Origin: Acidobacteriota bacterium
Lineage (GTDB): Bacteria > Acidobacteriota > Terriglobia > Versatilivoradales > Versatilivoraceae
Length of the DNA: 63,439 bases
Reading direction: 5' to 3'
Assembly: GCA_028875575.1 (NCBI GenBank)
Contig: JAPPDF010000089.1
Coordinates: 1 to 63,439 of the forward strand
Shown here: one piece after another, positions 1-63,439 of the stretch
Numbering within the stretch: the first letter of the stretch is position 1
How the letters are laid out: each line of letters opens with the position of its first letter
Notes under the pieces: model-generated
What the model was told of the DNA's origin: nothing
The model's input: only the letters and a program-made list of their open reading frames with translations
Databases searched by the model: none
Translations under genes and position numbers: made by a program

Positions 1-23
1 GTTCTACTGGAAGCCTTGTGCTG

Positions 24-104
24 GCCTCAATCACTCCCCCCTGGAGGGGGAGTCGCAGAAGCCGAGCCGAATGGCGAAGGCTGATGCGGTGGGGGGCGAC
101 GCCG
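24..104 (+). repeat. Dispersed palindromic repeat, family R1, copy A
   Basis: The core is a short palindrome, CTCCCCC-CTG-GAGGGGGAG, followed by a G-rich tail (GGTGGGGGGCGAC). Two related copies lie at 4251-4330 (reverse) and 24071-24150 (forward). Those two also share a longer flank with GTGAGACAAGGGC and CAGTCGAACCGGTGGGGG. No coding potential is evident. This copy begins the window, in the intergenic space beyond the 3' end of the sialidase-like gene. Confidence 0.7.
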
Positions 105-151
105 GCCGACCCGACCGCAGTGCCTCCCAACTACTGATCACTGACCGCTTA

Positions 152-1264
152 TCAAGCGCTGACTTTCAGGCGGTGGGCCTTGACCCGGCCCTGGCCGTCC
201 TCGATGGTCCAGTAGGCGGCCAAAATCGTGCCGTCCTGCAGGGGCAGCAGCGAGGCCTGGCCGAACCGCAGGGACTGGAACATGTCGTGGATCACCTGGC
301 CGGAATCGGTCGCCAGAGACTGGCCTGCATTCCAGATGAACTTCTCCTCCAAGGTCTTCCAACGGTCTCCCGCCAGGTCGACGATCCGGACGCAGACGCC
401 CAGATCCCCCTCCCTGTGGCAGTGGATGGTCAACAGCAGGTCGTCACCCAGCCACATCAGATTGGAAGCCTGGGCCTGATGGCCGGTGTTGATGGGATCC
501 AGCCAGGTGTGGCCGTTGTCCCGGGAAATGGCCACGTAGTTGGGCAGGTGTTTGGAGGCCGGAAAGTCGTAGGCCCAGGTAATGGCCACCACCCGTCCGG
601 GCTGCATCTCGCAGATCCGAGACTCCCAGGCCGTCACTTCCCTGCCGGGGAGGTCGAAGAAGCGGCCCTTATCGTCCCAGGTTTCCCCGCCATCACTGCT
701 TCTGAACAACACGCCGTACTGGCCGGAGGGGTTGGAGCCGTCGGGCATCTTGAATATTCCGGCCACGGCCAGCAGGTCGCCATCGGCGGTCTGAATGCAG
801 GGACCCGAGATCTCCAGCAGCTCCGGGTGACTCCGGGGGATGACACGAGGGACGGTCCAGGTCCTCCCGTCGTCTTGGGAGAAGGAGACGATGTCATCTC
901 CCGGCAGGATTCCTCCCGTCTCTTCGACGCTGATGCCCTGCTCCAGGTCGTGGCGGTAGAAGCAATAGCCGACCGCGATCAGACGACCGTCCCGCAGCCG
1001 GGTGGCCTTCAGGCAATCGCTGGTCACCACCGGGTCCACCGACTTGTCGTAGAGCGGCCCCTGCAGGGTCCAGCTTCGCCCGCCGTCCCGGGAGCGCGAG
1101 ACATGGGTGGTGGAATTGGGCGACTCGAAGGCTTCTCCAAGCACGAACAGATTCAGTAGCTCCCCGCTGGCCAACTCCACCAGGCCGGGGAAAATCCCGT
1201 GGCGACTGTGGACTTGAGGCCTGGGATTGTCGTAGATGGTGATGTCTTCTATGACCTCGATCAT
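152..1264 (-). CDS. Sialidase-like Asp-box (BNR) protein
   Basis: A 370-residue six-bladed beta-propeller protein of the sialidase superfamily. Four Asp-box motifs are visible: SRDGGRSW (residues 58-65), SQDDGRTW (129-136), SSDGGETW (189-196) and SRDNGHTW (247-254). There is no signal peptide, so it is probably cytoplasmic. I chose the ATG at 1264 because GAGAGG lies about 8 bases upstream; a start 25 codons further out has no good ribosome binding site. Asp boxes are structural, so the substrate (sialic acid, another ulosonic acid, or none) cannot be told from sequence. A second, divergent family member lies at 2273-3400 on the same strand, with an oxygenase gene between them on the other strand. 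Confidence 0.85.
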   Translation of the reverse strand: MIEVIEDITIYDNPRPQVHSRHGIFPGLVELASGELLNLFVLGEAFESPNSTTHVSRSRDGGRSWTLQGPLYDKSVDPVVTSDCLKATRLRDGRLIAVGYCFYRHDLEQGISVEETGGILPGDDIVSFSQDDGRTWTVPRVIPRSHPELLEISGPCIQTADGDLLAVAGIFKMPDGSNPSGQYGVLFRSSDGGETWDDKGRFFDLPGREVTAWESRICEMQPGRVVAITWAYDFPASKHLPNYVAISRDNGHTWLDPINTGHQAQASNLMWLGDDLLLTIHCHREGDLGVCVRIVDLAGDRWKTLEEKFIWNAGQSLATDSGQVIHDMFQSLRFGQASLLPLQDGTILAAYWTIEDGQGRVKAHRLKVSA

Positions 1265-1504
1265 GAATGGATCCTCTCGAAAGGGGGGTGGGAGGAGAGC
1301 TTCCGCTCCGGGCAGACGGGCGCAACCGGAAGGCCGCAAATCGGGCCGAGGCAGCAGTTTGCCAACGGGACAGCCATGGTGTATGGTTTTGCTTCGACTG
1401 TCAATTGAAGTTTAGTGACTTTTAATGGACTTCCAGGAAGGCAGCGTAGCTTGGGCTCGCGCAAGCCCGCATCCTACTTCATCGCACGGAGGAAACAGCC
1501 GGTC

Positions 1505-2257
1505 ATGAATCCCTATTCACAGTATCACAAGGAATTTTCCAGGAACGGTTTCGTCAGGCTCAAGGGCTATCTGGCGCCCGCGGAAGTGCAAAATCTGGAG
1601 AAGAATCTGCAGCGCTACATTGGCGAGATCGCGCCCGGCCTGCCCCCCACCGACGTCTTTTACGAGATCCAGGGGCGCGCGGAAACCCTCAAGCAGATGC
1701 AGCAAATGGAGACACACGACCCCTTCTTCCAGTCCATAACCGTTCTGCCCAAGTTCGCCAGGCTGGCTGAGGCCCTGCTCGGCACGCCGGTCGTTCTCCG
1801 CGGAGTGGAGCTGTTCAACAAGCCGGCCGGTATCGGAAAGCCCACGCCACCCCACCAGGACGGGTATTATTTCTGCCTGCTCCCCAGCCACGCCGTCACT
1901 CTGTGGTTCCCGCTGGATCCGGTGAGCGAGGAGAACGGGTGCATCCGCTACGTGCGGGGCTCACACCGGAAGGGCATCCGTCCTCACAACGTGTCGAACA
2001 TCCTGGGGTTTTCCCAGGGTCTGAGCGACTGGGGCCCCGAGGATGAAGCGGCCGAAGTCAAGGCCCTGGCTTCCCCGGGCGATCTGCTGGCTCACCACTG
2101 CGACATGATTCACCGTGCCGACGCCAACCCCAGCCGGATTTCCCGCAGGGCTCTGGCCATCGTCTACGACGCCGCTTCCTCCACCATCAACGAGGCAGCC
2201 AGAGCCCGCTACAAGGAGTCCTCCACGGCTCAGCGGGTCGAGTTGCAGTCCCGGTAA
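1505..2257 (+). CDS. Phytanoyl-CoA dioxygenase family protein (PhyH)
   Basis: A 250-residue Fe(II)/2-oxoglutarate-dependent oxygenase. The HxD iron-binding motif is in PPHQDGYYF (His117, Asp119). The distal His is in the DMIHRADANPSR segment (about residue 203), followed by arginines suited to binding 2-oxoglutarate. Length is typical for bacterial PhyH proteins, which hydroxylate varied small molecules; the substrate here is unknown. The ATG at 1505 is preceded by GGAGG at 1488-1492; an upstream in-frame extension reads through repeat-like intergenic DNA and is unlikely. It converges with the downstream sialidase-like gene, with 15 bases between the stop codons, and lies divergent from the upstream one. 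The location suggests a shared catabolic role, which is inference. Confidence 0.85.
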   Translation: MNPYSQYHKEFSRNGFVRLKGYLAPAEVQNLEKNLQRYIGEIAPGLPPTDVFYEIQGRAETLKQMQQMETHDPFFQSITVLPKFARLAEALLGTPVVLRGVELFNKPAGIGKPTPPHQDGYYFCLLPSHAVTLWFPLDPVSEENGCIRYVRGSHRKGIRPHNVSNILGFSQGLSDWGPEDEAAEVKALASPGDLLAHHCDMIHRADANPSRISRRALAIVYDAASSTINEAARARYKESSTAQRVELQSR

Positions 2258-2272
2258 GACCGCCCTGACCGC

Positions 2273-3400
2273 CTACTCCACTCTCAGACAGACAAATCGG
2301 ATCTGGGTGACCGACACCTCGGTGCACCAGAAGGTGGCCAGGATGTCGCCGTCGTCCAACACGGTCGCCATGGGAGCCCCGAAGGCGATGCTGTCATGGG
2401 ACCGCGGGTAGGACTCGGGCGCATCGGTTCCGATCTTGTCGCGGCCGGTGGCGTCCCAGACCTGGATCTGGTTGTCGAGGTCCCAGGTGAGGCCCCCGTC
2501 CCGGGAGCAGGCCGCGAAAAACCCTGGAGGGTCGGTCTCCCGCACGGTATAGACCACCGCCATACGGCCCTCGCCCAGGTCCACGGCCCAGTTGGTCTGT
2601 CCGGGAATGTTGGTCGGGACCGGCTCCGACCACTCCCGCCCGTCCGGGGTGCCGGTGGAAGCGTGCAGCGTCAGGTGCTCCCCCGACTCGAGATCGGCCG
2701 TCCAGAACAAAGCAAACAGGCTGTCGTCGCGCTGCCGGATGACTCTGCCGTGCCAGTGGCCCTTGCCGGTCCCCGATCCGACGCCGAAGATCACCGGATC
2801 TCCCCAGCTTCGGCCTTCATCCGAAGAAAACAGCCCCACCGTCCGGGGCTCGTAGGGACCGGGGTCGTGGTAAGCGTGCCACTGGTCGAAGGCCTGGAAC
2901 CAGTCGCCGTTCGACAAGACCACCATGGAGCAACTGGGGGTGATCACCATGCCTTCGGGAACCTGCAGAACCTCCGGCCCCGACCAGTTGCCCCCCTTGT
3001 TTCGGGACCGGTAGAAGAGAGTGTCGGCCGGGAAGATGCCACCGGTCTGCTCGTTGAACAACGGATGGGTCGGATCGGACCGGTCCCAGCGCTGGGCCGT
3101 CATCAGCAGGGAGCCGTCGGGCAGACAAGTGCCCATGGGGGCGTGGTAGGAATAGGCCCGGTCGTCCCCGGAGGCGTCATGGATCAATCCCTCGGTCTGC
3201 CAGCTCCGCCCTCCGTCACTGGAACGCGCCTGCACCATCACCGAGTCCACGCTGTAGAGGGCCTGCCCCCGTTGAAAGGTGCAGAGCAGCTCCTGAGCCG
3301 CCAACTGAACCAGATAGCTGTGGCAGGCGAAATGGAACTCGTAGCCCGGATTGGTATTGCGGTAGACGACCCCTTGGTCGACGAGACGGATGCGTGCCAT
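2273..3400 (-). CDS. Sialidase-like Asp-box (BNR) protein
   Basis: A 375-residue beta-propeller protein with Asp boxes SSDGGRSW, SSDEGRSW and SRDGGLTW, plus a degenerate one around RNKGGNWSG. It has no signal peptide. The ATG at 3400 has AAGGAGAA about 6 bases upstream. It resembles the product of 152-1264 in layout (similar length, strand and propeller), but the two are clearly diverged. Proteins of this type in Acidobacteriota and Planctomycetota are annotated as exo-alpha-sialidase or glycosyl hydrolase, although many lack the catalytic residues of true sialidases. I cannot assign a substrate. Confidence 0.85.
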   Translation of the reverse strand: MARIRLVDQGVVYRNTNPGYEFHFACHSYLVQLAAQELLCTFQRGQALYSVDSVMVQARSSDGGRSWQTEGLIHDASGDDRAYSYHAPMGTCLPDGSLLMTAQRWDRSDPTHPLFNEQTGGIFPADTLFYRSRNKGGNWSGPEVLQVPEGMVITPSCSMVVLSNGDWFQAFDQWHAYHDPGPYEPRTVGLFSSDEGRSWGDPVIFGVGSGTGKGHWHGRVIRQRDDSLFALFWTADLESGEHLTLHASTGTPDGREWSEPVPTNIPGQTNWAVDLGEGRMAVVYTVRETDPPGFFAACSRDGGLTWDLDNQIQVWDATGRDKIGTDAPESYPRSHDSIAFGAPMATVLDDGDILATFWCTEVSVTQIRFVCLRVE

Positions 3401-3464
3401 GGAATTTCTCCTTCGTTCTCAAGCCTGACGGCCCGGTTTCCACCCACTGCGCCGCTGGAACGGC

Positions 3465-3546
3465 CCCCGGGAGCGCGGGCGTCCCGCCCGCATGCGGCCC
3501 TTTTAGCCGCCGCTGAGTTTCCTACGATGCTGCGGGCTGCCACCCT
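3465..3546 (+). repeat. Dispersed palindrome-rich repeat, family R2, single-ended copy
   Basis: The core GGGAGCGCGGGCGTCCCGCC contains its own small palindrome and is followed by GCATGCGG, then a segment ending GGGCTGCCACCCTATAGGCGG. The same core and trailing segment recur at 45172-45290 (forward), and the core recurs at 45350-45382 and 47063-47092 (reverse). It sits upstream of the sialidase-like gene at 2273-3400. The rest of 3401-3629 holds no gene that I can see. Confidence 0.65.
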
Positions 3547-3629
3547 ATAGGCGGACGAAATTGAGGGACATTATTGAATAATATATCAACAACGTCGCCT
3601 TATTTTATCCTGGCCAAAATCGGTTTGGG

Positions 3630-3938
3630 TCACGGCGTGAGGATCTTGTAAAGCAAGCCGAACATGGGAATGAACAGCAGACTGACGAGCGTCCAGATGA
3701 TCTTGGTGAGGTTATTCATCTCCGCTCGGAGAGCGGTGAATTGAGCCTGCAGCCCGTTGATCTGAGTCTGCATGTCGGACCGAAGTTCAGTGATCTGAGC
3801 TCCGATGGCAGTGATGACGTTCTGGCCGCTCAAATGGCGTATCTCCTCGATGGCGGGATGAATCAGCTTGGGGTCCGCGCCGCTGTCGATCAAGACCCGA
3901 TGGATTGCGCTGGTTTCAGGTTTGGACGAGGTCGGCAT
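3630..3938 (-). CDS. Small coiled-coil protein with C-terminal membrane anchor
   Basis: A 102-residue protein of no family I recognise. Residues about 40-80 look like an amphipathic coiled coil (repeats of IGAQITELRSDMQTQINGLQ type), followed by one hydrophobic helix near the C terminus (IIWTLVSLLFIPMFGLLYKI) that is probably a tail anchor. I chose the ATG at 3938 because GGGAG lies 8 bases upstream; a longer start at 4025 adds a poor N terminus. Layout resembles small CCDC90/DUF1640-like coiled-coil membrane proteins, but that is only a shape match. It stands alone between repeat-rich spacers. Confidence 0.65.
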   Translation of the reverse strand: MPTSSKPETSAIHRVLIDSGADPKLIHPAIEEIRHLSGQNVITAIGAQITELRSDMQTQINGLQAQFTALRAEMNNLTKIIWTLVSLLFIPMFGLLYKILTP

Positions 3939-4147
3939 CAATTTTCTCCCTTTCCGGATGGGGTGATTCCACTGACCCAACCCATGGAAACGATTCAATC
4001 CAAAGAGGGAGAAAAGTACGGCCACGCCAGGGACGGCCAGGACCGATCAGCGCCGGCGCAACAATACTTCCAAAAGTATACCCCGACAGGCTCGCTCTTG
4101 GCGCCATGAATCCTTGCCCTGATCCCCTGCCTCCGTCTCCCGTCCGC

Positions 4148-4192
4148 CGCGAACAACCGGGCAACCACAAGGGTTGTTCCTACGTTTGGGGG
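4148..4192 (+). repeat. Short palindromic repeat, family R6
   Basis: GGGCAACCACAAGGGTTGTT is an imperfect palindrome followed by CCTACG. The same element occurs as an inverted pair at 29584-29672. It lies within the gene-free spacer 3939-4440, which otherwise holds the R1 copy at 4251-4330 and no convincing coding sequence. Confidence 0.6.
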
Positions 4193-4250
4193 ACAGCGCG
4201 AGGTGGCCCGGGAAAACCGGGGACGTTGTGGTCCTTAGGCGGCGCTGTGT

Positions 4251-4330
4251 TGCCCCCCACCGGTTCGACTGCGGGCGGGGCCCTTGTCTCACCGACTCCT
4301 CCAGGGGGGAGTGATACTCGGCTTGCATGA
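4251..4330 (-). repeat. Dispersed palindromic repeat, family R1, copy B
   Basis: The reverse complement reads CACTCCCCCCTGGAGGAGTC, then GTGAGACAAGGGC, GCAGTCGAACCGGTGGGGGG. This matches the copy at 24071-24150 over about 75 bases, with a few substitutions and small indels. It is positioned about 110 bases upstream of the DUF1080 lipoprotein gene. Confidence 0.7.
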
Positions 4331-4440
4331 GGCGCATGAGTACCACCCATCCCAACGAGCACCCATCCGGTCCCTTCTATCCAGCTTCAGGTATACTGGA
4401 TGCCATTCACCCATCGGAACGGACTCATCAAGGAGACACC

Positions 4441-5049
4441 ATGCTCTCGCGTATTCACATCCTGGTGGCGTTTGCAGTCCTTTCACTCGGCCTGGGCTGT
4501 CAATCCCCGACGACGGTGCAGTCGGGCGCCGTCGACATGCTCGACGACTTTGAGAAGGACTTTTTCGTGGCTTTTGGAGATCCGGCTTCCTGGAAAGCCG
4601 AGGACGGCGTATTCAAGTGCACCGGCACCCCCAACGGATACCTCTGCAGCCGGAAATCCTACTCCAACTATGTTCTGACGCTGGAGTTCCGCTTCCCCGA
4701 GCAGGCCGGCAACAGCGGCGTATTCAACTACATCTCCGGAGAGCACAAGGTCTGGCCGGCCTGCGTGGAGGTCCAAGGCCTCTACCAGCGGCTGGCTCAG
4801 ATCTTTCCCCTCGGGGGCGCCGAGGGTCCCAGGAGCGACGGCGACGAGGAAGCGCGAACCCGGGCCCGCAAGCCCCACACCGAATGGAACCAGCTCGAGA
4901 TTACCTCGCGGGACGGCGTGATCGGCGCCAAGCTCAACGGCGTGTTCATCGGCGAGAGTGGCCCCTATCCCGTCCGCCAGGGACCGATCGCCCTTCAGTC
5001 GGAAGGGGCGCCGGTGCACTTCCGCAATATCGAGATTCGGGAGTTGTGA
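4441..5049 (+). CDS. DUF1080-type lipoprotein (3-keto-disaccharide hydrolase family)
   Basis: A 202-residue secreted lipoprotein. The N terminus is a signal peptide ending in a lipobox (SLGLGC, Cys about residue 20). The mature part has the concanavalin-like jelly roll of DUF1080 (PF06439): LTLEFRFPEQAGNSGVFNYI, EVQGL, the ITSRDGVIGAKLNG segment, and a terminal PVHFRNIEIREL, which is characteristic. Family members act on 3-keto-glycosides or simply bind carbohydrate. The ATG at 4441 has AAGGAG 6 bases upstream. It converges with the DUF1501 gene, whose stop is 10 bases away. Its place beside the DUF1501/DUF1553 pair is common in Planctomycetota-like genomes. Confidence 0.85.
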   Translation: MLSRIHILVAFAVLSLGLGCQSPTTVQSGAVDMLDDFEKDFFVAFGDPASWKAEDGVFKCTGTPNGYLCSRKSYSNYVLTLEFRFPEQAGNSGVFNYISGEHKVWPACVEVQGLYQRLAQIFPLGGAEGPRSDGDEEARTRARKPHTEWNQLEITSRDGVIGAKLNGVFIGESGPYPVRQGPIALQSEGAPVHFRNIEIREL

Positions 5050-5059
5050 GGAAAGGTTA

Positions 5060-6526
5060 TCAGGCCAGTAGTGCTTTCACCACGTGAGCGGGCTCGACGC
5101 CGGTGAGTTTGGCGTCCAGGCCCTGGTGGCGGTAGGTGAAGCGCTCGTGGTCGATGCCGAACAGGTGCAGGATGGTGGCCTGGTAGTCCCGGATGTGGAC
5201 CGGGTCCTTGACGATGTTGTAGGAGAAGTCGTCGGTCTCCCCGTGGACCACGCCGCCCTTGATGCCGGCCCCGGCCATCCACAAGCTGTAGCAGCGGGGA
5301 TGGTGGTCGCGTCCGTAGTTGGTGGGCGTCAACTCACCCTGGGAGTAGATGGTGCGGCCGAATTCCCCGCCCCAGATCACCAGCGTGTCTTCGAACATGC
5401 CCCGCTCCTTGAGGTCCTGAATCAGCGCCCAGGAAGCCTTGTCGACGTCCCGGGCCTGCGCCGGAAGCACTTCGGGCGCGGACGAGTGCACGTCCCAGCC
5501 GCGGTGGTAGATCTGCACGAAGCGTACGCCCCGCTCCACCAGCCGGCGGGCCATCAGGGCGGCGTTCTGGAACTTGCCGGGCTGCCTGGCTTCCTCCCCC
5601 CAGCGCTTGAAGGTGCTTTCCGGCTCACTGGAAAGGTCGCTCATCTCGGGCACCGAGGTCTGCATGCGGAAGGCCATCTCGTACTGCTCGATGCGGGCCA
5701 GGGTTTCCGGGTTCCCCACCTCCTGGTGCCGCATCCGATTGAGCTCGCCGAGGCCGTCCAGCATCTTGCGCCGCACCTGGCGGGACACGCCGCCGGGGTC
5801 CTTCAGATAGAGCACCGGATCGTCTCCTCCGCGCAGCCCCACGCCGGCGTACTTCGGGGACAGGAATCCTGAGCTCCAAAGCTTGGCCGAGATGGCTTGA
5901 ACCCCTGCCTTGGGGTGGCTCTTCTCGGCATTCATCACCACGAAGGTGGGGAGGTCCCGGTTCATGCTTCCCAGGCCGTAGGAGATCCAGGAGCCAATGC
6001 AGGGCCGTCCGGGAATCTGCCGGCCGGTCTGGATGAAGGTGATGGCCGGCTCGTGGTTGATGGCCTCGGTGTGCATGGAGCGAACGATGGCGATGTCGTC
6101 CACCATGCTGGCCGTGTGGGGCAGCAGCTCCGAGATCCAGGCGCCGCTGCCGCCGTGCTGCTTGAAATCAAAGACGGAGGGGGCAATGGGAAAGCGCGCC
6201 TGACCCGAAGTCATGGTGGTCAAGCGCTGCCCCCGGCGCACCGATTCCGGCAGGTCCTTGTCGTACCACTCCCTCATTTTGGGCTTGTAGTCCAGCAGGT
6301 CCATCTGAGGCGGCGCCCCCATCATGTGCAGGTAGATGCAGCGCTTGGCCTTGGGGGCGAAGTGGGGCAGATGGGCCAACCCGCCGACCCCATCGGCCCC
6401 ACCGCCGGTGGCCAGGAGATCTTCGGCCAGGAGGCTGCCGAGGGCGATTCCGGCGATCCCCTTGGCTCCCCGAAGGAAAAAATGGCGCCTGGTTTCCGTC
6501 AGGATGGCTTCCTGGTGTGGATGCAT
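5060..6526 (-). CDS. DUF1501 domain protein, Tat-exported
   Basis: A 488-residue protein of the DUF1501 family, related to alkaline phosphatase/sulfatase folds. The N terminus carries a twin-arginine signal (TRRHFFLRGAKGIAG). Family landmarks include KRCIYLHMMGAPPQMDLLDYKP, FVQIYHRGWDVHS, LVIWGGEFGRT and GRDHHPRCYSLWMAGAGIKGG (each given in part). The function is not established. Genes of this family are usually adjacent to cytochrome/DUF1549/DUF1553 genes, as here. I set the start at 6526, where GGGAGG precedes the ATG. The gene lies 93 bases downstream of the DUF1549/DUF1553 gene on the same strand, and the two are probably cotranscribed. Confidence 0.9.
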   Translation of the reverse strand: MHPHQEAILTETRRHFFLRGAKGIAGIALGSLLAEDLLATGGGADGVGGLAHLPHFAPKAKRCIYLHMMGAPPQMDLLDYKPKMREWYDKDLPESVRRGQRLTTMTSGQARFPIAPSVFDFKQHGGSGAWISELLPHTASMVDDIAIVRSMHTEAINHEPAITFIQTGRQIPGRPCIGSWISYGLGSMNRDLPTFVVMNAEKSHPKAGVQAISAKLWSSGFLSPKYAGVGLRGGDDPVLYLKDPGGVSRQVRRKMLDGLGELNRMRHQEVGNPETLARIEQYEMAFRMQTSVPEMSDLSSEPESTFKRWGEEARQPGKFQNAALMARRLVERGVRFVQIYHRGWDVHSSAPEVLPAQARDVDKASWALIQDLKERGMFEDTLVIWGGEFGRTIYSQGELTPTNYGRDHHPRCYSLWMAGAGIKGGVVHGETDDFSYNIVKDPVHIRDYQATILHLFGIDHERFTYRHQGLDAKLTGVEPAHVVKALLA

Positions 6527-6619
6527 CTCGAATCCCTCCCATTGAAGACGGGGGCCGGAGACCGGGTGGCTCCCCGGGGTTCCGGTCACCGTCGGGGCCT
6601 TTCGGGGCCCGGCCGGTCC

Positions 6620-9600
6620 TTACTTGTTCAGGGCCTCGTCCAGGTTCATCAACTGGCTGGACAGCATGGTCCAGGCGGCCGACTCGGCCGACGGCAGCGC
6701 CTCGTCGGGCGCCGACTCGCCTGTGGCCAGCAGCTTACCGGCCTCGCGGGAATTCGAACCGTAGTGCTCGACAAACTGCCGGTAGGTCCGGCGGGCCACG
6801 ACCCGCTCTGCCGCCTTCATCTCGCGGGCCAGCAACCGGGTGGTGATGAAGTCCAGACGCTGGTCAAAGTCGGCGCCGGCTTCCCGCATGGCTCGCTGAG
6901 CCAGGTAGCGGGCCGCCTCCACGAACTGGGTGTCGTTCATGGTGACCAGCGCCTGCAGCGGCGTATTGGTCCGCTCCCGGCGCACGGTGGCGTGCTCGCG
7001 TGTGGGAGCGTTGAAGATTTCCATGGAGGCCGGCGGCGCCGAGCGTTTCCAGAAGGTGTAAAGGCTGCGGCGGTAGAGCCTGGAGCCGCTGTCCGGTTGG
7101 TAGGTCCGGGTATTGCTGGTGGGCATGGCCACCCGCTCCCAGACTCCTTCCGGCTGGTAGGGCTTGACGCTGGCCCCCCCGATCTTGCGAACCAGCAGGC
7201 CGCTGGCCGCCAGGGCGTAGTCCCGGATCATCTCCCCATCCATGCGGAAGCTCGGCCCACGAGACAACAGCAGATTGCGGGGATCTTTCTCGAGCTTCTC
7301 GGGGGTGAGCGCCGCCGCCTGGCGATAGGTGGCCGAAGTCACCAGGGTGTTAAAGAAGCGCTTGATGTCCCAACCCGACTGGCGAAATTCCACCGCCAGC
7401 CAGTCCAGCAGCTCCGGATGGGAGGGCCGCCTCCCCTGGGAGCCGAAGTCGTCGCTGGTTTCCACCAGCCCCGTCCCGAACACTTCCTGCCAGTAGCGGT
7501 TCACCACCACCCGGGCCGTCAGAGGGTTGGAGTCGTCCACCAGCCAGCGGGCCAGCCCCAGCCGGTTGCGGGGCCAGGAAGCCGACATGGGGTGGAGAGC
7601 CGAGGGCGTCCGGGCCTTCACCAGCTCGCGCGGCTGATCGTAGAGGCCGCGATAGAGGACATGGGCCTCGGGTTGGCTATCGGCTTTCTCCTGCATGACG
7701 TGGGTGATCCCGCCTCGTCGCCGCACCTCCCGCCACTCCTTCTCGATCTCCAGGGCGCCAGCCATCAGACGGCGATATTGCTCATCCTCAACGGCCAGGT
7801 AGTAGAGGCGCAAGGCCGACCGCTCCTCGGGGGTCAGAGCCTGGGCTTTCTTGTTGCGGGCGCCCTCCAGGCTGGGCCAGAGCGAAACCAGCCTGGCCTC
7901 CGGGGCCGAGAGCGCGCGATTGAAGATTCTGAGATCGGCGATGCCGCCCCCTGAAAAGCTGCTCACCTCGGGAACGGCGAGGTCCCCCACCTTGGTCAGA
8001 CCCCGACCCAGATAGAGCGGCTGGTCGTTCCGGATACTGCCCTCGACCCGGGTGAAATACTCGCTGCCCTGGGACTCGATGGTCTCGCCGTTCCAGTAGA
8101 GCGCCAGACCGGCCCGCTCTCCGGAGCCGTCATAGGTCAAGACAATGTGAGTCCACTCTCCCGGAGGCAGCCGCCGGGTGTTGATGGGACGAATCTGCAC
8201 CGAGCTGGCCGGTTTATCGGGGGCCGGCTTTTCTCCCGTCAGGGTGAGGACGAGCTGCCGCGAGCGGCTGATCAGGGACCAGCCGCGGGAATGGTCGTCA
8301 GGGTCGGACTGGCCCATCACGGAAAAGGTCCCCACCACCTTGGGCTGGTAGTACCACAAGGCGATGGAAAAGGGCGTGTCGGTGTCGAGCTCCAGGCTGG
8401 GCAGCGCCGCCCAGGACTCCTCGCCGAACCGCAGCGAGCGCTGGTTCCTTGCGGGCCCCTCGCGCACCCTTGCTCCCTGGCGCAGGACGACCTTCTTTCG
8501 TTTCCCCTCGATCTCCGCGGAGGCCTTGCGGCCCAGCCGGAGCCGCAACAGCTCCGCCGAGCCTTCCAGCGGCGTTTGCAGAGAGCGGTGGCGGTCTTCT
8601 ACCAGCCAGTCGGAGAAGGCTCCTTCTACGGAGGCGGTACGGCTCTCGATCCCTACCTCCACTTCAGCGGCTTCCCGGCGAAGCCGGTGCCAGCGTTCCA
8701 GGTCCTGAGCCTCCGGCACCACCAGCACCGGCGGAGGATCGGAGATGTTGCCGTCCATCACGTACTGGGTGGTGTTCCTGAAGAAGGCCGTCAGGGCGTA
8801 GAAATCCCGCTGGGTGATGGGATCGAACTTGTGGTCGTGACAGGTGGCGCACCCCACGGTGAGGCCGAGAAAGACCAGGCCGGTGGTATCGGCCCTGTCC
8901 TTGGCATAGATGGCCTCGTACTCTTCGGGGATGACGCCGCCCTCGTTGGTGGTGATGTTGCAGCGATGAAAGCCGGTGGCCACCAGCCGTTCCAGGCCGG
9001 CCTCGGGCAGCAGATCGCCCGCGATCTGTTCGACCGTGAACTCGTCGAAGGGCTTGTTCCGGTTGAAGGCCCGGATCACCCAGTCGCGGTAGGGCCACAT
9101 CTCCCGAAAGTTGTCGATGTGGATCCCGTGAGTGTCCCCGTAGCGGGCCGCATCCAGCCAGTAGCGGGCCCGGTGCTCGCCCCAGTGCCTCGACTCCATG
9201 AGGCGGTCGACCAGGGTCTCATAGGCGTTGTCGGAGTCGTCCGCCAGGAAGGCGGCCAGGGTTCCCGGATCGGGAGGCAGTCCCGTCAGATCCAGGGCCA
9301 GGCGGCGGGCCAGGGTATTCTTGTCGGCCTCGGGAGCGGGTTCCAGTCCCTCGGCCTCCAGCCGGGCCAGAATAAAGCGGTCCAGGGGGTTGCGCACCCA
9401 GGAGGGATCTTTCACCGGTGGCGGTTCAGGCCTGCCGATGGACTTGAAGGACCAGTGCTGGTCCCAGGCGGCTCCCTGCCGGATCCACTGCGTGAGGGTG
9501 TCGATCTGTTGGCTGTTCAGAGGCCTCTTGGAATGGGCCGGCGGCATCTGCAGGGCCGGCTCGGCATGGGAGATGCGCTGGTAGAGCAGGCTGGACTCGG

Positions 9601-9853
9601 GATCGCCCGGGACGATCAAGCTGCCGCCGGGCCGCTCGGAGAAGGCTCCCTCCCGGGTATCCAGCCGGAGATCCACCATGCGGGTGGCCGCATCCGGACC
9701 GTGGCACTCGAAGCAGTGGTTGGAGAGGATGGGACGAACGTCACGCTGGAAGTCGACGCTGGCTGCGCCCGACGCAGGTGGCTCGGCCGGAGAGCGGCCC
9801 ACCCCCAGAAGCACCGCCGCCAGGACCACTACGGCACCAGTAACAACCCTCAC
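6620..9853 (-). CDS. Planctomycete-type cytochrome c / DUF1549 / LamG / DUF1553 protein
   Basis: A 1077-residue exported protein. After a signal peptide (VVTGAVVVLAAVLLGVG) comes the planctomycete cytochrome domain with heme motif CFECH, then DUF1549 (PPPVKDPSWVRNPLDRFILA onwards) with a second CATCH motif, a concanavalin/LamG domain in the middle (about residues 480-650), and a C-terminal DUF1553 domain (RLGLARWLVDDSNPLTARVV onwards). The start is probably the GTG at 9853, which has GGAGG 7 bases upstream and begins directly at the signal peptide; an ATG at 9943 adds 30 residues with no ribosome binding site. It forms an operon with the DUF1501 gene. Proposed roles for such pairs are in surface binding or degradation of complex carbohydrates, but this is unproven. 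Confidence 0.9.
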   Translation of the reverse strand: MRVVTGAVVVLAAVLLGVGRSPAEPPASGAASVDFQRDVRPILSNHCFECHGPDAATRMVDLRLDTREGAFSERPGGSLIVPGDPESSLLYQRISHAEPALQMPPAHSKRPLNSQQIDTLTQWIRQGAAWDQHWSFKSIGRPEPPPVKDPSWVRNPLDRFILARLEAEGLEPAPEADKNTLARRLALDLTGLPPDPGTLAAFLADDSDNAYETLVDRLMESRHWGEHRARYWLDAARYGDTHGIHIDNFREMWPYRDWVIRAFNRNKPFDEFTVEQIAGDLLPEAGLERLVATGFHRCNITTNEGGVIPEEYEAIYAKDRADTTGLVFLGLTVGCATCHDHKFDPITQRDFYALTAFFRNTTQYVMDGNISDPPPVLVVPEAQDLERWHRLRREAAEVEVGIESRTASVEGAFSDWLVEDRHRSLQTPLEGSAELLRLRLGRKASAEIEGKRKKVVLRQGARVREGPARNQRSLRFGEESWAALPSLELDTDTPFSIALWYYQPKVVGTFSVMGQSDPDDHSRGWSLISRSRQLVLTLTGEKPAPDKPASSVQIRPINTRRLPPGEWTHIVLTYDGSGERAGLALYWNGETIESQGSEYFTRVEGSIRNDQPLYLGRGLTKVGDLAVPEVSSFSGGGIADLRIFNRALSAPEARLVSLWPSLEGARNKKAQALTPEERSALRLYYLAVEDEQYRRLMAGALEIEKEWREVRRRGGITHVMQEKADSQPEAHVLYRGLYDQPRELVKARTPSALHPMSASWPRNRLGLARWLVDDSNPLTARVVVNRYWQEVFGTGLVETSDDFGSQGRRPSHPELLDWLAVEFRQSGWDIKRFFNTLVTSATYRQAAALTPEKLEKDPRNLLLSRGPSFRMDGEMIRDYALAASGLLVRKIGGASVKPYQPEGVWERVAMPTSNTRTYQPDSGSRLYRRSLYTFWKRSAPPASMEIFNAPTREHATVRRERTNTPLQALVTMNDTQFVEAARYLAQRAMREAGADFDQRLDFITTRLLAREMKAAERVVARRTYRQFVEHYGSNSREAGKLLATGESAPDEALPSAESAAWTMLSSQLMNLDEALNK

Positions 9854-9949
9854 CGTCTTGCCTCCAAGAAATGACGTTGGAATCGGTATTTTAGCCGATT
9901 CTCGGGGGAGATCTCCAGTGCTGCGGTTCGGCCGCGCCGTCAAAGCAGC

Positions 9950-10882
9950 TCAGTGAACCTTCTCCGGGCTCATGATCTGCTCCAGGACGTCCATGCCCAC
10001 CTGCCGGCTCCAGGCCCCGGTCAGGCGGTCGAATAGCGGACCCGGTTTCCCGTCGGCAATGGTCAACCCGTTCACCTTGGTGACCGGAGCAATGCCGTAG
10101 GGAGTGGTGGCCAGGAAGGCCTCGTCGGCATTCACCACGTCGTGAACCTGCAGATTCTTCTCGACGAAGGGAATCTGCAGTTCCTGGCACAGCTCGCTCA
10201 CATTGAGCAGGCTGATTCCGCCCAGGATGTTGCGGCTGGTGGGCGACAGCAGCCTTCCGTTCTTGGCGATCAGGAAGTTGGCGCCGCTGGCCTCGCTGAT
10301 GTTGCCATCCAGGTCGAGCAGCACGGTGATGGCCCTGGGATCGACCAGGCGGGCCTCCTGTTCCGCCAGCCACCAGTGGAGCCGGCTGCGGTTCTTGACC
10401 TTGGGGTCAAGGCACTCGGGGGGCACGTGCCGAATGGAGGGAATGACCACGTGGGCGCCCTCCCGAAACAGCGGTTGCCAGGTGGCGAACTGCATGGGAT
10501 AGGTGTGGATGCAGAAGGTCGGCGCCTGGTGCACGGCTCCCTCGGGCAGTCCGCCGTAGACGGCATTCTCCCCGGGGGTAACGAAGTAGACGATGGCCAG
10601 GTCGTCCGACTGGCCGATTCCCTGCAGGTTGTGCTCCAGCAGCTCCAGGGTGACCTCGCGGGTCTCTTCCTGGGTCAGGAGCGGCTGGATGCGGGCGTAC
10701 TTGCAGGATGCATAGAAGCGGGTCAAATGGTCGTCCAGGCGAAAGGGCTTGTGACCATAGGTCCGCACCAGGTCGGTCACGGTGGCCCCCATGATGATGC
10801 CCCAGTCGTAGTATGCAACCCTGGCTTGAGAGGCCGGAACGATGGCGTCTCGAAAATAGACGACGGGTTCGAAAGCTGGCAT
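9950..10882 (-). CDS. Class IV PLP aminotransferase (branched-chain or D-amino acid type)
   Basis: A 310-residue PLP enzyme of the BCAT/DAAT/ADCL fold. The Schiff-base lysine is Lys163 (in DPKVKNRSRLHWW), and the PLP-contacting Glu197 is in ISEASGANFLI. The N-terminal RVAYYDWGIIMGATVTDLVR is the usual beginning (G..F ..VR). Length fits branched-chain aminotransferases and D-amino acid aminotransferases; the sequence alone does not separate them. The start at 10882 follows GAGG/GTGAGG. It is the last gene of a likely operon with an SDR (98 bases upstream) and an aspartoacylase-like gene. Confidence 0.85.
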   Translation of the reverse strand: MPAFEPVVYFRDAIVPASQARVAYYDWGIIMGATVTDLVRTYGHKPFRLDDHLTRFYASCKYARIQPLLTQEETREVTLELLEHNLQGIGQSDDLAIVYFVTPGENAVYGGLPEGAVHQAPTFCIHTYPMQFATWQPLFREGAHVVIPSIRHVPPECLDPKVKNRSRLHWWLAEQEARLVDPRAITVLLDLDGNISEASGANFLIAKNGRLLSPTSRNILGGISLLNVSELCQELQIPFVEKNLQVHDVVNADEAFLATTPYGIAPVTKVNGLTIADGKPGPLFDRLTGAWSRQVGMDVLEQIMSPEKVH

Positions 10883-10980
10883 GGCGTCCTCACTTCCTCA
10901 GACAGTGGCGTTGGTTGGTTTGTCGGATAGCTTCGACTATTGTCTCACATGGATGAGCAGGATGGACCCACCGAACCCGG

Positions 10981-11733
10981 TCAGTAGCTGAGAAAGCCGC
11001 CGTCCACGATCAACGTGGTTCCCTGTACGAAGCTGGCGTCGTCGGAGGCCAGAAAGGCGGCGGCGCCCCCGATCTCCTCCGGCAGCCCGCGGCGGGCCAG
11101 CGGGGTCTTTCGAACATAGGTGCGGTCCACCCCCAGCTCCTCCAATTCCTGGCCGAGCTGCTGGTTTTTCTCGACCACGATGTCGCCTGGCGCGATCCCC
11201 ACCACCCGGATGCCCTGGGAGGACAGCTCCAGGGCCATGGCCTTGGTCAATCCCTCCATCCCCCCCTTGCTGGCGCAATAGGCAGCCGCCCAGCTCTGGG
11301 CCGCGTAAGCCCCTACCGAAGAGATGTTGATGATGACGCCTTTCCCCCGGGAGGCCATGTGGCGGGCGGCGAGCTGGGAGCAGAGAAATGTGCCCTTCAG
11401 GTTCACATCCAGGATGTTGTCCCAGGCCTCCTCCGAACAGTCCAGAAAAGGGGTGAGCGCCGGCAATCCGGTGACGGCGGCGTTATTGACCAGGATATCG
11501 ATCTGCCCGTAATGGCGAAGCGTCTCCTCCAACAGCCGTTCCACCTGAGGCCGGGAAGAGACGTCACAGGCCAGGGCCCGGCCTCCCAGCTCTCCCGCCG
11601 TCCGTTCGGCCACCTCCAGGCGGCGTTGAGCCAGCATCAAGCGGGCCCCCTCGCGGGCGAAGCACTTGGCGATCCCCTTGCCGATACCGGTGCCTCCGCC
11701 GGTGATGATGGCCACTCTGTCCTTCAGTTTCAT
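10981..11733 (-). CDS. SDR family NAD(P)-dependent oxidoreductase
   Basis: A 250-residue classical short-chain dehydrogenase. It has TGGGTGIG (residues 11-18) for the cofactor, NNAA (83-86), catalytic Ser139, and YCASK with Tyr152 and Lys156. The C terminus ends FVQGTTLIVDGGFLSY, typical of the family. The ATG at 11733 has GGAGG 8 bases upstream. The substrate is not predictable. It is 73 bases downstream of the aspartoacylase-like gene on the same strand and may oxidise or reduce a product of that pathway. Confidence 0.9.
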   Translation of the reverse strand: MKLKDRVAIITGGGTGIGKGIAKCFAREGARLMLAQRRLEVAERTAGELGGRALACDVSSRPQVERLLEETLRHYGQIDILVNNAAVTGLPALTPFLDCSEEAWDNILDVNLKGTFLCSQLAARHMASRGKGVIINISSVGAYAAQSWAAAYCASKGGMEGLTKAMALELSSQGIRVVGIAPGDIVVEKNQQLGQELEELGVDRTYVRKTPLARRGLPEEIGGAAAFLASDDASFVQGTTLIVDGGFLSY

Positions 11734-11806
11734 GGTTTGCCCTCCTGCAACCCTCGTATAGCCCCCGCTGCCGGCGGCTGCGCCTCCAAGGGCAGCTTCC
11801 CGATCC

Positions 11807-12880
11807 TCAGGCTTCGGAAGCCAGGGCAGCGATATTCTCGCCCGGGTAGATGCGAGGCGTGGCTCGCATCAGGATCAGCACACCCTCCGCCGGGGCCGTG
11901 ACCTCTTCGATCACCCTGCCGTCCAGGCTGCGGATGATGCCCAGCAGGTCTCCCCGGCGCACTCGCGCACCGATCTCCAGGGAGGCGAAAAACAATCCGC
12001 CCTGCCGGCACTTGATGGCCACGTCCATGTCTCCGGATCCCCCCAGCAGCCAGGGCCGATAGCCCGCGGGAAGGCCGGCGCCTTCCAATACCGTCATGTC
12101 GAGAAATTTCAACAGGTTGGCCAGCCCTTGGGTGTAGCAGTCCACGTCCTCGGGCCGCACGTGGCCGGCTCCATAAGCCTCGGTATAGAGAGAAGGAATG
12201 CCGAGGTCCAGGGTGGCCGAGAGGGTCCTCCCTGCAGACGTGTTGGGATGAGCCCAGACCACCGGGGCTCCAAAGGCCAGGGCGGCTTCCCGGGCGACGG
12301 CGGCCTGCTCGCCCAGCATGGAGTAGCCGCAAAGGGTCAACATGTGATAGTTGCGCCCCGAGCTGTGCAGGTCGATGTAGAAGTCGGCATGGCGCAACAC
12401 CCGCTGCAGCACGGCCTGGGCCAGCCGCTGGCTGAAGCTGCCGTCGGTACTGCCCGGAAACACCCGTGCCATGTTGAGGGAGTCGACGGGATTGCAGCGG
12501 ATGCCGAGCCAGAAAGCCGTCAGGGTGACGATGGGCACGGCCACGAAAGTCCCATTCAGCCTGTCGGGATCCAGGGCTTCGTAGGTCCGGTAGATGGCTT
12601 CCATCCCCTCGTACTCGTCTCCATGAACCCCGGCCGTCACCACCAGCGTGGGCCCGTTCTTGCGGCCCCTGGCCGTCAGGACGGGCATCGACAATGTCTC
12701 GCCATCGAACTGCAGGGCCATCTCGGCGGCAATGCGGTCTTCCGGACAAAAGCCGCTGGAGGCCAGAAAGCTCTGCCGGGCCAAGTCTCCCAGCCCCTCG
12801 GGCAGGTCCACCGAAAAGGAACGGATCTCCTTGGTTTCCCTGCCGATGGCATCGATGTCAAATTCAGGTGCACGGCTCAT
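11807..12880 (-). CDS. Succinylglutamate desuccinylase/aspartoacylase family zinc hydrolase
   Basis: A 357-residue zinc-dependent deacylase of the M14-like aspartoacylase family. The metal ligands are visible as His86 and Glu89 (GVHGDEYEG) and His172 (FYIDLHSSG). The C-terminal part (residues about 270-350) is the beta-barrel domain found in these proteins (GGLFFASLEIGARVRRGDLL). Members remove acyl groups from N-acyl amino acids or related compounds. I start at the ATG at 12880, preceded by GGAG; a TTG at 12904 lacks a site. It heads the operon that continues with the SDR and aminotransferase genes, so a route 'deacylate, oxidise, transaminate' is possible but inferred. Confidence 0.85.
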   Translation of the reverse strand: MSRAPEFDIDAIGRETKEIRSFSVDLPEGLGDLARQSFLASSGFCPEDRIAAEMALQFDGETLSMPVLTARGRKNGPTLVVTAGVHGDEYEGMEAIYRTYEALDPDRLNGTFVAVPIVTLTAFWLGIRCNPVDSLNMARVFPGSTDGSFSQRLAQAVLQRVLRHADFYIDLHSSGRNYHMLTLCGYSMLGEQAAVAREAALAFGAPVVWAHPNTSAGRTLSATLDLGIPSLYTEAYGAGHVRPEDVDCYTQGLANLLKFLDMTVLEGAGLPAGYRPWLLGGSGDMDVAIKCRQGGLFFASLEIGARVRRGDLLGIIRSLDGRVIEEVTAPAEGVLILMRATPRIYPGENIAALASEA

Positions 12881-12984
12881 TAGACTCTTTCTCCGTAGGG
12901 CCAAGTCACTCTAAAAACTGCAGGACCGCTATTGCCGCGGCTGGATCACTTGAGTCGGAACAACATTGACAGACGAGTCAAGTG

Positions 12985-13195
12985 TCGTGAGAGCCTGTTG
13001 CAAATTGGGCAGCGGGACGTTTGACGGGAATGGCCACAAAAGGCACAAAAACACAAATTGCGACTCTTGTGCTTTTTGTGGTTCGACAGTATTTTTCACC
13101 AGGCCGCACCCGATATTGATAAAGGCAGTACCTCAGGCTTGCCGGCAAGATACCCTGCCCCACTGCGAATTTTGCAAATAGCTCGTGAATTTAGG
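12985..13195 (+). repeat. MITE-like palindromic element, family R4, copy 1
   Basis: An element of about 200 bp. Its ends are imperfect inverted repeats: GAGCCTGTTGCAAATTGGGC at the left and, as reverse complement, GAGCTATTTGCAAAATTCGC at the right. The interior has a second inverted pair (CCACAAAAGGCACAA / CTTGTGCTTTTTGTGG). Related copies lie at 55025-55205 (forward) and 21035-21160 (reverse, incomplete). No open reading frame of note is inside. It fills most of the spacer 12881-13305. Confidence 0.75.
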
Positions 13196-13305
13196 ATTTC
13201 AGATCGATTGTAGATTTTGCACTCTGGATTTCAAGGTGAATTCAGTTCTCACCCGCCAATCAACAATCCCTTGCTTGACGTTCTGTTCCACGGCCTCGCC
13301 ATACT

Positions 13306-14295
13306 TTACTCCTCCAGGGTCACCGGTGCGCCCCGCCTCCAGGACTGGATGATGGCCTCGACAATGCGCATGGACTGAATGGCCTCTCGGGCCGGACTCT
13401 CCGGCGGACGGCGGCCCGCCACCGCATCCAGGAAGGCCTGGTGCTCGTCGGCCATCAAGGGGTCCCTCTCCAGTTCGAAGGTGCGGACCGTTTCCGACTC
13501 GGGATCGCGATTGCCCAGGCGTAGCGAGCCGGAGCGCAGGTCGAAAAGAGCCCAGCCCTTGTCCCCGATTACTTCGCAGGAGCCGTGATCGGGATGCTGC
13601 ACGTAATTCATGTGAATGGTGGCGATCAGCGGCTCCTGGTACTCCAGGGTGACTGCCATCAGGTTGGGATTGGATTGCAGGGGCAGATCGCCTCCCCGGC
13701 AACCGGCGGCATAGACCCTGACCGGAGTCTTCCCCAACCACCAGTGATACAGGTCGGGTTGGTGGGCATAGTCCATGGCGATGGCCCCCTCCACCTCGGC
13801 CTGGTGCCGGGAGATGGAGTTCATCAGGGTGAGATAGGTCCCCACGTGGAAGTGCAGCGAGAGGATGCGCCCGAAGGCTCCTTCCTGGATTAGCTCCTTC
13901 AGGTGCCGCATCACCGGATGGAAATGGTAGGTGAACCCCACACTGAAGACCCGGGAACTGGCCTCGGCCGCCTGGAGCATGCGCCGGGCCCCGGCCAGGC
14001 TGTCGCTCATGGGCTTTTCGCAGAGCACGTGGCAACCGGCCTGGAGCGACCGAATCGCCATTTCGGCATGCAATCGGTGGGGGGTGGCGATCACCACCAT
14101 TTCCGGACGGGTGGCCAGCAGGCTCTCGAGGGAAGCATGGGTCGGAACTTCGCCCACCTCACGCAAGGCCCGCTGCAAGTGGTCGGGGTGGGATTCGCAC
14201 AACTCCACCGAAAGCTCCGGACGGGCCGACAACACCCGGGCGTGCCTGCGCCCGATGGACCCGCAGCCGACCACCCCGATGCGTCTCTTGGCCAT
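13306..14295 (-). CDS. Gfo/Idh/MocA family oxidoreductase
   Basis: A 329-residue NAD(P)-dependent oxidoreductase. The N terminus is a Rossmann fold with GVVGCGSIGRRHARVL, and the family Lys is in CHVLCEKPMSDS (EKP motif). The C-terminal half carries the alpha/beta domain with the HQAFLDAVAGRRPPES signature. Substrates are usually sugars, inositols or their acids. I set the start at 14295 (MAKRRIGVV...), 19 bases after the stop of the upstream PLP enzyme gene; the ribosome site is weak (AAGGG). The two genes are probably cotranscribed. Confidence 0.9.
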   Translation of the reverse strand: MAKRRIGVVGCGSIGRRHARVLSARPELSVELCESHPDHLQRALREVGEVPTHASLESLLATRPEMVVIATPHRLHAEMAIRSLQAGCHVLCEKPMSDSLAGARRMLQAAEASSRVFSVGFTYHFHPVMRHLKELIQEGAFGRILSLHFHVGTYLTLMNSISRHQAEVEGAIAMDYAHQPDLYHWWLGKTPVRVYAAGCRGGDLPLQSNPNLMAVTLEYQEPLIATIHMNYVQHPDHGSCEVIGDKGWALFDLRSGSLRLGNRDPESETVRTFELERDPLMADEHQAFLDAVAGRRPPESPAREAIQSMRIVEAIIQSWRRGAPVTLEE

Positions 14296-14314
14296 TTTGC
14301 GCTTGCCCTTCAGA

Positions 14315-15376
14315 TCAGATTTCGTCGACGTTGATGAGAGGCATGGAGGCGCCTTCCAGCATGGCGTCGATGGATTCCAGGTGCTTGAAGCCACCCCCGG
14401 TAACCAGGCAAACCACCTTCTCGGCCGACTTCACCAGCCCCTGTTTCACCGCCAGCTCCAGGCCGGCCAGCGCTGTGGCGCCCGCGGGCTCGGTATAGAT
14501 GCCTTCCTCCCGGATGAGGCGGCGCTGCCAAAAATATACCGCCTCATCGGGCATCATCTGGCCCGAGCCGCCGCTGGACAGCACCGTGTCCAGGGCCACC
14601 TGGGCGTCCAGCACGGCGGCCACCTGGAGCCCGGAAATCTGGCTGGTGCAGGTAACGGCCCGGGCGCGGGTTTCGTTCCTGCTCAGCGGTCCCACCACCG
14701 TGGCGCACCCCTGGGGCTGGGCGGCGTGCATCCTGGGAACCCGGTCGATGCGACCCTGCTGGAACCAGTCCCGGTATCCCTGGTAGCACTGGTAAAAGAG
14801 GCCTCCCCCGCCAATGGGACCGAAGACGTGATCGGGGGCGGCGCCGAGCTGCTCGCAAACTTCAAAGGAGATGGTCTTCACTCCGGCCATCTGCCGCGGG
14901 CTGATGCAGGTGGCCGAGATCAGCAGGACGGCCTCGCTGGTGCGGGCCCTGGCCTTGAGTCGTTCCACCACCGAGTTGGTTCCTGACTCGGTGACTCCGA
15001 ACTCCCGAACCCGGATCACCCGGGCGCCGTAGGCCTCGGCCTGGACCAGCTTCTGGCGGGAGGCCGTCTCCAGCACATAAAGATCCAGCCCGAAGCCGAA
15101 GCGGGCCGCAAAGGCAGCGAGGGCCGAGCCGGTATTGCCGGACGAGGTGGCCAGCATGCGGTCGCGCTTCTCCTCGACCATCAGGGAGGCGGCCATGCTG
15201 GCAAAACGGTCCTTGTAGGACCCCGAGGGGTTTTGGAACTCCAACTTGAAATAGAGCTGGTCCAACCCCAGCGAGGGCCCGATCTGACGGCTGTGGACCA
15301 GGGCGGTGTCGCCCTCTCCCAGCGAGGCAATATTACGTTTGTCCTTCAGCGGCAGATTGTCGAAATACTTCCACAT
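14315..15376 (-). CDS. Threonine synthase-like PLP-dependent enzyme
   Basis: A 353-residue fold-type II PLP enzyme related to threonine synthase. Visible features are SLGEGDTALV near the N terminus, PLP lysine Lys55 in NPSGSYKDRFAS, the SSGNTGSALAAFAARFG phosphate-contact region, and the glycine-rich GPIGGGGLFYQ. The usual motif GSFKDRG reads GSYKDRF here, so the reaction may differ from threonine synthesis. The beginning (MWKYFDNLPL) matches the family's N terminus. It is the first gene of a two-gene unit with a Gfo/Idh/MocA oxidoreductase. Confidence 0.85.
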   Translation of the reverse strand: MWKYFDNLPLKDKRNIASLGEGDTALVHSRQIGPSLGLDQLYFKLEFQNPSGSYKDRFASMAASLMVEEKRDRMLATSSGNTGSALAAFAARFGFGLDLYVLETASRQKLVQAEAYGARVIRVREFGVTESGTNSVVERLKARARTSEAVLLISATCISPRQMAGVKTISFEVCEQLGAAPDHVFGPIGGGGLFYQCYQGYRDWFQQGRIDRVPRMHAAQPQGCATVVGPLSRNETRARAVTCTSQISGLQVAAVLDAQVALDTVLSSGGSGQMMPDEAVYFWQRRLIREEGIYTEPAGATALAGLELAVKQGLVKSAEKVVCLVTGGGFKHLESIDAMLEGASMPLINVDEI

Positions 15377-15529
15377 ATGCCTTATAGGCGCGGGCTGACG
15401 GGCCAGCTTGCAGAGTCCCCGCCATCATAGATTCGCGGCCTGCCGCCATCAACAAAAAAGATTGGAGCCGGGGGGGTGCCTCGGACGGATGGCGGGTGCC
15501 GAACAGGGGCTGGGCCGCTTGGAAGGGTA

Positions 15530-15715
15530 GCGCGTTTCGAAGGGATGCTACTATTTCGCCGCGTACGCGGCTACGGGAGTGCCGGGTACACACGACCCCG
15601 GGCTTCCACCCGGGGCTACCCTGAGCCGCAGCTACGCTGCTCTATAAGGATGGCTCGTAGGAACCGCTTTCTCGGCAACCCAGGTCAACCACGGCTTCAC
15701 CGTTCTTTCCAAAAT
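15530..15715 (+). repeat. Dispersed palindromic repeat, family R5, copy 1
   Basis: The element contains CGCCGCGTACGCGGCTACGG, then CCCGGGCTTCCACCCGGGGC, CTGAGCCGCAGCTACGCTGC and CTATAAGGATGG. The same blocks in the same order recur in reverse at 15955-16170 and in forward orientation at 23640-23925. The spacer 15377-16287 has no convincing gene; it is occupied by this inverted pair and the DNA between. Confidence 0.75.
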
Positions 15716-15954
15716 CAGGATCCCGCATGAAGCAAGGGAATTTTGTGAATAATCAGACTCTTGACACCGTTCGAGTCTTAATCCGCCCTTGCCCTGCCGT
15801 GCGGTTCATTCGAGGAGGAACGACCGATCTCAAATGAAAATGAACACCAACGGACACGGATCAACACAAATCCAGAGGATCCTCCCTGTTGGAGAGCTAG
15901 CGGAATCCCGGGCCCTCAGCCAGAGACAATTGTAAAAAATCCTATTCCCAGGCA

Positions 15955-16170
15955 GCGTTGTAGGTTAGGAGGGAGCTGCGTAGCTGCGGTTGACGTAGGT
16001 CAATCGAGGAATCGTCTCCTACCGGCCAACCTTATGGAGCAGCGTAGCTGCGGCTCAGGGTAGCCCCGGGCGGGAGCCCGGGGGCGTCTGATCCTGCGCT
16101 GCCGCAGCCGCGTACGCGGCGAATTAGTAGCATCGTTCGGGAACGCAGGGCCTTCTCAAAGAAACTATGA
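15955..16170 (-). repeat. Dispersed palindromic repeat, family R5, copy 2 (inverted)
   Basis: Reverse-complement copy of the element at 15530-15715. It shows GGAGCAGCGTAGCTGCGGCT, CAGGGTAGCCCCGGGCGGG and GCCGCGTACGCGGCGAAT in the order expected for the inverted orientation. The two copies face each other about 240 bases apart, upstream of the alpha/beta hydrolase gene. Confidence 0.75.
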
Positions 16171-16287
16171 ACACGCCTCCCCCTTGGGCGTGGAGTAATT
16201 AGTGGGTCCCCGGGCGCAAGCGCAAGTGCCCCTCCTTGCTCCCCCAAAGCCTTTGGCATACTATTTCCGCAGGAGCCGGGACATTTC

Positions 16288-17103
16288 ATGAACGCTGACA
16301 TCTCCACATTGGACCGTGTCGAAGTCAACGGCGTCCAAATGGCCTACACCCTGCGCGGCCAAGGAGCCGATGTCGTTTTCCTGCACGGCTGGATGTGCAA
16401 CCGAACCTTCTGGCAACGGCAGTGCCGGGAGCTGGCGGGCCGAAACTTCCGCTGCCTGGCGGTTGACTTTCGCGGGCACGGGGACTCGGAAGCGCCCGCC
16501 GAGGGCTATTCCATCGAGCAACTGGCCGGCGACCTGAGCGCCATGATGGCGGCTCTGGAGATAGGTCCCGCTGTTATCGTGGGTCACTCCATGGGGGGCA
16601 TGGTGGCGCAGCAATTCTGCCTGGAGCGGCCGGAGCAGACCGCCGCGCTGGTGCTGGTGGCAACCATCGCCGCCGATGCGGAAGACCGGCTGATCTCCAA
16701 GAGAATCGCCGCCGATGCCCGCCGAATGAGTTTCTCCGGTGCTTTCGACCGCCATTTCGACGCCTGGTTCTCTCCCGGCGCTCCGCATGCGGTCCGCGAC
16801 TGGGTCAAGAGGCAGATGCGATCCACCCCCGACGACCTCGGCCTGCAACTGGTCGACGCCTACAGCCGCTTCGACCTCACTCGCCGGCTGGGAGAGATTA
16901 TTCGGCCGACGCTGGTGATCGGCACGCGATCGGACGACTCGGCTCCTCCCGGCCAAAGCCGCCGCCTGGCCGAGCTGATCCCCGGCGCCCGACTGGCCCT
17001 GATCGAAGACTGCGGACACTTCCCCATGCTGGAGAAGCCGGAATTGTTGAGCCGGGCTCTGCTGTCTTTCCTGGAAACTCAGGCCTCCCCCAGCGAGGAT
17101 TGA
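16288..17103 (+). CDS. Alpha/beta fold hydrolase
   Basis: A 271-residue alpha/beta hydrolase. The oxyanion HGWMCNRTFW motif, nucleophile Ser101 in GHSMGG, and the late His in DCGHFPMLEKPE complete the expected triad together with an Asp near residue 220. Family members include esterases, C-C hydrolases and lactonases; the substrate is not readable. The ATG at 16288 follows AGGAG. It is the first gene of a three-gene plus-strand unit: its stop overlaps the leader of the ammonia-lyase-like gene (ATG two bases beyond the TGA). Confidence 0.9.
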   Translation: MNADISTLDRVEVNGVQMAYTLRGQGADVVFLHGWMCNRTFWQRQCRELAGRNFRCLAVDFRGHGDSEAPAEGYSIEQLAGDLSAMMAALEIGPAVIVGHSMGGMVAQQFCLERPEQTAALVLVATIAADAEDRLISKRIAADARRMSFSGAFDRHFDAWFSPGAPHAVRDWVKRQMRSTPDDLGLQLVDAYSRFDLTRRLGEIIRPTLVIGTRSDDSAPPGQSRRLAELIPGARLALIEDCGHFPMLEKPELLSRALLSFLETQASPSED

Positions 17104-17105
17104 CC

Positions 17106-18458
17106 ATGTCCCGCAACCCCTGCCGCGTGGAGCACGACTTCCTGGGAGCGGTCCAGGTCCCGAGGGATGCCCTTTTCGGAGCCCAGACCCAACGCGCCCT
17201 GGAAAACTTTCCCCTGTCGGGGGAACGCTCCATCGGCGACTATCCGGTGCTGACCGAGGCGCTCCTCAGCATCAAGTGGGCGGCTGCCGCGGCCAACCGG
17301 AAGGCGGGTTTCCTGGACGCCGGGGTGGCCGGGGCCATTGTCCAGGGGGCACGGGAACTGATCGGCGAGGATGCCGGCCGCCATTTTCCCATCCATCGCT
17401 TCCACGGAGGCGGAGGCACGTCGGCCAACATGAACGCCAACGAAGTGCTGGCCAACCGGGCCGAAGAACTTCTGGGAGGACGCCGGGGCCAGTACCGGCG
17501 GGTGCATCCCAACGATCACGTCAACCTCCATCAGTCCACCAACGACGTCTACCCAACCGCTTGCCGCATGGCCGTGATCGCTTCCTGGCCCTCTCTGGCC
17601 CAAGGCCTGGCACGGTTGGGGCAGGTCGTGCGAGACCGGACGTCCCGGTTTGGAGACGAGCCCCGGGTGGCCAGAACCTGCCTTCAGGATGCCGTGGCCG
17701 TCACTTTCGGAGACCTGTTCGGGGGCTATAGGACCGCCCTGACCAGAGCCGCCGATCGGATCGCCCGCGACGTGGAACAGCTGCACGCCGTAAACCTGGG
17801 AGGAACCATCGTTGGTCGTCCCCAGGATGCTCCCGAGAGCTACCGGAAGCAGATCCTTCCCCGCCTTCGGGAAGTCAGCGGGGACCCGGCCTACCGATTG
17901 GCCCCCGACCTCTTCGACGCTGCCCAGAACCCGGACGGCATGGTGGCCGTCTCATCCGGCCTGGAACTGCTGGCCCGGGCCCTCGTCAAGATCGCCAAGG
18001 ACCTGCGCCTCCTCAGTTCCGGCCCCGAGGCCGGCCTGGGGGAGATCCGGCTCCCCGCTGTTCAACCCGGCTCCTCCATCATGCCGGGCAAGGTGAATCC
18101 GGTGATTCCCGAGTTTGTCGTTCAGTGCTGCTTTCAAGTCATCGGAAACCATGCGGCTTGCGCCGGCGCCCTGGACCACGGCGAACTGGACCTGAACATC
18201 TGGGAGAGCGTCCTGCTGTTCAATGTGTTGGATTCGATAGGCTTGCTGGTAAACGCGGCCAACACCCTGGCCGAGCGCTGCCTTGAAGGAGTGACGGCGG
18301 TGCCGGAAACCAACCGGCGGAACGCCGACTCCATCATCCCCCTGTTGACCGAGCTGGTGAAGGCTCGGGGTTACTCGGCCGTCAGCCGAATTTGCCGGGA
18401 GGCTGGAGGCGACGTGCAAAAGATCCGGGAGTTGTTGAAGAAAGAAGGCTGGATATGA
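17106..18458 (+). CDS. Aspartate ammonia-lyase / fumarase family enzyme
   Basis: A 450-residue member of the fumarase/aspartase superfamily. Motifs are TSANMNANEVLANR, HPNDHVNLHQSTNDVYPTA and the signature loop GSSIMPGKVNPVIPEFV. The NMNANE and STNDVYPTA forms and PVIPE are closer to aspartate ammonia-lyase than to fumarase C (which has NMNVNE and NPTQCE). It likely removes ammonia from an aspartate-like substrate to give fumarate or an analogue. The ATG at 17106 lies two bases after the preceding gene's stop, with GCGAGGA as ribosome site. It is translationally linked to the alpha/beta hydrolase gene. Confidence 0.85.
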   Translation: MSRNPCRVEHDFLGAVQVPRDALFGAQTQRALENFPLSGERSIGDYPVLTEALLSIKWAAAAANRKAGFLDAGVAGAIVQGARELIGEDAGRHFPIHRFHGGGGTSANMNANEVLANRAEELLGGRRGQYRRVHPNDHVNLHQSTNDVYPTACRMAVIASWPSLAQGLARLGQVVRDRTSRFGDEPRVARTCLQDAVAVTFGDLFGGYRTALTRAADRIARDVEQLHAVNLGGTIVGRPQDAPESYRKQILPRLREVSGDPAYRLAPDLFDAAQNPDGMVAVSSGLELLARALVKIAKDLRLLSSGPEAGLGEIRLPAVQPGSSIMPGKVNPVIPEFVVQCCFQVIGNHAACAGALDHGELDLNIWESVLLFNVLDSIGLLVNAANTLAERCLEGVTAVPETNRRNADSIIPLLTELVKARGYSAVSRICREAGGDVQKIRELLKKEGWI

Positions 18459-18516
18459 CCGAGTCCGCCGCAGGAGGCGGAGGCGGCCGTCCAGCGAGCA
18501 TATGAGGAGAATTGCC

Positions 18517-18975
18517 ATGAAATCCCAAGACCCATCCCCTGCCGAAGCCACCCCAACACCCGAGGAAGAAGCGCCCCCAACGGAAATCGTGACCGTGCGT
18601 CCCACCGAGGAGGTGATGTCCAAGCAGCGCCTCCCCTATTTCTTTGGAGTCTCGGACGAGACTTCCGGAGCACGGGGAATCTCCATGAGCCTGGTGGTCA
18701 TCCCCCCGGGCGGAGCGGCCGAGCCCCACTACCATCGAGGTTTCGAAACCGCGATTTACATGCTGGAAGGGAGTGTCGAGACCCGCTACGGGAAGGGGCT
18801 GAGCCGGAGGGTGACCCATCGCCCGGGAGATTTCCTTTTCATTCCGCCCGGCGTGCCGCATCAGCCCGTCAACCTCAGCGACCGGGAGCCGGCCCGGGCC
18901 ATCGTGGCCCGCAACAACCCCAGCACCAACGAAGAGGTGGTCTTTTACGATCCGGCCTCGGAGGATATGGACTGA
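18517..18975 (+). CDS. Cupin domain protein
   Basis: A 152-residue single-cupin protein. Cupin motif 1 is seen as AEPHYHRGFETAIYMLEG, with His, His and Glu as metal ligands. Motif 2 is PGDFLFIPPGVPHQPVN with the last His. About 35 N-terminal residues are Pro/Glu-rich and probably disordered. The ATG at 18517 has GAGGAG 8 bases upstream. Located 58 bases after the aspartase-like gene, it completes the three-gene unit; cupins of this kind serve as isomerases, dioxygenases or small-molecule sensors, and nothing narrows this down. Confidence 0.85.
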   Translation: MKSQDPSPAEATPTPEEEAPPTEIVTVRPTEEVMSKQRLPYFFGVSDETSGARGISMSLVVIPPGGAAEPHYHRGFETAIYMLEGSVETRYGKGLSRRVTHRPGDFLFIPPGVPHQPVNLSDREPARAIVARNNPSTNEEVVFYDPASEDMD

Positions 18976-19011
18976 TCTCTTCGCGCCTCGGGAGTGAGCA
19001 CTCCCGGAGTC

Positions 19012-20904
19012 TCAGGAACTTCGGTAGTCCTGCAGCACGCCCTCGATTTCTCCAAGAATGGCAGGATCGTCGATAGTGGAAGGAATGGCGTAATCCCGGC
19101 CGTCGGCCAGGTCCCGAAGGGTCCGGCGCAGGACCTTGCCGGAGCGGGTCTTGGGTAGACGCTTGACCAGCAGCGCTTTCTTGAAGCTGGCCACGGCTCC
19201 GATGTCCGACCGGACTTCCCGGATGATCTCCGCTTCGATGGCACCCCACTGGCGCTCCACGCCGGCCTTGAGCACCACGAATCCCATGGGGATCTGCCCC
19301 TTGAGCTCGTCCCGGGCTCCGACTACGGCGCACTCGGCCACGTCGGGATGACCGGAGACCACCTCCTCCATTCTGCCGGTGGAGAAGCGGTGGCCGGCAA
19401 CGTTGATGACGTCGTCCACCCGCCCCATGACGAAGAGGTATCCGTCCTCGTCCTTGAAGCCGCCGTCGGCCGTAAAGTAGTAGCCGGGGAAACGGCTGAG
19501 ATAGGACTCCAGAAAGCGCCGGTCGTCGTTCCACAGGGTCGGCAGGCAGCCTGGGGGCAACGGGAGCTTGACGGCGATCAGTCCTTCCTCTCCGGGTCCC
19601 AGAACCCGGCCCTCGCCGTCAAGCACCTGGATGTCGTAGCTGGGAACGGGCTTACCGGCCGAGCCTGCCTTGAGCGGATGGGGGGAGAGCCCCATGCAGT
19701 TGGCGGCCATCGGCCAGCCGCTCTCGGTCTGCCACCAGTGGTCGATGACCGGGATCCCCAGCAGGCGCCCGGCCCAGTGAAAGGTGTCCGGATCCAGCCG
19801 CTCACCGGCCAGGAAGAGATAGCGCAGGCAGGAGACGTCGTGGTCCTTGAGGTGCTCCCCCTCCGGATCTTCCTTCTTGATGGCCCGGAACGCGGTCGGG
19901 GCCGTGAACAGAACATTCACCCCGTGCTGCGACACCACCCGCCAGAAGGCTCCCGCGTCAGGCGTCCCCACCGGCTTTCCCTCGTAGAGCACGCTGGTGC
20001 AGCCGTGCATCAGGGGACCGTAAACCGTATAGGAATGCCCCACCGCCCAACCGATGTCGGAAGCCGCCCAGAAGACGTCCCCCGCCTGCACGTCATAGAT
20101 GTTTTCAAGGCTCCACCTCAAGGCCACCGCGTGTCCCCCGTTGTCTCGCACCACACCCTTGGGCTTCCCGGTTGTCCCTGACGTGTAGAGAATGTAAAGG
20201 GGGTCGGTCGCCTCCAGTGACAGGCAGTCCACCGGATCGGCAGACGCCATCATTTCCTGCCAGTCCCGGTCTCGTCCCGGAAGGAGCGATGCCAGCGCCT
20301 GCGGCCTCTGGTAGACCACGCATACCGACGGCTTGTGCTCGGCAAGGTCTATAGCCTCGTCCAGCAGGGGCTTGTAGGGAATTACCTGCTGCACCTCGAT
20401 CCCGCAGGAAGCGGTCACGATAGCCTTGGGGCGGGCATCGTCGATCCGTATGGCAAGTTCCTGGGAGGCGAAGCCGCCGAAGACGACCGAGTGCACCACG
20501 CCGATGCGGGCACAGGCCAGCATGGCAACCACCGCTTCGGGGATCATGGGCATGTAGACGATCAGCCGGTCCCCCTTTTCCAGGCCGGCGGCACGCAGCG
20601 CTCCGGCGAAGCGTGAGACCTCCTGTTGAAGTTCACGATAGGAAATTTGGCGGACGATCCCGGTGACGGGGCTGTCGTAGATCAGGGCGACCTGCGCCGC
20701 CCGCCCACTCTCCACCTGCCGGTCCACGGCGTTGTAGCAGGTGTTGACCCTGCCGCCCTTGAACCAGTGGACGAACTGCCCTCGGGAGACATCCAGGACA
20801 CGGTCCCACTTGCGGTCCCAGTGCACAGCCTCGGCCGCCTCGGCCCAGAAAGCTTCCGACTCCTCCAGGGAACGGCGGTGGACGGTTTCGTAGGATGTTT
20901 CCAT
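19012..20904 (-). CDS. prpE: Propionyl-CoA synthetase-like AMP-forming acyl-CoA synthetase
   Basis: A 630-residue ANL-superfamily enzyme closest in layout to PrpE/AcsA. It has the ATP loop YTSGTTGKPKGVVRD, the WWQTESGWP motif, GYYFTADGGFKDEDGYLFVMGRVDDVINVAGHR (given for reference by segment: GRVDDVINVAGHR), and the conserved acetylatable lysine in PKTRSGKVLRR. The N terminus (SEAFWAEAAEAVHWDRKWDRVLD) and NTCYNAVDRQVESGR match PrpE, which turns propionate into propionyl-CoA. Acetate or other short acids may also be used. The ATG at 20904 follows AGGACAG. It converges with the cupin gene, with 36 bases between, and stands alone on its strand. Confidence 0.85.
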   Translation of the reverse strand: METSYETVHRRSLEESEAFWAEAAEAVHWDRKWDRVLDVSRGQFVHWFKGGRVNTCYNAVDRQVESGRAAQVALIYDSPVTGIVRQISYRELQQEVSRFAGALRAAGLEKGDRLIVYMPMIPEAVVAMLACARIGVVHSVVFGGFASQELAIRIDDARPKAIVTASCGIEVQQVIPYKPLLDEAIDLAEHKPSVCVVYQRPQALASLLPGRDRDWQEMMASADPVDCLSLEATDPLYILYTSGTTGKPKGVVRDNGGHAVALRWSLENIYDVQAGDVFWAASDIGWAVGHSYTVYGPLMHGCTSVLYEGKPVGTPDAGAFWRVVSQHGVNVLFTAPTAFRAIKKEDPEGEHLKDHDVSCLRYLFLAGERLDPDTFHWAGRLLGIPVIDHWWQTESGWPMAANCMGLSPHPLKAGSAGKPVPSYDIQVLDGEGRVLGPGEEGLIAVKLPLPPGCLPTLWNDDRRFLESYLSRFPGYYFTADGGFKDEDGYLFVMGRVDDVINVAGHRFSTGRMEEVVSGHPDVAECAVVGARDELKGQIPMGFVVLKAGVERQWGAIEAEIIREVRSDIGAVASFKKALLVKRLPKTRSGKVLRRTLRDLADGRDYAIPSTIDDPAILGEIEGVLQDYRSS

Positions 20905-21034
20905 GGCTTTCTGTCCTGGATCGATTTCTTGGGGCGAAACGACAATGACAGTCGAGTCAGTTGACGTGGATTTGGGATTTTAGCCCAGACGAGTAGTCCT
21001 TAGTCCCCAATCAACACTGCCTTTTTCAGTTTCG

Positions 21035-21160
21035 GGTGCGACCTAATGAAAATGCTGTCTAGCCACAAAAAGCACAAAATTCACAGATTATATTTTTGTG
21101 CCCCTTGTGGCCATTCCCGGCAAACGTCCCGCTGCCGAATTTTTCAAAAGGCGCAACAAT
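21035..21160 (-). repeat. MITE-like element, family R4, copy 2 (incomplete, inverted)
   Basis: Read on the minus strand, this begins GAAAAATTCGGCAGCGGGAC, then GTTTGCCGGGAATGGCCACA and later GACAGCATTTTCATTAGGTC. These match the left half and middle of the copies at 12985 and 55025. The far inverted end appears to be missing. It fills the spacer between prpE and feoB (20905-21209), where I see no gene. Confidence 0.65.
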
Positions 21161-21209
21161 CAACAATTCCTTGCCTGTCGGTTTGAGACCGCGCTTTCCG
21201 CGAACCGGA

Positions 21210-23120
21210 TCAAATCCAGATTTCCACCAGGGTCTTCCCCAGCCAGGCGCCCATATAGGCAAGAACCAACATGTAGGCGAATTGCAGCAGGGCCAGGCTC
21301 CACCCCCCGGCCTCCCTCCGAACCACGGCCACCGTGGACATGCACTGGAGGGCAAAGGCGAAAAAGATCAGCAGCGCCACCGCTCCCCCCGGGGTCAGAT
21401 CCTGCTTCAGGGCCTGCTGCAAACCCGGTGAGCCTTCGTCTCCTTCTTCCTCTGCCCCCTCGATACCGTAAATGGTTCCCAGGGTGCCCACGATCACTTC
21501 GCGCGCCGCCAGAGAGGTGATCAACCCGATGCCGATCTTCCAGTTGAATCCCAGGGGCTCGATGGCCGGCTCGACCGCCTTTCCGATACTGCCGGCCAGA
21601 CTCTGGGAAATCTCCGGCGGCTGACCGTCGGTGCGAGGCACACTGGCCAAAAACCAGAGCACCACCGCCACCAGCAGGATCACGGTGCCGGCGCGCTTGA
21701 GAAATATGAGAGAACGGTCCGCCAGACGCAGGCCGATGGACTGCAGGGTCGGCCAGCGGTAGGGAGGAAGCTCCAGGGTGAAAGGCAGGGGGCTCTCCCG
21801 CTTCAGGAGGGTGGATTTCAGCAGGCGGGCGGTGGCGTAGGCAGCCAGGAACCCCAGCAGGTAGAGCCCCATCATGGCAGCGGCCCGGGTGCCCAGCAAG
21901 GGCCCCAGCAGGGGTTTTTCGGGCAGGAAGGCAGCGATCACCAGGACATAGACCGGCAGCCTGGCCGAGCAGGTCATGAAAGGGGCGATCAGTATGGTGG
22001 CCAGCCTCTCCCGCCGGCTCTCGATGGTGCGAGTGGACATGATGGCCGGGATGGCGCAGGCGTATGCGGACAGCAGGGGGATGAAGGCCTTGCCCTGCAG
22101 GCCGACCCGAGCCATGGTGCGGTCGGCGATCACGGCAGCCCGAGCCAGGTAGCCTGAATCCTCCATGAGGCCGATCAGAAGAAACAGAAAAAGGATCTGG
22201 GGGAGGAACACCAGGACGGAGCCGACCCCGGCCCAAACCCCCTCCAGGACCAGGTCGCGGAACCAGGAATCGGGCAGCAGGTTTCCCATCCACTGACCCG
22301 AGACGGCTATGACCTCCTCGGTGCCGTCCATCAGGGGCTCCGCAAGCGTGAAGAGGCTTTGAAAAACGGCCACCACTACCACCAGAAAAATCAGCGGCCC
22401 CGCCAAGGGGTGCAGAAGCACCGAGTCGAGGCGCCGGGTCCAGACGGCGGCGGCGGGCGCGTGATAACCCGACTGGCCGGCGGCCTGGGCCGCCCAACTG
22501 CGGCAGCTCCCGATATCCTGAATTACCGGCAACTCCAGCCGCCGGGGGGCGTCGGAGTGACCGGACAGAAAGGCTTGGACGCCCTCCAACCCTTCCCCTT
22601 TGGCGGCGCTGATCTGGGCCACCGGAACCCCCAAACGCTCGGACAGGCGCTCCCCGTCCACCCGGCCGCCCCGGCTGCGCAGGTCGTCGGACATGTTCAG
22701 GACGATCAGAGTGGGGAGTCCCAGAGCCAGGATGGGGGCTGCCAGGCTCAGGTTGCGATTCAGATTGGTGGAATCGACCACCAGCAGGATGGCGTCGGGA
22801 GCCGGCAGGCCCGGTATCTCGCCAAGCAACATCCCTCGGGCCACCCGTTCGTCTTCCGATCTGGCCGCGAGGCTGTATATGCCCGGCAGATCCACCAGGG
22901 TGATCTCCCGGCCTTCGTCCATCCTGACCTTGCCCAACCGCTTTTCTACCGTGACTCCCGGATAGTTGGCCACCTTCTGTCGGAGTCCGGTGAGCCGGTT
23001 GAAGAGCGTGGTCTTTCCGGAATTGGGAGCGCCGACCACAGCGACCAGGGAATAGAGGCCGGAGGACTCAGGTTCGGCGGATGGAGATTTGGCAGCCGAA
23101 GCGGCCTGAAGATCAGACAC
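21210..23120 (-). CDS. feoB: Ferrous iron transport protein B (FeoB)
   Basis: A 636-residue inner-membrane Fe(II) transporter. The N-terminal G domain has G1 GAPNSGKTT (about residues 30-38), G3 DLPGIYS (77-83) and NMSDD (G4-like). Then follow the FeoB core membrane segments with the LLIGLMEDSGYLARAA and PLLSAYACAIPAIMSTRTIE gate motifs. It is shorter than the E. coli protein (773 residues), mainly through a smaller helical linker domain. The start is a GTG at 23120, inside the end of feoA (8-base overlap), with AAGGGGG as ribosome site, so translation is coupled to feoA. Confidence 0.95.
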   Translation of the reverse strand: MSDLQAASAAKSPSAEPESSGLYSLVAVVGAPNSGKTTLFNRLTGLRQKVANYPGVTVEKRLGKVRMDEGREITLVDLPGIYSLAARSEDERVARGMLLGEIPGLPAPDAILLVVDSTNLNRNLSLAAPILALGLPTLIVLNMSDDLRSRGGRVDGERLSERLGVPVAQISAAKGEGLEGVQAFLSGHSDAPRRLELPVIQDIGSCRSWAAQAAGQSGYHAPAAAVWTRRLDSVLLHPLAGPLIFLVVVVAVFQSLFTLAEPLMDGTEEVIAVSGQWMGNLLPDSWFRDLVLEGVWAGVGSVLVFLPQILFLFLLIGLMEDSGYLARAAVIADRTMARVGLQGKAFIPLLSAYACAIPAIMSTRTIESRRERLATILIAPFMTCSARLPVYVLVIAAFLPEKPLLGPLLGTRAAAMMGLYLLGFLAAYATARLLKSTLLKRESPLPFTLELPPYRWPTLQSIGLRLADRSLIFLKRAGTVILLVAVVLWFLASVPRTDGQPPEISQSLAGSIGKAVEPAIEPLGFNWKIGIGLITSLAAREVIVGTLGTIYGIEGAEEEGDEGSPGLQQALKQDLTPGGAVALLIFFAFALQCMSTVAVVRREAGGWSLALLQFAYMLVLAYMGAWLGKTLVEIWI

Positions 23121-23373
23121 TGTCCCCCTTTTCTGCCTGATCGGAATCGCTCAATATCAAGCACTGAGCTGTAGCGCGTCTGAGTGCGACCTCCGAGCCG
23201 TCGACCCGGAAGATCATGGGGTCTCCGCCGGGCGCCGGCCGCGCGGCGCTCACCCGAACGCCGGCCAGAAACCCCAGTTCCATCAGCCGCTGCGCCACAT
23301 CCGCCGCGACCTCCAGGCGATCCAGAACGCCTTCATCTCCCTGCCTTAAGTCTGAAAGTCTCCTATCCGGCAT
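23113..23373 (-). CDS. feoA: FeoA domain protein
   Basis: An 86-residue SH3-like FeoA protein. Visible landmarks are LSDLRQGDEGVLDRLE, RLMELGFLAGVRV (the LxELGxxxG motif) and the closing VALRRATAQCLIL. It assists FeoB in iron uptake. I chose the ATG at 23373, since the sequence further upstream does not match the family. Its stop overlaps the GTG start of feoB. I saw no clear Fur operator in the sequence immediately before it. Confidence 0.9.
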   Translation of the reverse strand: MPDRRLSDLRQGDEGVLDRLEVAADVAQRLMELGFLAGVRVSAARPAPGGDPMIFRVDGSEVALRRATAQCLILSDSDQAEKGDSV

Positions 23374-23639
23374 TTCTCTCGTCAACCTCAACCGTACCCA
23401 GTATAGCTGTGCCCTGACTCCCGGGAATTGCAACCTGCCCGGCGCCGCTGGCGCCAGGATCCGTCCGGCAAGCCAGGGCCATTCTACACCGAAAAGCGTT
23501 TCCCCCACGCTTCACCGTGGTTTTGCAAACCACGACTCTCGACGGGCTTTCGGCTGGTACGTGCTTGGTACCAGTTTGGACGGGTTATGCGTTTCGGGAG
23601 GATGCGACCAAATCGCCGCCTACTCGGCTGCGTCAGTGC

Positions 23640-23925
23640 AGGGGTTTAGAGTTTTTTCTTACAGAGGCATTGCGTTCGGGGACGGGTGCTTTCTATTCGC
23701 CGCATTCGCGGCTAGGTTGGCGCAGAACCGAAACGACCCCGGGCTGCCGCCTCCGCCGCAAGGAGAACGCCGATTTCGCTGCCAAACGCGACCTCTCCAG
23801 GATTCTCCGGGCTCACCCCGCAGGCGACCCTGAGCCGCAGCTACGCAGCTCTATAAGGATGGTCCGTAGGTGGCGTCTCGCCGGGTAACCCACGTCAACC
23901 GCAGCATTCGCAGCTCTCCCCAAAC
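23640..23925 (+). repeat. Dispersed palindromic repeat, family R5, copy 3 (expanded)
   Basis: Contains CGCCGCATTCGCGGCTAGG, CCCCGGGCTGCCGCC, CTGAGCCGCAGCTACGCAGC and CTATAAGGATGGTCCGTAGG. The same blocks occur in the copies near 15.5-16.2 kb, but here about 90 extra bases lie between the CCCCGGG block and the CTGAGCCGCAG block. The spacer 23374-24230 contains this copy and the R1 copy at 24071-24150 and no clear gene. Confidence 0.7.
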
Positions 23926-24070
23926 CCACAACACTGCAAGGGGAAGCGTGCTTATTTATTGGAATCATTCCCCGGGTGGCAGTTCGGAGATTCCAGTCGA
24001 GCCGTGGGCGTCAGCCCATTGGACAAGGTCCCCTACTCTCGCCCGGGCATTGGGCAGGGAGGTTGTGGCA

Positions 24071-24150
24071 GGCCTCAAGCACTCCCCCCTGGAGGGGGAG
24101 TCGGTGAGACAAGGGCGTGCCCGCAGTCGAACCGGTGGGGGGGACGGAAT
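24071..24150 (+). repeat. Dispersed palindromic repeat, family R1, copy C
   Basis: Contains CACTCCCCCCTGGAGGGGGA, then GTCGGTGAGACAAGGGCGTG and CAGTCGAACCGGTGGGGGGG. It is the best-preserved copy and matches the reverse copy at 4251-4330 over its length. It lies downstream of the DinB gene (the 3' side). Confidence 0.75.
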
Positions 24151-24230
24151 TAGCAGGGTCGCCACTTAGGAGTCTCAGCCCGCAGTCGAGGCGGAGGGGG
24201 CGAACACCACGTCGAGAATGTGGGGTGCAG

Positions 24231-24722
24231 CTACGGCCTGGGGGGTGGTCCCAGCCCCATGGCTCGGCGCCAGGCCGATATCTGTCCCAGGTGGTTCATC
24301 TCGTGCGAGGTCATCATCATCGTCACCATGTCGCCTACCGTGGGGAAGAATTTGCGTCGTCGTTCGTCGGCAAGTGGGGTGGTAAACCAGTCCGGGTCGG
24401 CTTTGAGCACGGCGGCGCTAACGCGCTCATGCTGCGCGGTTAGGAAGGAAAGCAGCTCCTCCTTGGAGGGATAGAGGGAGGGGTCTCCCGAGGGAACTCC
24501 GCCGGTGGCGAAGATCTGCGGCCATCCCTCGGGAGCCTGTGACTCGAGGCCGAACATTCCTGCCAGGCGGTTGGCGGTCATGGCCAAGTGGCCGAGCGAC
24601 CAGGCGGGATGGTTGACCACACCGGCCGGCTGCTCCACCATCTGCCGCGGGGTCAGATCCCCGACCAGCCTGGCGGACACGCCGAGATTGAATTTATAGA
24701 GGTAGATCACATGCTGAATCAT
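24231..24722 (-). CDS. DinB family protein
   Basis: A 163-residue four-helix-bundle protein of the DinB/YfiT superfamily. Candidate metal-binding histidines are in NHPAWSLGHLAMTANRL (helix 2) and TSHEMNHLGQISAWRRAMG near the C terminus, the latter pattern being typical. Such proteins are putative metal-dependent enzymes, some of them thiol transferases; the activity here is unknown. The ATG at 24722 has AGGAG 7 bases upstream. It stands alone between two repeat-rich spacers and upstream of the ferritin-like gene's 3' end. Confidence 0.85.
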   Translation of the reverse strand: MIQHVIYLYKFNLGVSARLVGDLTPRQMVEQPAGVVNHPAWSLGHLAMTANRLAGMFGLESQAPEGWPQIFATGGVPSGDPSLYPSKEELLSFLTAQHERVSAAVLKADPDWFTTPLADERRRKFFPTVGDMVTMMMTSHEMNHLGQISAWRRAMGLGPPPRP

Positions 24723-24938
24723 CGGGCTCTCCTGCCGCGTAGGGAGGTAGAAGGGACGGGGTCTTCGCCCAACTTATCGGCAAGGCCGGGAAGGGCGAGC
24801 CTCAACCCGTAGCAGGCCCCGGGGGCGGCCACGACCGGTTGAGGGCCATGGCCTGCAGGAAGGTCGGCACCGGGCAAAGTCGCGACCGGAAGCGGAAAAG
24901 CGTCGGTTGGTGTAAATCTTGCATTCCGATCCGGCCGG

Positions 24939-25397
24939 TCAAACCGCCTGTGCCGATGGAGCCCTCACCCCACCCCGGGCAACCCTGACCTGGCCCAGAA
25001 TCTTGGCCAGCCGCTCCACGTCGTCCTGCTCGGCAATGATCTGGTCTTCCAGCAGGTAGGCCGTGGGCACGTGGTCACAGACGTCCCTGGCCAGGCTGTA
25101 GGCTTCCACGGCTCGGGTTTCCAGCTCCAGGTCCATCTCCAGCATCTCGGTCAGGTCGGTGGACTGGTGGATCTCTCCCAACTCGACGGTCGGGACACCG
25201 CCCAGATAGACGATCTTCTCCCCCCAGGTCTTGGCATGGGTGAGGGCTTCCTCCGCCTGCTTGGAGAAAAGCTCTTCGAACACCTCCTTGTCCGGTCCCG
25301 TCAGGAGCATGCTGTGCTGGTTGTATTGGACTATGGCCGTGTACTCCAGCGAAACGGCCTGGTTGAGGATTTCGATCAGTTTGTGGTGATTTGCCAT
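24939..25397 (-). CDS. Ferritin-like / bacterioferritin family protein
   Basis: A 152-residue four-helix ferritin-like protein. Diiron ligand candidates are Glu in LEYTAIVQYNQH, EEALTHAKTWGEKI (ExxxH), Glu in LETRAVEAY, and Glu in AEQDDVERL. In most bacterioferritins the last motif is ExxH; here it reads ExxD/E, so the site may be altered. No heme-ligand Met is obvious in the usual place. I start at the ATG at 25397, with GAGAGGGAC upstream. An iron-storage or detoxification role fits with feoAB 1.6 kb away. Confidence 0.8.
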   Translation of the reverse strand: MANHHKLIEILNQAVSLEYTAIVQYNQHSMLLTGPDKEVFEELFSKQAEEALTHAKTWGEKIVYLGGVPTVELGEIHQSTDLTEMLEMDLELETRAVEAYSLARDVCDHVPTAYLLEDQIIAEQDDVERLAKILGQVRVARGGVRAPSAQAV

Positions 25398-25561
25398 GGT
25401 TGAGGTCCCTCTCATTGGATTTCCGGACTGCCCGGCTGCAGTTGGGCTTCCGGTTGCCTCGACGGCTTCGAGTCGGTCGTGAGATGTGCAGCCTGGGTTC
25501 TAGGGTTAACCGGATCTGCCGCCAGTCGAGTTCAGCCTATCCGGAATACCATGGGATGTCA

Positions 25562-25625
25562 ACCCCTAAATTGTTGAAAACATTACACTTAAAAGAATTT
25601 GAATGTCAATTTCAATTTCGCCTGC
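25562..25625. promoter_or_regulatory. AT-rich tract, candidate promoter/operator between divergent genes
   Basis: An AT-rich block in an otherwise GC-rich region, containing ATTGTTGAAAACATTACAC and TTGAATGTCAATTTCAATTT. The latter has an imperfect 7-1-7 inverted arrangement (TGAAATT-G-ACATTCA on the minus strand) loosely like a Fur box. It lies between the divergent ferritin-like gene (start 25397) and the RraA-like gene (start 25782). The remainder of 25398-25781 shows no gene. A Fur role is a weak inference. Confidence 0.3.
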
Positions 25626-25781
25626 AGCAGGACCGGTTCCTGGCAGGTCACTGCAGGGACGGCAGAACCGTCCTTGCGCCACCTCCATTTTGAGAGTAGA
25701 TTCACTATCTCCGGGACGACTGTCCGGGACCGCGGCCTGCCAGCCGGCGGAGTGTCATATTCGGAAACCGGAACACTACTC

Positions 25782-26486
25782 ATGTCCTTGACCAGCTTGC
25801 TGCATGAACTCTGTGAATTCGACACCGCCCTGATCGCCAACACCATCGGCTACATCGATCCCACTCCACCCCACGAGTACTACATGGGCGGCTCCATCCA
25901 GTCGGTCACGCCCTCCCTCGGACCGACGGTGGGTGTTGCCGTGACCTGCGAGCTCGACAGCAGCACCCCCCACAACCAGGCAACGCCCGAGCCCTACCTG
26001 CGTCAACTGGACCAGATCTGCCAGATCGCTGAGCCGGTGATCTGGGTGGTAAAGACGGTGGGCTCCCGACCCGACCATGAATGCGTGCTGGGAGACGGGA
26101 TGGCCAAGACGCTGGCCGCCGCCGGCTGCATCGGGGCGGTCACCGACGGCGGCGTCAGGGACGTGGCCGGACTGATGAGCATCCCATTCGCCGCCTACTG
26201 CAAGGGCAGGACCATCCACCACTGCGCCCTCAACTACGGCCGCATCAACCAGCCCATAGAGGTCGGAGGCATCGCCATCCGCACCGGCGACGTCCTCCAC
26301 GCCAACGATGAGGGCGTGATTCGAATCCCCTCCGCCTGCCTGGACCGGCTCCCGGCCATGGCCATCCGGATGCGATCCTTCGAGCAGGATGCCCACCGCT
26401 TCATGCGCCAGGCCGACCTCAGTCCCCGGGCCAAGCGCCAAAAGGTGAGCGAGTTGCTGGAGGAATACGGGTTCGGCAAGCGGTGA
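25782..26486 (+). CDS. RraA family protein (HMG aldolase/RNase E regulator-like)
   Basis: A 234-residue member of the RraA-like family, which includes 4-hydroxy-4-methyl-2-oxoglutarate aldolases and oxaloacetate decarboxylases. The key segment GDGMAKTLAAAGCIGAVTDG, with the following GVRD, supplies the Arg and Asp of the metal/substrate site (DGGVRD). I set the start at ATG 25782; the in-frame extension back to 25599 is unlike the family and runs through an AT-rich tract. The ribosome site is weak. It converges with a nitrilase gene with 6 bases between the stops. Confidence 0.8.
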   Translation: MSLTSLLHELCEFDTALIANTIGYIDPTPPHEYYMGGSIQSVTPSLGPTVGVAVTCELDSSTPHNQATPEPYLRQLDQICQIAEPVIWVVKTVGSRPDHECVLGDGMAKTLAAAGCIGAVTDGGVRDVAGLMSIPFAAYCKGRTIHHCALNYGRINQPIEVGGIAIRTGDVLHANDEGVIRIPSACLDRLPAMAIRMRSFEQDAHRFMRQADLSPRAKRQKVSELLEEYGFGKR

Positions 26487-26492
26487 GCCCGG

Positions 26493-27290
26493 CTACATCT
26501 CGGCCAGGGCTTTCATCATGGTGACGGGATCCTGCTTGAGGAAGGCGTGGGTGGCGCGATCGGTATCCAACTCGGCCGCCAGCAGCACTTCTTGGCCCAG
26601 CTCCGAGGCTTGAATCACCAGCCCGTCAGGTCCGATGATAAAGGAGCGGCAGTTATTGTTGGCATGGCACATGTTGGCGGAAACGAAGTAGATGGTGTTC
26701 TCGCCGGCTCGGGCCATCAGCAGGGCCTCCTGAATGGGCCGTTTCCAGGCCATGTCGCTGTACAGGTGGTTGAACTGAGGGTGAAATACGACGGTGGCGC
26801 CGGCCTTGGCCAGCTCCCGAACGTTTTCGGGGAACCGGAAGCCTTCGAAGCAGATGACGATCCCCATGCAGATGTCGTCAAAATAAAACAGGGTGGGGCC
26901 TGTCCCGGGGGAGTAGCCTTCGGCGTCCTTGGGGGTTAGCCGGCTCTTGTGATGGACCGCCAGGGTCTTCCCCTCCCGGTCCAGGATCACGGCGCTGTTG
27001 AAGGGCTTGGCGGACCCGTTGGGCGTCTCGGTGCCCACGATCACGCCCATGTTCAGTCGGCGGCAACCTCCGGCAATCTTCTCCAGCGCCTTTTCCAGAG
27101 CCTGGGCGGGACAGGCGGCTTCGGAAGCCAGAAGACCCACCCGGTAACCGGAGAGATGCGTCTCGGGGAGACAGAGCAGATCCACCCCTTCCCGAGCAGC
27201 CTTCTCCATGGTCTCAAGCGCCTTGGCCGTATTGACCTCCACGTCGGTGGTCTGGGGAATCTGGGCCGCGCCCACCTTGATCTTGCTCAC
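26493..27290 (-). CDS. Carbon-nitrogen hydrolase (nitrilase superfamily)
   Basis: A 265-residue amidase of the nitrilase superfamily. The catalytic triad is complete: Glu43 (LPETHLSGY), Lys115 (VHHKSRLT) and Cys147 (VICFEGF). Length and fold fit aliphatic amidases and N-carbamoyl or omega-amidase types; the substrate is not clear. The start is a GTG at 27290 with GGAGG 6 bases upstream. It lies 30 bases beyond the SMP-30 gene on the same strand, so the two may be cotranscribed. Confidence 0.9.
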   Translation of the reverse strand: MSKIKVGAAQIPQTTDVEVNTAKALETMEKAAREGVDLLCLPETHLSGYRVGLLASEAACPAQALEKALEKIAGGCRRLNMGVIVGTETPNGSAKPFNSAVILDREGKTLAVHHKSRLTPKDAEGYSPGTGPTLFYFDDICMGIVICFEGFRFPENVRELAKAGATVVFHPQFNHLYSDMAWKRPIQEALLMARAGENTIYFVSANMCHANNNCRSFIIGPDGLVIQASELGQEVLLAAELDTDRATHAFLKQDPVTMMKALAEM

Positions 27291-27320
27291 TGCTTTCCTC
27301 CCGCTCCATCTGCAGCCCGG

Positions 27321-28268
27321 TCAGGGGTAAACCGTATGGCCGGCGACGCTGAGATCGATCTTGAACAGCGTCTTTCCAGCGGTAATATAGGCTGTGCGCT
27401 TGCCGGGGCCGCCAAAGGTGATGTTGGTGATGAGGTCTTCGGGAACGTCGATAAAGCCGAGCAGCTCACCCGTCGGGCTCACCACATAGATCCCTGGCGG
27501 ATTCAAGCCGGTTTCTCCCACCCCCCTGGGCATCTTGATCCCGGCCGCGGCCCAGAGATTCCCCTGGGCATCCACGCGAACCCCGTCCGCGCCCCGACCC
27601 GGGGAGAAATCGTAGACCACCCTCTGATTGGCCAGCCCATCGTCGTCCTGAATGTCGAAGGCCCAGATCTTGCGGTTGCCGCCGGGCTGATGGTTGCTGT
27701 CCACCACGTAGAGCGTCCCATCGTCAGGTGAGAGGGTGATTCCGTTGGGACGCTGTATGGCCGGTTGCTGCAGCACCCGAGCCACTGAGCCGTCGAGGTC
27801 GATCCGATAGACCCCTTCTTCCTGCATCTCCATGATGGATCGGTCGCCATAGCAGGGATCGGTAAAGTAGATCCGGCCCCGACCGTCAATCACGAGGTCG
27901 TTGGGACTGTTGTAACGCCGACCCTCGAAGCGGTCGGTCAACACCTCGATCTCGCCGCTTTCCATATCCGTCCGCACCAACCGCCGCCGTCCCCCCGGGC
28001 CTGATTCACTCCCTTCGCAGCTCACCAGGCGGCCCTGCCGATCGAACATGTTGCCGTTGGTGCGACCGCTGTCCTCCCGAAAGACCGAGAGAACCCCGGC
28101 GGCGGAAAGCTTCATGATGCGGTTGTTGGCGATATCGCTGAAGAAGACGTTGCCCTCGGCATCCGCGGCCGGGCCCTCGGTGAACGCAATGACGGCCGCC
28201 GAAGTCAACTTGGAGCTGGCCGCCACCCAGCCCGACTCCCGGGGACGGGGAGAAGGATTTTCAGACAT
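27321..28268 (-). CDS. SMP-30/gluconolactonase family protein
   Basis: A 315-residue six-bladed beta-propeller lactonase. Features include FTEGPAADAEGNVFFSDIAN, NSPNDLVIDGRGRIYFTDP, and RPNGITLSPDDGTLYVVDSN, which carry the Ca-binding Glu, Asn, Asn and Asp residues of the family. It should hydrolyse a sugar lactone in the cytoplasm; there is no signal peptide. I set the start at ATG 28268, which has AGGAGG 5 bases upstream. Adjacent to the nitrilase gene on the same strand (30-base gap). Confidence 0.9.
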   Translation of the reverse strand: MSENPSPRPRESGWVAASSKLTSAAVIAFTEGPAADAEGNVFFSDIANNRIMKLSAAGVLSVFREDSGRTNGNMFDRQGRLVSCEGSESGPGGRRRLVRTDMESGEIEVLTDRFEGRRYNSPNDLVIDGRGRIYFTDPCYGDRSIMEMQEEGVYRIDLDGSVARVLQQPAIQRPNGITLSPDDGTLYVVDSNHQPGGNRKIWAFDIQDDDGLANQRVVYDFSPGRGADGVRVDAQGNLWAAAGIKMPRGVGETGLNPPGIYVVSPTGELLGFIDVPEDLITNITFGGPGKRTAYITAGKTLFKIDLSVAGHTVYP

Positions 28269-28423
28269 GACACCTCCTGAATTCCGGCCGGCGCCCAACC
28301 GATGCCGGTCTGGATCGGCTGCCATCGTGATCCGGCCGCCAGCCGAAGCCAAAGGCCACAATTATGGGACGCCACCCGGGCAATGACAATCCAAACTTCT
28401 CCCCGGAGGGCCCGGGAAGACGG

Positions 28424-29542
28424 CTACCGGTAGATCCTCGGAACCCTTGGACCGATCCGGCACAGCGCCTCGTAGGGGATGGTGGAGCAGGCGGCGGCGA
28501 ACTCCCCGACTGTGATCTCCTCGCTTCCCTGGCGACCGATCAGGCAGACCTCATCTCCCACGCCGGCCTCCGGAGCCGACCCGATATCCACCGCTGTAAG
28601 ATCCATGCTGATCCTGCCCGCAAAGGGAATACGGCGGCCGCGCAGCAGGACCCTCCCGTTGGGGGCCAGCAGCCGGTTGACTCCATCCGCATAGCCCACT
28701 GGGAGGATGCCGATCCGGGTGCTTCTCGAAACCACGTAGTCGCCGCCATATCCGACCTCGGCCCCGGCCTTCACCGTCTTGATCTGGACGATCGAGGTCT
28801 TGAAGCTCAGCGCCGGACTCAAGGTCAGTGGAGCCGGCCGACTCAATGGATTGATCCCATAGAGCATCAGCCCGGGACGGACCGCATCGCACCAGGCCTC
28901 GCGAAAACCGAGAATGCCGGCGCTGTTTGCCATGTGATTGCGGAATCCCGCCGCTTTCTGGGAGGGCAGCTCCGCCAGCACCTGGCTGAACCGGCCGATC
29001 TGTCGACGAGTGGCCGGACGGCCGGGCTCATCGGCCGAACTGAAATGGGTGTAGAGACCCTGGCAGCGGACCCACTCCCTATCCAGGCAGCGGCGAACCA
29101 CCTCGCCCGCCTGCTCGAAGGGAATACCCAGGCGGGTCATCCCGGTATCGATCTTGACGGCGTAGCCAGCCGGGGTCTTCAGGCGGCGAGCCTCAAGGGC
29201 CAGGCGCACCACCATGCCTTCGTCATAAACCGCCGGCGTCAGGTCCCGGCGTATGATCTCGGCCTCCTCTCCCGGCCAGAACCCGTTCAGGATGAGGATG
29301 GGCAGTCCGATACCCGCCCGCCTCAACTCCAGGGCCTCCTCCAGAATGGCCACGGCCAGGGCGTCGGCCCCCGTCTCTTCCAGACAGCGCGCCACCGGCA
29401 CCGCCCCGTGACCGTAGGCGTCGGCTTTCACCACGGCAATGACGCCAACGCCCTCGCCAAGAAAATCGCTCAGGGCCCGGAGGTTGGCCCGGACGGCCGC
29501 CAGGTCGACCTCTACCCAGGTAGGTCTGCCCGTTCGATTCAT
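28424..29542 (-). CDS. alr: Alanine racemase
   Basis: A 372-residue PLP enzyme that interconverts L- and D-alanine for peptidoglycan. The PLP lysine is Lys39 in VVKADAYGHG, and the second catalytic base is the Tyr in GAEVGYGGDYVV (around residue 260). The C-terminal beta domain has GRISMDLTAVD. I place the start at ATG 29542; no strong ribosome site is seen, and a start at 29578 is possible. It lies downstream of dnaB on the same strand, after a spacer holding an inverted R6 repeat pair. Confidence 0.95.
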   Translation of the reverse strand: MNRTGRPTWVEVDLAAVRANLRALSDFLGEGVGVIAVVKADAYGHGAVPVARCLEETGADALAVAILEEALELRRAGIGLPILILNGFWPGEEAEIIRRDLTPAVYDEGMVVRLALEARRLKTPAGYAVKIDTGMTRLGIPFEQAGEVVRRCLDREWVRCQGLYTHFSSADEPGRPATRRQIGRFSQVLAELPSQKAAGFRNHMANSAGILGFREAWCDAVRPGLMLYGINPLSRPAPLTLSPALSFKTSIVQIKTVKAGAEVGYGGDYVVSRSTRIGILPVGYADGVNRLLAPNGRVLLRGRRIPFAGRISMDLTAVDIGSAPEAGVGDEVCLIGRQGSEEITVGEFAAACSTIPYEALCRIGPRVPRIYR

Positions 29543-29583
29543 TGGCGTCACGGTGCCCGAATCACGCCCGGATTCCATGTGGG

Positions 29584-29672
29584 ACCGTAGGGGCACCCCT
29601 TGTGGGTGCCCAATTCGGGGGTAACCGGGCGAACGCGAACAGAGGGCAACCACAAGGGTTGCCCCTACGGTG
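29584..29672. repeat. Inverted pair of family R6 repeats
   Basis: GTAGGGGCACCCCTTGTGGG (from 29587) and, after about 30 bases, its inverted partner GGGCAACCACAAGGGTTGCC (from 29644) ending CCCCTACGG. Together they could form a long hairpin. The same element occurs singly at 4148-4192. It occupies the gap between dnaB and alr and may act as an RNA hairpin in that operon. Confidence 0.7.
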
Positions 29673-29696
29673 GGGGAGCGCGGGATTGTCCCCGGA

Positions 29697-31037
29697 CTAC
29701 TCCTCCCAAAGGTTTTCGAAGCGGGTGAATTCTCGCAGAAAGGCCAGTTTCAGCCTTCCGGTGGGACCGTTGCGTTGCTTGCCGATGATCAAATCGGCAA
29801 CCCCCTTGTTTTGATCGGTCTGCTTGTACATTTCCTCGCGGAATATGAAGGTCACCAGGTCGGCGTCCTGCTCGATGGAGCCCGATTCTCTCAAGTCCGA
29901 GAGCCTCGGTTCGTGGCTCTCGGTTCGCTGCTCCGGGGCGCGGCTGAGCTGGGAGAGGGCGATCACCGGAATGTTCAGCTCCTTGGCCAGTGCCTTCAGA
30001 CCCCGCGAGATGTTCGAGATTTCCTGTTGGCGATTGTCATTTCGCCCTCCGCCTCCCGAAACCAACTGCAGATAGTCCACGATCAGCAGGTCCAACCCCC
30101 TCTCGGCCTGGAGACGCCGGGCCTTGGCCCCCATCTCCAGCAGGCCGATGCTCGCGGTGTCATCGATAAAGATTCGAGATGAGGAAAATTCACCCATCGT
30201 GCCGGCAATCTTGTCCCAATCTTCCTTGGTCAGGAATCCGGTGCGCAGCTTATGGGCATCGATTCGGGCTTCCGAGCAGAGAATTCGCAACAGCAATTGA
30301 TCGGCCGCCATCTCCAGGCTGAATATCCCGACGCTTTTCTCGGATTTCAGGGCAGCGTGGCTGGCAATGTTGAGGGCCAGAGACGTCTTGCCCATGGCAG
30401 GCCTGGCCGCCAATACCACCAGATCGGAGGACTGGAATCCGGAGGTCAGCTCGTCGAGCCGGGTGAAACCCGAGGCGATTCCGGTCACCATCTGGCGTTG
30501 ACCGGCGGCGGCTTCGATCTTCTGGAAGCTGGTCTTGGCCAGTTGGCCCAGACTGACAAAGCCGGTCCCAATCCTCGATTCGGCGATTTCGAAGATCGCC
30601 TTCTCGGCGTTGTCGAGCACGTTCTCCACCTGATCCTGCTGTTCGTAGCAGGTGGAGATGATCTCGTTGGACCGCTTGATCAGGCTGCGCAGGGTGGATT
30701 TCTCCTGCACGATGCGGGCGTAATGCTCCAGGTTGGTCAGGCGGGGGACTTCGTCAATCAGGGAAGATATGAAGGAACGACCGCCAATGGCTTCCAACTG
30801 TCCGACACCGTCAACGGCATTGGCCAGGGTTACCAGGTCAATAGCCTTGGAGCTCTCGAGCAGCGACTCCATTTGCTGAAAGAGAACCCGGTGGCTGCTG
30901 AGATAAAAGTCCTCGTGACTCAGAAGTTCGACTGCCTGGTTGACGAGTTGGTTGTCCAGCAGGATGGCTCCCAGAACACAGCGCTCGGCCTCGATATTCT
31001 GGGGAAGTCCTTTTTCCGGCACGGCGTCGGCAGGCAT
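29697..31037 (-). CDS. dnaB: Replicative DNA helicase DnaB
   Basis: A 446-residue hexameric replicative helicase. The N-terminal domain is about residues 10-110 and the RecA-like domain begins near 180. Walker A is ARPAMGKTS (211-219); Walker B is in LLIVDYLQLVSGGG; and DLRESGSIEQDADLV is the family motif for the arginine-finger region. No intein is present. It is the distal part of the conserved rpsF-rpsR-rplI-dnaB order, 92 bases after rplI. Confidence 0.97.
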   Translation of the reverse strand: MPADAVPEKGLPQNIEAERCVLGAILLDNQLVNQAVELLSHEDFYLSSHRVLFQQMESLLESSKAIDLVTLANAVDGVGQLEAIGGRSFISSLIDEVPRLTNLEHYARIVQEKSTLRSLIKRSNEIISTCYEQQDQVENVLDNAEKAIFEIAESRIGTGFVSLGQLAKTSFQKIEAAAGQRQMVTGIASGFTRLDELTSGFQSSDLVVLAARPAMGKTSLALNIASHAALKSEKSVGIFSLEMAADQLLLRILCSEARIDAHKLRTGFLTKEDWDKIAGTMGEFSSSRIFIDDTASIGLLEMGAKARRLQAERGLDLLIVDYLQLVSGGGGRNDNRQQEISNISRGLKALAKELNIPVIALSQLSRAPEQRTESHEPRLSDLRESGSIEQDADLVTFIFREEMYKQTDQNKGVADLIIGKQRNGPTGRLKLAFLREFTRFENLWEE

Positions 31038-31129
31038 GGGTACGGCTCGCGGATAAACGGGGATGGCCTTCCGGGGAGGATTCCCGGGCAGGAACGCGGT
31101 CGGAACAATGTGCCGGGCAGGCGGATAGA

Positions 31130-31576
31130 CTACTCTTCCCGGAGCACTTCGACGCTGACGACTGCAGTCACTTCTCTGTGGAGTTTGATGGGCACGTTGT
31201 GCCCGCCCAGAGACTTGAGGGGCTCCTCCAGGTCGATCTTGCGGCGGTCGATCTCAAAGCCTCTTTCGTGCAGCGACTCGGCGATTTCCAGCGAAGTCAC
31301 CGAGCCGTAGAGAACGTCCTGCTCTCCGACCTTGCGGGTAAACTGGAGAGAAACCTCGGCAATTTGCTGTGCCAGCATCTCGGACTCGTTCTTCTCGATG
31401 GCTTCGCGGCGGACGGCCGCGGCCTTTTCCTGTTCCACCTGGCGTACGTTGTGGGGGGTGGCCAGAACAGCCTTTCGCTTGGGCAACAGGTAGTTGCGAG
31501 CATAGCCGGGCTTGACGGCGACTACCTCGCCGCGATCTCCGAGCTTCTCGATTCGTTCTCTCAGGACCACGTCCAT
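31130..31576 (-). CDS. rplI: 50S ribosomal protein L9
   Basis: A 148-residue L9. The N-terminal domain has GDRGEVVAVKPGYARNYLLP, followed by a long connecting helix (QVEQEKAAAVRREAIEKNES) and the C-terminal RNA-binding domain (LYGSVTSLEIAESLHERG). It binds 23S rRNA domain V. Length matches E. coli L9 (149). Between rpsR and dnaB on the same strand. Confidence 0.97.
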   Translation of the reverse strand: MDVVLRERIEKLGDRGEVVAVKPGYARNYLLPKRKAVLATPHNVRQVEQEKAAAVRREAIEKNESEMLAQQIAEVSLQFTRKVGEQDVLYGSVTSLEIAESLHERGFEIDRRKIDLEEPLKSLGGHNVPIKLHREVTAVVSVEVLREE

Positions 31577-31643
31577 GGCGTGCTAACTCCGGGCGATCGA
31601 GCCGGCCGGTGAGAAGAGGCAAAAACCCCTTCAAGTTTTCTGC

Positions 31644-31919
31644 CTACCCAGCGGCAAAGGGAAGCAGGGCAATATTGCGGGCTCGCTTGAGAGCCTCCAT
31701 GAGCTTACGTTGGCAGGGCGCGCAGGTTCCGGAAATTCTCCGGGGCAGGATCTTGCCCCGTTCCGGGATGAAGGCGGAAAGCAAACGGGTGTCCTTGTAG
31801 TCGATATAGTCGATCTTCTCGGCGCAAAACCGACACACCTTTTTCCGCCGGACGAAGTGTCGCCTGCGGCCTCTTCTCGGCTTTGCGCCCGAGCGTCCGG
31901 AACTCCGACTTGGGGGCAT
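31644..31919 (-). CDS. rpsR: 30S ribosomal protein S18
   Basis: A 91-residue S18. It has two CxxC pairs (VCRFCAEK and TCAPCQRK), so this is the zinc-binding (C+) form; many bacteria carry a zinc-free form. The core [20 protein letters not shown] and [17 protein letters not shown] are characteristic. The basic N terminus ([18 protein letters not shown]) binds RNA. The ATG at 31919 has AAGGAG 9 bases upstream. Lies between rpsF and rplI. Confidence 0.97.
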
Positions 31920-31969
31920 TGCAACGGCTCCTTGATGTATGTCCGAGGGGGCGGATTGCTGTTTGCCGG

Positions 31970-32353
31970 CTAAATGGCGGGAGCAACCGCCTCGGGCTCG
32001 GTTCCACGATTGCGGCGGGCCTTCTTCGCGAGGCGGGCCGCCTTGACCTTTTCCGCCTTCTTCAGATGTTCATCCACTCTCACCGTGATATAGCGCAAGA
32101 CCCGGTCGTTGACCCTCAAGCGCCGCTCCAACTCCTTGATACAATCCCCGCCGGCGCCAATGGTGAGCAGCATGTAGATTCCTTCGTGCAGATCCTGAAT
32201 CTCATAGGCCAGCTTCTTCTTGCCCAATCGGTCGACAGCGTGCACCTCGCCGTCGTAGCTCCGGACCACTTCCTCCATCTGGCCCGTGATCCGGTCGATC
32301 CCTTCCTCATTGGAGGAAGGGTGCACGATGAACATGACTTCGTAACGTCTCAT
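31970..32353 (-). CDS. rpsF: 30S ribosomal protein S6
   Basis: A 127-residue S6. The family beginning [13 protein letters not shown] and the [20 protein letters not shown] segment are clear; the C terminus is extended by a basic, alanine-rich tail. S6 pairs with S18 on the 30S subunit, and the two genes are adjacent as usual (50-base gap). A hairpin for S6:S18 autoregulation in the leader was not resolved by eye. Confidence 0.97.
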
Positions 32354-32414
32354 GAATCCCTGTTCCCAATAATCTCCGCCATCCCTACCGCCGAAAACAC
32401 TCGGCTGGGAACGG

Positions 32415-32984
32415 CTAGCCCTCCCCCGGGTTATACCGGTTCATGGCATCGTCAACCCCGGCCAGGCAGATCGCCTCCACGGCCTCGGCACCCTTCCGAA
32501 TCATCTGCCGAAACGCCGCGGCACGGTCCGGAGGCACCGGAGTCAAAACAAATTCAGCGGCATCCGCAATCTCCGCCTCCGGAGCCACACCCAAGCGAAG
32601 CCTGGTAAATTCGCGTGTGCCCAGGACCTCCATGATGGACTTGAGGCCGTTGTGGCCTCCGTCACCGCCCCTGGCTCGAATCCGAATCCGCCCAAGGGCG
32701 AGCGCCAAATCATCGCAGATTACGATCAGGTCGTCAAGGGACAGCCGATACTCGGACAGAAGCAGGCTGACCGCGCGGCCGCTCAGGTTCATGTAGGTCT
32801 GGGGCTTGGCCAGCAATAGGGAAGTCCCGGACAAACCGAAGGTGGCCACCCGAGCCAGACAGGGGTCGGGCTTCCAGCCACCGCCTCCCTGCGAGGCAAG
32901 CTGGTCGACCACGGCGAAACCCGCGTTGTGGGGCGTGTGAGCATAACGCGGCCCGGGATTGCCGAGACCGACCACGAGCTTCAT
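32415..32984 (-). CDS. pth: Peptidyl-tRNA hydrolase
   Basis: A 189-residue Pth1. The signature KLVVGLGNPGPRYAHTPHNA gives catalytic Asn9 and His19, and LIVICDDLALALGRIRIR supplies the Asp. It releases tRNA from peptidyl-tRNA. Length is standard. It sits between rpsF (61 bases away) and a repeat array that separates it from rplY; the order rplY-pth-rpsF is common in bacteria, but here the repeat at 32990-33432 interrupts it. Confidence 0.97.
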   Translation of the reverse strand: MKLVVGLGNPGPRYAHTPHNAGFAVVDQLASQGGGGWKPDPCLARVATFGLSGTSLLLAKPQTYMNLSGRAVSLLLSEYRLSLDDLIVICDDLALALGRIRIRARGGDGGHNGLKSIMEVLGTREFTRLRLGVAPEAEIADAAEFVLTPVPPDRAAAFRQMIRKGAEAVEAICLAGVDDAMNRYNPGEG

Positions 32985-32989
32985 GGTTG

Positions 32990-33432
32990 AAGTGTGAAGT
33001 TTGAAGTGAGAAGTTTGAAGTTTGAAGGAGGAAGTTTGAAGTGAGAAGTGTGGAGAGTGATTCGGTTTACGGGTTTGGAATTGTCCATCGATTTATGGCA
33101 GGCGATCAATTTCCGGTACGAGCCTTAGGAAAGCATTCGGTGCTTTCTTGCTCCCAAAACTCTCCACCAACCACCCTTCGCTTCGAGCAGTGAGAGTGAT
33201 TTTGTTGATGCATTGAGCATAGTGCTGATCGCGGTGCTAACGTTCAACGAGTTCTCTGAAGTCTCAGAGATGATTACTTCCAACTTGGCCCAGAGCATGG
33301 AAATCATCTCCAAAACCCTTCCTCCTTCAAACTTCACCCTTCATCCTTCACACTTCAAACTTCCTCCTTCAAACTTCAAACTTCCTCCTTCAAACTTCAA
33401 ATTTCTCACTTCAAACTTCACCCTTCACTACC
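32990..33432. repeat. Composite repeat element, family R3, copy 1
   Basis: Two arms made of short degenerate units (GAAGTTTGAAG and its complement CTTCAAACTTC, with CTTCCTCCTTC) face each other at 32995-33058 and 33318-33430. Between them is a unique segment of about 260 bases. The middle segment recurs, as a reverse complement, at 40216-40485, again with the same kind of arms. Shared middle blocks include AGTCTCAGAGATGATT, CAACGAGTTCTCTGAAG and GCATTCGGTGCTTTCTTGCTC (partly). The stop codon of rplY lies inside the right arm. Short reading frames exist on both strands of the middle segment, but none is intact in both copies. Confidence 0.85.
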
Positions 33433-34086
33433 CTCTTCCGACTCGCCCTTGCCCTTCCGGATCACTTCCGGTTCCTCTTCCTCCTCAAGTCCCGGCTCGG
33501 CGACCTCTTCGGCCTCGACCGCCTCTTCCTTCGGCGTAACCACGTGCGCCACCACCAGATCGAGATCGGACAAGACCTTCACCTTGGGACTCACGGTCAG
33601 GTCGGCCACTCTCAGGTTGGAGCCGATCTCGAGATCGGAGATATCGGCCGTGATGTGCTCCGGGATGTCCGCCGGCAGGCACTCCACTTCAAGCTGCCTG
33701 AGGACAAACTCGAAGATGCCTCCCTGATCCTTGACCCCCTTGGCCATACCCAACGGCAGTACCGGCACACTGACCTGCAAGGCGTTGTCCATCGCGATTC
33801 GCAAAAAGTCGGCGTGCAGCAGGGTCTCCTTGATTGGATCCAACTGCCACTCTTTCAGGATGACGCTGGTTGATCCCTGATCCTTGACGTCAAGCGACAG
33901 GATTGTATTGTGTCCCGCTGCCGAGTGCAGGATGGCCAAAAGATCCTTGGGATCCACAGTCAAGGAGAGCGCCGCTTCCTGCTGGCCGTAGAGCACGGCA
34001 GGAATCCTGCCCCGCATTCGCACCTGGCGCGCGGCGTTCTTTCCAAAACTGGATCGGACTTCGGCTGACACTTGGATTGATTTCAT
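33418..34086 (-). CDS. rplY: 50S ribosomal protein L25 (general stress protein Ctc type)
   Basis: A 222-residue L25/TL5/Ctc protein. The N-terminal 5S rRNA-binding domain has SSFGKNAARQVRMRGRIPAVLYG, and the C-terminal TL5 domain follows from about residue 95. The C terminus is an acidic tail (EEEEPEVIRKGKGESEEGSE). The last codons and the stop run into the repeat arm at 33418-33430, so the terminal residues may be repeat-derived. It lies between pth and prs on the same strand; the 91-base gap to prs is short. Confidence 0.95.
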   Translation of the reverse strand: MKSIQVSAEVRSSFGKNAARQVRMRGRIPAVLYGQQEAALSLTVDPKDLLAILHSAAGHNTILSLDVKDQGSTSVILKEWQLDPIKETLLHADFLRIAMDNALQVSVPVLPLGMAKGVKDQGGIFEFVLRQLEVECLPADIPEHITADISDLEIGSNLRVADLTVSPKVKVLSDLDLVVAHVVTPKEEAVEAEEVAEPGLEEEEEPEVIRKGKGESEEGSEG

Positions 34087-34176
34087 CGGTAACTCTCTAT
34101 AATCGGTCTCTTCATGATTCTTCGTGCCCCTTGTCGGGAACCTTTTTCCTGCTTGTCAGTTCGAGGCACCGCTTCG

Positions 34177-35106
34177 CTAGATGAACAGCGAACTGACGGA
34201 ACTCTCTTCATGAATGGACTGGATGGCCTTGCCCAAAAGGCCGGCTACGCTCAGGACTCGAATGTCCCGGCACTGGGAGGCCCCGGGCGACAAGGGGATC
34301 GTATTGGTCACTACCAACTCGGTCAAGCTGGACCCGGCGATTCTCTGGGTGGCCGGACCGGAGAGGACCGGGTGGGTGCAGCAGGCGTAGACCCGGGTGG
34401 CTCCCTGCTTGGCCAGCGCCTCGGCCGACTTGACCAGGGTGCCGGCCGTATCCACCAGATCATCCACGATGAGCGCCGTCCTGCCCTCCACCTCGCCGAC
34501 GATATTGACCACTGCCGCCTCGTTGGGCTTGACGCGGCGCTTGTCGATGACGGCCAGACTGGCGTGCAGCTTCTTGGCGTAAGCCCGGGCTCTTTCCGTG
34601 CCCCCGGCATCCGGAGAGACCACCACCAGGTCGGGCAGGTGCAACTTCTGAAAGTACCCCATCATTACCGGCGCAGCGTAGAGGTGATCCACCGGAATGT
34701 CGAAAAACCCCTGAATCTGAGGCACGTGCAGATCCATGGTAAGAGCCCGACTGGCCCCGGCTGTCGACAGAAGGTCGGCCACCAGCTTGGCTGAAATGGG
34801 AACTCGCGGCTTGTCCTTTCGGTCCTGGCGGGCATACCCGAAATAGGGCAGGACCGCCGTGATCCGCCTGGCGGAGGCTCTCTTGAAGGCATCGATCATC
34901 AGCAGCAACTCCATCAGGCTCCGGTCTACCGGACGACAGGTCGGCTGAATCACGAAGACGTCTTCGCCCCGCACGTTCTCCAGAATCTGAAAGTACCCCT
35001 CACCGTCGCTGAATCTGGAAACGGATGCCTCGCCCAAGGGGACATTCAGCGATTGACAGATCTCTTCGGCCAAGGCCCGATGGGCGGTTCCCGTAAAGAT
35101 CTTCAT
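34177..35106 (-). CDS. prs: Ribose-phosphate pyrophosphokinase
   Basis: A 309-residue PRPP synthase. Family features: [21 protein letters not shown] at the N terminus (as segments), [15 protein letters not shown], the Mg/PRPP motif [14 protein letters not shown], and the PRPP loop [14 protein letters not shown]. It makes PRPP for purine, pyrimidine, His and Trp synthesis. I annotate from ATG 35106; a TTG four codons upstream (35118) has a better-spaced ribosome site and may be the true start. It is 78 bases past the tRNA-Gln gene. Confidence 0.95.
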
Positions 35107-35184
35107 GCCGTTAGTCAAGAGACCTTCACCTCTGAATCTTGAATTTCAGGGGCCCGTCAATAGTCGATGTATCGGGGAAACAGT

Positions 35185-35259
35185 TGGCTGGGGCGGGAGG
35201 ATTCGAACCTCCGAATGCGGGTTCCAAAGACCCGTGTCTTACCACTTGACGACGCCCCA
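35185..35259 (-). tRNA. tRNA-Gln (anticodon TTG)
   Basis: Cloverleaf read on the minus strand: acceptor TGGGGCG pairs with CGCCCCA, the anticodon stem CGGGT/ACCCG encloses loop CTTTGGA (anticodon TTG), and the T arm is GGAGG-TTCGAAT-CCTCC. Discriminator base G73 and an encoded CCA at the 3' end (35185-35187). The D arm is short but normal. Its 5' end directly abuts the TAA stop of ispE with no intervening base, and prs follows, so it is probably processed from a shared ispE-tRNA-prs transcript. Confidence 0.97.
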
Positions 35260-36171
35260 TTATCCGATGGCCCGCTGGAGACATTCGACAAGGGAGTGCC
35301 GATATTGGTCCCGGGGCAGGGTTCGAGTCGCCAGGATGCGAACATTCACGGCCCGGAGGGCTGCATGAGCTTGTGTCAGTGCTCCTTTTTCGTCAAATAG
35401 GCCTACCAGCGCCGAACCGCTCCCGGTGAGGCCGGCTTTCCTGGCGCCCCACTGGAGGAGCCTCTGCTTCAGGCGCTTCAGGTCAGGCTGATCCCTGAAA
35501 ACCACCGTTTCGAAGTGGTTCTCCAGCCCATCCCCTGACTCCAACGCGTCCAAATAGGCTGGACAGAAGAGCGGAATCTTACTTTTGTTCACAGGGGTTG
35601 TCAACCGCAAACTCGCCCTCCGATAGGCATCGGCGGTATGCATCGGCCGGGGCGGGACGACGATCAGAACGTGGCAGGGAACCGTGTCCTCCAACGGATA
35701 GACTTCGGAGCCTCGGCCCACTCCGAGCGCCTGTCCACCCACAAAGAAGAAGGGGACGTCCGACCCCAATGCACCCCCGATCTCAAACCGATCCTGGCGG
35801 GACATCCTCAACCCCAGCAGCTCGTCCAATCCCATAACGGCAGCGGCGGCATTGCTGCTTCCCCCGCCGAGGCCGGCGCCCAGGGGAATCCTCTTTTCCA
35901 GGCGAGCCTCCAGCCCCGCCTCCAGCCCCGCATGGCGGCAAACGGCTTCCATGGCTCGAACCACCAGATTGTCACCAGTGTTCAACTCGTCCCGGTCGCA
36001 ATGGAAGGATACTCCTTGACCTTGGGTGCGACGAATTTCCAGCGTGTCATGCAGACCGACGGTTTGAAGGATGGTGCGAATCTCATGATAGCCGTCCTCT
36101 CGTTTTCCCAGGATATGGAGTCCCAGGTTCACCTTGGCGTAGCTGCGCAGCTTGATTCGCTCCGGTTTCAT
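35260..36171 (-). CDS. ispE: 4-(cytidine 5'-diphospho)-2-C-methyl-D-erythritol kinase
   Basis: A 303-residue GHMP kinase of the non-mevalonate isoprenoid pathway. The N terminus SYAKVNLGLHILGKREDGYH is the IspE signature, the ATP loop is PLGAGLGGGSSNAAA, and TGSGSALVGLF is the C-terminal GHMP motif. It phosphorylates CDP-methylerythritol. Length is usual (about 290-310). The stop codon touches the 5' end of the tRNA-Gln gene. Upstream is a strong terminator that separates it from the TPR protein gene. Confidence 0.95.
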   Translation of the reverse strand: MKPERIKLRSYAKVNLGLHILGKREDGYHEIRTILQTVGLHDTLEIRRTQGQGVSFHCDRDELNTGDNLVVRAMEAVCRHAGLEAGLEARLEKRIPLGAGLGGGSSNAAAAVMGLDELLGLRMSRQDRFEIGGALGSDVPFFFVGGQALGVGRGSEVYPLEDTVPCHVLIVVPPRPMHTADAYRRASLRLTTPVNKSKIPLFCPAYLDALESGDGLENHFETVVFRDQPDLKRLKQRLLQWGARKAGLTGSGSALVGLFDEKGALTQAHAALRAVNVRILATRTLPRDQYRHSLVECLQRAIG

Positions 36172-36197
36172 GGTTGAGTTTCCAACAGCACGGACAC

Positions 36198-36229
36198 AAA
36201 AAAGCCCAATCCGTCGAGATTGGGCTTTC
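36198..36229 (-). terminator. Rho-independent terminator
   Basis: On the minus strand a perfect 10-base-pair stem AAGCCCAATC / GATTGGGCTT encloses a 6-base loop and is followed by a run of six T. It lies 18 bases past the stop codon of the TPR protein gene and just before the ispE start, so it should end the TPR transcript. It is the clearest intrinsic terminator I found in the window. Confidence 0.85.
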
Positions 36230-36246
36230 TGGGTCGAATCCGCCGC

Positions 36247-38322
36247 CTACTCATCTTCGGCGGACAAGGCCAGCTTGGTGTCCAGATCCGCCATCTTCTT
36301 CCTGACCTTCCGGGTCTCCTCCTCGTCCTGCCCGTAGGCCACCGAGTGCTGCCAGGACGAGCGAGCTTGCCGGTATTTCCCTTTCCGGTAGTACAGGTCT
36401 CCCATGTGGTCGTGAATAGTGGGATCCCGGCGAACCCGATCCAAGGCGCTCACCAGGTAGCGCTCCGCCTCCTCGATGCGGTCCATTTTGAAATAGACCC
36501 AACCCAGGCTATCCAGATAGGCGCCGTTGTTGGGATCCAAGGCCACCGCCTGCTTGATCAGTTCCAGCGCCTCGTTCAGGTTGACGCCCAGGTCGGCCCA
36601 CATATAGCCCAGGTAATTCAAGGCGGACGCATGCTTCGGGTCCAGGGCGATGACCTTTCTGAAAGTCGCCGCCGCCTTGTCGTATTCCTTCTGACGCTCC
36701 TGCAGGGCTCCCAGCATGAAGTAAAAGGACTTTTCGTGCTCGAAATATTTTTCGGCTTCGTAGAGCCTTTTTTCGGCTTCCTTGAATCGCTTTTCTCTCT
36801 GGTAGACCTGCAGGATGTAGTGGTATATCTCCAGGTCTTCCTTGTTACCCTTGAGCATCTCTTCCAGTTTCCGCAAAGCCTGTTCGGGTTCTCCACTCTC
36901 CGCCAGCACGTCGGCGCAAAGGGCACTGACGGCTCGATTCGCGCTCTGCTCCTTGGCGGCCGTGCAGACGGCCAGAGCTCGCGGAACCTGCCTGGCTGCT
37001 CGATGGAGTCCAATCAGCAAGACCCTGGCCCGGTGCCTGTTTTCCTTGCCCAGCACCTTCAGGTTTTCCCGATCATGGCCGATATAGGTTTCCCCAAGCC
37101 GTTGCAACTCCTGAAAATGACCGGCTGCCTTGTCGAAATTTCCCAACTCCTGAGCCGCCAGGCCGAGATGGGTCAGCGAGATGCTGCGGTTGCGCACGGC
37201 ACCGAAGTTGTCGCCCGGATCTCGGAACAGACTCAGCATCTTTTCAAAACCCGCCTCCGCTTCCTCAAACCGGCCCAGATCGTTGTAAAGCCTGGCCAAT
37301 TCGAAGATGACTTCCACGTTGTTCTGGAGCGAGGCATCGGCTTTCTTCAGATGCTCCAGGGCCTCCTGGTAGCGGTGGCGGGTGCGACTGACCCTCCCAA
37401 GACCCAGGTGAGCCTCCCCATCGTCCGGATCGACTTCCAGGATCTTGCGGTATTCCTTCTCGGCGGGGTCGATCTGTCCGTCGAGGATCAGGGCGCGAGC
37501 AAGGTCCCTGCGCAGCAGGGTCACCAGGGTCACATTGGCGGCCTCGACGTTCATGCCTTTGCGATAGGTCTCGGCCGCCTTCTTGAAATTACCGGATTGC
37601 TCATAAACCAATCCCAATCCTCGAAGTAGCACGGGAGAACCGGAGTTGATCCCGACGGCTCGTTCCTGATATTCGACGGCTTTCTTGAGCTCGTCCTGGC
37701 TGCGATAGAGCTCGGCGAGCATGCTCAGGGCCTCTTCGGAGGAGGGAGCCGCTTCCAGATGCTTCTCCAGGGTGGCGATGGCTTCCCGGGAGCGCCCGGA
37801 CTGACCGTAGAGGCGACCCAGCACCAGCAGCGAGTCGCCGTCCTGAGGGTCCAGTCGCCCAATGGCCTCATACTCGCGGATTGCCTTGCTCAAGGTGTCG
37901 CCGGAGGAGATTCGGTGACCCCTTCTTTCGCTGGCCAGCAGCTCGTAATAGATGGCTCCCAGGCGCTTGCGGGCGCGCAAGTTGTCCGGGTCGATGCGGG
38001 CTGCCGTTTCGAATTGCTGAATGGCTTCCAGGATACGGTTGTTTCTAAGGTAGGCGCTGGCAACTTCCGTATGGAGCTGGGAGGATTGAGGATCGTGGCG
38101 CAGCGCTTTCAGATACTCCGCCTCGGCCTTGAAGAAGCTCCCGCTTTCCTCGAGGAGACGCCCCAGGCTGAAGTGGTAGTAGGCGGCCGATCGATTCACC
38201 GGCTGCGCTTCCGCCTGGCCGACCGGTGTGGTGTCCCCCTGGGCCTGAGCCGCAGCCGCCCAGAAGACCGCCAGTGCGGTCAGCAGGCTCTTCTTCATGA
38301 AACCCGGCCTTGAATGGTTCAT
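36247..38322 (-). CDS. TPR-repeat secreted or periplasmic protein
   Basis: A 691-residue protein made largely of tetratricopeptide repeats, with an N-terminal signal peptide (KKSLLTALAVFWAAAAQAQG). TPR motifs are visible throughout: for example LRHDPQSSQLHTEVASAYL, NFKKAAETYRKGMN, LDPKHASALNYLGYMWADLG and LDPNNGAYLDSLGWVYFKM. The first ATG (38322) has GAGG about 7 bases upstream; an internal ATG at 38298 starts directly at the signal peptide. TPR proteins of this kind act as scaffolds for envelope assembly; no specific partner is suggested. The gene follows purH and is ended by a terminator. Confidence 0.85.
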   Translation of the reverse strand: MNHSRPGFMKKSLLTALAVFWAAAAQAQGDTTPVGQAEAQPVNRSAAYYHFSLGRLLEESGSFFKAEAEYLKALRHDPQSSQLHTEVASAYLRNNRILEAIQQFETAARIDPDNLRARKRLGAIYYELLASERRGHRISSGDTLSKAIREYEAIGRLDPQDGDSLLVLGRLYGQSGRSREAIATLEKHLEAAPSSEEALSMLAELYRSQDELKKAVEYQERAVGINSGSPVLLRGLGLVYEQSGNFKKAAETYRKGMNVEAANVTLVTLLRRDLARALILDGQIDPAEKEYRKILEVDPDDGEAHLGLGRVSRTRHRYQEALEHLKKADASLQNNVEVIFELARLYNDLGRFEEAEAGFEKMLSLFRDPGDNFGAVRNRSISLTHLGLAAQELGNFDKAAGHFQELQRLGETYIGHDRENLKVLGKENRHRARVLLIGLHRAARQVPRALAVCTAAKEQSANRAVSALCADVLAESGEPEQALRKLEEMLKGNKEDLEIYHYILQVYQREKRFKEAEKRLYEAEKYFEHEKSFYFMLGALQERQKEYDKAAATFRKVIALDPKHASALNYLGYMWADLGVNLNEALELIKQAVALDPNNGAYLDSLGWVYFKMDRIEEAERYLVSALDRVRRDPTIHDHMGDLYYRKGKYRQARSSWQHSVAYGQDEEETRKVRKKMADLDTKLALSAEDE

Positions 38323-38466
38323 CCGTTTCCTCGACTTCCTAACCCTTCGGAATTATCTCATGCGGCATGGACCCCGTCAAACTCCCGCCGCCGTTGGCGG
38401 GAGCGACCGGTTCACCGAAATACCCGGTAATTCTCAGGGAATTCCGTGAGGGATTCCCGTGTCGGT

Positions 38467-40035
38467 CTAATGGCGGAAGTGGCGCCTCCCGGTCAATACC
38501 ATGGCCATCCGGTTCTCATTGGCTGCCTGGATGACTTCGCCGTCTCTGACCGATCCGCCGGGCTGGATGACGGCCCGGATGCCGGCCTCGGCTGCAATGT
38601 CGATCCCGTCCCGAAAGGGGAAAAAGGCGTCGGAGGCCATGACACAGCCCTCCAGGGGCGACAGTGCCTTGGAAATGGCCAACCGGGCGGAATCCACCCG
38701 ACTCATCTGTCCCACGCCGATCCCCACGGTCCGATCGGAGCTGGTATAGACGATCGCGTTGGACTTGATGTGCTTGCCTACGATCCAGGCAAATCGGAGG
38801 GCCTCCCACTCCTCGGGCGCGGGGGAGCGGTCGGTAGCCACCTTCCATCCCTCCTCATCCTCCGTCGCTCGATCCACTTCCTGCACCAGCAGGCCGCCTT
38901 CAACTCTCTTGTAGTCCCAGCGTGAAGCAGAGTTCCTCTCTGCCCCATGTCGAAGCAGCCGCAGGTTCTTCCTGGCGCTCAGCCGCTCGAGGGCCTCGGG
39001 TTGGTAGCCCGGAGCGATCACCGCTTCCACAAAGGTCGAGGCGATAGCCTGGGCCGTCTCGGAGTCGACCGTCCGATTGAATCCCAGGACAGAGCCGAAT
39101 GCCGATACGGGATCGCATTGGCGGGCCTTGAGATAGGCGTCGGCCTGGCCGACCCGGGATACGGCCACGCCGCAGGGGTTGTTGTGCTTGATGATGACCG
39201 CGCAGGCGAGCGCGAATTCAGCCGACAACTGGTAGGCCGCGTTGAGATCCAGCAGGTTGTTGAACGACAGCTCCTTGCCCTGCAACTGGACGCTGTCGGG
39301 CAGCAGATTGGCCCCACCAGCCAGCTCTCGATAGAAGGCCGCCTGCTGATGGGGATTCTCGCCGTAGCGCAGGTCCATCACCTTTTCCAGGTCAATGCTC
39401 AACCGGCTCGGAAACGTGCCCGGACCTGGTTGAATGGCTCCGTCAGAGGCTTCCATGCGCGAGAGATGGCTCGAGATTGCCGTGTCGTAACGGGCGGTCA
39501 GGCTGAAGGCCTGCTGGGCCAGACGGAACCTGGACTCCAGGGTCAGCGCTCCTCCTTGGGCCTCGAGCTCCTGAAGAATCCAGCCGTAGTCCTCTTTTCG
39601 AACCACCACGGCCACGTCCCTGAAGTTCTTGGCTGCCGAGCGCACCATGGCGGGCCCGCCGATGTCGATCTGTTCGATAGCCTCCTCCAGAGTAACTCCA
39701 GGCTTGGCGACGGTCTGCTGGAAGGGATAGAGGTTGACCACGAGCATGTCGATGGGATGGATGGCCTGCTCCCGCATCTGCCGCCGGTGCTCCTGGTCTT
39801 GCCTGATCCCCAGCAGGCCCCCGTGGATCTTGGGGTGCAGCGTCTTGACTCGCCCCCCCAGGATCTCCGGGAATCCCGTCACTTCGGACACCTCGGTGAC
39901 CCGCGCCCCGCTCTCCCGCAGAAACCGGGCCGTTCCTCCCGTAGAGACAATTTCGTAGTCCAGGCGCAACAGACCCTTGACGAAGTCCTCCAGACCCTCC
40001 TTGTCGGAGACGCTCACAAGCACTCGGCGACTCAA
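38467..40035 (-). CDS. purH: Bifunctional AICAR transformylase/IMP cyclohydrolase
   Basis: A 522-residue bifunctional purine enzyme. The N-terminal MGS domain (residues 1-150) has [27 protein letters not shown] and [15 protein letters not shown]. The C-terminal transformylase domain has [26 protein letters not shown] and [17 protein letters not shown]. It runs the last two steps to IMP. The start is most likely the TTG at 40035, which has GGAGGG 8 bases upstream; the TTG at 40068 lacks a site. It sits upstream of the TPR gene and immediately before an R3 repeat element. Confidence 0.95.
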
Positions 40036-40107
40036 GTCAGACCCTCCCCTTGGTTCAATTGTCCACAAGAAGCGCCATCATAGTCTGGAAGCCACCGGTC
40101 CGCAAGG

Positions 40108-40590
40108 ATGATGAAGGATGAAGTTTGAAGGAGGAAGTTTGAAGGATGAAGGGTGAAGTTTGAAGGATGAAGGGTGAAGTTTGAAGGATGAAGGGTGAAG
40201 TTTGAAGGGGGAAGGGTTTTGGAGTCGATTTACGGGCTCTGCGCCAGGCTGGAAGCAATCATCTCTGAGACTTCAGAGAACTCGTTGAACGTTTGCACCA
40301 CGATCAACACTATGCTCAATGCGTTAACAAAATCACCCTCACTGCTCGAAGTGAAGTGTGGTTGGTAGAGAGTCTTGGGAGCAAGAAAGCACCGAATGCT
40401 GTCTTATGGCTCATACTGGATATTGTTCGCCCGCCATAAATCGATGGACAATTGCAAACCCGTAAACCGGATCGCTCTCCACCCTCCACCCTTCCTCCTT
40501 CACACTTCAAACTTCCTCCTTCATCCTTCGAACTTCATCCTTCATCCTTCAAACTTCCTCCTTCAAACTTCACACTTCAAACTTCACTAG
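40108..40590. repeat. Composite repeat element, family R3, copy 2 (inverted relative to copy 1)
   Basis: The left arm holds three perfect tandem copies of a 21-base unit (TTTGAAGGATGAAGGGTGAA plus G) at 40138-40200, with degenerate units before. The right arm (40488-40588) is made of CTTCCTCCTTCAAACTTC-type units. The 270-base middle is a diverged reverse complement of the middle of the copy at 32990-33432. It lies between the divergent starts of purH and selA, so both promoters should be in or beside it. No intact gene is present in 40036-40606. Confidence 0.85.
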
Positions 40591-40606
40591 GTATCCTAGA
40601 CCAGTC

Positions 40607-42010
40607 ATGGCTCGAACCTCTTCGCCCGTATACCGCCTGATTCCGGCAGTGGACAGGATTGTCGACAGTCCCCAGGCAGCGGACCTCGTCAGCCGCACCA
40701 GCCGCCCCTTCGTCACCTTCCTGGTCCGCAGGGTCCTGGAGAACCTGCGCCGGGATCTGGCGGAGAGTCCCGAAAGGGAGTGGCCGGCCCCGGAACTGGA
40801 GAAACGCATCCAGGAGACCCTGTATCAGGAGTTTCGCGCCTGGGCCTGCCCCAGCCTGAAGAAGGTCATCAACGCCACCGGCGTTATTCTGCACACCAAC
40901 CTGGGACGGGCGCCGGTGGGAGATGCCGCCCGCAGGCAACTGGAAGAAGTCGCCTCCAACTACTCCAACCTTGAATTCGACCTGGCCCGCGGCAGCCGAG
41001 GCAAGCGAGACGTCATTGCCGGCCGTCTCCTGGAAACGATTCTGAATTGCCCTCGGGCACTGGTGGTCAACAACAACGCGGCGGCCGTGTTTCTCATTCT
41101 CAACTCCCTGGCCGAGGGGGGCGAGGTCCTGATTTCCCGGGGGGAGATGATCGAGATCGGCGATTCCTTCCGGGTTCCCGACATCCTGCGCAAGAGCGGC
41201 GCCCGACTGAAGGAGGTCGGCACCACCAATAAGACCCATCTCGGCGACTACCGGCAGGGTTTCAGCGACAAGACCAGGCTGGTTCTCCGGGTGCATCCCA
41301 GCAACTTCAAGATCTCGGGCTTCACCTCCAAACCGAGCCTGGAGGAGCTGTCAGCCCTCTGCGCCTCCAGGTCCGTGCCTCTGGTGGAGGACCTCGGCAG
41401 CGGCTGCCTGATCGACCTCGAGGCCGAGCGGATCGAGGCCGAGCCCCATCCTCGGGAGAGCCTCTCCCGAGGTGCCGATGTGGTCTGCTTCAGCGGAGAC
41501 AAGCTGCTGGGTGGTTCCCAGGCCGGCATCATCGCCGGAAGCTCCCGCCATGTGCAGAGAATCCGGCAAAATCCCCTCTTCAGGGCCCTGCGTGTGGACA
41601 AGCTGGCCCTGGCGGTCCTGGAGTCCACATTGATTGCCTACCTGACCCGCCGGGAGGAGTTGGAGATCCCAGTGGTGCGGATGATTCGGACGGATGCCGG
41701 CCGTCTGCGGGAGCGGGCGAGCGACCTGGCGGTTCGCCTGTCCGGGCTTCGAACCGACCTGACAGTGGAGGCGGTCGAGGGCGTCTCCGTTATCGGAGGA
41801 GGGTCCACACCCTCCCAGAGCCTGCCAACCTGGCTGCTCCGGCTGCGTACACCCGGAACCTCGGCTGCCGGGCTGGAGTCACGGTTGAGGCGTTCGGACC
41901 CGCCCGTGCTGGCGCGGCTGGACCGGGAAGCCGTCCTGCTGGATCTGAGAACCGTCTTCCCTGCCGACGATGCCCTGCTGGTCGATATCCTGAGCCGGAT
42001 AGACAGGTAG
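40607..42010 (+). CDS. selA: L-seryl-tRNA(Sec) selenium transferase
   Basis: A 467-residue SelA. The PLP lysine is Lys299 in FSGDKLLGGSQAGI. Other family landmarks are the INATGVILHTNLGRAP segment, NNNAAAVFLILN, and RVHPSNFKISGF. It converts Ser-tRNA(Sec) to Sec-tRNA(Sec) using selenophosphate. Length equals that of E. coli SelA. The start at 40607 has no evident ribosome site. No selB, selC or selD is present in the window; selA stands alone next to the sulfatase gene (49 bases ahead on the same strand). It implies the organism may use selenocysteine elsewhere. Confidence 0.93.
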   Translation: MARTSSPVYRLIPAVDRIVDSPQAADLVSRTSRPFVTFLVRRVLENLRRDLAESPEREWPAPELEKRIQETLYQEFRAWACPSLKKVINATGVILHTNLGRAPVGDAARRQLEEVASNYSNLEFDLARGSRGKRDVIAGRLLETILNCPRALVVNNNAAAVFLILNSLAEGGEVLISRGEMIEIGDSFRVPDILRKSGARLKEVGTTNKTHLGDYRQGFSDKTRLVLRVHPSNFKISGFTSKPSLEELSALCASRSVPLVEDLGSGCLIDLEAERIEAEPHPRESLSRGADVVCFSGDKLLGGSQAGIIAGSSRHVQRIRQNPLFRALRVDKLALAVLESTLIAYLTRREELEIPVVRMIRTDAGRLRERASDLAVRLSGLRTDLTVEAVEGVSVIGGGSTPSQSLPTWLLRLRTPGTSAAGLESRLRRSDPPVLARLDREAVLLDLRTVFPADDALLVDILSRIDR

Positions 42011-42059
42011 GTCATCCCCGCCCGCCCCAAAGCTGCATCATTCACCCCGAGGTGCTTTC

Positions 42060-43598
42060 ATGAGTTCCAAGCCCAATATCCTCTTCATCCTGACCGACCA
42101 GCACACACCCCGGGTAGCCGGGTTTGCCGGCGACCCCGTGGTTTGTACCCCCCACCTGGACAACCTGGCCTCGCGGTCGCTGCAGTTCGAAACCGCCAGT
42201 TGCGCCTCACCGGCCTGCACTCCTTCGCGGATGTGCCTGCTGACCGCCATGGAACCGCACCGCTGCGCGGCCTGGGCCAACCACTGGATCATCTTCCCCG
42301 AGCAGGTGACCTGGCCCGGGCACTTCGCCGAGCACGGCTATGCCACCTGCCTGGTGGGCAAGATGCACTTCGGGGGCAAGGATCAGCTGCACGGGTTTCA
42401 AAACCGACCCTACGGGGATTTCCACCACGGTCTTTCCCATCAGCCGGAGCCGCTGAGCTTTTTCCCCAGCTACCACGGCGCCGAGAGCGCGGGAGTCACC
42501 GAAATCCCCGAAAGCCTGATTCAGGACGTCATTGTCACTCGCGAAGCCCAGGCCTTCATTCTGGAACACCAGGACCGGAACCCGAACCAACCCTGGTTCC
42601 TCTGCGCCGGCTACGGCAGGCCCCACGCCCCCTTCACCGCGCCGGGCCGTTACATCCGCCGCTACCGGGACCGGATTCCGCCCCTGCAGCAACCCGCTGA
42701 CTGCGCGGACCGCCTGGAACCCTACGCCCGCCGCCTCTACGACAGGCTTAATTCCCATTTGACCGAGGAACAGATTCGGAGAGGACGGGAAGCCTACTAC
42801 GCCTGTGTCGACTATGTGGATGATTGCATTGGAGAACTGCTGGGCACGCTCCGGCAAAACGGTCTGCTCGAAAATACCCTGGTCATCTACACCAGCGACC
42901 ACGGGGAGATGGGAGGGGCTCACGGACTATGGCAGAAGTCGGTCTACTACGAAGAATCCATGGGGGTTCCCCTTCTCATCAGCGGCCCCGGGGTCCAGCC
43001 GGGTCACGCCCGACTGTCCGAGGTAATCTCCCTGATGGACCTCTTTCCGACCTGCTGCAGCCTGGCCGGTCTGCCCATTCCCCCGGGGCTGGACGGGATG
43101 GATTTCGGTCCGCTCTTGAGGGATCCGGTCCGGGGGGAATCCCCTCGCGAGTTTGCGCCCAGCCAGTACTGCCAGTGGGGAACCCGAATCAAGACCCAGG
43201 CCCTTCCCATCGGGCAGGCGACCCGCGCCTGGAGGGCCATCCGCACCCGCGACTGGAAATTCGTGGATGTTCACGGCGGAAACCCGCTGCTGTTCGACAT
43301 GGTCAACGATCCCCAAGAGATGACCAACCTGGCCGAACGTCCCGAGCATGCGGAACGATGCAGCATGCTGCGGCAGCAACTCTTTCAGGGCTTTGGCTGG
43401 GAGGAGGCCATGGCTCAACTGCGGGCCGACCGCGACCGGGTCCCGGAACTTGTCTCCGGCATCCAGCCCACCACTCCCAACCAGTACCGGTTGCCGGACG
43501 GACGAATCTTCGATGCCGAGACTTCCCTCTACCAGGCTCGCTGGCTGCCCGTGGACGACAACGCCACCGGGGGCATCATTCCCCAGCAGTTCGGTTAG
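42060..43598 (+). CDS. Sulfatase family protein
   Basis: A 512-residue type I sulfatase. The N terminus has KPNILFILTDQHTPR with metal ligands Asp and Gln, and the formylglycine site is Cys53 in CTPSRMCLLTA (the C-x-P-S-R motif). The second metal site is TSDHGEMGGAHGLWQK. There is no signal peptide, so it is cytoplasmic unless exported otherwise, and it needs a formylglycine-generating enzyme not seen here. The substrate would be a sulfated sugar or related small molecule. GAGGTG precedes the ATG by 7 bases. It is followed by a putative glycosidase with a 15-base gap; probably one operon. Confidence 0.9.
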   Translation: MSSKPNILFILTDQHTPRVAGFAGDPVVCTPHLDNLASRSLQFETASCASPACTPSRMCLLTAMEPHRCAAWANHWIIFPEQVTWPGHFAEHGYATCLVGKMHFGGKDQLHGFQNRPYGDFHHGLSHQPEPLSFFPSYHGAESAGVTEIPESLIQDVIVTREAQAFILEHQDRNPNQPWFLCAGYGRPHAPFTAPGRYIRRYRDRIPPLQQPADCADRLEPYARRLYDRLNSHLTEEQIRRGREAYYACVDYVDDCIGELLGTLRQNGLLENTLVIYTSDHGEMGGAHGLWQKSVYYEESMGVPLLISGPGVQPGHARLSEVISLMDLFPTCCSLAGLPIPPGLDGMDFGPLLRDPVRGESPREFAPSQYCQWGTRIKTQALPIGQATRAWRAIRTRDWKFVDVHGGNPLLFDMVNDPQEMTNLAERPEHAERCSMLRQQLFQGFGWEEAMAQLRADRDRVPELVSGIQPTTPNQYRLPDGRIFDAETSLYQARWLPVDDNATGGIIPQQFG

Positions 43599-43613
43599 CG
43601 GTAAGGAGATCCC

Positions 43614-45023
43614 ATGCTGGTTGGCATCACGGTGATGCCGGAATATTTTCAGAGCGAGTCGGTCAACGGCGTGCTCGACAGGCTGGAGAGGCTGGCCGGG
43701 GTCACCGCGGTGACCACTTCTCCCTACGTGATGGCGCCGGCAGACCGGCAGACCGGTTTCCGGGAACCGCCCATCGACGCCGGCGCCGGCAAGGTCCGGC
43801 TGCTCGACCGGACCCTGTGGGGCAAGCGTGAGCTGTGGGCGCGCACGGCCCCCAGTTTTCGCCCGGACCTCGATCTCTATCGGGGGTTGCGCTACCAGCC
43901 GCCGGCGGCGGACGATCTGACCCGGGAACAAGGTCCCCTGGTGGGGGAGTTCATCCGCAATGCGCAGTCCCGCGGATTGAAGGTTTACCTGCAGGTTCAG
44001 GCAGCCATTCCGCCCGGCTACCGGGTTCAGTTCGGTCAGCCGGAACCCGACGACTGTCCCCGACTTCCCGACGGCAGTATTCCAGGGCGCCGACTTTCGA
44101 CCAACGGCAGCCTGGCCAGCCCCCACATCCGCGACTACGCCCTGGCGCTCCTCAGGGACCTCTGCCGCCAGTATCCGACCGTGGACGGCCTGCGCCTGGA
44201 CTGGCCGGAATATCCACCCTATCTGCTGGATTCCATATTTCTCGACTTCGGCGATCACGCCCGCGGGCAAGCCCGGCGGATGGGATTCGATTTCAACCGG
44301 ATGCAAAGCGCCGCCGCCGCTCTCTACCGCCGCCTCCACGGGGAGCTCACGGACGGAGACCTGAGGATCTGTGCCGAGTCCGACAGCCTGGACGAGATTC
44401 GCCGGCGGCTGTTGCCGGCGGCCTCCGGACTGGAGGAATGGTTGCAGTTCAAGGCCGGCCTGGTCGAGTCCCTGCACGCCGGTTTTCGCCAGGCCATGAA
44501 CGAAGCCGGCGGCGAACACATGCAGTTGCGGCCCAACGCCTTTCCACCGCCCTGGAATATCCTCTCGGGCCTGGACTATAGCCGGGTAAGCCGGTACAGC
44601 TCGGCCCTTTCGGTCAAGCTCTACACCATGCACTGGCCCATGATGCTCCGTTTCTACGCGGAGCGCCTGCGCCAGACCAATCCGGGAGTGTCCGAACGGC
44701 TTCTGGTGAGAGCGCTGGCCCACCTGTTCGACACCGGCCAGGAGCCGGCTCCGACCCGGTTGGAGGACTTCCGCTATCCCACACCCGAAGAACCCCATCC
44801 GGTGGGAGAGGCCGCCCAGCACCGCAAGATCGCCCAGGCCCAACTGCAAGCCGGCAATACCCCGGTTTGCACCCTGGCGCATGCCTACGGTCCCACCGCG
44901 GACTTTCGAAGCCGCCTCCGGACGGCCCGGAGCGCCAGCCGGCACGGGTTCTGGATCAACCGCTACGGCCACCTGAGCGACGAGAAGCTGGGGATCGTGG
45001 GGGAAGTGGCGGGCCTTGCCTGA
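43614..45023 (+). CDS. Putative TIM-barrel glycoside hydrolase-like protein
   Basis: A 469-residue protein that I cannot place in a named family with confidence. It begins MLVGITVMPEYF and has features of a TIM barrel: GLKVYLQVQAAIPPGY, an acidic pair in VDGLRLDWPEYPPY after a strand (DWPE, candidate catalytic or metal-binding residues), and a later RICAESDSLDEI. Layout suggests a family like the DUF187/GHL10 glycosidases. No signal peptide. The ATG at 43614 has AAGGAG 6 bases upstream. It is 15 bases from the sulfatase gene, so the pair may act together on a sulfated saccharide. Function is inferred from context. Confidence 0.65.
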   Translation: MLVGITVMPEYFQSESVNGVLDRLERLAGVTAVTTSPYVMAPADRQTGFREPPIDAGAGKVRLLDRTLWGKRELWARTAPSFRPDLDLYRGLRYQPPAADDLTREQGPLVGEFIRNAQSRGLKVYLQVQAAIPPGYRVQFGQPEPDDCPRLPDGSIPGRRLSTNGSLASPHIRDYALALLRDLCRQYPTVDGLRLDWPEYPPYLLDSIFLDFGDHARGQARRMGFDFNRMQSAAAALYRRLHGELTDGDLRICAESDSLDEIRRRLLPAASGLEEWLQFKAGLVESLHAGFRQAMNEAGGEHMQLRPNAFPPPWNILSGLDYSRVSRYSSALSVKLYTMHWPMMLRFYAERLRQTNPGVSERLLVRALAHLFDTGQEPAPTRLEDFRYPTPEEPHPVGEAAQHRKIAQAQLQAGNTPVCTLAHAYGPTADFRSRLRTARSASRHGFWINRYGHLSDEKLGIVGEVAGLA

Positions 45024-45039
45024 AACAAAAGAAAAAAAG

Positions 45040-45085
45040 AGTTATCCACGAAGACACACGAAGATTCACGAAGGGCCACCAAGCG
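45040..45085 (+). repeat. Short repeat, family R7 (GTTATCCACGAAG... type)
   Basis: AGTTATCCACGAAGACACAC followed by GAAGATTCACGAAGGGCCAC. Similar short units (read in reverse as CTTCGTGGATAAC or CCCTTCGTGG) lie at 47160-47185, 55245-55270 and 59190-59300. It begins the spacer 45024-45458, which is otherwise filled by the R2 element at 45172-45382 and holds no gene that I can see. Confidence 0.5.
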
Positions 45086-45171
45086 TGACGGCTCTGCCGC
45101 ACTGGCAGGGCTGCGGCGCGGCAAGCGGGTGCGCTCCCCTTCGAGGAGCAAGTGTGATTGGAAGAGGAGCC

Positions 45172-45382
45172 ACCCGGGAGCGCGGGCGTCCCGCCCGCAT
45201 GCACTGCCGTTCGGTGCCGCTCAGTTTCCCTGCGATGCGGCACCCGGCCACCCTGCCGGCGGGAACGGCATGGGTCCGGCCGAAGCAGAGTCCCGGCGCC
45301 GTTGCCGGTCGACCGAGTGGAGGAGATAGCCGAAGCTGTGCCAGGACCTGTGCGGGCGGGACGCCCGCGCCCCCGGGTGGAC
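45172..45382. repeat. Palindromic element, family R2, complete copy
   Basis: An element of about 210 bp whose ends are inverted repeats: CCCGGGAGCGCGGGCGTCCC (from 45173) and GGGCGGGACGCCCGCGCCCC (to about 45375). A 120-base left part (through GGCACCCGGCCACCCTGCCG and GTCCGGCCGAAGCAGAG) also recurs in reverse at 46985-47092, on the other side of the DUF4143 ATPase gene, and partly at 3465-3546. No coding sequence inside. Confidence 0.75.
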
Positions 45383-45458
45383 ATCCACTTGCTGCGCACC
45401 GGCTTCTCGTCCTGTTCACAAGGCCCCATGGGTCCGTTGCTTCACCCTCGAATGCCCG

Positions 45459-46679
45459 CTACAGTTCGGCGAAGGGCAGAGCCGTCACTTGGGAACCGAG
45501 AGGCAGGCGCAGGTCACCCGGATGCACGACGTACCCGGGCATCGCAGCGCCCGCCATGTCGCTTTGGAATCTCCTGATGGTGTTGGCCATGGCCGGGCGC
45601 GGCGTCGCGGACAGCTTCACCTCTATCGGCACGAACCTCCCGTCGGTCTCGACCACGAAGTCCACTTCCGTTCCCACCACGGTCCTCCAGAAATAGACCC
45701 GAGGGTCGAGGCCCCGATGCGTCAGGGTCTTGACGATCTCTGAGAGCACCGCCGTTTCCATGATGGCGCCTCCCATTGGTCCTGAGGCGGCGTGTAGGGG
45801 GTCTTTGAGGCCGGCAAGGTAGCAAAGAGTTCCCACGTCCGTGAAATACACTTTCGGGGTCTTGACGAACCGTTTCCCGACATTGGCGAAGTAGGGACGC
45901 AGCACCATCACTTGGTGGGTGGCTTCGAGCAGAGAGAGCCATGCCTTGACGGTGTTGACCGCGACGCCCAGGTCCCTGGCGATATCGGTCAGATTCAGGA
46001 GCTGGGCGCTTCGAGCCGCCAGGACCCGAAGAAAATTCTGATACTGAACCAGGTCCCCGACCTGGCGCAGCATTCTCACATCCCGTTCGAGATAAGTCTG
46101 TACGTAGCCGGAATGCCAGAGCGATACACCCCGGCCGGGTTGGGTTGCAAGTTCTGGATACCCCCCTCGAAGGAATTCCTTCCACACCTTGTCGAAGAGA
46201 CGGGACGATTTCCAAGACGACTCGACTTTGCGTTCCCACGGAAGGGCCCTGTGCGGCCTTCCCTCCGCTTCCCGTCCGGAGAGTGGCAACAGGCGCAGTA
46301 CCGCCGTCCTGCCCGCCAACGACTCGGTCACCTTCTCCGAGAGCAAGAGATTCTGTGAGCCGGTGAGGAGATATTGCCCCTTCCGGCTGCGGTCGGCATC
46401 GATCCTTTCCTTGACGTAAGGCAGCAGGCCGGATGCGTACTGAACCTCATCGAAGATCACGGGAGGACGGTGCATTTCCAGGAAGCCGCGAGGATCTTGC
46501 AGAGCAATTGCGCGAACGTCCGGCGGCTCCAGAGAAACATAGCGGCAATGCTTGCCAAAGAGGCGTTGCAGAAGGGTCGTCTTGCCCGATTGCCGGGGTC
46601 CGGTCAGCACGACGGCTGGAAACTCGGCGGCCGCCTTCTCGAGGATCGGCTCCAGCGACCGTTCAATGTAATGTTGCAT
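45459..46679 (-). CDS. ATP-binding protein with AAA_14 and DUF4143 domains
   Basis: A 406-residue ATPase. Walker A is GPRQSGKTT (residues 27-35), and Walker B IFDEVQ ends near residue 80, followed by YLLTGSQNLLLSEKVTESLA. The C-terminal DUF4143 domain (after about residue 195) contains a winged-helix segment (TDIARDLGVAVNTVKAWLSL) and ends with the PD-(D/E)xK-like strand TEVDFVVETDGRFVPIEVKL, which has D and ExK in the right order. The role of these proteins is unknown; some are near mobile or toxin genes. ATG at 46679 has GGAG upstream. It lies between two R2 repeats, with no partner gene. Confidence 0.85.
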   Translation of the reverse strand: MQHYIERSLEPILEKAAAEFPAVVLTGPRQSGKTTLLQRLFGKHCRYVSLEPPDVRAIALQDPRGFLEMHRPPVIFDEVQYASGLLPYVKERIDADRSRKGQYLLTGSQNLLLSEKVTESLAGRTAVLRLLPLSGREAEGRPHRALPWERKVESSWKSSRLFDKVWKEFLRGGYPELATQPGRGVSLWHSGYVQTYLERDVRMLRQVGDLVQYQNFLRVLAARSAQLLNLTDIARDLGVAVNTVKAWLSLLEATHQVMVLRPYFANVGKRFVKTPKVYFTDVGTLCYLAGLKDPLHAASGPMGGAIMETAVLSEIVKTLTHRGLDPRVYFWRTVVGTEVDFVVETDGRFVPIEVKLSATPRPAMANTIRRFQSDMAGAAMPGYVVHPGDLRLPLGSQVTALPFAEL

Positions 46680-46839
46680 CCCGTACTCCGGCTGGTTACA
46701 GAGGCGCAATCAATGTCCACGGATCGAGTCTTGCCCGCTAGAAACGGAACAAATCGCTGATGACGCTGCCAAGTTCGCAGCCTCCGAATGAGCAGGTCGC
46801 CGATGCAATAGCGGAGTTTGTCACTGCGTAATGAAGATC

Positions 46840-46925
46840 TCGACCGTTTAAAAGTCGATATTATGCATTTATAATGCACAAAATCAACATTCTATTGAGA
46901 ACTCGGGAACAGTTTTCCGAAAGTT
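46840..46925. promoter_or_regulatory. AT-rich segment with short inverted repeat, candidate promoter region
   Basis: An AT-rich island in the spacer 46680-47232, containing GATATTATGCATTTATAATGC. TGCAT-TTATA-ATGCA forms a short inverted repeat, and TATAAT occurs at 46870-46875 on the plus strand. It is upstream of the DUF4143 ATPase gene (minus), so it may hold the promoter or an operator for that gene. No gene was found in the spacer apart from R2 sequence at 46985-47092. Confidence 0.3.
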
Positions 46926-46984
46926 GGCGGGAGTAGGGATCAGTGCGGTGGGGGACGCGGCCATGCGCCGGGGATCTCCTTCGG

Positions 46985-47092
46985 TCTGGCCGCTGAGGTT
47001 CACGCCGACAGGGTGGTGGGCTGCAGCACCGCACGGAAGTCAGCACAGGCCAAAGAAACAAGGTGCGGGCGGGACGCCCGCGCTCCCGGGGG
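46985..47092 (-). repeat. Palindrome-rich repeat, family R2, half copy (inverted)
   Basis: Reading on the minus strand: CCCGGGAGCGCGGGCGTCCC, GCCCGCACC, then later TGCGGTGCTGCAGCCCACCA and CCCTGTCGGCGTGAACCTCA. This matches the left part of the element at 45172-45290, with an intervening indel. An R7 short repeat (GGCCCTTCGTGGATTTC) lies just downstream at 47163-47185. Confidence 0.65.
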
Positions 47093-47232
47093 GAAACTCT
47101 TTTGGGGCGGTGCGTTCCGTTGAAGCAGCTCCGTCTCGCTCCGTATTCCTTACGTCGTTCATCGTGGCCCTTCGTGGATTTCTTTTTTCCCGGCGTGTCG
47201 GTCTGAGGCACAGCCGCACCACCTGGACTTCC

Positions 47233-48618
47233 CTACTTCAGCTCGCCCTCCCGGTCCAGCATCTTCAGAAGACCCTCGAAGGCATCCACCGTCCGCTGCA
47301 GGTCCTCGTCGGTATGCACTCCCGAGATCAGGCCCCCGGGCCAGGGCAGGACGTCCACTCCGTTGCAGAGGAACCCCGCCCGGGCCTTGTGCTGAAGCTG
47401 GGCGGAAGCCGCTCCCCGGAGCTTCCAGGAATCCACCCGACCGCCCATGATATCGGCAGGGCTTACCGGATCGTGGTCGGGATTGGGAAAGATGTGGAAG
47501 GCGGAGAAGTCGCCGTAGACACACCAGTCGCAGCCCAGGCGTTGGGCGACCGAGTTCATTTCCCGGCGCAGGCTGGCTCCACTGGCATTGGCCCGGGCGA
47601 TCAGATCGGTGGACTGCAGGATTTTCAAGGTGGCAATGCCGGCGCTGGCGGTGACCGGCGCCGCATTGTAGGTTCCGTAGTGCACCACCAGGGGTGGGGC
47701 CGGCCCGTTGTCCCCCTCCTGGGGGTCCATGACCTGCATCACCTCGGCCCGGCCGACCAGGGCGGCGCCCGGGTAGCCGCCGCCCACGATCTTGGCCAGG
47801 GTGGTCAGATCGGGTGTCACGCCGTAGTAACCCTGAGCCCCGCCCAGGGAACAACGGAACCCCGACACGACCTCGTCGAAGATCAGCAGGATTCCCCGCC
47901 GGGCGGTCCACTGCCGCAGCTCCGGAAGGAAAGCGGGATCGAGGGGCACCTTGCCGAACGTGGCCCCGGTCGGTTCCAGAATCACCGCGGCCACGTCGTC
48001 CCGGTCCCGGCAGAGCTCGTCCAGCAAGGACAGGTCCCCCGGCGGGCACACCAGCACGTTGTCCACGATTTCCTGCAGGATGCCCGCCGGCGGCTTGGGC
48101 CCGACGGATTCCTTGCCGAAGGCCACGTGGTCGTGCCATCCGTGGAAGTGGGTGGCAAAGCGCACCAGTTTGGGCTTGCCGGAATAGGCCCTGGCCACTC
48201 TCAGAGCCAAATGGGTCGCCTCGGTCCCACTGACCGTAAAACGGACCCGCTCGGCGCTGGGAACGAGGGACCGGATCAGTTCCGCCCACTCCAGCTCCAA
48301 TTGATGGGAAGATCCGTAGTGGGTCCCTCGGGATATCTGTTCCCGCACCGCCTCCTGGACTACGGGATGGTTATGCCCGAGCATAAGAGCCCCGTGGCCG
48401 CCGAAATAGTCCACGTACTCACGCCCGTCCACGTCCCACTTGCGGGATCCCTGAGCCCGGGAGACAAAAACGGGATGCGGCTCCAGGACCCGGGACTGGT
48501 GGGTGACGCCGCAGGGAAAGACCTGCTGCGCCCTCCTGTAGAGCTCCGCCGAGATGGGAGTGGCATCAATGTAGGACTGAAAGATTTGCGATGTCGCCTG
48601 AATGGTTCTGGTATTCAT
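47233..48618 (-). CDS. Glutamate-1-semialdehyde aminotransferase-like class III aminotransferase
   Basis: A 461-residue class III PLP aminotransferase. PLP-binding residues are Asp248 in LLIFDEVVSGFR and Lys276 in LTTLAKIVGGGYPGAAL; the early GTEATHLALRVARA and HFHGWHDHV segments match GSA aminomutase-like enzymes. It is about 30 residues longer than HemL (427-434), and catabolic homologues of this type are common, so I do not name it hemL. I set the start at ATG 48618, with CAGGGA upstream. It is followed on the minus strand by R2/R7 repeats and preceded by an HpaI-type aldolase gene (61-base gap). Confidence 0.85.
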   Translation of the reverse strand: MNTRTIQATSQIFQSYIDATPISAELYRRAQQVFPCGVTHQSRVLEPHPVFVSRAQGSRKWDVDGREYVDYFGGHGALMLGHNHPVVQEAVREQISRGTHYGSSHQLELEWAELIRSLVPSAERVRFTVSGTEATHLALRVARAYSGKPKLVRFATHFHGWHDHVAFGKESVGPKPPAGILQEIVDNVLVCPPGDLSLLDELCRDRDDVAAVILEPTGATFGKVPLDPAFLPELRQWTARRGILLIFDEVVSGFRCSLGGAQGYYGVTPDLTTLAKIVGGGYPGAALVGRAEVMQVMDPQEGDNGPAPPLVVHYGTYNAAPVTASAGIATLKILQSTDLIARANASGASLRREMNSVAQRLGCDWCVYGDFSAFHIFPNPDHDPVSPADIMGGRVDSWKLRGAASAQLQHKARAGFLCNGVDVLPWPGGLISGVHTDEDLQRTVDAFEGLLKMLDREGELK

Positions 48619-48679
48619 GGGCAATTCCCTGATCAGTGGGTTCAGTTGAGGCAAAATCTTGGGGCGCCGTGGAATGGAG

Positions 48680-49462
48680 TCAGGACTCCCGGCCGGACCG
48701 ATCCTCTCCCTTCAAGCGTTCCATTTCCCGGTCCAGGCCGTTCACCCAGAATTCCAGGTCCGAGCCCACCGTCATGAGCAGAGCGCCCCGATCGATCCAG
48801 GACCGGCAGGTCTCGGCGCTGCCCACGAAGGTGCCGAAAGGCATACCGGCTTGCCGGGCGGCTCGAAAGATCTCGTCGACCTTGCCGTCCAGCTCGGGGT
48901 GATCGCGAACCCCCAGCAATCCCATGGATTGCCGCAGGTCGTCCATCCCCATAAAGACGGCGTCCAGCCCGGGAACGCGCACAATCTCCTCGATATTTCT
49001 CACCGACTCCAGGCTCTCCATCTGAGCGACCACAGTGACCCAGTCGTTGGCCCGGGCAAAGTACTCGTTGGTCCGATGGGTGTACTCGGCCCGCAGCGGT
49101 CCGCAACCCCGTCTTCCCAAGGGAGCGTACTTGGACCACTTTACCGCCAGGGCCGCCTGTTCGGCATTTTCCACCATGGGGACCACGATGCCGTTGGCTC
49201 CCCAGTCCAGGGCCCGCTTGATCTCAGCCTCTATCAGGCCAGGGACCCGAACGATGACGTCGATCGGGGTCCCCTTGGCTGCCAGAAGCAGGGGCAGCAG
49301 ATCGCTGGAGGTCAGATGGCCGTGCTCGGTATCCAGGAACAGCCAATCGTATCCGGCGGCGGCGGCCATCTCCACAAAGGCCGGAGACCCGAAGTAGGCG
49401 ATGGTGCCCACGGCTGCCTGGCCTTCCCGAAGCTTGCGCTGCAGCTTGCCGCCGTTGAACAT
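48680..49462 (-). CDS. HpcH/HpaI aldolase family protein
   Basis: A 260-residue class II aldolase of the HpaI type. Key segments are YDWLFLDTEHGHLTSSDLLP (catalytic His), NGIVVPMVENAEQA (Glu metal ligand), VVAQMESLESV, and VFMGMDDLRQSMG (Asp metal ligand). It should split or form 2-oxo-3-deoxy acids with pyruvate or a related donor. The start at 49462 has GAGGTGACC upstream. It is adjacent to the class III aminotransferase and an SDR on the same strand, which suggests one catabolic unit. Confidence 0.9.
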   Translation of the reverse strand: MFNGGKLQRKLREGQAAVGTIAYFGSPAFVEMAAAAGYDWLFLDTEHGHLTSSDLLPLLLAAKGTPIDVIVRVPGLIEAEIKRALDWGANGIVVPMVENAEQAALAVKWSKYAPLGRRGCGPLRAEYTHRTNEYFARANDWVTVVAQMESLESVRNIEEIVRVPGLDAVFMGMDDLRQSMGLLGVRDHPELDGKVDEIFRAARQAGMPFGTFVGSAETCRSWIDRGALLMTVGSDLEFWVNGLDREMERLKGEDRSGRES

Positions 49463-49623
49463 GCGGTCACCTCACGCCAATTCTGTCAGCTGGTTATCCG
49501 ACGCCTCCCGCAGGCCGCGCGGGACCCATCCGGGACTGCATCGGAATACCAAAGAATAATGCAATGAGCCGTAGAAGCTCAACCCTGGACCGCCGTCCTC
49601 GGGGAGGGCGAGAGGGGACCGCC

Positions 49624-50412
49624 TCAAGGAATCCCCCGTCTATCGCCCCCGTCCATGTAGAGGGAACTGCCGAAGAGGTAGGAACAGGGTTCCGAAGCCA
49701 GGAAAACCACCATGCCGGCGATCTCTTCCGGTTCGGCTAAACGCCCCGCCGGCAGCTTCCGTCCGATCTCCGCCAGAATCTCGTCCACGCTTCGACCTTC
49801 GTCCGCGGCCTTGTCGCGCTGCAGATCCCTGGCGCGCTGGGTCTTGGTCAGTCCCGGACAGATGGTGTTGACCAGGATCCCATCCCCGGAGACTGCGTCG
49901 GAGAGGGCGCGGGTCATGTTCAAGACGGCGATATTGGACACGCTCAGCGGTATGTTGACTCGTGTCGGGCTGGCTCCCGCTCCTCCGGCGATGTTGACGA
50001 TCCGCCCCCACCGGTTCCGCTTCATGTGCGGAATGACCAGTTGGGCCATGCGCAGATAGCCGTAGCTTTTGAGTCCCAGCCCCTCGTCGATGACTTCGGT
50101 CGAGAGCTCCAGGATATCGGCCATCCTGGCCGCACCGGCGCAGTTCACCAGGATGTCGACTCCGGACCACCGTGCCACCGTCTCATCCACCACCCGGCTG
50201 CATCCCTCCCGCTCGGTCAGGTCGGTGGCGACCGTCCACCCCTCGCCGCCGGCCCGGTCGATCTCCGCCCTGACCTCCTCCAGCAGGGTTTGCGTGCGAG
50301 CCGTCACGCAGACCCGGGCGCCCTCCCGGGCCAGCCCCACAGCGCAACAGCGGCCGATGCCGCGGCTGCCCCCGGTAACGATGGCTCGCTTGCCCTTCAA
50401 TCCCAGATCCAT
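49624..50412 (-). CDS. SDR family oxidoreductase with altered active site
   Basis: A 262-residue SDR-fold protein. The cofactor motif TGGSRGIG (residues 13-20), NCAG and the C-terminal FGSSLYMDGGDRRGIP segment are normal. The usual YxxxK catalytic pair is missing: the segment reads VNIPLSVSNIAVLNMTRAL, with no Tyr and with Asn in the Lys position. SDR relatives lacking the usual Lys are known and may be inactive or use another mechanism. The ATG at 50412 has no strong ribosome site (ATTGGGGG type). It may be cotranscribed with the aldolase gene 161 bases downstream. Confidence 0.85.
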   Translation of the reverse strand: MDLGLKGKRAIVTGGSRGIGRCCAVGLAREGARVCVTARTQTLLEEVRAEIDRAGGEGWTVATDLTEREGCSRVVDETVARWSGVDILVNCAGAARMADILELSTEVIDEGLGLKSYGYLRMAQLVIPHMKRNRWGRIVNIAGGAGASPTRVNIPLSVSNIAVLNMTRALSDAVSGDGILVNTICPGLTKTQRARDLQRDKAADEGRSVDEILAEIGRKLPAGRLAEPEEIAGMVVFLASEPCSYLFGSSLYMDGGDRRGIP

Positions 50413-50545
50413 GGATCCCCCAGCTGAACCGAACCAACGACAGGAATCGATAGTATAATTCGCTCGTTATACAATCAACAGAGACGGGGCACCGGAACTC
50501 CTCGTAATCGCAGCCGTGCTTCAGCTTGATGCTCCCCAAGGGTCG

Positions 50546-51811
50546 ATGGCAAAAGCGACTCGAACCCACTGGACGCCAAGGATTCTAGGACTCCTGGCGT
50601 TCGCCCTGGCCTGCGGCATCCTTGCTCCTGGATGCGGCGACCAACCACTGCACTACGTCGACCTGGAACTGATCCTGGACGAGGAGGTGGTCATTGACCC
50701 TTCCGGTCAGGCCTCCGCCAACAACATGGTGCGAGGACCGGACGGCGCCATCTGGATCAACTCGACCACCACCCATCCCGGATTGTTCAAGAGCAGCGAC
50801 CGGGGCAAGACCTGGAGTTCGGTTCCCATCCGACTCGAGGACATCGAGACGCCCCAACATGTCGCCGGGTTCACCGTAACCCGGTCGGGGACGCTCTGGA
50901 TCATCCATCAGGAACCCCCCGACCGATCAGGAGACACACCCTATCCCCGGGATGCCTTTGTCTCCGTTTCTCGAGACCACGGAGCCACCTGGACCAGCAC
51001 CAGGTTGGACTTCGGCCGTTTCGCCCCCCGGGCGCCCCGGGACCCCTACACCAAAGTGGATGTCGCCTGGTGTCATCCCAACTTCATTGAGAGGCCTGAT
51101 GGAACCGTCATGTTCTCCTGCAGCATGCGCTACCCGGACTGGGAGGACTACCGGCAACCGGACCAGTCCCGCCCGGGAATCAGGGACGTGATGGTCCGTA
51201 CCACCGACGACGGCTTAACCTGGGGCGATCCAACCATCGTTCATCCCCATGCCACCGAAACGGCCTACGCCCTGAACCCCAAGCAACCGAACCACATCCT
51301 GGCGGCCACCCGAATTCAGCGCCACGCGTTGCCGGGAGAAGACCCTGAAGCCATCAAGAAAAACCTCACCGGGGTGCCCTATCCACCCAACATTCCCTGG
51401 TGCTACAAGAACGGCCTGATCTTGGAATCGATGGACGGCGGCCGGACTTTCGAGGAAGTTTCCGGCGGGTTGCTGGGCTTCGGAGCCTATCGATGGAGCG
51501 TCGTCTGGACGGAGAACGACGTCGTCCTGCTCAGCAGTAACGGCGGGCAGGAAATTGGAGAGTCCACCTTCGACGACAGCAAAGTCGTGCGCATCAGTCT
51601 GGACGGCGGCCGGACGTGGGCGGACGGCACCGCCAACGGAACCCCCAAGGTCAACCGGGCTCGGGAATTCACCATAGTCCCCGACGACCCGGCCAGCCAC
51701 TGCGTCTCGGCCACCATCGAAGTGTCGCCGAACCGTTTCCTGACCCTGCGACGATTCAGAAGCGGCGACCGGCGTTTGACCGGTGTGTTCTGGCACCTGG
51801 AGAACCGCTAG
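50546..51811 (+). CDS. Sialidase-like Asp-box lipoprotein
   Basis: A 421-residue exported beta-propeller protein. A signal peptide with lipobox-like end (LLAFALACGILAPGC) suggests a lipoprotein. Five Asp boxes are visible: SSDRGKTW, SRDHGATW, TTDDGLTW, SMDGGRTF and SLDGGRTW. It differs from the two cytoplasmic relatives at 0-3.4 kb by being secreted. The ATG at 50546 is preceded by AAGGG; a GTG at 50516 is an alternative. The TAG stop lies inside the left terminal inverted repeat of the element at 51808-52057. Confidence 0.85.
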   Translation: MAKATRTHWTPRILGLLAFALACGILAPGCGDQPLHYVDLELILDEEVVIDPSGQASANNMVRGPDGAIWINSTTTHPGLFKSSDRGKTWSSVPIRLEDIETPQHVAGFTVTRSGTLWIIHQEPPDRSGDTPYPRDAFVSVSRDHGATWTSTRLDFGRFAPRAPRDPYTKVDVAWCHPNFIERPDGTVMFSCSMRYPDWEDYRQPDQSRPGIRDVMVRTTDDGLTWGDPTIVHPHATETAYALNPKQPNHILAATRIQRHALPGEDPEAIKKNLTGVPYPPNIPWCYKNGLILESMDGGRTFEEVSGGLLGFGAYRWSVVWTENDVVLLSSNGGQEIGESTFDDSKVVRISLDGGRTWADGTANGTPKVNRAREFTIVPDDPASHCVSATIEVSPNRFLTLRRFRSGDRRLTGVFWHLENR

Positions 51812-52057
51812 CCCGCATTTCTCGCCAGGGGGCGTGATCATGGCGCAGGCATTTTCCCCTCAGCGCGTGCTCGGGAGCGAAGAGCGTAGCCGTCACTACG
51901 GTCGAGCGAGCATGGATGCGCTGAGGGAAAAAGGACAAGCCAGGGCACGCCCAGCGCCCTGTGTAACCGCAAGACGTACCAATCAGACCCATGAGGTGCT
52001 GAAAATAGATGGACTTTCCTCTATGAATCGAGCGGCCTGGTGAGAAATGCGGGCTAG
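51808..52057. mobile_element. 250-bp non-coding element with 22-bp terminal inverted repeats (MITE-like)
   Basis: Left end CTAGCCCGCATTTCTCGCCA (from 51808) and right end TGGTGAGAAATGCGGGCTAG (to 52057) are inverted repeats with one mismatch over 22 bases. A second inner inverted pair is present: TTTTCCCCTCAGCGC (about 51852) and GCGCTGAGGGAAAA (about 51919). No coding sequence or transposase is inside. The left end overlaps the stop codon of the sialidase-like gene, and the right end is 8 bases from the creatininase-like gene's stop. It could act as a two-way transcription terminator for this convergent pair. Confidence 0.75.
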
Positions 52058-52065
52058 CCCGACCC

Positions 52066-53067
52066 TCAGGCGGGAGGCCAGGGCTGACCTGTTTCGGTGG
52101 CGGCAATCATCTTCTGCAGCTTCTCCACGTAATATTCGACCACCCGGGCGATCAGCTTTTCCCCTTTGGCTGCCGTAGCCAGCAGCGATTGCTCTTGGCG
52201 GGCTCGATCGGTGGCATTCTCGCCTTCCTCGTTGATGCGGCCGTCGATGAAGGTGCGCCCGTCGATGCGCAGGAAGTGCTCCACTTCGGGGGAGAATCCC
52301 GACTCGTAGTTGAGATTGGCGTCGTCGTACTCCTTCATGCTGACCCGGCGTACCCGGTGGGGATGGGCGGCCAAAGCAATGGAAGTCTCGTACTCCTCGG
52401 CATGCGACAGACGCTTCTTGCTTTCCAGGACCGTCTTGACGAAATCCGGTGGGGTCGGCGCCCAAACGGAGTCGACCTCCATGGTCACCCCGAGCTTGCT
52501 GCGCCAGGTCTCTTCCATTTCCTTGAGCGGCTGCTGGTTCCCTCCGTGGCCGTTGAGCACCAGCAGGGTATGGATCCCGTTGGTCTTCAAGGAGTGGAGC
52601 ACGTCGAAGATGTAGTCCTGAAAGGTCTTGCGGCGCAGGGTGATGCTGCCTTTCCGTGACATCCAGTAGGGAGCGTAGCCACAAAAGCTGGGCGGAGCCA
52701 CAATGACCCGCGGGTAGAGCTCCAGGGCAATCTGCTTGGCGTAGAAGGTGGCATGGGCGGTATCTTCCACCAGGGCGATGTGCTCGTTGTGCTGCTCTAT
52801 GGAACCCGCCGGCAGGATGGCCGCCTTGAGCAGTCCGCTATCCAGCAGTTCCCGGATCTCCTTGCGAGTGTTTTCCCACAGCAGGACCCGGTCGGGATCG
52901 ATGCTGCGCCTCAGCCGCTCCATGGGCGCACTTCGGGACGCTGAACCGGATGGCGCCGGCAACGCACCGGCCAGACTCTCGGCCGCCAGTCCCGCGGTGA
53001 GCGTCCCGCCGGCCAGTCCGCCGGCGAGGGATTGCAGCAAACTCCGTCGCGTAATGCCCTGTATCAT
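52066..53067 (-). CDS. Creatininase family protein, Tat-exported
   Basis: A 333-residue metal-dependent amidohydrolase-like protein. The creatininase fold motifs are PAGSIEQHNEHIALVEDTAH (Glu, His and Asp ligands), VLNGHGGNQQPLKEM, and HAEEYETSIALA (the HAGExETS-type motif). The N terminus has a twin-arginine signal (TRRSLLQSLAGGLAGG), so it acts outside the cytoplasm. Substrates of relatives include creatinine and cyclic imides. The gene converges with the sialidase-like lipoprotein gene, with only the TIR element between them. Confidence 0.85.
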   Translation of the reverse strand: MIQGITRRSLLQSLAGGLAGGTLTAGLAAESLAGALPAPSGSASRSAPMERLRRSIDPDRVLLWENTRKEIRELLDSGLLKAAILPAGSIEQHNEHIALVEDTAHATFYAKQIALELYPRVIVAPPSFCGYAPYWMSRKGSITLRRKTFQDYIFDVLHSLKTNGIHTLLVLNGHGGNQQPLKEMEETWRSKLGVTMEVDSVWAPTPPDFVKTVLESKKRLSHAEEYETSIALAAHPHRVRRVSMKEYDDANLNYESGFSPEVEHFLRIDGRTFIDGRINEEGENATDRARQEQSLLATAAKGEKLIARVVEYYVEKLQKMIAATETGQPWPPA

Positions 53068-53324
53068 GGTTTTCCTCCTGGGAATGTACGAGTGATTGCC
53101 AGCGCCGGGTGGCCGGAAACCGGTTCAAAGTCAAGCGTGAGTCGATGGTTTTCTTACATGGATGGACAGGTTGAACAGGTTTCTCTGAGCGACGGGTTTC
53201 ACGGTCTTGAGTTCAAACATTTCGTTGTCTATTCGTGTTCATTCATGCCCATTCGTGGTTCAACTCACAAAACGATCTGCCATTCTTCCTCGAATGATCC
53301 GCAGGGCAGCGCGGCCGGAACCGG

Positions 53325-54482
53325 CTAAAACGCCAGAACCCTGCCGGGATTCTCGACCAGGATGGTTCGGATCCGGGCCTGGGAAACGCCCAGTTGTTCC
53401 AGCGAAGCCGCCAGCTTGGTGGTCACGATGGTGAAGTCCGCCCGATTCTCTCTCCAGCCCTGGCTGTCCTTGGTTTCCGCCGAAAACGCCCGGTAAAAGT
53501 AGGGAACATGATCGTGGCTGACCAGAATTTGCCGCTCGAATCCGCCCGCGACCAGGTTTTGGATCAGGCGGGCCTGCTTGTCGCAGTCGTAATTCCCGGC
53601 ACCGACCCGATCGAACTGCAGGTAGCAGCCCAGCCTTGCAATTTCCAGGTGATAGTCTCCGGCCTCGGCGTTCCTGCCGTCGTCCATGTGGCCCTGGTGC
53701 CCGATGATCACCCGGCCGGGATCGGCGCCCGATTCCAGCAGCAGCCTGGCCTGCTCCAGCCCGCCCCCGTTGGTGGTGTGGGTGGTCACGGGACAGCCGG
53801 TTTGCCGGCTGGCCATGGCCGCGGCAATATGAACCGCCTTCTCGCTGGGGCGCATCAACGCACTCGTCCCGATCTTGATGGCTCCCGCCCGGATCGTGGT
53901 GAAACGCTCTCCCCTGCCGCCGTGAGGATCTTCCATCCCCTCGGAGATCTCCCGTGCAAACAAGTCGGCCATCCTGGCGGCGCCGTCGGGTTCGATCCCC
54001 ATCCGTACGGCCCAGGGATGCTGGGGCGCCAGGGCCTCGCACCAGAATCCGGTGGAAGCAATGATATGGACCTTTGTCCGCCTGGCCAGATCCAACAGCA
54101 GTTGCGGATAGCGGCCTACCCGGATGGGAGTGCATTCCACGATGGCTCCGGGGCCGTCTTCGGCGGAGAGCGATCGGTGAAAGGCGTTCAACATCCCCGA
54201 GGTCTCAGTCAGCATTCTTTCCCGCAGAGAGTCCAGGGGAGCCGCCGGGGTCGCGTAAAGCTCGGACCAATCCACCGTGGGCGCATGTTCGTGCATGAGT
54301 GTCGCGCCCAGGCCTTGGGGGGCGACCCGACCGAGTACCGTCCGCACGGCCGCGGCCCTGTCAGGTCTCTCGGCTGGCCCGCAGGCACCCATCTGCAGGG
54401 CCGTCCAGGCGGCCACCGCCGAACCGGCCAGGAACTGCCGCCGGCTGAGGTTGCGCCGATCTGAGATTGGAACCGATTCCAT
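53325..54482 (-). CDS. Phosphotriesterase-related amidohydrolase, Tat lipoprotein-like
   Basis: A 385-residue member of the phosphotriesterase family. The metal ligands are His64 and His66 (LMHEHAP), a bridging Lys in RAGAIKIGTS, His in TTHTTNGGGLE and GHQGHMDD, and Asp in VSHDHVPYFY. The N terminus carries a twin-arginine signal (SRRQFLAGSAVAAW) with a possible lipobox Cys. Relatives are lactonases or phosphotriesterases. I start at ATG 54482; a TTG at 54500 is an alternative. It is 257 bases upstream of the creatininase-like gene on the same strand and may be cotranscribed. Confidence 0.85.
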   Translation of the reverse strand: MESVPISDRRNLSRRQFLAGSAVAAWTALQMGACGPAERPDRAAAVRTVLGRVAPQGLGATLMHEHAPTVDWSELYATPAAPLDSLRERMLTETSGMLNAFHRSLSAEDGPGAIVECTPIRVGRYPQLLLDLARRTKVHIIASTGFWCEALAPQHPWAVRMGIEPDGAARMADLFAREISEGMEDPHGGRGERFTTIRAGAIKIGTSALMRPSEKAVHIAAAMASRQTGCPVTTHTTNGGGLEQARLLLESGADPGRVIIGHQGHMDDGRNAEAGDYHLEIARLGCYLQFDRVGAGNYDCDKQARLIQNLVAGGFERQILVSHDHVPYFYRAFSAETKDSQGWRENRADFTIVTTKLAASLEQLGVSQARIRTILVENPGRVLAF

Positions 54483-55024
54483 GGCCTTTCCGATCTTCAA
54501 CCGAACTTGGTGAAAGGGGATCCGCGCGCTTCAAATTTCACCGGGCGCGGCTGCGGATATCCTACTCCAAAATGCCTTGCGCCCCGGCAAAAACCGGGGT
54601 TTGGGCCGGACGCGCAACCGGGGTACGTGAAGCTGCATTTCCGTCCGGTGAATCGCGTCCCGCTACAGGCGAGCCGGTTCCCCGCCCTGGCGTTTGGATT
54701 ATGCGAAAGTGAAACATCGGAAGTTCATGCCCTGGCGAGAGCAGGAACGGTGTACGGAAAATCGGTTGGCTGCACCAGGAAACATCGATACACAGGATAG
54801 ACAGGATTAACAGGGTGAAAAGCTCCTCCACAGGAAGCGGACTTGCTCAATGATCGGGGGCGGGTGTGAAGGGATTGATGCAATTGGAATCCGGTCTCAG
54901 AAATCCTCGTCAAAGAACAAGCGATGGTTGAACCCAACGGGATGAAGACTCCCATCTCGGATCATGCAGCCCAGACCAAAGGTTGGTAATCCTGTGCATC
55001 GATGTTAATAATCGACTCTTTTTC

Positions 55025-55205
55025 AAAATTCCGCAGCGAGACGTTTACCGGAAATGGCCACAAAAGGCACAAAAACACAATGGGTGCCTCTTGAGGTTAG
55101 ACAGCATTTTCACCAGGTCGCACCGGATATTGCAAAGGGCAGAACCGCAGGTTTGCCGGCAAGATGACCTGACCCGCTGTGAATTTTGCAAAAAGCTCAA
55201 TCCAC
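55025..55205 (+). repeat. MITE-like palindromic element, family R4, copy 3
   Basis: Contains GCGAGACGTTTACCGGAAAT, GGCCACAAAAGGCACAAAAA and, at the far end, GTGAATTTTGCAAAAAGCTC, whose complement matches the left end of the same element. It aligns with the copy at 12985-13195 in order. The whole spacer 54483-55341 has this element and short repeat relics (a GACAGGATTAACAGGG-like relic near 54800, and an R7-type repeat at 55245-55270), but no gene I can support. Confidence 0.75.
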
Positions 55206-55341
55206 TAATTGGCTGTGTGCGCGTTGAATCGGATCCGTCTCGCTTGGTGGCCCTTCGTGGATAACTCTTTTTACGGCGTGGCGGATCTTCGCGGATTCCT
55301 TCTTGGATTACTCATGTCTCGGGTCCGATCCCAAATTTCTC

Positions 55342-58300
55342 CTACTCCCTCGCCGGCAGGTAGGCACCGTCGCCACTACGTTGCCCCGGCGCCCCGCCGT
55401 CGTTGATCACGCCGTAGGCCAGGAACGGGTTCTGCCCCGACATCTTCTCGATTCGAACGTACCCCTGCCGGGTCTCCGGGTTGGCTCTCAGCAGGATCCG
55501 GTCGATCTGATGCCAGCCCCGGGCCGGGATCGGCTTGGTCACCACCGTCTCCTCCAGCACCCCCGTCTCCCCGTTGTAGATCTCCAGGTGGAAGACGCTC
55601 GGGCTGCCATCGACTTCTCCCGTGTTGACCAGCGCCAGGTTGCTGCGGTTCTCCGCGTTCTGCTGCAGCCCCTCCACCCAGGCTTCCTTGGCGAAGCCCT
55701 CTCCTTCCGGCACTGCGTTGTAGAAGACGCCGTACTGTCCTCCCCCTCCCTGCGAGCTCGTTCTGGCACCGATCACCACCCCGCTCAGGTCGCCTTCTTC
55801 CGCCGTGACGAACAACGCTCCCAGGTAGAAGCCCCGTCTCTCTCCCAGTCCCGCCATCTCCTCTCGGCGCAAAGCCTCCACCAATTCGGCAACAATCTGC
55901 TGCTCCCCGGCTTTCAGCTCCATCTGAAAGCCCACCGTCTTATCATCTCCCTGGATTTGCTCCGACACAAACTCGAAGTTCAGCGTGCTGGGCTCTTCGG
56001 AGAAGTTCGTCACCGTCAGCTCGCTGGTGAAGTCCCGCGTCTCCACGATCACCGGCAGGGTCTGCCTTCTCTTTCCCTCCAGCGAACTCGCCGTCACCGG
56101 GAAAATGAATGACCCGTCCGAGTTGGCCTGGTCGTTGATCACCCCATAGGCGTAGAAGGAAGCCTCTCCTTCCACCCGCTCCACCTTCACGTAGCCGTTT
56201 TCCACTCCGCCCAGAAGCCCCGAGTACTGGTAAAACCCTCCTGGCCCCAGCGTTATGTCGTCAAGCTCCCGGGGACTCGTGTCGGACGCCTCCCCCGAAT
56301 ACACGCTGGTCTTGAGGGTGATCGCCCCCTCCCCCGGAGCCCCCATGTTCTGGAAGGCCACGTTGGAGCGGTCCTGGCTGTTCTGCCTGAGCCCGCACAG
56401 GTAGACCGGCTCACTGAAGCCCTCCTCCTCAGCCACTCCCGGGTAGGCCAGTCCCGCTCTCCCGTCAGGTACTATCGTCGTGGTCCGCACCACCGCCTCC
56501 ACCTCGGAACCCGGCGGCGCCTCCACCCGCAGCGTCCCCAACTGGTTCCCCGCTTCGGGGATCGGTATCCCAAGGCCCGCCAGGTAAGTGAGGGCGTTGG
56601 TTTCGATCTTCTGCCTGCCGGCGGGAAGAACGTCCGACGCTCTCCCGCTTCTCCTTTCAGGCTCGTCCCTGGACGAGTAGGTATAGTCGAGCTCTACCTC
56701 CTTCTCTCCCCGGTTGGTGAGCGTCAGCTCCGAGGTGAAGAAAGACTGTCTCAGGCCCGCCGAGGAGAGGATCACCGGGACGAACAGAGAACCTGTTGTC
56801 AACCGGAAGCTTCCCACGTCCGGGCTCCCGTCGCCGCAGTCATAGGCGAACGTCCCCTCTCCCGACTCGCTAAAGCTCAAACGAAGCTCGCAGGAGGTCC
56901 CGTCATCGTAGTCCAGCCTCACCGTTCCCATGCGCGGGCCCGTCTTCTCATAGGTAATGGTCCCTGATCGGGAGGCGGCTCCCGACTCGGTCTGCTCGAA
57001 GCGGTTGCCCTCTCCGAACCGTAGCTCGAGGGTTCTGGCCGCCCCGCCTTCACCTGCCACGTTCAAGGTCAGCCGTCTGTCCTCCAGGTCGGCCTCGGTA
57101 AGTTCCGCCGGATCATCTACCACTTCTTCCGTGGATTCCGCCGAGGCGACCCTGAGGATCAGGTCTCTGCCACCGCCGTTCGAAGTCGTCACATACAGCG
57201 CCCCGTCGGGGCCCATCATCGGAGTCCGGAGCCGGCCGTAGGAGCGGTCCAGCTCGGAGACGATGACCTGACCGACGAAAGCGCCCTCCGAGGTGAACTC
57301 GAACAGGCGCAGCCGGCTGTCTCTGAGCGTGGCCACCGCCAACCGGCCCTCCCAGACACCCCACTGTTTGCCCTCAAGAAAAATGCCGCCGCTCACGGCC
57401 AGCGTCGGCGATCCTGAGGACCACTTGGCCTCAACGGCGCGGGGGAACTTCACCCGGTCGGTCATGGGTACGGATTCGTTGTAGCCGGGCACCGGATCCC
57501 AGCCGTAATTGCCGCCGGCAACCAGCAGGTTGATCTCGTCGTCCACTCTTGGTCCGTGCTCCACCGCCCACATCTGGCTGGTGCCTGGCCGTAGCGCCAG
57601 TCCCTGCACGTTTCGGTGGCCATAGCTGTAAATCCGTGGAGCCGCCAATGGGTTTGTCTCCGCTCCTGCGCCTGTGGAAGGGTCGACTCGAAGGACTTTG
57701 CCTCCCAATGAGGCCAGATCCTGCGGGATGCTCCCCGAGGCGGCGTCCCCAGTCGCAATCCACAGATAGCCCTCCGGTCCAAAGCGCAGCCGACAGCCGC
57801 CGTGACGTCCGCTGGTGGCCGGGATGCCGCCGACCAGGGGATCGGCTACCCGGGTGGCCGCGGTATAGGTGCCGTTCATGGCCCAGGCGATCACCTGGAC
57901 CTCGGGCCCGACGTGGCCCTGGCAGGTGTAGAAGCGCCGGTTGGAGGCAAAGTCCGGATCGACGACGATACCCATCAGCCCGGTCTCATCGACGGCGAAC
58001 AAGTCTCCCATCTCGGCATTGACCCCGCGAACCGTGCCGTCGGTCCCTAGACTGCTCAGCACGCCCCTTTTCTCAGTGAACAGCATGGTCCCATCGGGCG
58101 TGAAGTCCAGATCCCAGGGGATGGTCAGGCCGGAAACCAGGGTGGAAATCAGCAGTTCGGGCGCAATCTCGGCGATCTCGACCGACTGAAGAGTGAAGGT
58201 CAGGGTGGCGATCGGCTCGTTCGAGAACTTGCCTCTACCCCGAATGCTGGTGATGACTCCCTGCGGCGTTGTGGCTGGGTTCGCCAGTGAAAATTCGGTA

Positions 58301-59058
58301 CCTTCCTCAGTTCCGGCATCCCACGGGTACAGGTTTACTGTGAGCGACGCCATCCATTCCCCCCGATCATCCAGAAGGGAGAGCCCGGATACCCCCACGA
58401 ACCAGTCCGGGCTCGGAGCGATCATGGTGAGCAGGGTGACCCGGGAATGATCGGTGGTAAGCGTGACGTCGTTGATGGTGGACGAACCGGTCGGACCAAT
58501 ATTGCCGCTGCCCAGCAGAACGGCGAGCGCATCGGGTTCGGCTGCCCTGACTTCGCTCGCCAGGGTGCTCGTTCCGCCAAGTTCCGCCATGAACTCGACC
58601 CCTGCGGTGGCCCTGCCGCCGTCCCTCAAGAAGGTAACGCCGGCATTGTGCACCCCTCCGATCAAATTTGTGAAATGCGCGCCTCCCGGAAGGCCGCCGG
58701 AGGTGACCGCAGTGGTCCATAATCCCCGGAAGGTCAGGCTATAGGTGGCTTCCGAGTAAACATCAACCGTCGGATCGCTCTCCGGCGGATCCAGCCACAT
58801 ATTGAACAGCCTATCGGCCCGGCCCTCATCCCTGCTCGCCGCCCTTGAGTCGAACGGATCCGACACTGCCTGCCAGAAGCATGCAAGGGTCGCCAGGGCA
58901 AGAATGGGAACCACTCGTCGAAAGGGATCTGCCCCGACACGACAACAAGTGCAGATTTTGAAGACCAGGTGGAGGAAGGCCGATTGACATACTCCAGGTC
59001 GGGTGCCGTAGCCGGAATGCTTGCGCGGAGAACTCTGAAACTCGATTTTTCTGTCCAT
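55342..59058 (-). CDS. Secreted spondin domain / PQQ-type sugar dehydrogenase / tandem module fusion protein
   Basis: A 1238-residue exported protein. After a hydrophobic signal segment (VVPILALATLACFW, about residues 50-64), residues about 103-250 match a spondin N-terminal domain (ATYSLTFRGLWTT, GGAHFTNLIGGVHN, WFVGVSGLSLLDD). Residues about 302-640 are a soluble glucose/sorbosone dehydrogenase-type propeller (GLTIPWDLDFTPDG, RHGGCRLRFGPEGYLWIATG, HRNVQGLALRP, EINLLVAGGNYGW). Two related modules of about 230 residues follow (756-988 and 997-1238), sharing FTSELTLTN/FTSELTVTN, GLRQNSQDRSNVAF/GLQQNAENRSNLAL and FYAYGVINDQ/FLAYGVINDG. The start is uncertain: I use ATG 59058; a GTG at about 58914 would begin directly at the signal. 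A fragment of a second copy of its 3' end lies upstream at 59337. Confidence 0.8.
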   Translation of the reverse strand: MDRKIEFQSSPRKHSGYGTRPGVCQSAFLHLVFKICTCCRVGADPFRRVVPILALATLACFWQAVSDPFDSRAASRDEGRADRLFNMWLDPPESDPTVDVYSEATYSLTFRGLWTTAVTSGGLPGGAHFTNLIGGVHNAGVTFLRDGGRATAGVEFMAELGGTSTLASEVRAAEPDALAVLLGSGNIGPTGSSTINDVTLTTDHSRVTLLTMIAPSPDWFVGVSGLSLLDDRGEWMASLTVNLYPWDAGTEEGTEFSLANPATTPQGVITSIRGRGKFSNEPIATLTFTLQSVEIAEIAPELLISTLVSGLTIPWDLDFTPDGTMLFTEKRGVLSSLGTDGTVRGVNAEMGDLFAVDETGLMGIVVDPDFASNRRFYTCQGHVGPEVQVIAWAMNGTYTAATRVADPLVGGIPATSGRHGGCRLRFGPEGYLWIATGDAASGSIPQDLASLGGKVLRVDPSTGAGAETNPLAAPRIYSYGHRNVQGLALRPGTSQMWAVEHGPRVDDEINLLVAGGNYGWDPVPGYNESVPMTDRVKFPRAVEAKWSSGSPTLAVSGGIFLEGKQWGVWEGRLAVATLRDSRLRLFEFTSEGAFVGQVIVSELDRSYGRLRTPMMGPDGALYVTTSNGGGRDLILRVASAESTEEVVDDPAELTEADLEDRRLTLNVAGEGGAARTLELRFGEGNRFEQTESGAASRSGTITYEKTGPRMGTVRLDYDDGTSCELRLSFSESGEGTFAYDCGDGSPDVGSFRLTTGSLFVPVILSSAGLRQSFFTSELTLTNRGEKEVELDYTYSSRDEPERRSGRASDVLPAGRQKIETNALTYLAGLGIPIPEAGNQLGTLRVEAPPGSEVEAVVRTTTIVPDGRAGLAYPGVAEEEGFSEPVYLCGLRQNSQDRSNVAFQNMGAPGEGAITLKTSVYSGEASDTSPRELDDITLGPGGFYQYSGLLGGVENGYVKVERVEGEASFYAYGVINDQANSDGSFIFPVTASSLEGKRRQTLPVIVETRDFTSELTVTNFSEEPSTLNFEFVSEQIQGDDKTVGFQMELKAGEQQIVAELVEALRREEMAGLGERRGFYLGALFVTAEEGDLSGVVIGARTSSQGGGGQYGVFYNAVPEGEGFAKEAWVEGLQQNAENRSNLALVNTGEVDGSPSVFHLEIYNGETGVLEETVVTKPIPARGWHQIDRILLRANPETRQGYVRIEKMSGQNPFLAYGVINDGGAPGQRSGDGAYLPARE

Positions 59059-59336
59059 GCTCAATCTAGATCTCTTGAGTCGAAGCAACGTTGCCAAACC
59101 AGTCAAGAATTGCGAATTTCGGATTCCGGATCAAGGCCGAAGTCTGTGGAACCGGTCCCCAATCATCAATCAACACCTTATCAAACTGTCCCTTCTTCCC
59201 TCCGTGGCTTTTCGTACCCCTTCGTGGCCTTCGTGATCCCTCGTGTAACCTCGTGGATAGCTATTTTCCCACGTGGGGAATCTTCGCGGATCCCTTCGCG
59301 AAAGACTCCTTTCCCGGGTCCGATCCCGAGCCTCCC

Positions 59337-59402
59337 CTACTCCCTCGCCGGCAGGTAGGCTCCGTCGCCACTCCTCGCTCCCGGAGCCCCACCGTCGTGG
59401 TC
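59337..59402 (-). pseudogene. Fragment of the C terminus of a second copy of the spondin/dehydrogenase-type gene
   Basis: Translated on the minus strand this reads DGGAPGARSGDGAYLPARE and a stop, against DGGAPGQRSGDGAYLPARE at the end of the 55342-59058 gene. The matching continues downstream of the stop (59295-59336 against 55300-55341, with TCTTCGCGGAT and GGGTCCGATCCC). Upstream of the fragment the match is lost. This is the 3' remnant of a duplicated gene, or a duplicated terminator region. It lies in the spacer 59059-59546, which otherwise shows only an R7-type repeat at 59190-59300. Confidence 0.75.
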
Positions 59403-59546
59403 CGCAGTCCGCTTACTCTGGAGTCGCCGGCGTGGTGGAGGGTCGTAGCCGGTACCGGAGGCGTGGAGGGAGGCGTCCGTTACCGTTTGAATCCAGCGGC
59501 CTGACGGGAAATGGGGGCAACCGGTCAGAAATTCAGGTTCAGGCTG

Positions 59547-59915
59547 TCAAACCGGTTCTTCGGGGTACAGTTGTGCCTGCCATGGGGGCAAATTGACGTC
59601 GATGGGATCGTCGTCCGGATAGTAGTGTTCCAACAGGGGTTCCAGGATATCCACCAGGAATCTCACCACTCCATTTCTGTAGCCTTTTTCAACGACTGCC
59701 CAAGTCACGTAAAGGCGTTTGTTGGCCACGTACCTCAAGATCTGAGGATCTTTCCTGTGCCTTGAGAACCTTTCCTCGAAGTCTCCCTGGCCGACGTAGA
59801 CCACACCTCTTCCGGACCAGATGATGTAGACCCCGCCTTTGCCGGAACTCCAACCAAGCTTCACAATCCTCAAGTCGCACCAGCCATTTTCGCAGATTCT
59901 CCATTCGAGTTCCAT
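59547..59915 (-). CDS. Small GIY-YIG nuclease-like protein
   Basis: A 122-residue protein with a GIY-YIG domain. The two strand motifs are GVYIIWSGRGVVYVGQGDFE (GVY ... YVG), with Arg in EERFSRHRKD as the likely catalytic Arg, and FLVDILEPLLEHYYPDDDPI as the helix carrying the Glu. The N-terminal part (LEWRICENGWCDLRIVKLGW) is not recognised. GIY-YIG proteins of this size are standalone nucleases of unknown target. The ATG at 59915 has AAGGGA upstream. A second, interrupted GIY-YIG gene follows upstream on the same strand (59946-60236). Confidence 0.75.
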   Translation of the reverse strand: MELEWRICENGWCDLRIVKLGWSSGKGGVYIIWSGRGVVYVGQGDFEERFSRHRKDPQILRYVANKRLYVTWAVVEKGYRNGVVRFLVDILEPLLEHYYPDDDPIDVNLPPWQAQLYPEEPV

Positions 59916-59945
59916 CGCTGGTCCCTTGAGCAGACACGGATCTCT

Positions 59946-60236
59946 TCAGTCGCAATTGGGCCGGTATCTACTGATCCATTGCTGGTGTCTCTTGATTCGG
60001 GCAGGCTCCCACCACACGATTTCGAAGGCATAGTGGGTGGGCCGGTGTTTCCAAATTCAGGAGGATTGGTCTGATGCCTTCTCGTATTGCATCCTCAGGC
60101 TCGTGGCAATGTTTTCAGACTGACCCACGTAGATGCCCAGGTGAGAGACTCCCGGTCCGGACCGGCAGACCAAGTAAACTCCCGCCACATTTGGAGCGTG
60201 GCTTTCAATGTCACTTTTAGAGAATCTGAGTTGCAT
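59946..60236 (-). pseudogene. Small GIY-YIG gene interrupted by an in-frame TGA
   Basis: The minus strand encodes 59 residues from ATG 60236 (MQLRFSKSDIESHAPNVAGV..., with GVYLV and GIYVGQSENIATSLRMQYEK, a GIY-YIG pattern), then TGA at 60057-60059. In the same frame it continues for 36 more residues to a second TGA (59946-59948), reading HYAFEIVWWEPARIKRHQQW near the end, then ISRYRPNCD, which looks like the natural C-terminal half of this family. So either a nonsense mutation, an assembly error, or TGA read-through. CGA to TGA would explain it simply. An extended start at 60401 adds repeat-like sequence and is less likely. Confidence 0.6.
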
Positions 60237-60857
60237 GGGTTTCGGTATGGAGCGATCCCCGGAGAATCGGTCGGCCGAGGTCTCCTGCCCGAAACTCGCA
60301 GATCCCGTGGCGGTGCAGCGCCGATTTCGCTGCTTGTCATGCCAAAAAGCCAACGTGGAACGAAAGTTGCGCCGATAATAAGCACTGATAGTGATTTGCA
60401 TGTGAAAATATGATTTATCTAGTGATTGTATAGTGAATCTCTACATCCAGAAGACATAGGCAGGCGAGAATTAGCCCGCGGCCCAACCGATAGGGGACCA
60501 ACAACGCTCCCCCCAAGCGAAAATCGGGTGCGCGACCAGCCACGCATTGGGGGGACCGGAATGACGCGTTCCGGGCATAGCGGGGGGATGGGCGGCAAGA
60601 GATGCGAACCCGTGGCATTCGCAAAAGTGGCGCGGACGGTATATGCTAGTCGAGCCTGCGGTACTTTTTAGGCCGGAAGGGTTCAGCTTTTTCAGGCGAT
60701 GTGTGCTGGCCAGAGGCCTGCCACCGTTGGTCTCCTCACCTTGCGTTGCCGTTCGGGCCATGGCCTGAGGGACGACGAACCGGATGATTCGGGCGGTGTC
60801 CATTCCGCTCGGCCTGCCGTGTACTGCAGCCGTCGAATCGCAGCATTTCGTTGCACC

Positions 60858-61934
60858 ATGCCAACCGAAATCACCGAGCAGCAACTTGAACCCGACCTGC
60901 TTCACCCGTTTCCCGAGGGTTGGTATTTCGTCGCCAGTCGTCGTTCCATCCTGAAGGAAAAGCTGATTCGAAAAACCTGGATGGGCGATGAAATCATTGC
61001 CTGGTGTGACGGAGAGGGAAATATCTGCGTGGCCGAGGCGGTCTGTCCGCACCTGGGCGCCGACCTGGGTCCCGCTGCCGGAGGCATGGTGCGCGATTCC
61101 CGTCTCGTCTGTCCCTTTCACGGCTTCGAGTTCGATGTCAGCGGCCAATGCGTCGCCACTCCCTTTTCCCCGGCGCCCAAGGCCACCTGGCTCAAGGTGT
61201 TCGAGACGCGGGAAGTGCTCGACCTGGTTTTCGCCTGGTGGGGACACAACGGACGTCCGCCACAATGGAACCTTCCCGAGGATCCACCGACCGGACCCGA
61301 CTGGAGCGAGATGGGATACAAGACTTTCCGATTCCCCGGTCATCCCCAGGAAACAACCGAGAATTCGGTGGACCTGGCGCACCTGCGTTATGTGCACGGC
61401 TACGACAACGTGAGCCGCGTGGGGCCGCTATCGGTGGAAGGCGCCTGCCTGGAGAGCTCCTTCAACTTCAAACGGACCAGGAAGATCGCCGGGATCACCG
61501 ACCTCGTATTCGATGTCACCGCCGTCACCTGGGTCTTTGGACTGGGTTATTCGCAGGTCGATATTCACGAACGCACCATTAGCATGGATTTGCGGCTTTG
61601 GGTGCTGGCGACGCCCGTCGACGGCAAACTCATCGACCTGGTTCTGGCCAGTCAGGTGCGGGAGATACGCCGTCCCAAGCGGCCGATCGTCGGATTGAGG
61701 TTTGTTCCAACCAACCTGCGCGCCGGCATCATGAACAGAATCATGCTGGCTATCCAAAAACAGGACGTTCTGCAGGATGTGGTGATCTGGGGAAACAAGC
61801 GGTACCGATCTCGTCCACGTCTGTGCCGGTCCGACGGGGAGATCGGGAGGTATCGACGCTACTGCCAACAGTTCTATCCGGATCACGGGGATGCCGGTCA
61901 GGACCGGCATGAACTACCGTCCAGGGAGTCGTAG
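60858..61934 (+). CDS. Rieske 2Fe-2S oxygenase (aromatic/sterol ring-hydroxylating type)
   Basis: A 358-residue Rieske non-heme iron oxygenase alpha subunit. The Rieske cluster ligands are Cys63/His65 (CPHLG) and Cys85/His88 (CPFHGFEFD). The mononuclear iron site is Asp172, His175 and His180 in NSVDLAHLRYVHGYD. The layout resembles KshA and cholesterol-desaturase type oxygenases, but the substrate is unknown. It needs a reductase not found nearby. I set the start at ATG 60858; an extension back to 60699 is unlike the family. The spacer 60237-60857 shows no other gene. It is followed by an HlyD-type gene 43 bases downstream. Confidence 0.85.
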   Translation: MPTEITEQQLEPDLLHPFPEGWYFVASRRSILKEKLIRKTWMGDEIIAWCDGEGNICVAEAVCPHLGADLGPAAGGMVRDSRLVCPFHGFEFDVSGQCVATPFSPAPKATWLKVFETREVLDLVFAWWGHNGRPPQWNLPEDPPTGPDWSEMGYKTFRFPGHPQETTENSVDLAHLRYVHGYDNVSRVGPLSVEGACLESSFNFKRTRKIAGITDLVFDVTAVTWVFGLGYSQVDIHERTISMDLRLWVLATPVDGKLIDLVLASQVREIRRPKRPIVGLRFVPTNLRAGIMNRIMLAIQKQDVLQDVVIWGNKRYRSRPRLCRSDGEIGRYRRYCQQFYPDHGDAGQDRHELPSRES

Positions 61935-61977
61935 TGACTTTGTGCAAGCCGTATCCATACCCACTGAGTGGATCAGC

Positions 61978-63195
61978 ATGAGAAAACTAACAGGCTATTT
62001 GGTCGCGATTGTCATTCTTGTCGGCTCCTGCGCCCTGGCGTACTACCTGGTGTCGCTGGCGCCCGAACCGGAGCGCAGCGAGCCACCTCCCCAAATCCCG
62101 TTTGCACAGACAGCCAAGGTCGTGGCCGGCTCCGGAGCCATCCCCGTATACGGCGCCGGAACGGTGCGGGCCAGCGCTGAAATCGACATTGCGCCGCTGC
62201 TCAGCGGAAGGGTGGTCTGGATGAATCCGGCCTTCCAGAGCGGCGGGCGGATCAGGGCGGGCCAGGCGATATTCCGCATCGACAAGGAAGACTACCTGCA
62301 CCGCCTGCGCCAGGTGGAAGCCGAACTCGAGTCTCGCCGGGTCGCGCTCTTCGTGGCTCAGGAAGAGTCGGCATTCGCCCGCACCGAATTCGAGCAGTAC
62401 TCTCTCCAGCAGCAGGAGGCAGGAGCTTCGGCGGGCAAGCCCGGGCCCCTGGCCCTGCGGGAACCCCAGATGAAGGCGGCTCAGGCGGCCATAGACCGCG
62501 TGGAGTCCCAGCTGGCCGATGCCAGGCTGGCCCTGTCCCGCACCGAAGTACGAGCACCGTTCAACGGCTACGTTCGCCACGAGTCGTTGGATGTGGGGCA
62601 GTTTGTCACCGCCGGCCAACCTGTCGGGCGACTGTTCGCCTCCGACGCGGTCGAAGTGGTGGTGCCACTGTCCGACGCCAACGCCGGCTTGATTCCAGGT
62701 CTCTGGAAACTGCGTGCGGGGGACTCCAGAAGGCGGGTGGCTGCCCGTGTGATTGCCAGATACGGCGATACGAGCTATGTCTGGAAAGGTTACGTCGACC
62801 GGGCTGAAGTTTCCATCGACCAACAGACCCGAACTATCGACTCAATCCTGCGGGTGCCCAGACCCTTTACCGCGGGAGCCCCGGCGGACGGAACCGATGG
62901 ATCCGGAAATACACCCCCACTCCTGGTGGGCAAGTTTGTAGAGGTGGAGATCCAGGGGGTTGCTCCGGAGAGCTATTTCCGGGTACCGCGGCCGGCACTG
63001 CACCCCGGCAACGAGGTTTGGACAGTCAGCGAAGACAAGAGGGTGCACGTCGTCCCGGTGCGCATCCTGCAGCGCGTCAACGACGAGGCTTTCGTCATCG
63101 GCGCTCTGGAAGACGGACAGCCGGTCATCACCGGCGGCATTCAGCATGTCAGCGAAGGCATGATTGTACAGACCGAGGAGGGATTGGCACCATGA
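61978..63195 (+). CDS. RND/HlyD-family efflux periplasmic adaptor subunit
   Basis: A 405-residue membrane-fusion protein. It starts with a signal anchor (LVAIVILVGSCALAYYLVSL). The barrel-sandwich lipoyl segments are IDIAPLLSGRVVWMNPAFQSG and APFNGYVRHESLDVGQFVTAG (given as parts), flanking a coiled-coil hairpin (residues about 110-190). The C-terminal membrane-proximal domain ends HVSEGMIVQTEEG. ATG at 61978 has a weak ribosome site. Adaptors of this type are normally followed by an RND pump gene; here the next reading frame is only 61 codons. Confidence 0.85.
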   Translation: MRKLTGYLVAIVILVGSCALAYYLVSLAPEPERSEPPPQIPFAQTAKVVAGSGAIPVYGAGTVRASAEIDIAPLLSGRVVWMNPAFQSGGRIRAGQAIFRIDKEDYLHRLRQVEAELESRRVALFVAQEESAFARTEFEQYSLQQQEAGASAGKPGPLALREPQMKAAQAAIDRVESQLADARLALSRTEVRAPFNGYVRHESLDVGQFVTAGQPVGRLFASDAVEVVVPLSDANAGLIPGLWKLRAGDSRRRVAARVIARYGDTSYVWKGYVDRAEVSIDQQTRTIDSILRVPRPFTAGAPADGTDGSGNTPPLLVGKFVEVEIQGVAPESYFRVPRPALHPGNEVWTVSEDKRVHVVPVRILQRVNDEAFVIGALEDGQPVITGGIQHVSEGMIVQTEEGLAP

Positions 63196-63377
63196 TCCTG
63201 AAAAATAGTGGTATGCCAAACAGCGAACATTCAGTCATTTGTTCTTGCGCTTCTCAATGGTTGGCATACTTTCGGATGGGGACAACGACACTCGCGTCGC
63301 GCAAGTTCGATGATCGGTGTGTCGAATTGATCGAGCCCCTGCGATTCCCGGCATCTCGAACCTTCGAATCCGTATAG
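63192..63377 (+). CDS. Short open reading frame coupled to the adaptor gene (doubtful)
   Basis: A 61-codon frame whose ATG overlaps the adaptor's TGA (ATGA), so it could be translationally coupled. The product (MILKNSGMPNSEHSVICSC... ending PASRTFESV) matches no family I know. It contains a 9-base perfect inverted repeat (GTATGCCAA at 63211-63219 and TTGGCATAC at 63261-63269, 41 bases apart), the kind of structure left by a small insertion. It may be a degraded remnant of the pump gene start, or non-coding. Confidence 0.25.
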   Translation: MILKNSGMPNSEHSVICSCASQWLAYFRMGTTTLASRKFDDRCVELIEPLRFPASRTFESV

Positions 63378-63384
63378 GAAGATT

Positions 63385-63439
63385 ATGAGCACGGCCGTGC
63401 AATCCCCGATACGCCTCGCCGAAGAATTGGTCCTGCTGA
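63385..63439 (+). CDS. Start of a possible GPP34-family protein (partial)
   Basis: Only 18 codons are visible before the window ends: MSTAVQSPIRLAEELVLL. The LAEELVLL pattern resembles the N terminus of GPP34 (GOLPH3-like) domain proteins. The ATG at 63385 has AGGAAG about 6 bases upstream. The rest of the gene is beyond the window, so this is a weak call. Confidence 0.4.
   Translation, partial: MSTAVQSPIRLAEELVLL

Follow-up and report, generated by a model that had tools for sequence, protein, structure and literature searches.

In the ISfinder definition, transposons of the IS1380 family have ends that begin with CC and generate a target duplication of 4-5 bp. The piggyBac transposons are eukaryotic relatives of this family, and the non-autonomous transposons known as MITEs are usually viewed as passive leftovers that retain the ends only. 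A 4-bp TTAA is duplicated by piggyBac, with CTAA and TTAG as rare variants (PMC10813416). The bacterial elements ERIC and Correia/NEMIS are small multicopy elements with terminal inverted repeats (TIRs) whose transcripts form long stem-loops; some MITEs of this type affect neighbouring mRNA, in the case of NEMIS via RNase III, and the bacterial MITEs listed in the same paper mostly carry TA at their termini (PMC2229807).

Here, we describe a 242-bp element in an acidobacterial contig of 63,439 nucleotides (JAPPDF010000089.1; this whole stretch is referred to as the window), which is best explained overall, with a rough probability of 0.78, as a MITE that is moved by a transposase of the IS1380 type and carries an RNA hairpin as its core. 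The element resembles the IS1380 family (PF13701) in its same or near-identical CCCGCATTTCTCACCAG-type ends and 4-bp YTAR duplication, but lacks a transposase gene and has a core dissimilar to the IS1380 elements compared. Some copies use TTAA, as piggyBac does, whereas the family is bacterial, uses mainly CTAG and has no transposase. From ERIC and Correia/NEMIS, as these are described, it is set apart by its IS1380-type CCCGC ends and YTAR duplication, and a core with G-A loops that covaries across phyla is a feature of the present element. A MITE with IS1380-type ends is of a known kind; to it is added a covarying core, shared between phyla, that has no Rfam match.

Comparison with other copies places the borders at 51812-52053. 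The left TIR (51812-51829, + strand; CCCGCATTTCTCGCCAGG) matches IS1380 ends, and the right TIR (52036-52053, - strand; CCTGGTGAGAAATGCGGG), delimited by repeat comparison across copies, pairs with it over 18 bp with one mismatch. A CTAG target duplication of 4 bp lies on either side (51808-51811 and 52054-52057); the same 4-bp duplications are seen at other copies. The original prediction of a 250-bp element with 22-bp TIRs was right about the presence and place of the repeats, but the true size is 242 bp plus two CTAG duplications, and the repeat appears to be 22 bp rather than 18 bp because the CTAG duplication is its own reverse complement. Over a longer span, inverted arms of 32 nt (51807-51838 and 52027-52058) are 84% complementary. 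The second, inner inverted pair that had been predicted was found at 51852-51866 and 51918-51932 and makes up the middle stem of a hairpin of 123 nt (51830-51952). The rest of the body is a variable right part of ~80 bp (51953-52035, + strand), which is missing from ~160-bp relatives. In this part and in relatives, many copies have a box like CAGTCTGT or CACTGTATTT after the hairpin, common to different groups in variable surroundings. No transposase frame is present among the open reading frames of the element, and an internal 86-aa frame was set aside as a coding candidate, since its start lies beyond the element and the conservation is explained by the compensatory pattern.

The + strand gene upstream (50516-51811) ends at the repeat because its stop codon, a TAG at 51809-51811, lies within the left CTAG, as had been predicted for one of the two ends. 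The claim that both ends reach stop codons held for this left side only: the stop of the - strand gene on the right (52066-53067; stop at 52066-52068) is 8 bp beyond the right duplication, without contact. As the target contains TAG (or TAA), an element that inserts at a stop codon doubles the stop, and the protein is unchanged. In the window, with a GC content of 62%, CTAG is rare (16 observed against 218 predicted from base composition). According to rough gene calls from a simple hexamer-based caller, a stop codon coincides with the left duplication in 19 of 56 copies in the genus and with the right one in nine, compared with three of the 16 CTAG sites of the window. That such elements sit on stop codons finds a simple explanation in the rare CTAG target, whose TAG is doubled on insertion.

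The whole of the source genome (4.49 Mb, 101 contigs) was searched. Covariance-model matches to the core indicate ~72 copies, full-length relatives are 80-98% identical and the 11-bp end AGAAATGCGGG occurs in 124 exact copies. The genome-wide search for the ends that had been suggested at the outset was therefore productive, and the target-site duplication to be looked for was present as CTAG on both sides. The duplications of other copies are mostly CTAG, with TTAA at four loci (L012, L016, L019 and L023) and CTAA also represented. All six congeners (6/6) contain the family, and none was found in the other searched members of the same GTDB family. In congeners G002, G003 and G006 the orthologous site is empty, the joined flanks matching across the junction with no element between them; congener G005 shares both the insertion and its right flank. 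Judged by its TIRs, its 4-bp duplications, its ~72 copies, the empty sites and the partner IS1380 elements with related ends, the element is a non-autonomous transposon, and the original identification as a MITE stands. Four contigs of the same genome (C20, C24, C28 and C95) start in a copy of the element, at base 1 or near it, where the repeat has probably broken the assembly.

A scan of public genomes with the end pattern returned at least 120 stretches. Most of the matches listed are from Gammaproteobacteria, Ca. Thiodiazotropha among them, with some from Acidobacteriota and one from the Phycisphaerae. In many of these stretches there is an element of 238-243 bp flanked by CTAG duplications. 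Matches to the core model number about 70 to >130 per genome and, in other genera, most adjoin the left TIR within a TIR pair; a core that occurs outside TIRs was therefore rejected, the exceptions falling at contig ends, in nested joins or among a few degenerate matches. In a third form of ~160 bp (L159, L211 and L219) the hairpin alone lies between the ends. No match was found for a gammaproteobacterial copy among plasmids or for the end pattern in IMG/VR. Two head-to-head hairpins, apparently nested or inverted insertions, were seen at L136 (2677-2921), L174 (5040-5281) and L222 (466-707). Other short elements (99-180 bp) that share these ends and have CTAG or CTAA flanks occur in other genomes (L153, L196, L131, L132, L135 and L155), and the core model found no match on L132, L135, L153, L155 or L196.

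With CCCGC ends and a 4-bp YTAR duplication, the element fits the IS1380 end definition, and these features together with its partner elements show that it belongs with the IS1380-family transposons. In its own genome and in congeners the Pfam profile PF13701 (DDE_Tnp_1_4) detects fragments only, some of them flanked by ends like those of the element; in the source genome no intact IS1380 transposase was found, only remnants. A helper of the PF01609 type (DDE_Tnp_1, IS4/IS5-like) was rejected, with zero matches in the source genome. An internally deleted IS1380 copy in congener G004 (L094) has the borders CTAG-CCCGCATTTCTCACCAG ... CTGGTGAAAAATGCGGG-CTAA. Intact IS1380 elements are found in other Acidobacteriota: L240, in another genus (G107), is 1740 bp long with a 489-aa frame and CTAG on both sides, and L248 (G356) is 1758 bp long with TTAG on both sides. 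The right end of L240 is identical to that of the element over 17 bp and its left end has three mismatches. Since the ends of the intact IS1380 elements are partly mismatched, on the left or on the right, L240 and L248 remain presumed helpers only; they alone encode a DDE_Tnp_1_4 transposase, which the 242-bp element does not. The autonomous element with the same ends that was to be looked for is represented by L240 in another genus and by the deleted L094 in a congener, but by nothing intact in the source genome. From the behaviour of the IS1380 family, we infer that the element would be moved in trans by cut-and-paste transposition. A derivation of the core from IS1380 itself was rejected, as it has no similarity to the five IS1380 elements compared. 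At L075 (C72:14795-14929 of the source genome) an IS1380 transposase fragment adjoins a long open frame similar to the end of a gene of the window (55342-59106).

The hairpin (51830-51952, + strand when read as RNA; model R1 E=6.8e-26) has a folding energy of -62.8 kcal/mol, compared with -44.5 +/- 3.3 kcal/mol in shuffles (z = -5.6); the - strand gives z = -4.8, the + strand being slightly better. It is closed by a basal stem, P1 (5' arm 51830-51836, partner 51946-51952), and contains a long middle stem, P3 (5' arm 51851-51865, partner ~51919-51933), and two tandem G-A internal loops in which GA-GC-GA at 51875-51880 faces GA-GC-GA at 51904-51909 (all 5' sides on the + strand). Cores from Gammaproteobacteria and other Acidobacteriota have different stem sequences with the same architecture and align nearly without gaps. 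An alignment (A1) of 19 sequences, chosen so that identity within a group is below about 93%, plus three sequences of a different acidobacterial genus, forms a 33-pair structure in 93.8% of cells, with compensatory changes on both sides in 26/33 pairs, including double changes in 6/7 pairs of P1 and 15/15 pairs of P3. When the partner was slid by 1-3 columns pairing fell to 35-48%, and none of 500 shuffles reached the observed covariation. RNAalifold, run on A1 with its own predicted structure, gave double changes in 27/35 pairs. The model built from A1 has 58 matches at loci from other genera, some of them in Thiodiazotropha copies outside the training set; in the alignment of these matches (A2), which is fitted to the model and leans towards it, 30/33 pairs covary. 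The tandem GA/GA mismatches occupy mostly invariant or nearly invariant columns of A1, the 2-bp stem between them (helix 4) covaries and an asymmetric loop, GCGCAGGA / GACCAGC, is kept across phyla. As these alignments show, half of the element body is a 123-nt hairpin kept over two phyla by compensatory mutation.

Among 40 copies in the source genome, the hairpin has a mean pairwise identity of 91%, compared with 61% for the right part. This contrast fits purifying selection on the core, although swapping of right parts by recombination could contribute. Since two phyla have kept both the ends and a complex fold, with drift elsewhere in the element, selection probably acts on the core. The least probable of the readings that we weighed is an ordinary MITE with a functionless core, its structure a by-product of its origin: bacterial MITEs in general form long stem-loops (PMC2229807), but chance ancestry cannot yield 26/33 compensated pairs across phyla while the adjoining 80 bp drifts. 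The pairing might instead be kept by mutation, with template switching during replication copying one arm of a quasi-palindrome onto the other. The stems are long and nearly perfect, and the inverted joined copies L136, L174 and L222 show that inverted recombination happens. Template-switch correction could be the source of some of the paired changes. It should, however, erase the tandem G-A loops and the GCGCAGGA / GACCAGC loop, which have been kept across phyla, and needs an extra assumption to account for the G-U bias described below, making it an improbable explanation of the whole.

Where pairing is equally important on both strands, G-U and A-C oppositions are expected to be equally common. 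The ratio of G-U to A-C is 35:6 in A1 and 144:22 in A2, cell counts that overstate independence because the copies are related; the safer position-wise test favours G-U at 21 of 25 informative positions (p = 0.0009). The excess of G-U over A-C in the core points to selection on one strand, a strand preference that the alignments show to be as expected of RNA, and suggests that the hairpin works as an RNA that lies outside the RNA family library. It is unlikely, by comparison, that the hairpin matters as DNA, either as a cruciform or single-strand structure or as a subterminal binding site for transposase or a host factor that aids IS1380-type transposition. Its place against the left TIR, inside the TIR pair in most matches, and the about 70 to >130 copies per genome would suit such a role, but double-stranded DNA would not be expected to show the G-U excess, which is less marked in the TIR pairs (26:14), read as DNA by the transposase, and the sequence of the core is unlike that of the intact IS1380 elements with which it was compared. 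Very improbable is the suggestion, made in the original prediction, that the MITE has become a two-way transcription terminator. Here the element does lie between convergent genes and has a single terminator-like site (- strand, 51961-51939), but no stem followed by T's is present on the + strand of the element, and the T-run of the - strand site is an arm of the hairpin stem that is absent in gammaproteobacterial copies. The convergent location is not a rule either, being seen in only 15 of the 56 genus copies (34 are tandem and seven divergent).

The reading that we prefer, an RNA hairpin carried by an IS1380-mobilised MITE, would operate as follows. The element inserted in a CTAG, the duplicated copy of which spares the TAG stop of the upstream gene, and would have been mobilised in trans by an IS1380-type transposase through cut-and-paste. 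As the hairpin directly follows the left TIR, an upstream promoter within the element is unlikely, and none was found in the element upstream of the hairpin; with no room for one after the 18-bp left repeat, the RNA would be produced through read-through from neighbouring genes. It would fold as a compact rod in which the two tandem G-A loops may be recognisable by a protein, and might then shield the host transcript or undergo processing, with RNase III as one candidate enzyme, so that an element landing at the end of a gene would do little harm and the copy would survive. The shielding or processing function is the weakest step and is put forward tentatively, at less than even odds. Because known bacterial MITEs such as ERIC and NEMIS reportedly change how co-transcribed mRNA is processed or how stable it is (PMC2229807), a read-through RNA is the most conservative proposal, and the main alternative to it is a function in the element's own transposition. 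The data do not demand a read-through role: the 56 genus copies show no significant preference for the orientation in which the RNA strand would be read through (tandem ++ 32, -- 24).

As in the structured RNA families of Rfam, the structure of the hairpin is conserved by covariation, but the element matches none of the 4227 families at the gathering cut-off; matches at relaxed thresholds were rejected as being at chance level or far below the cut-off. No paper on this core was found among the open-access papers searched in full text, an absence that is weak evidence of novelty. We would give even odds to the proposal that the hairpin represents an unlisted class of structured bacterial RNA, a rod of ~123 nt that contains two tandem G-A loops, is carried as cargo by IS1380-mobilised MITEs in Acidobacteriota and Gammaproteobacteria, in tens to >100 copies per genome, and acts as RNA on behalf of the element or of host transcripts. 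Should the hairpin prove to be an RNA, an abundant class has been overlooked by standard annotation, and the family would offer a way to test whether MITEs survive by making a harmless or useful RNA. Elsewhere in the window, an Acido-Lenti-1 match (Rfam RF01687) is present at 16038-16083 on the - strand, with a score of 43.2 bits.
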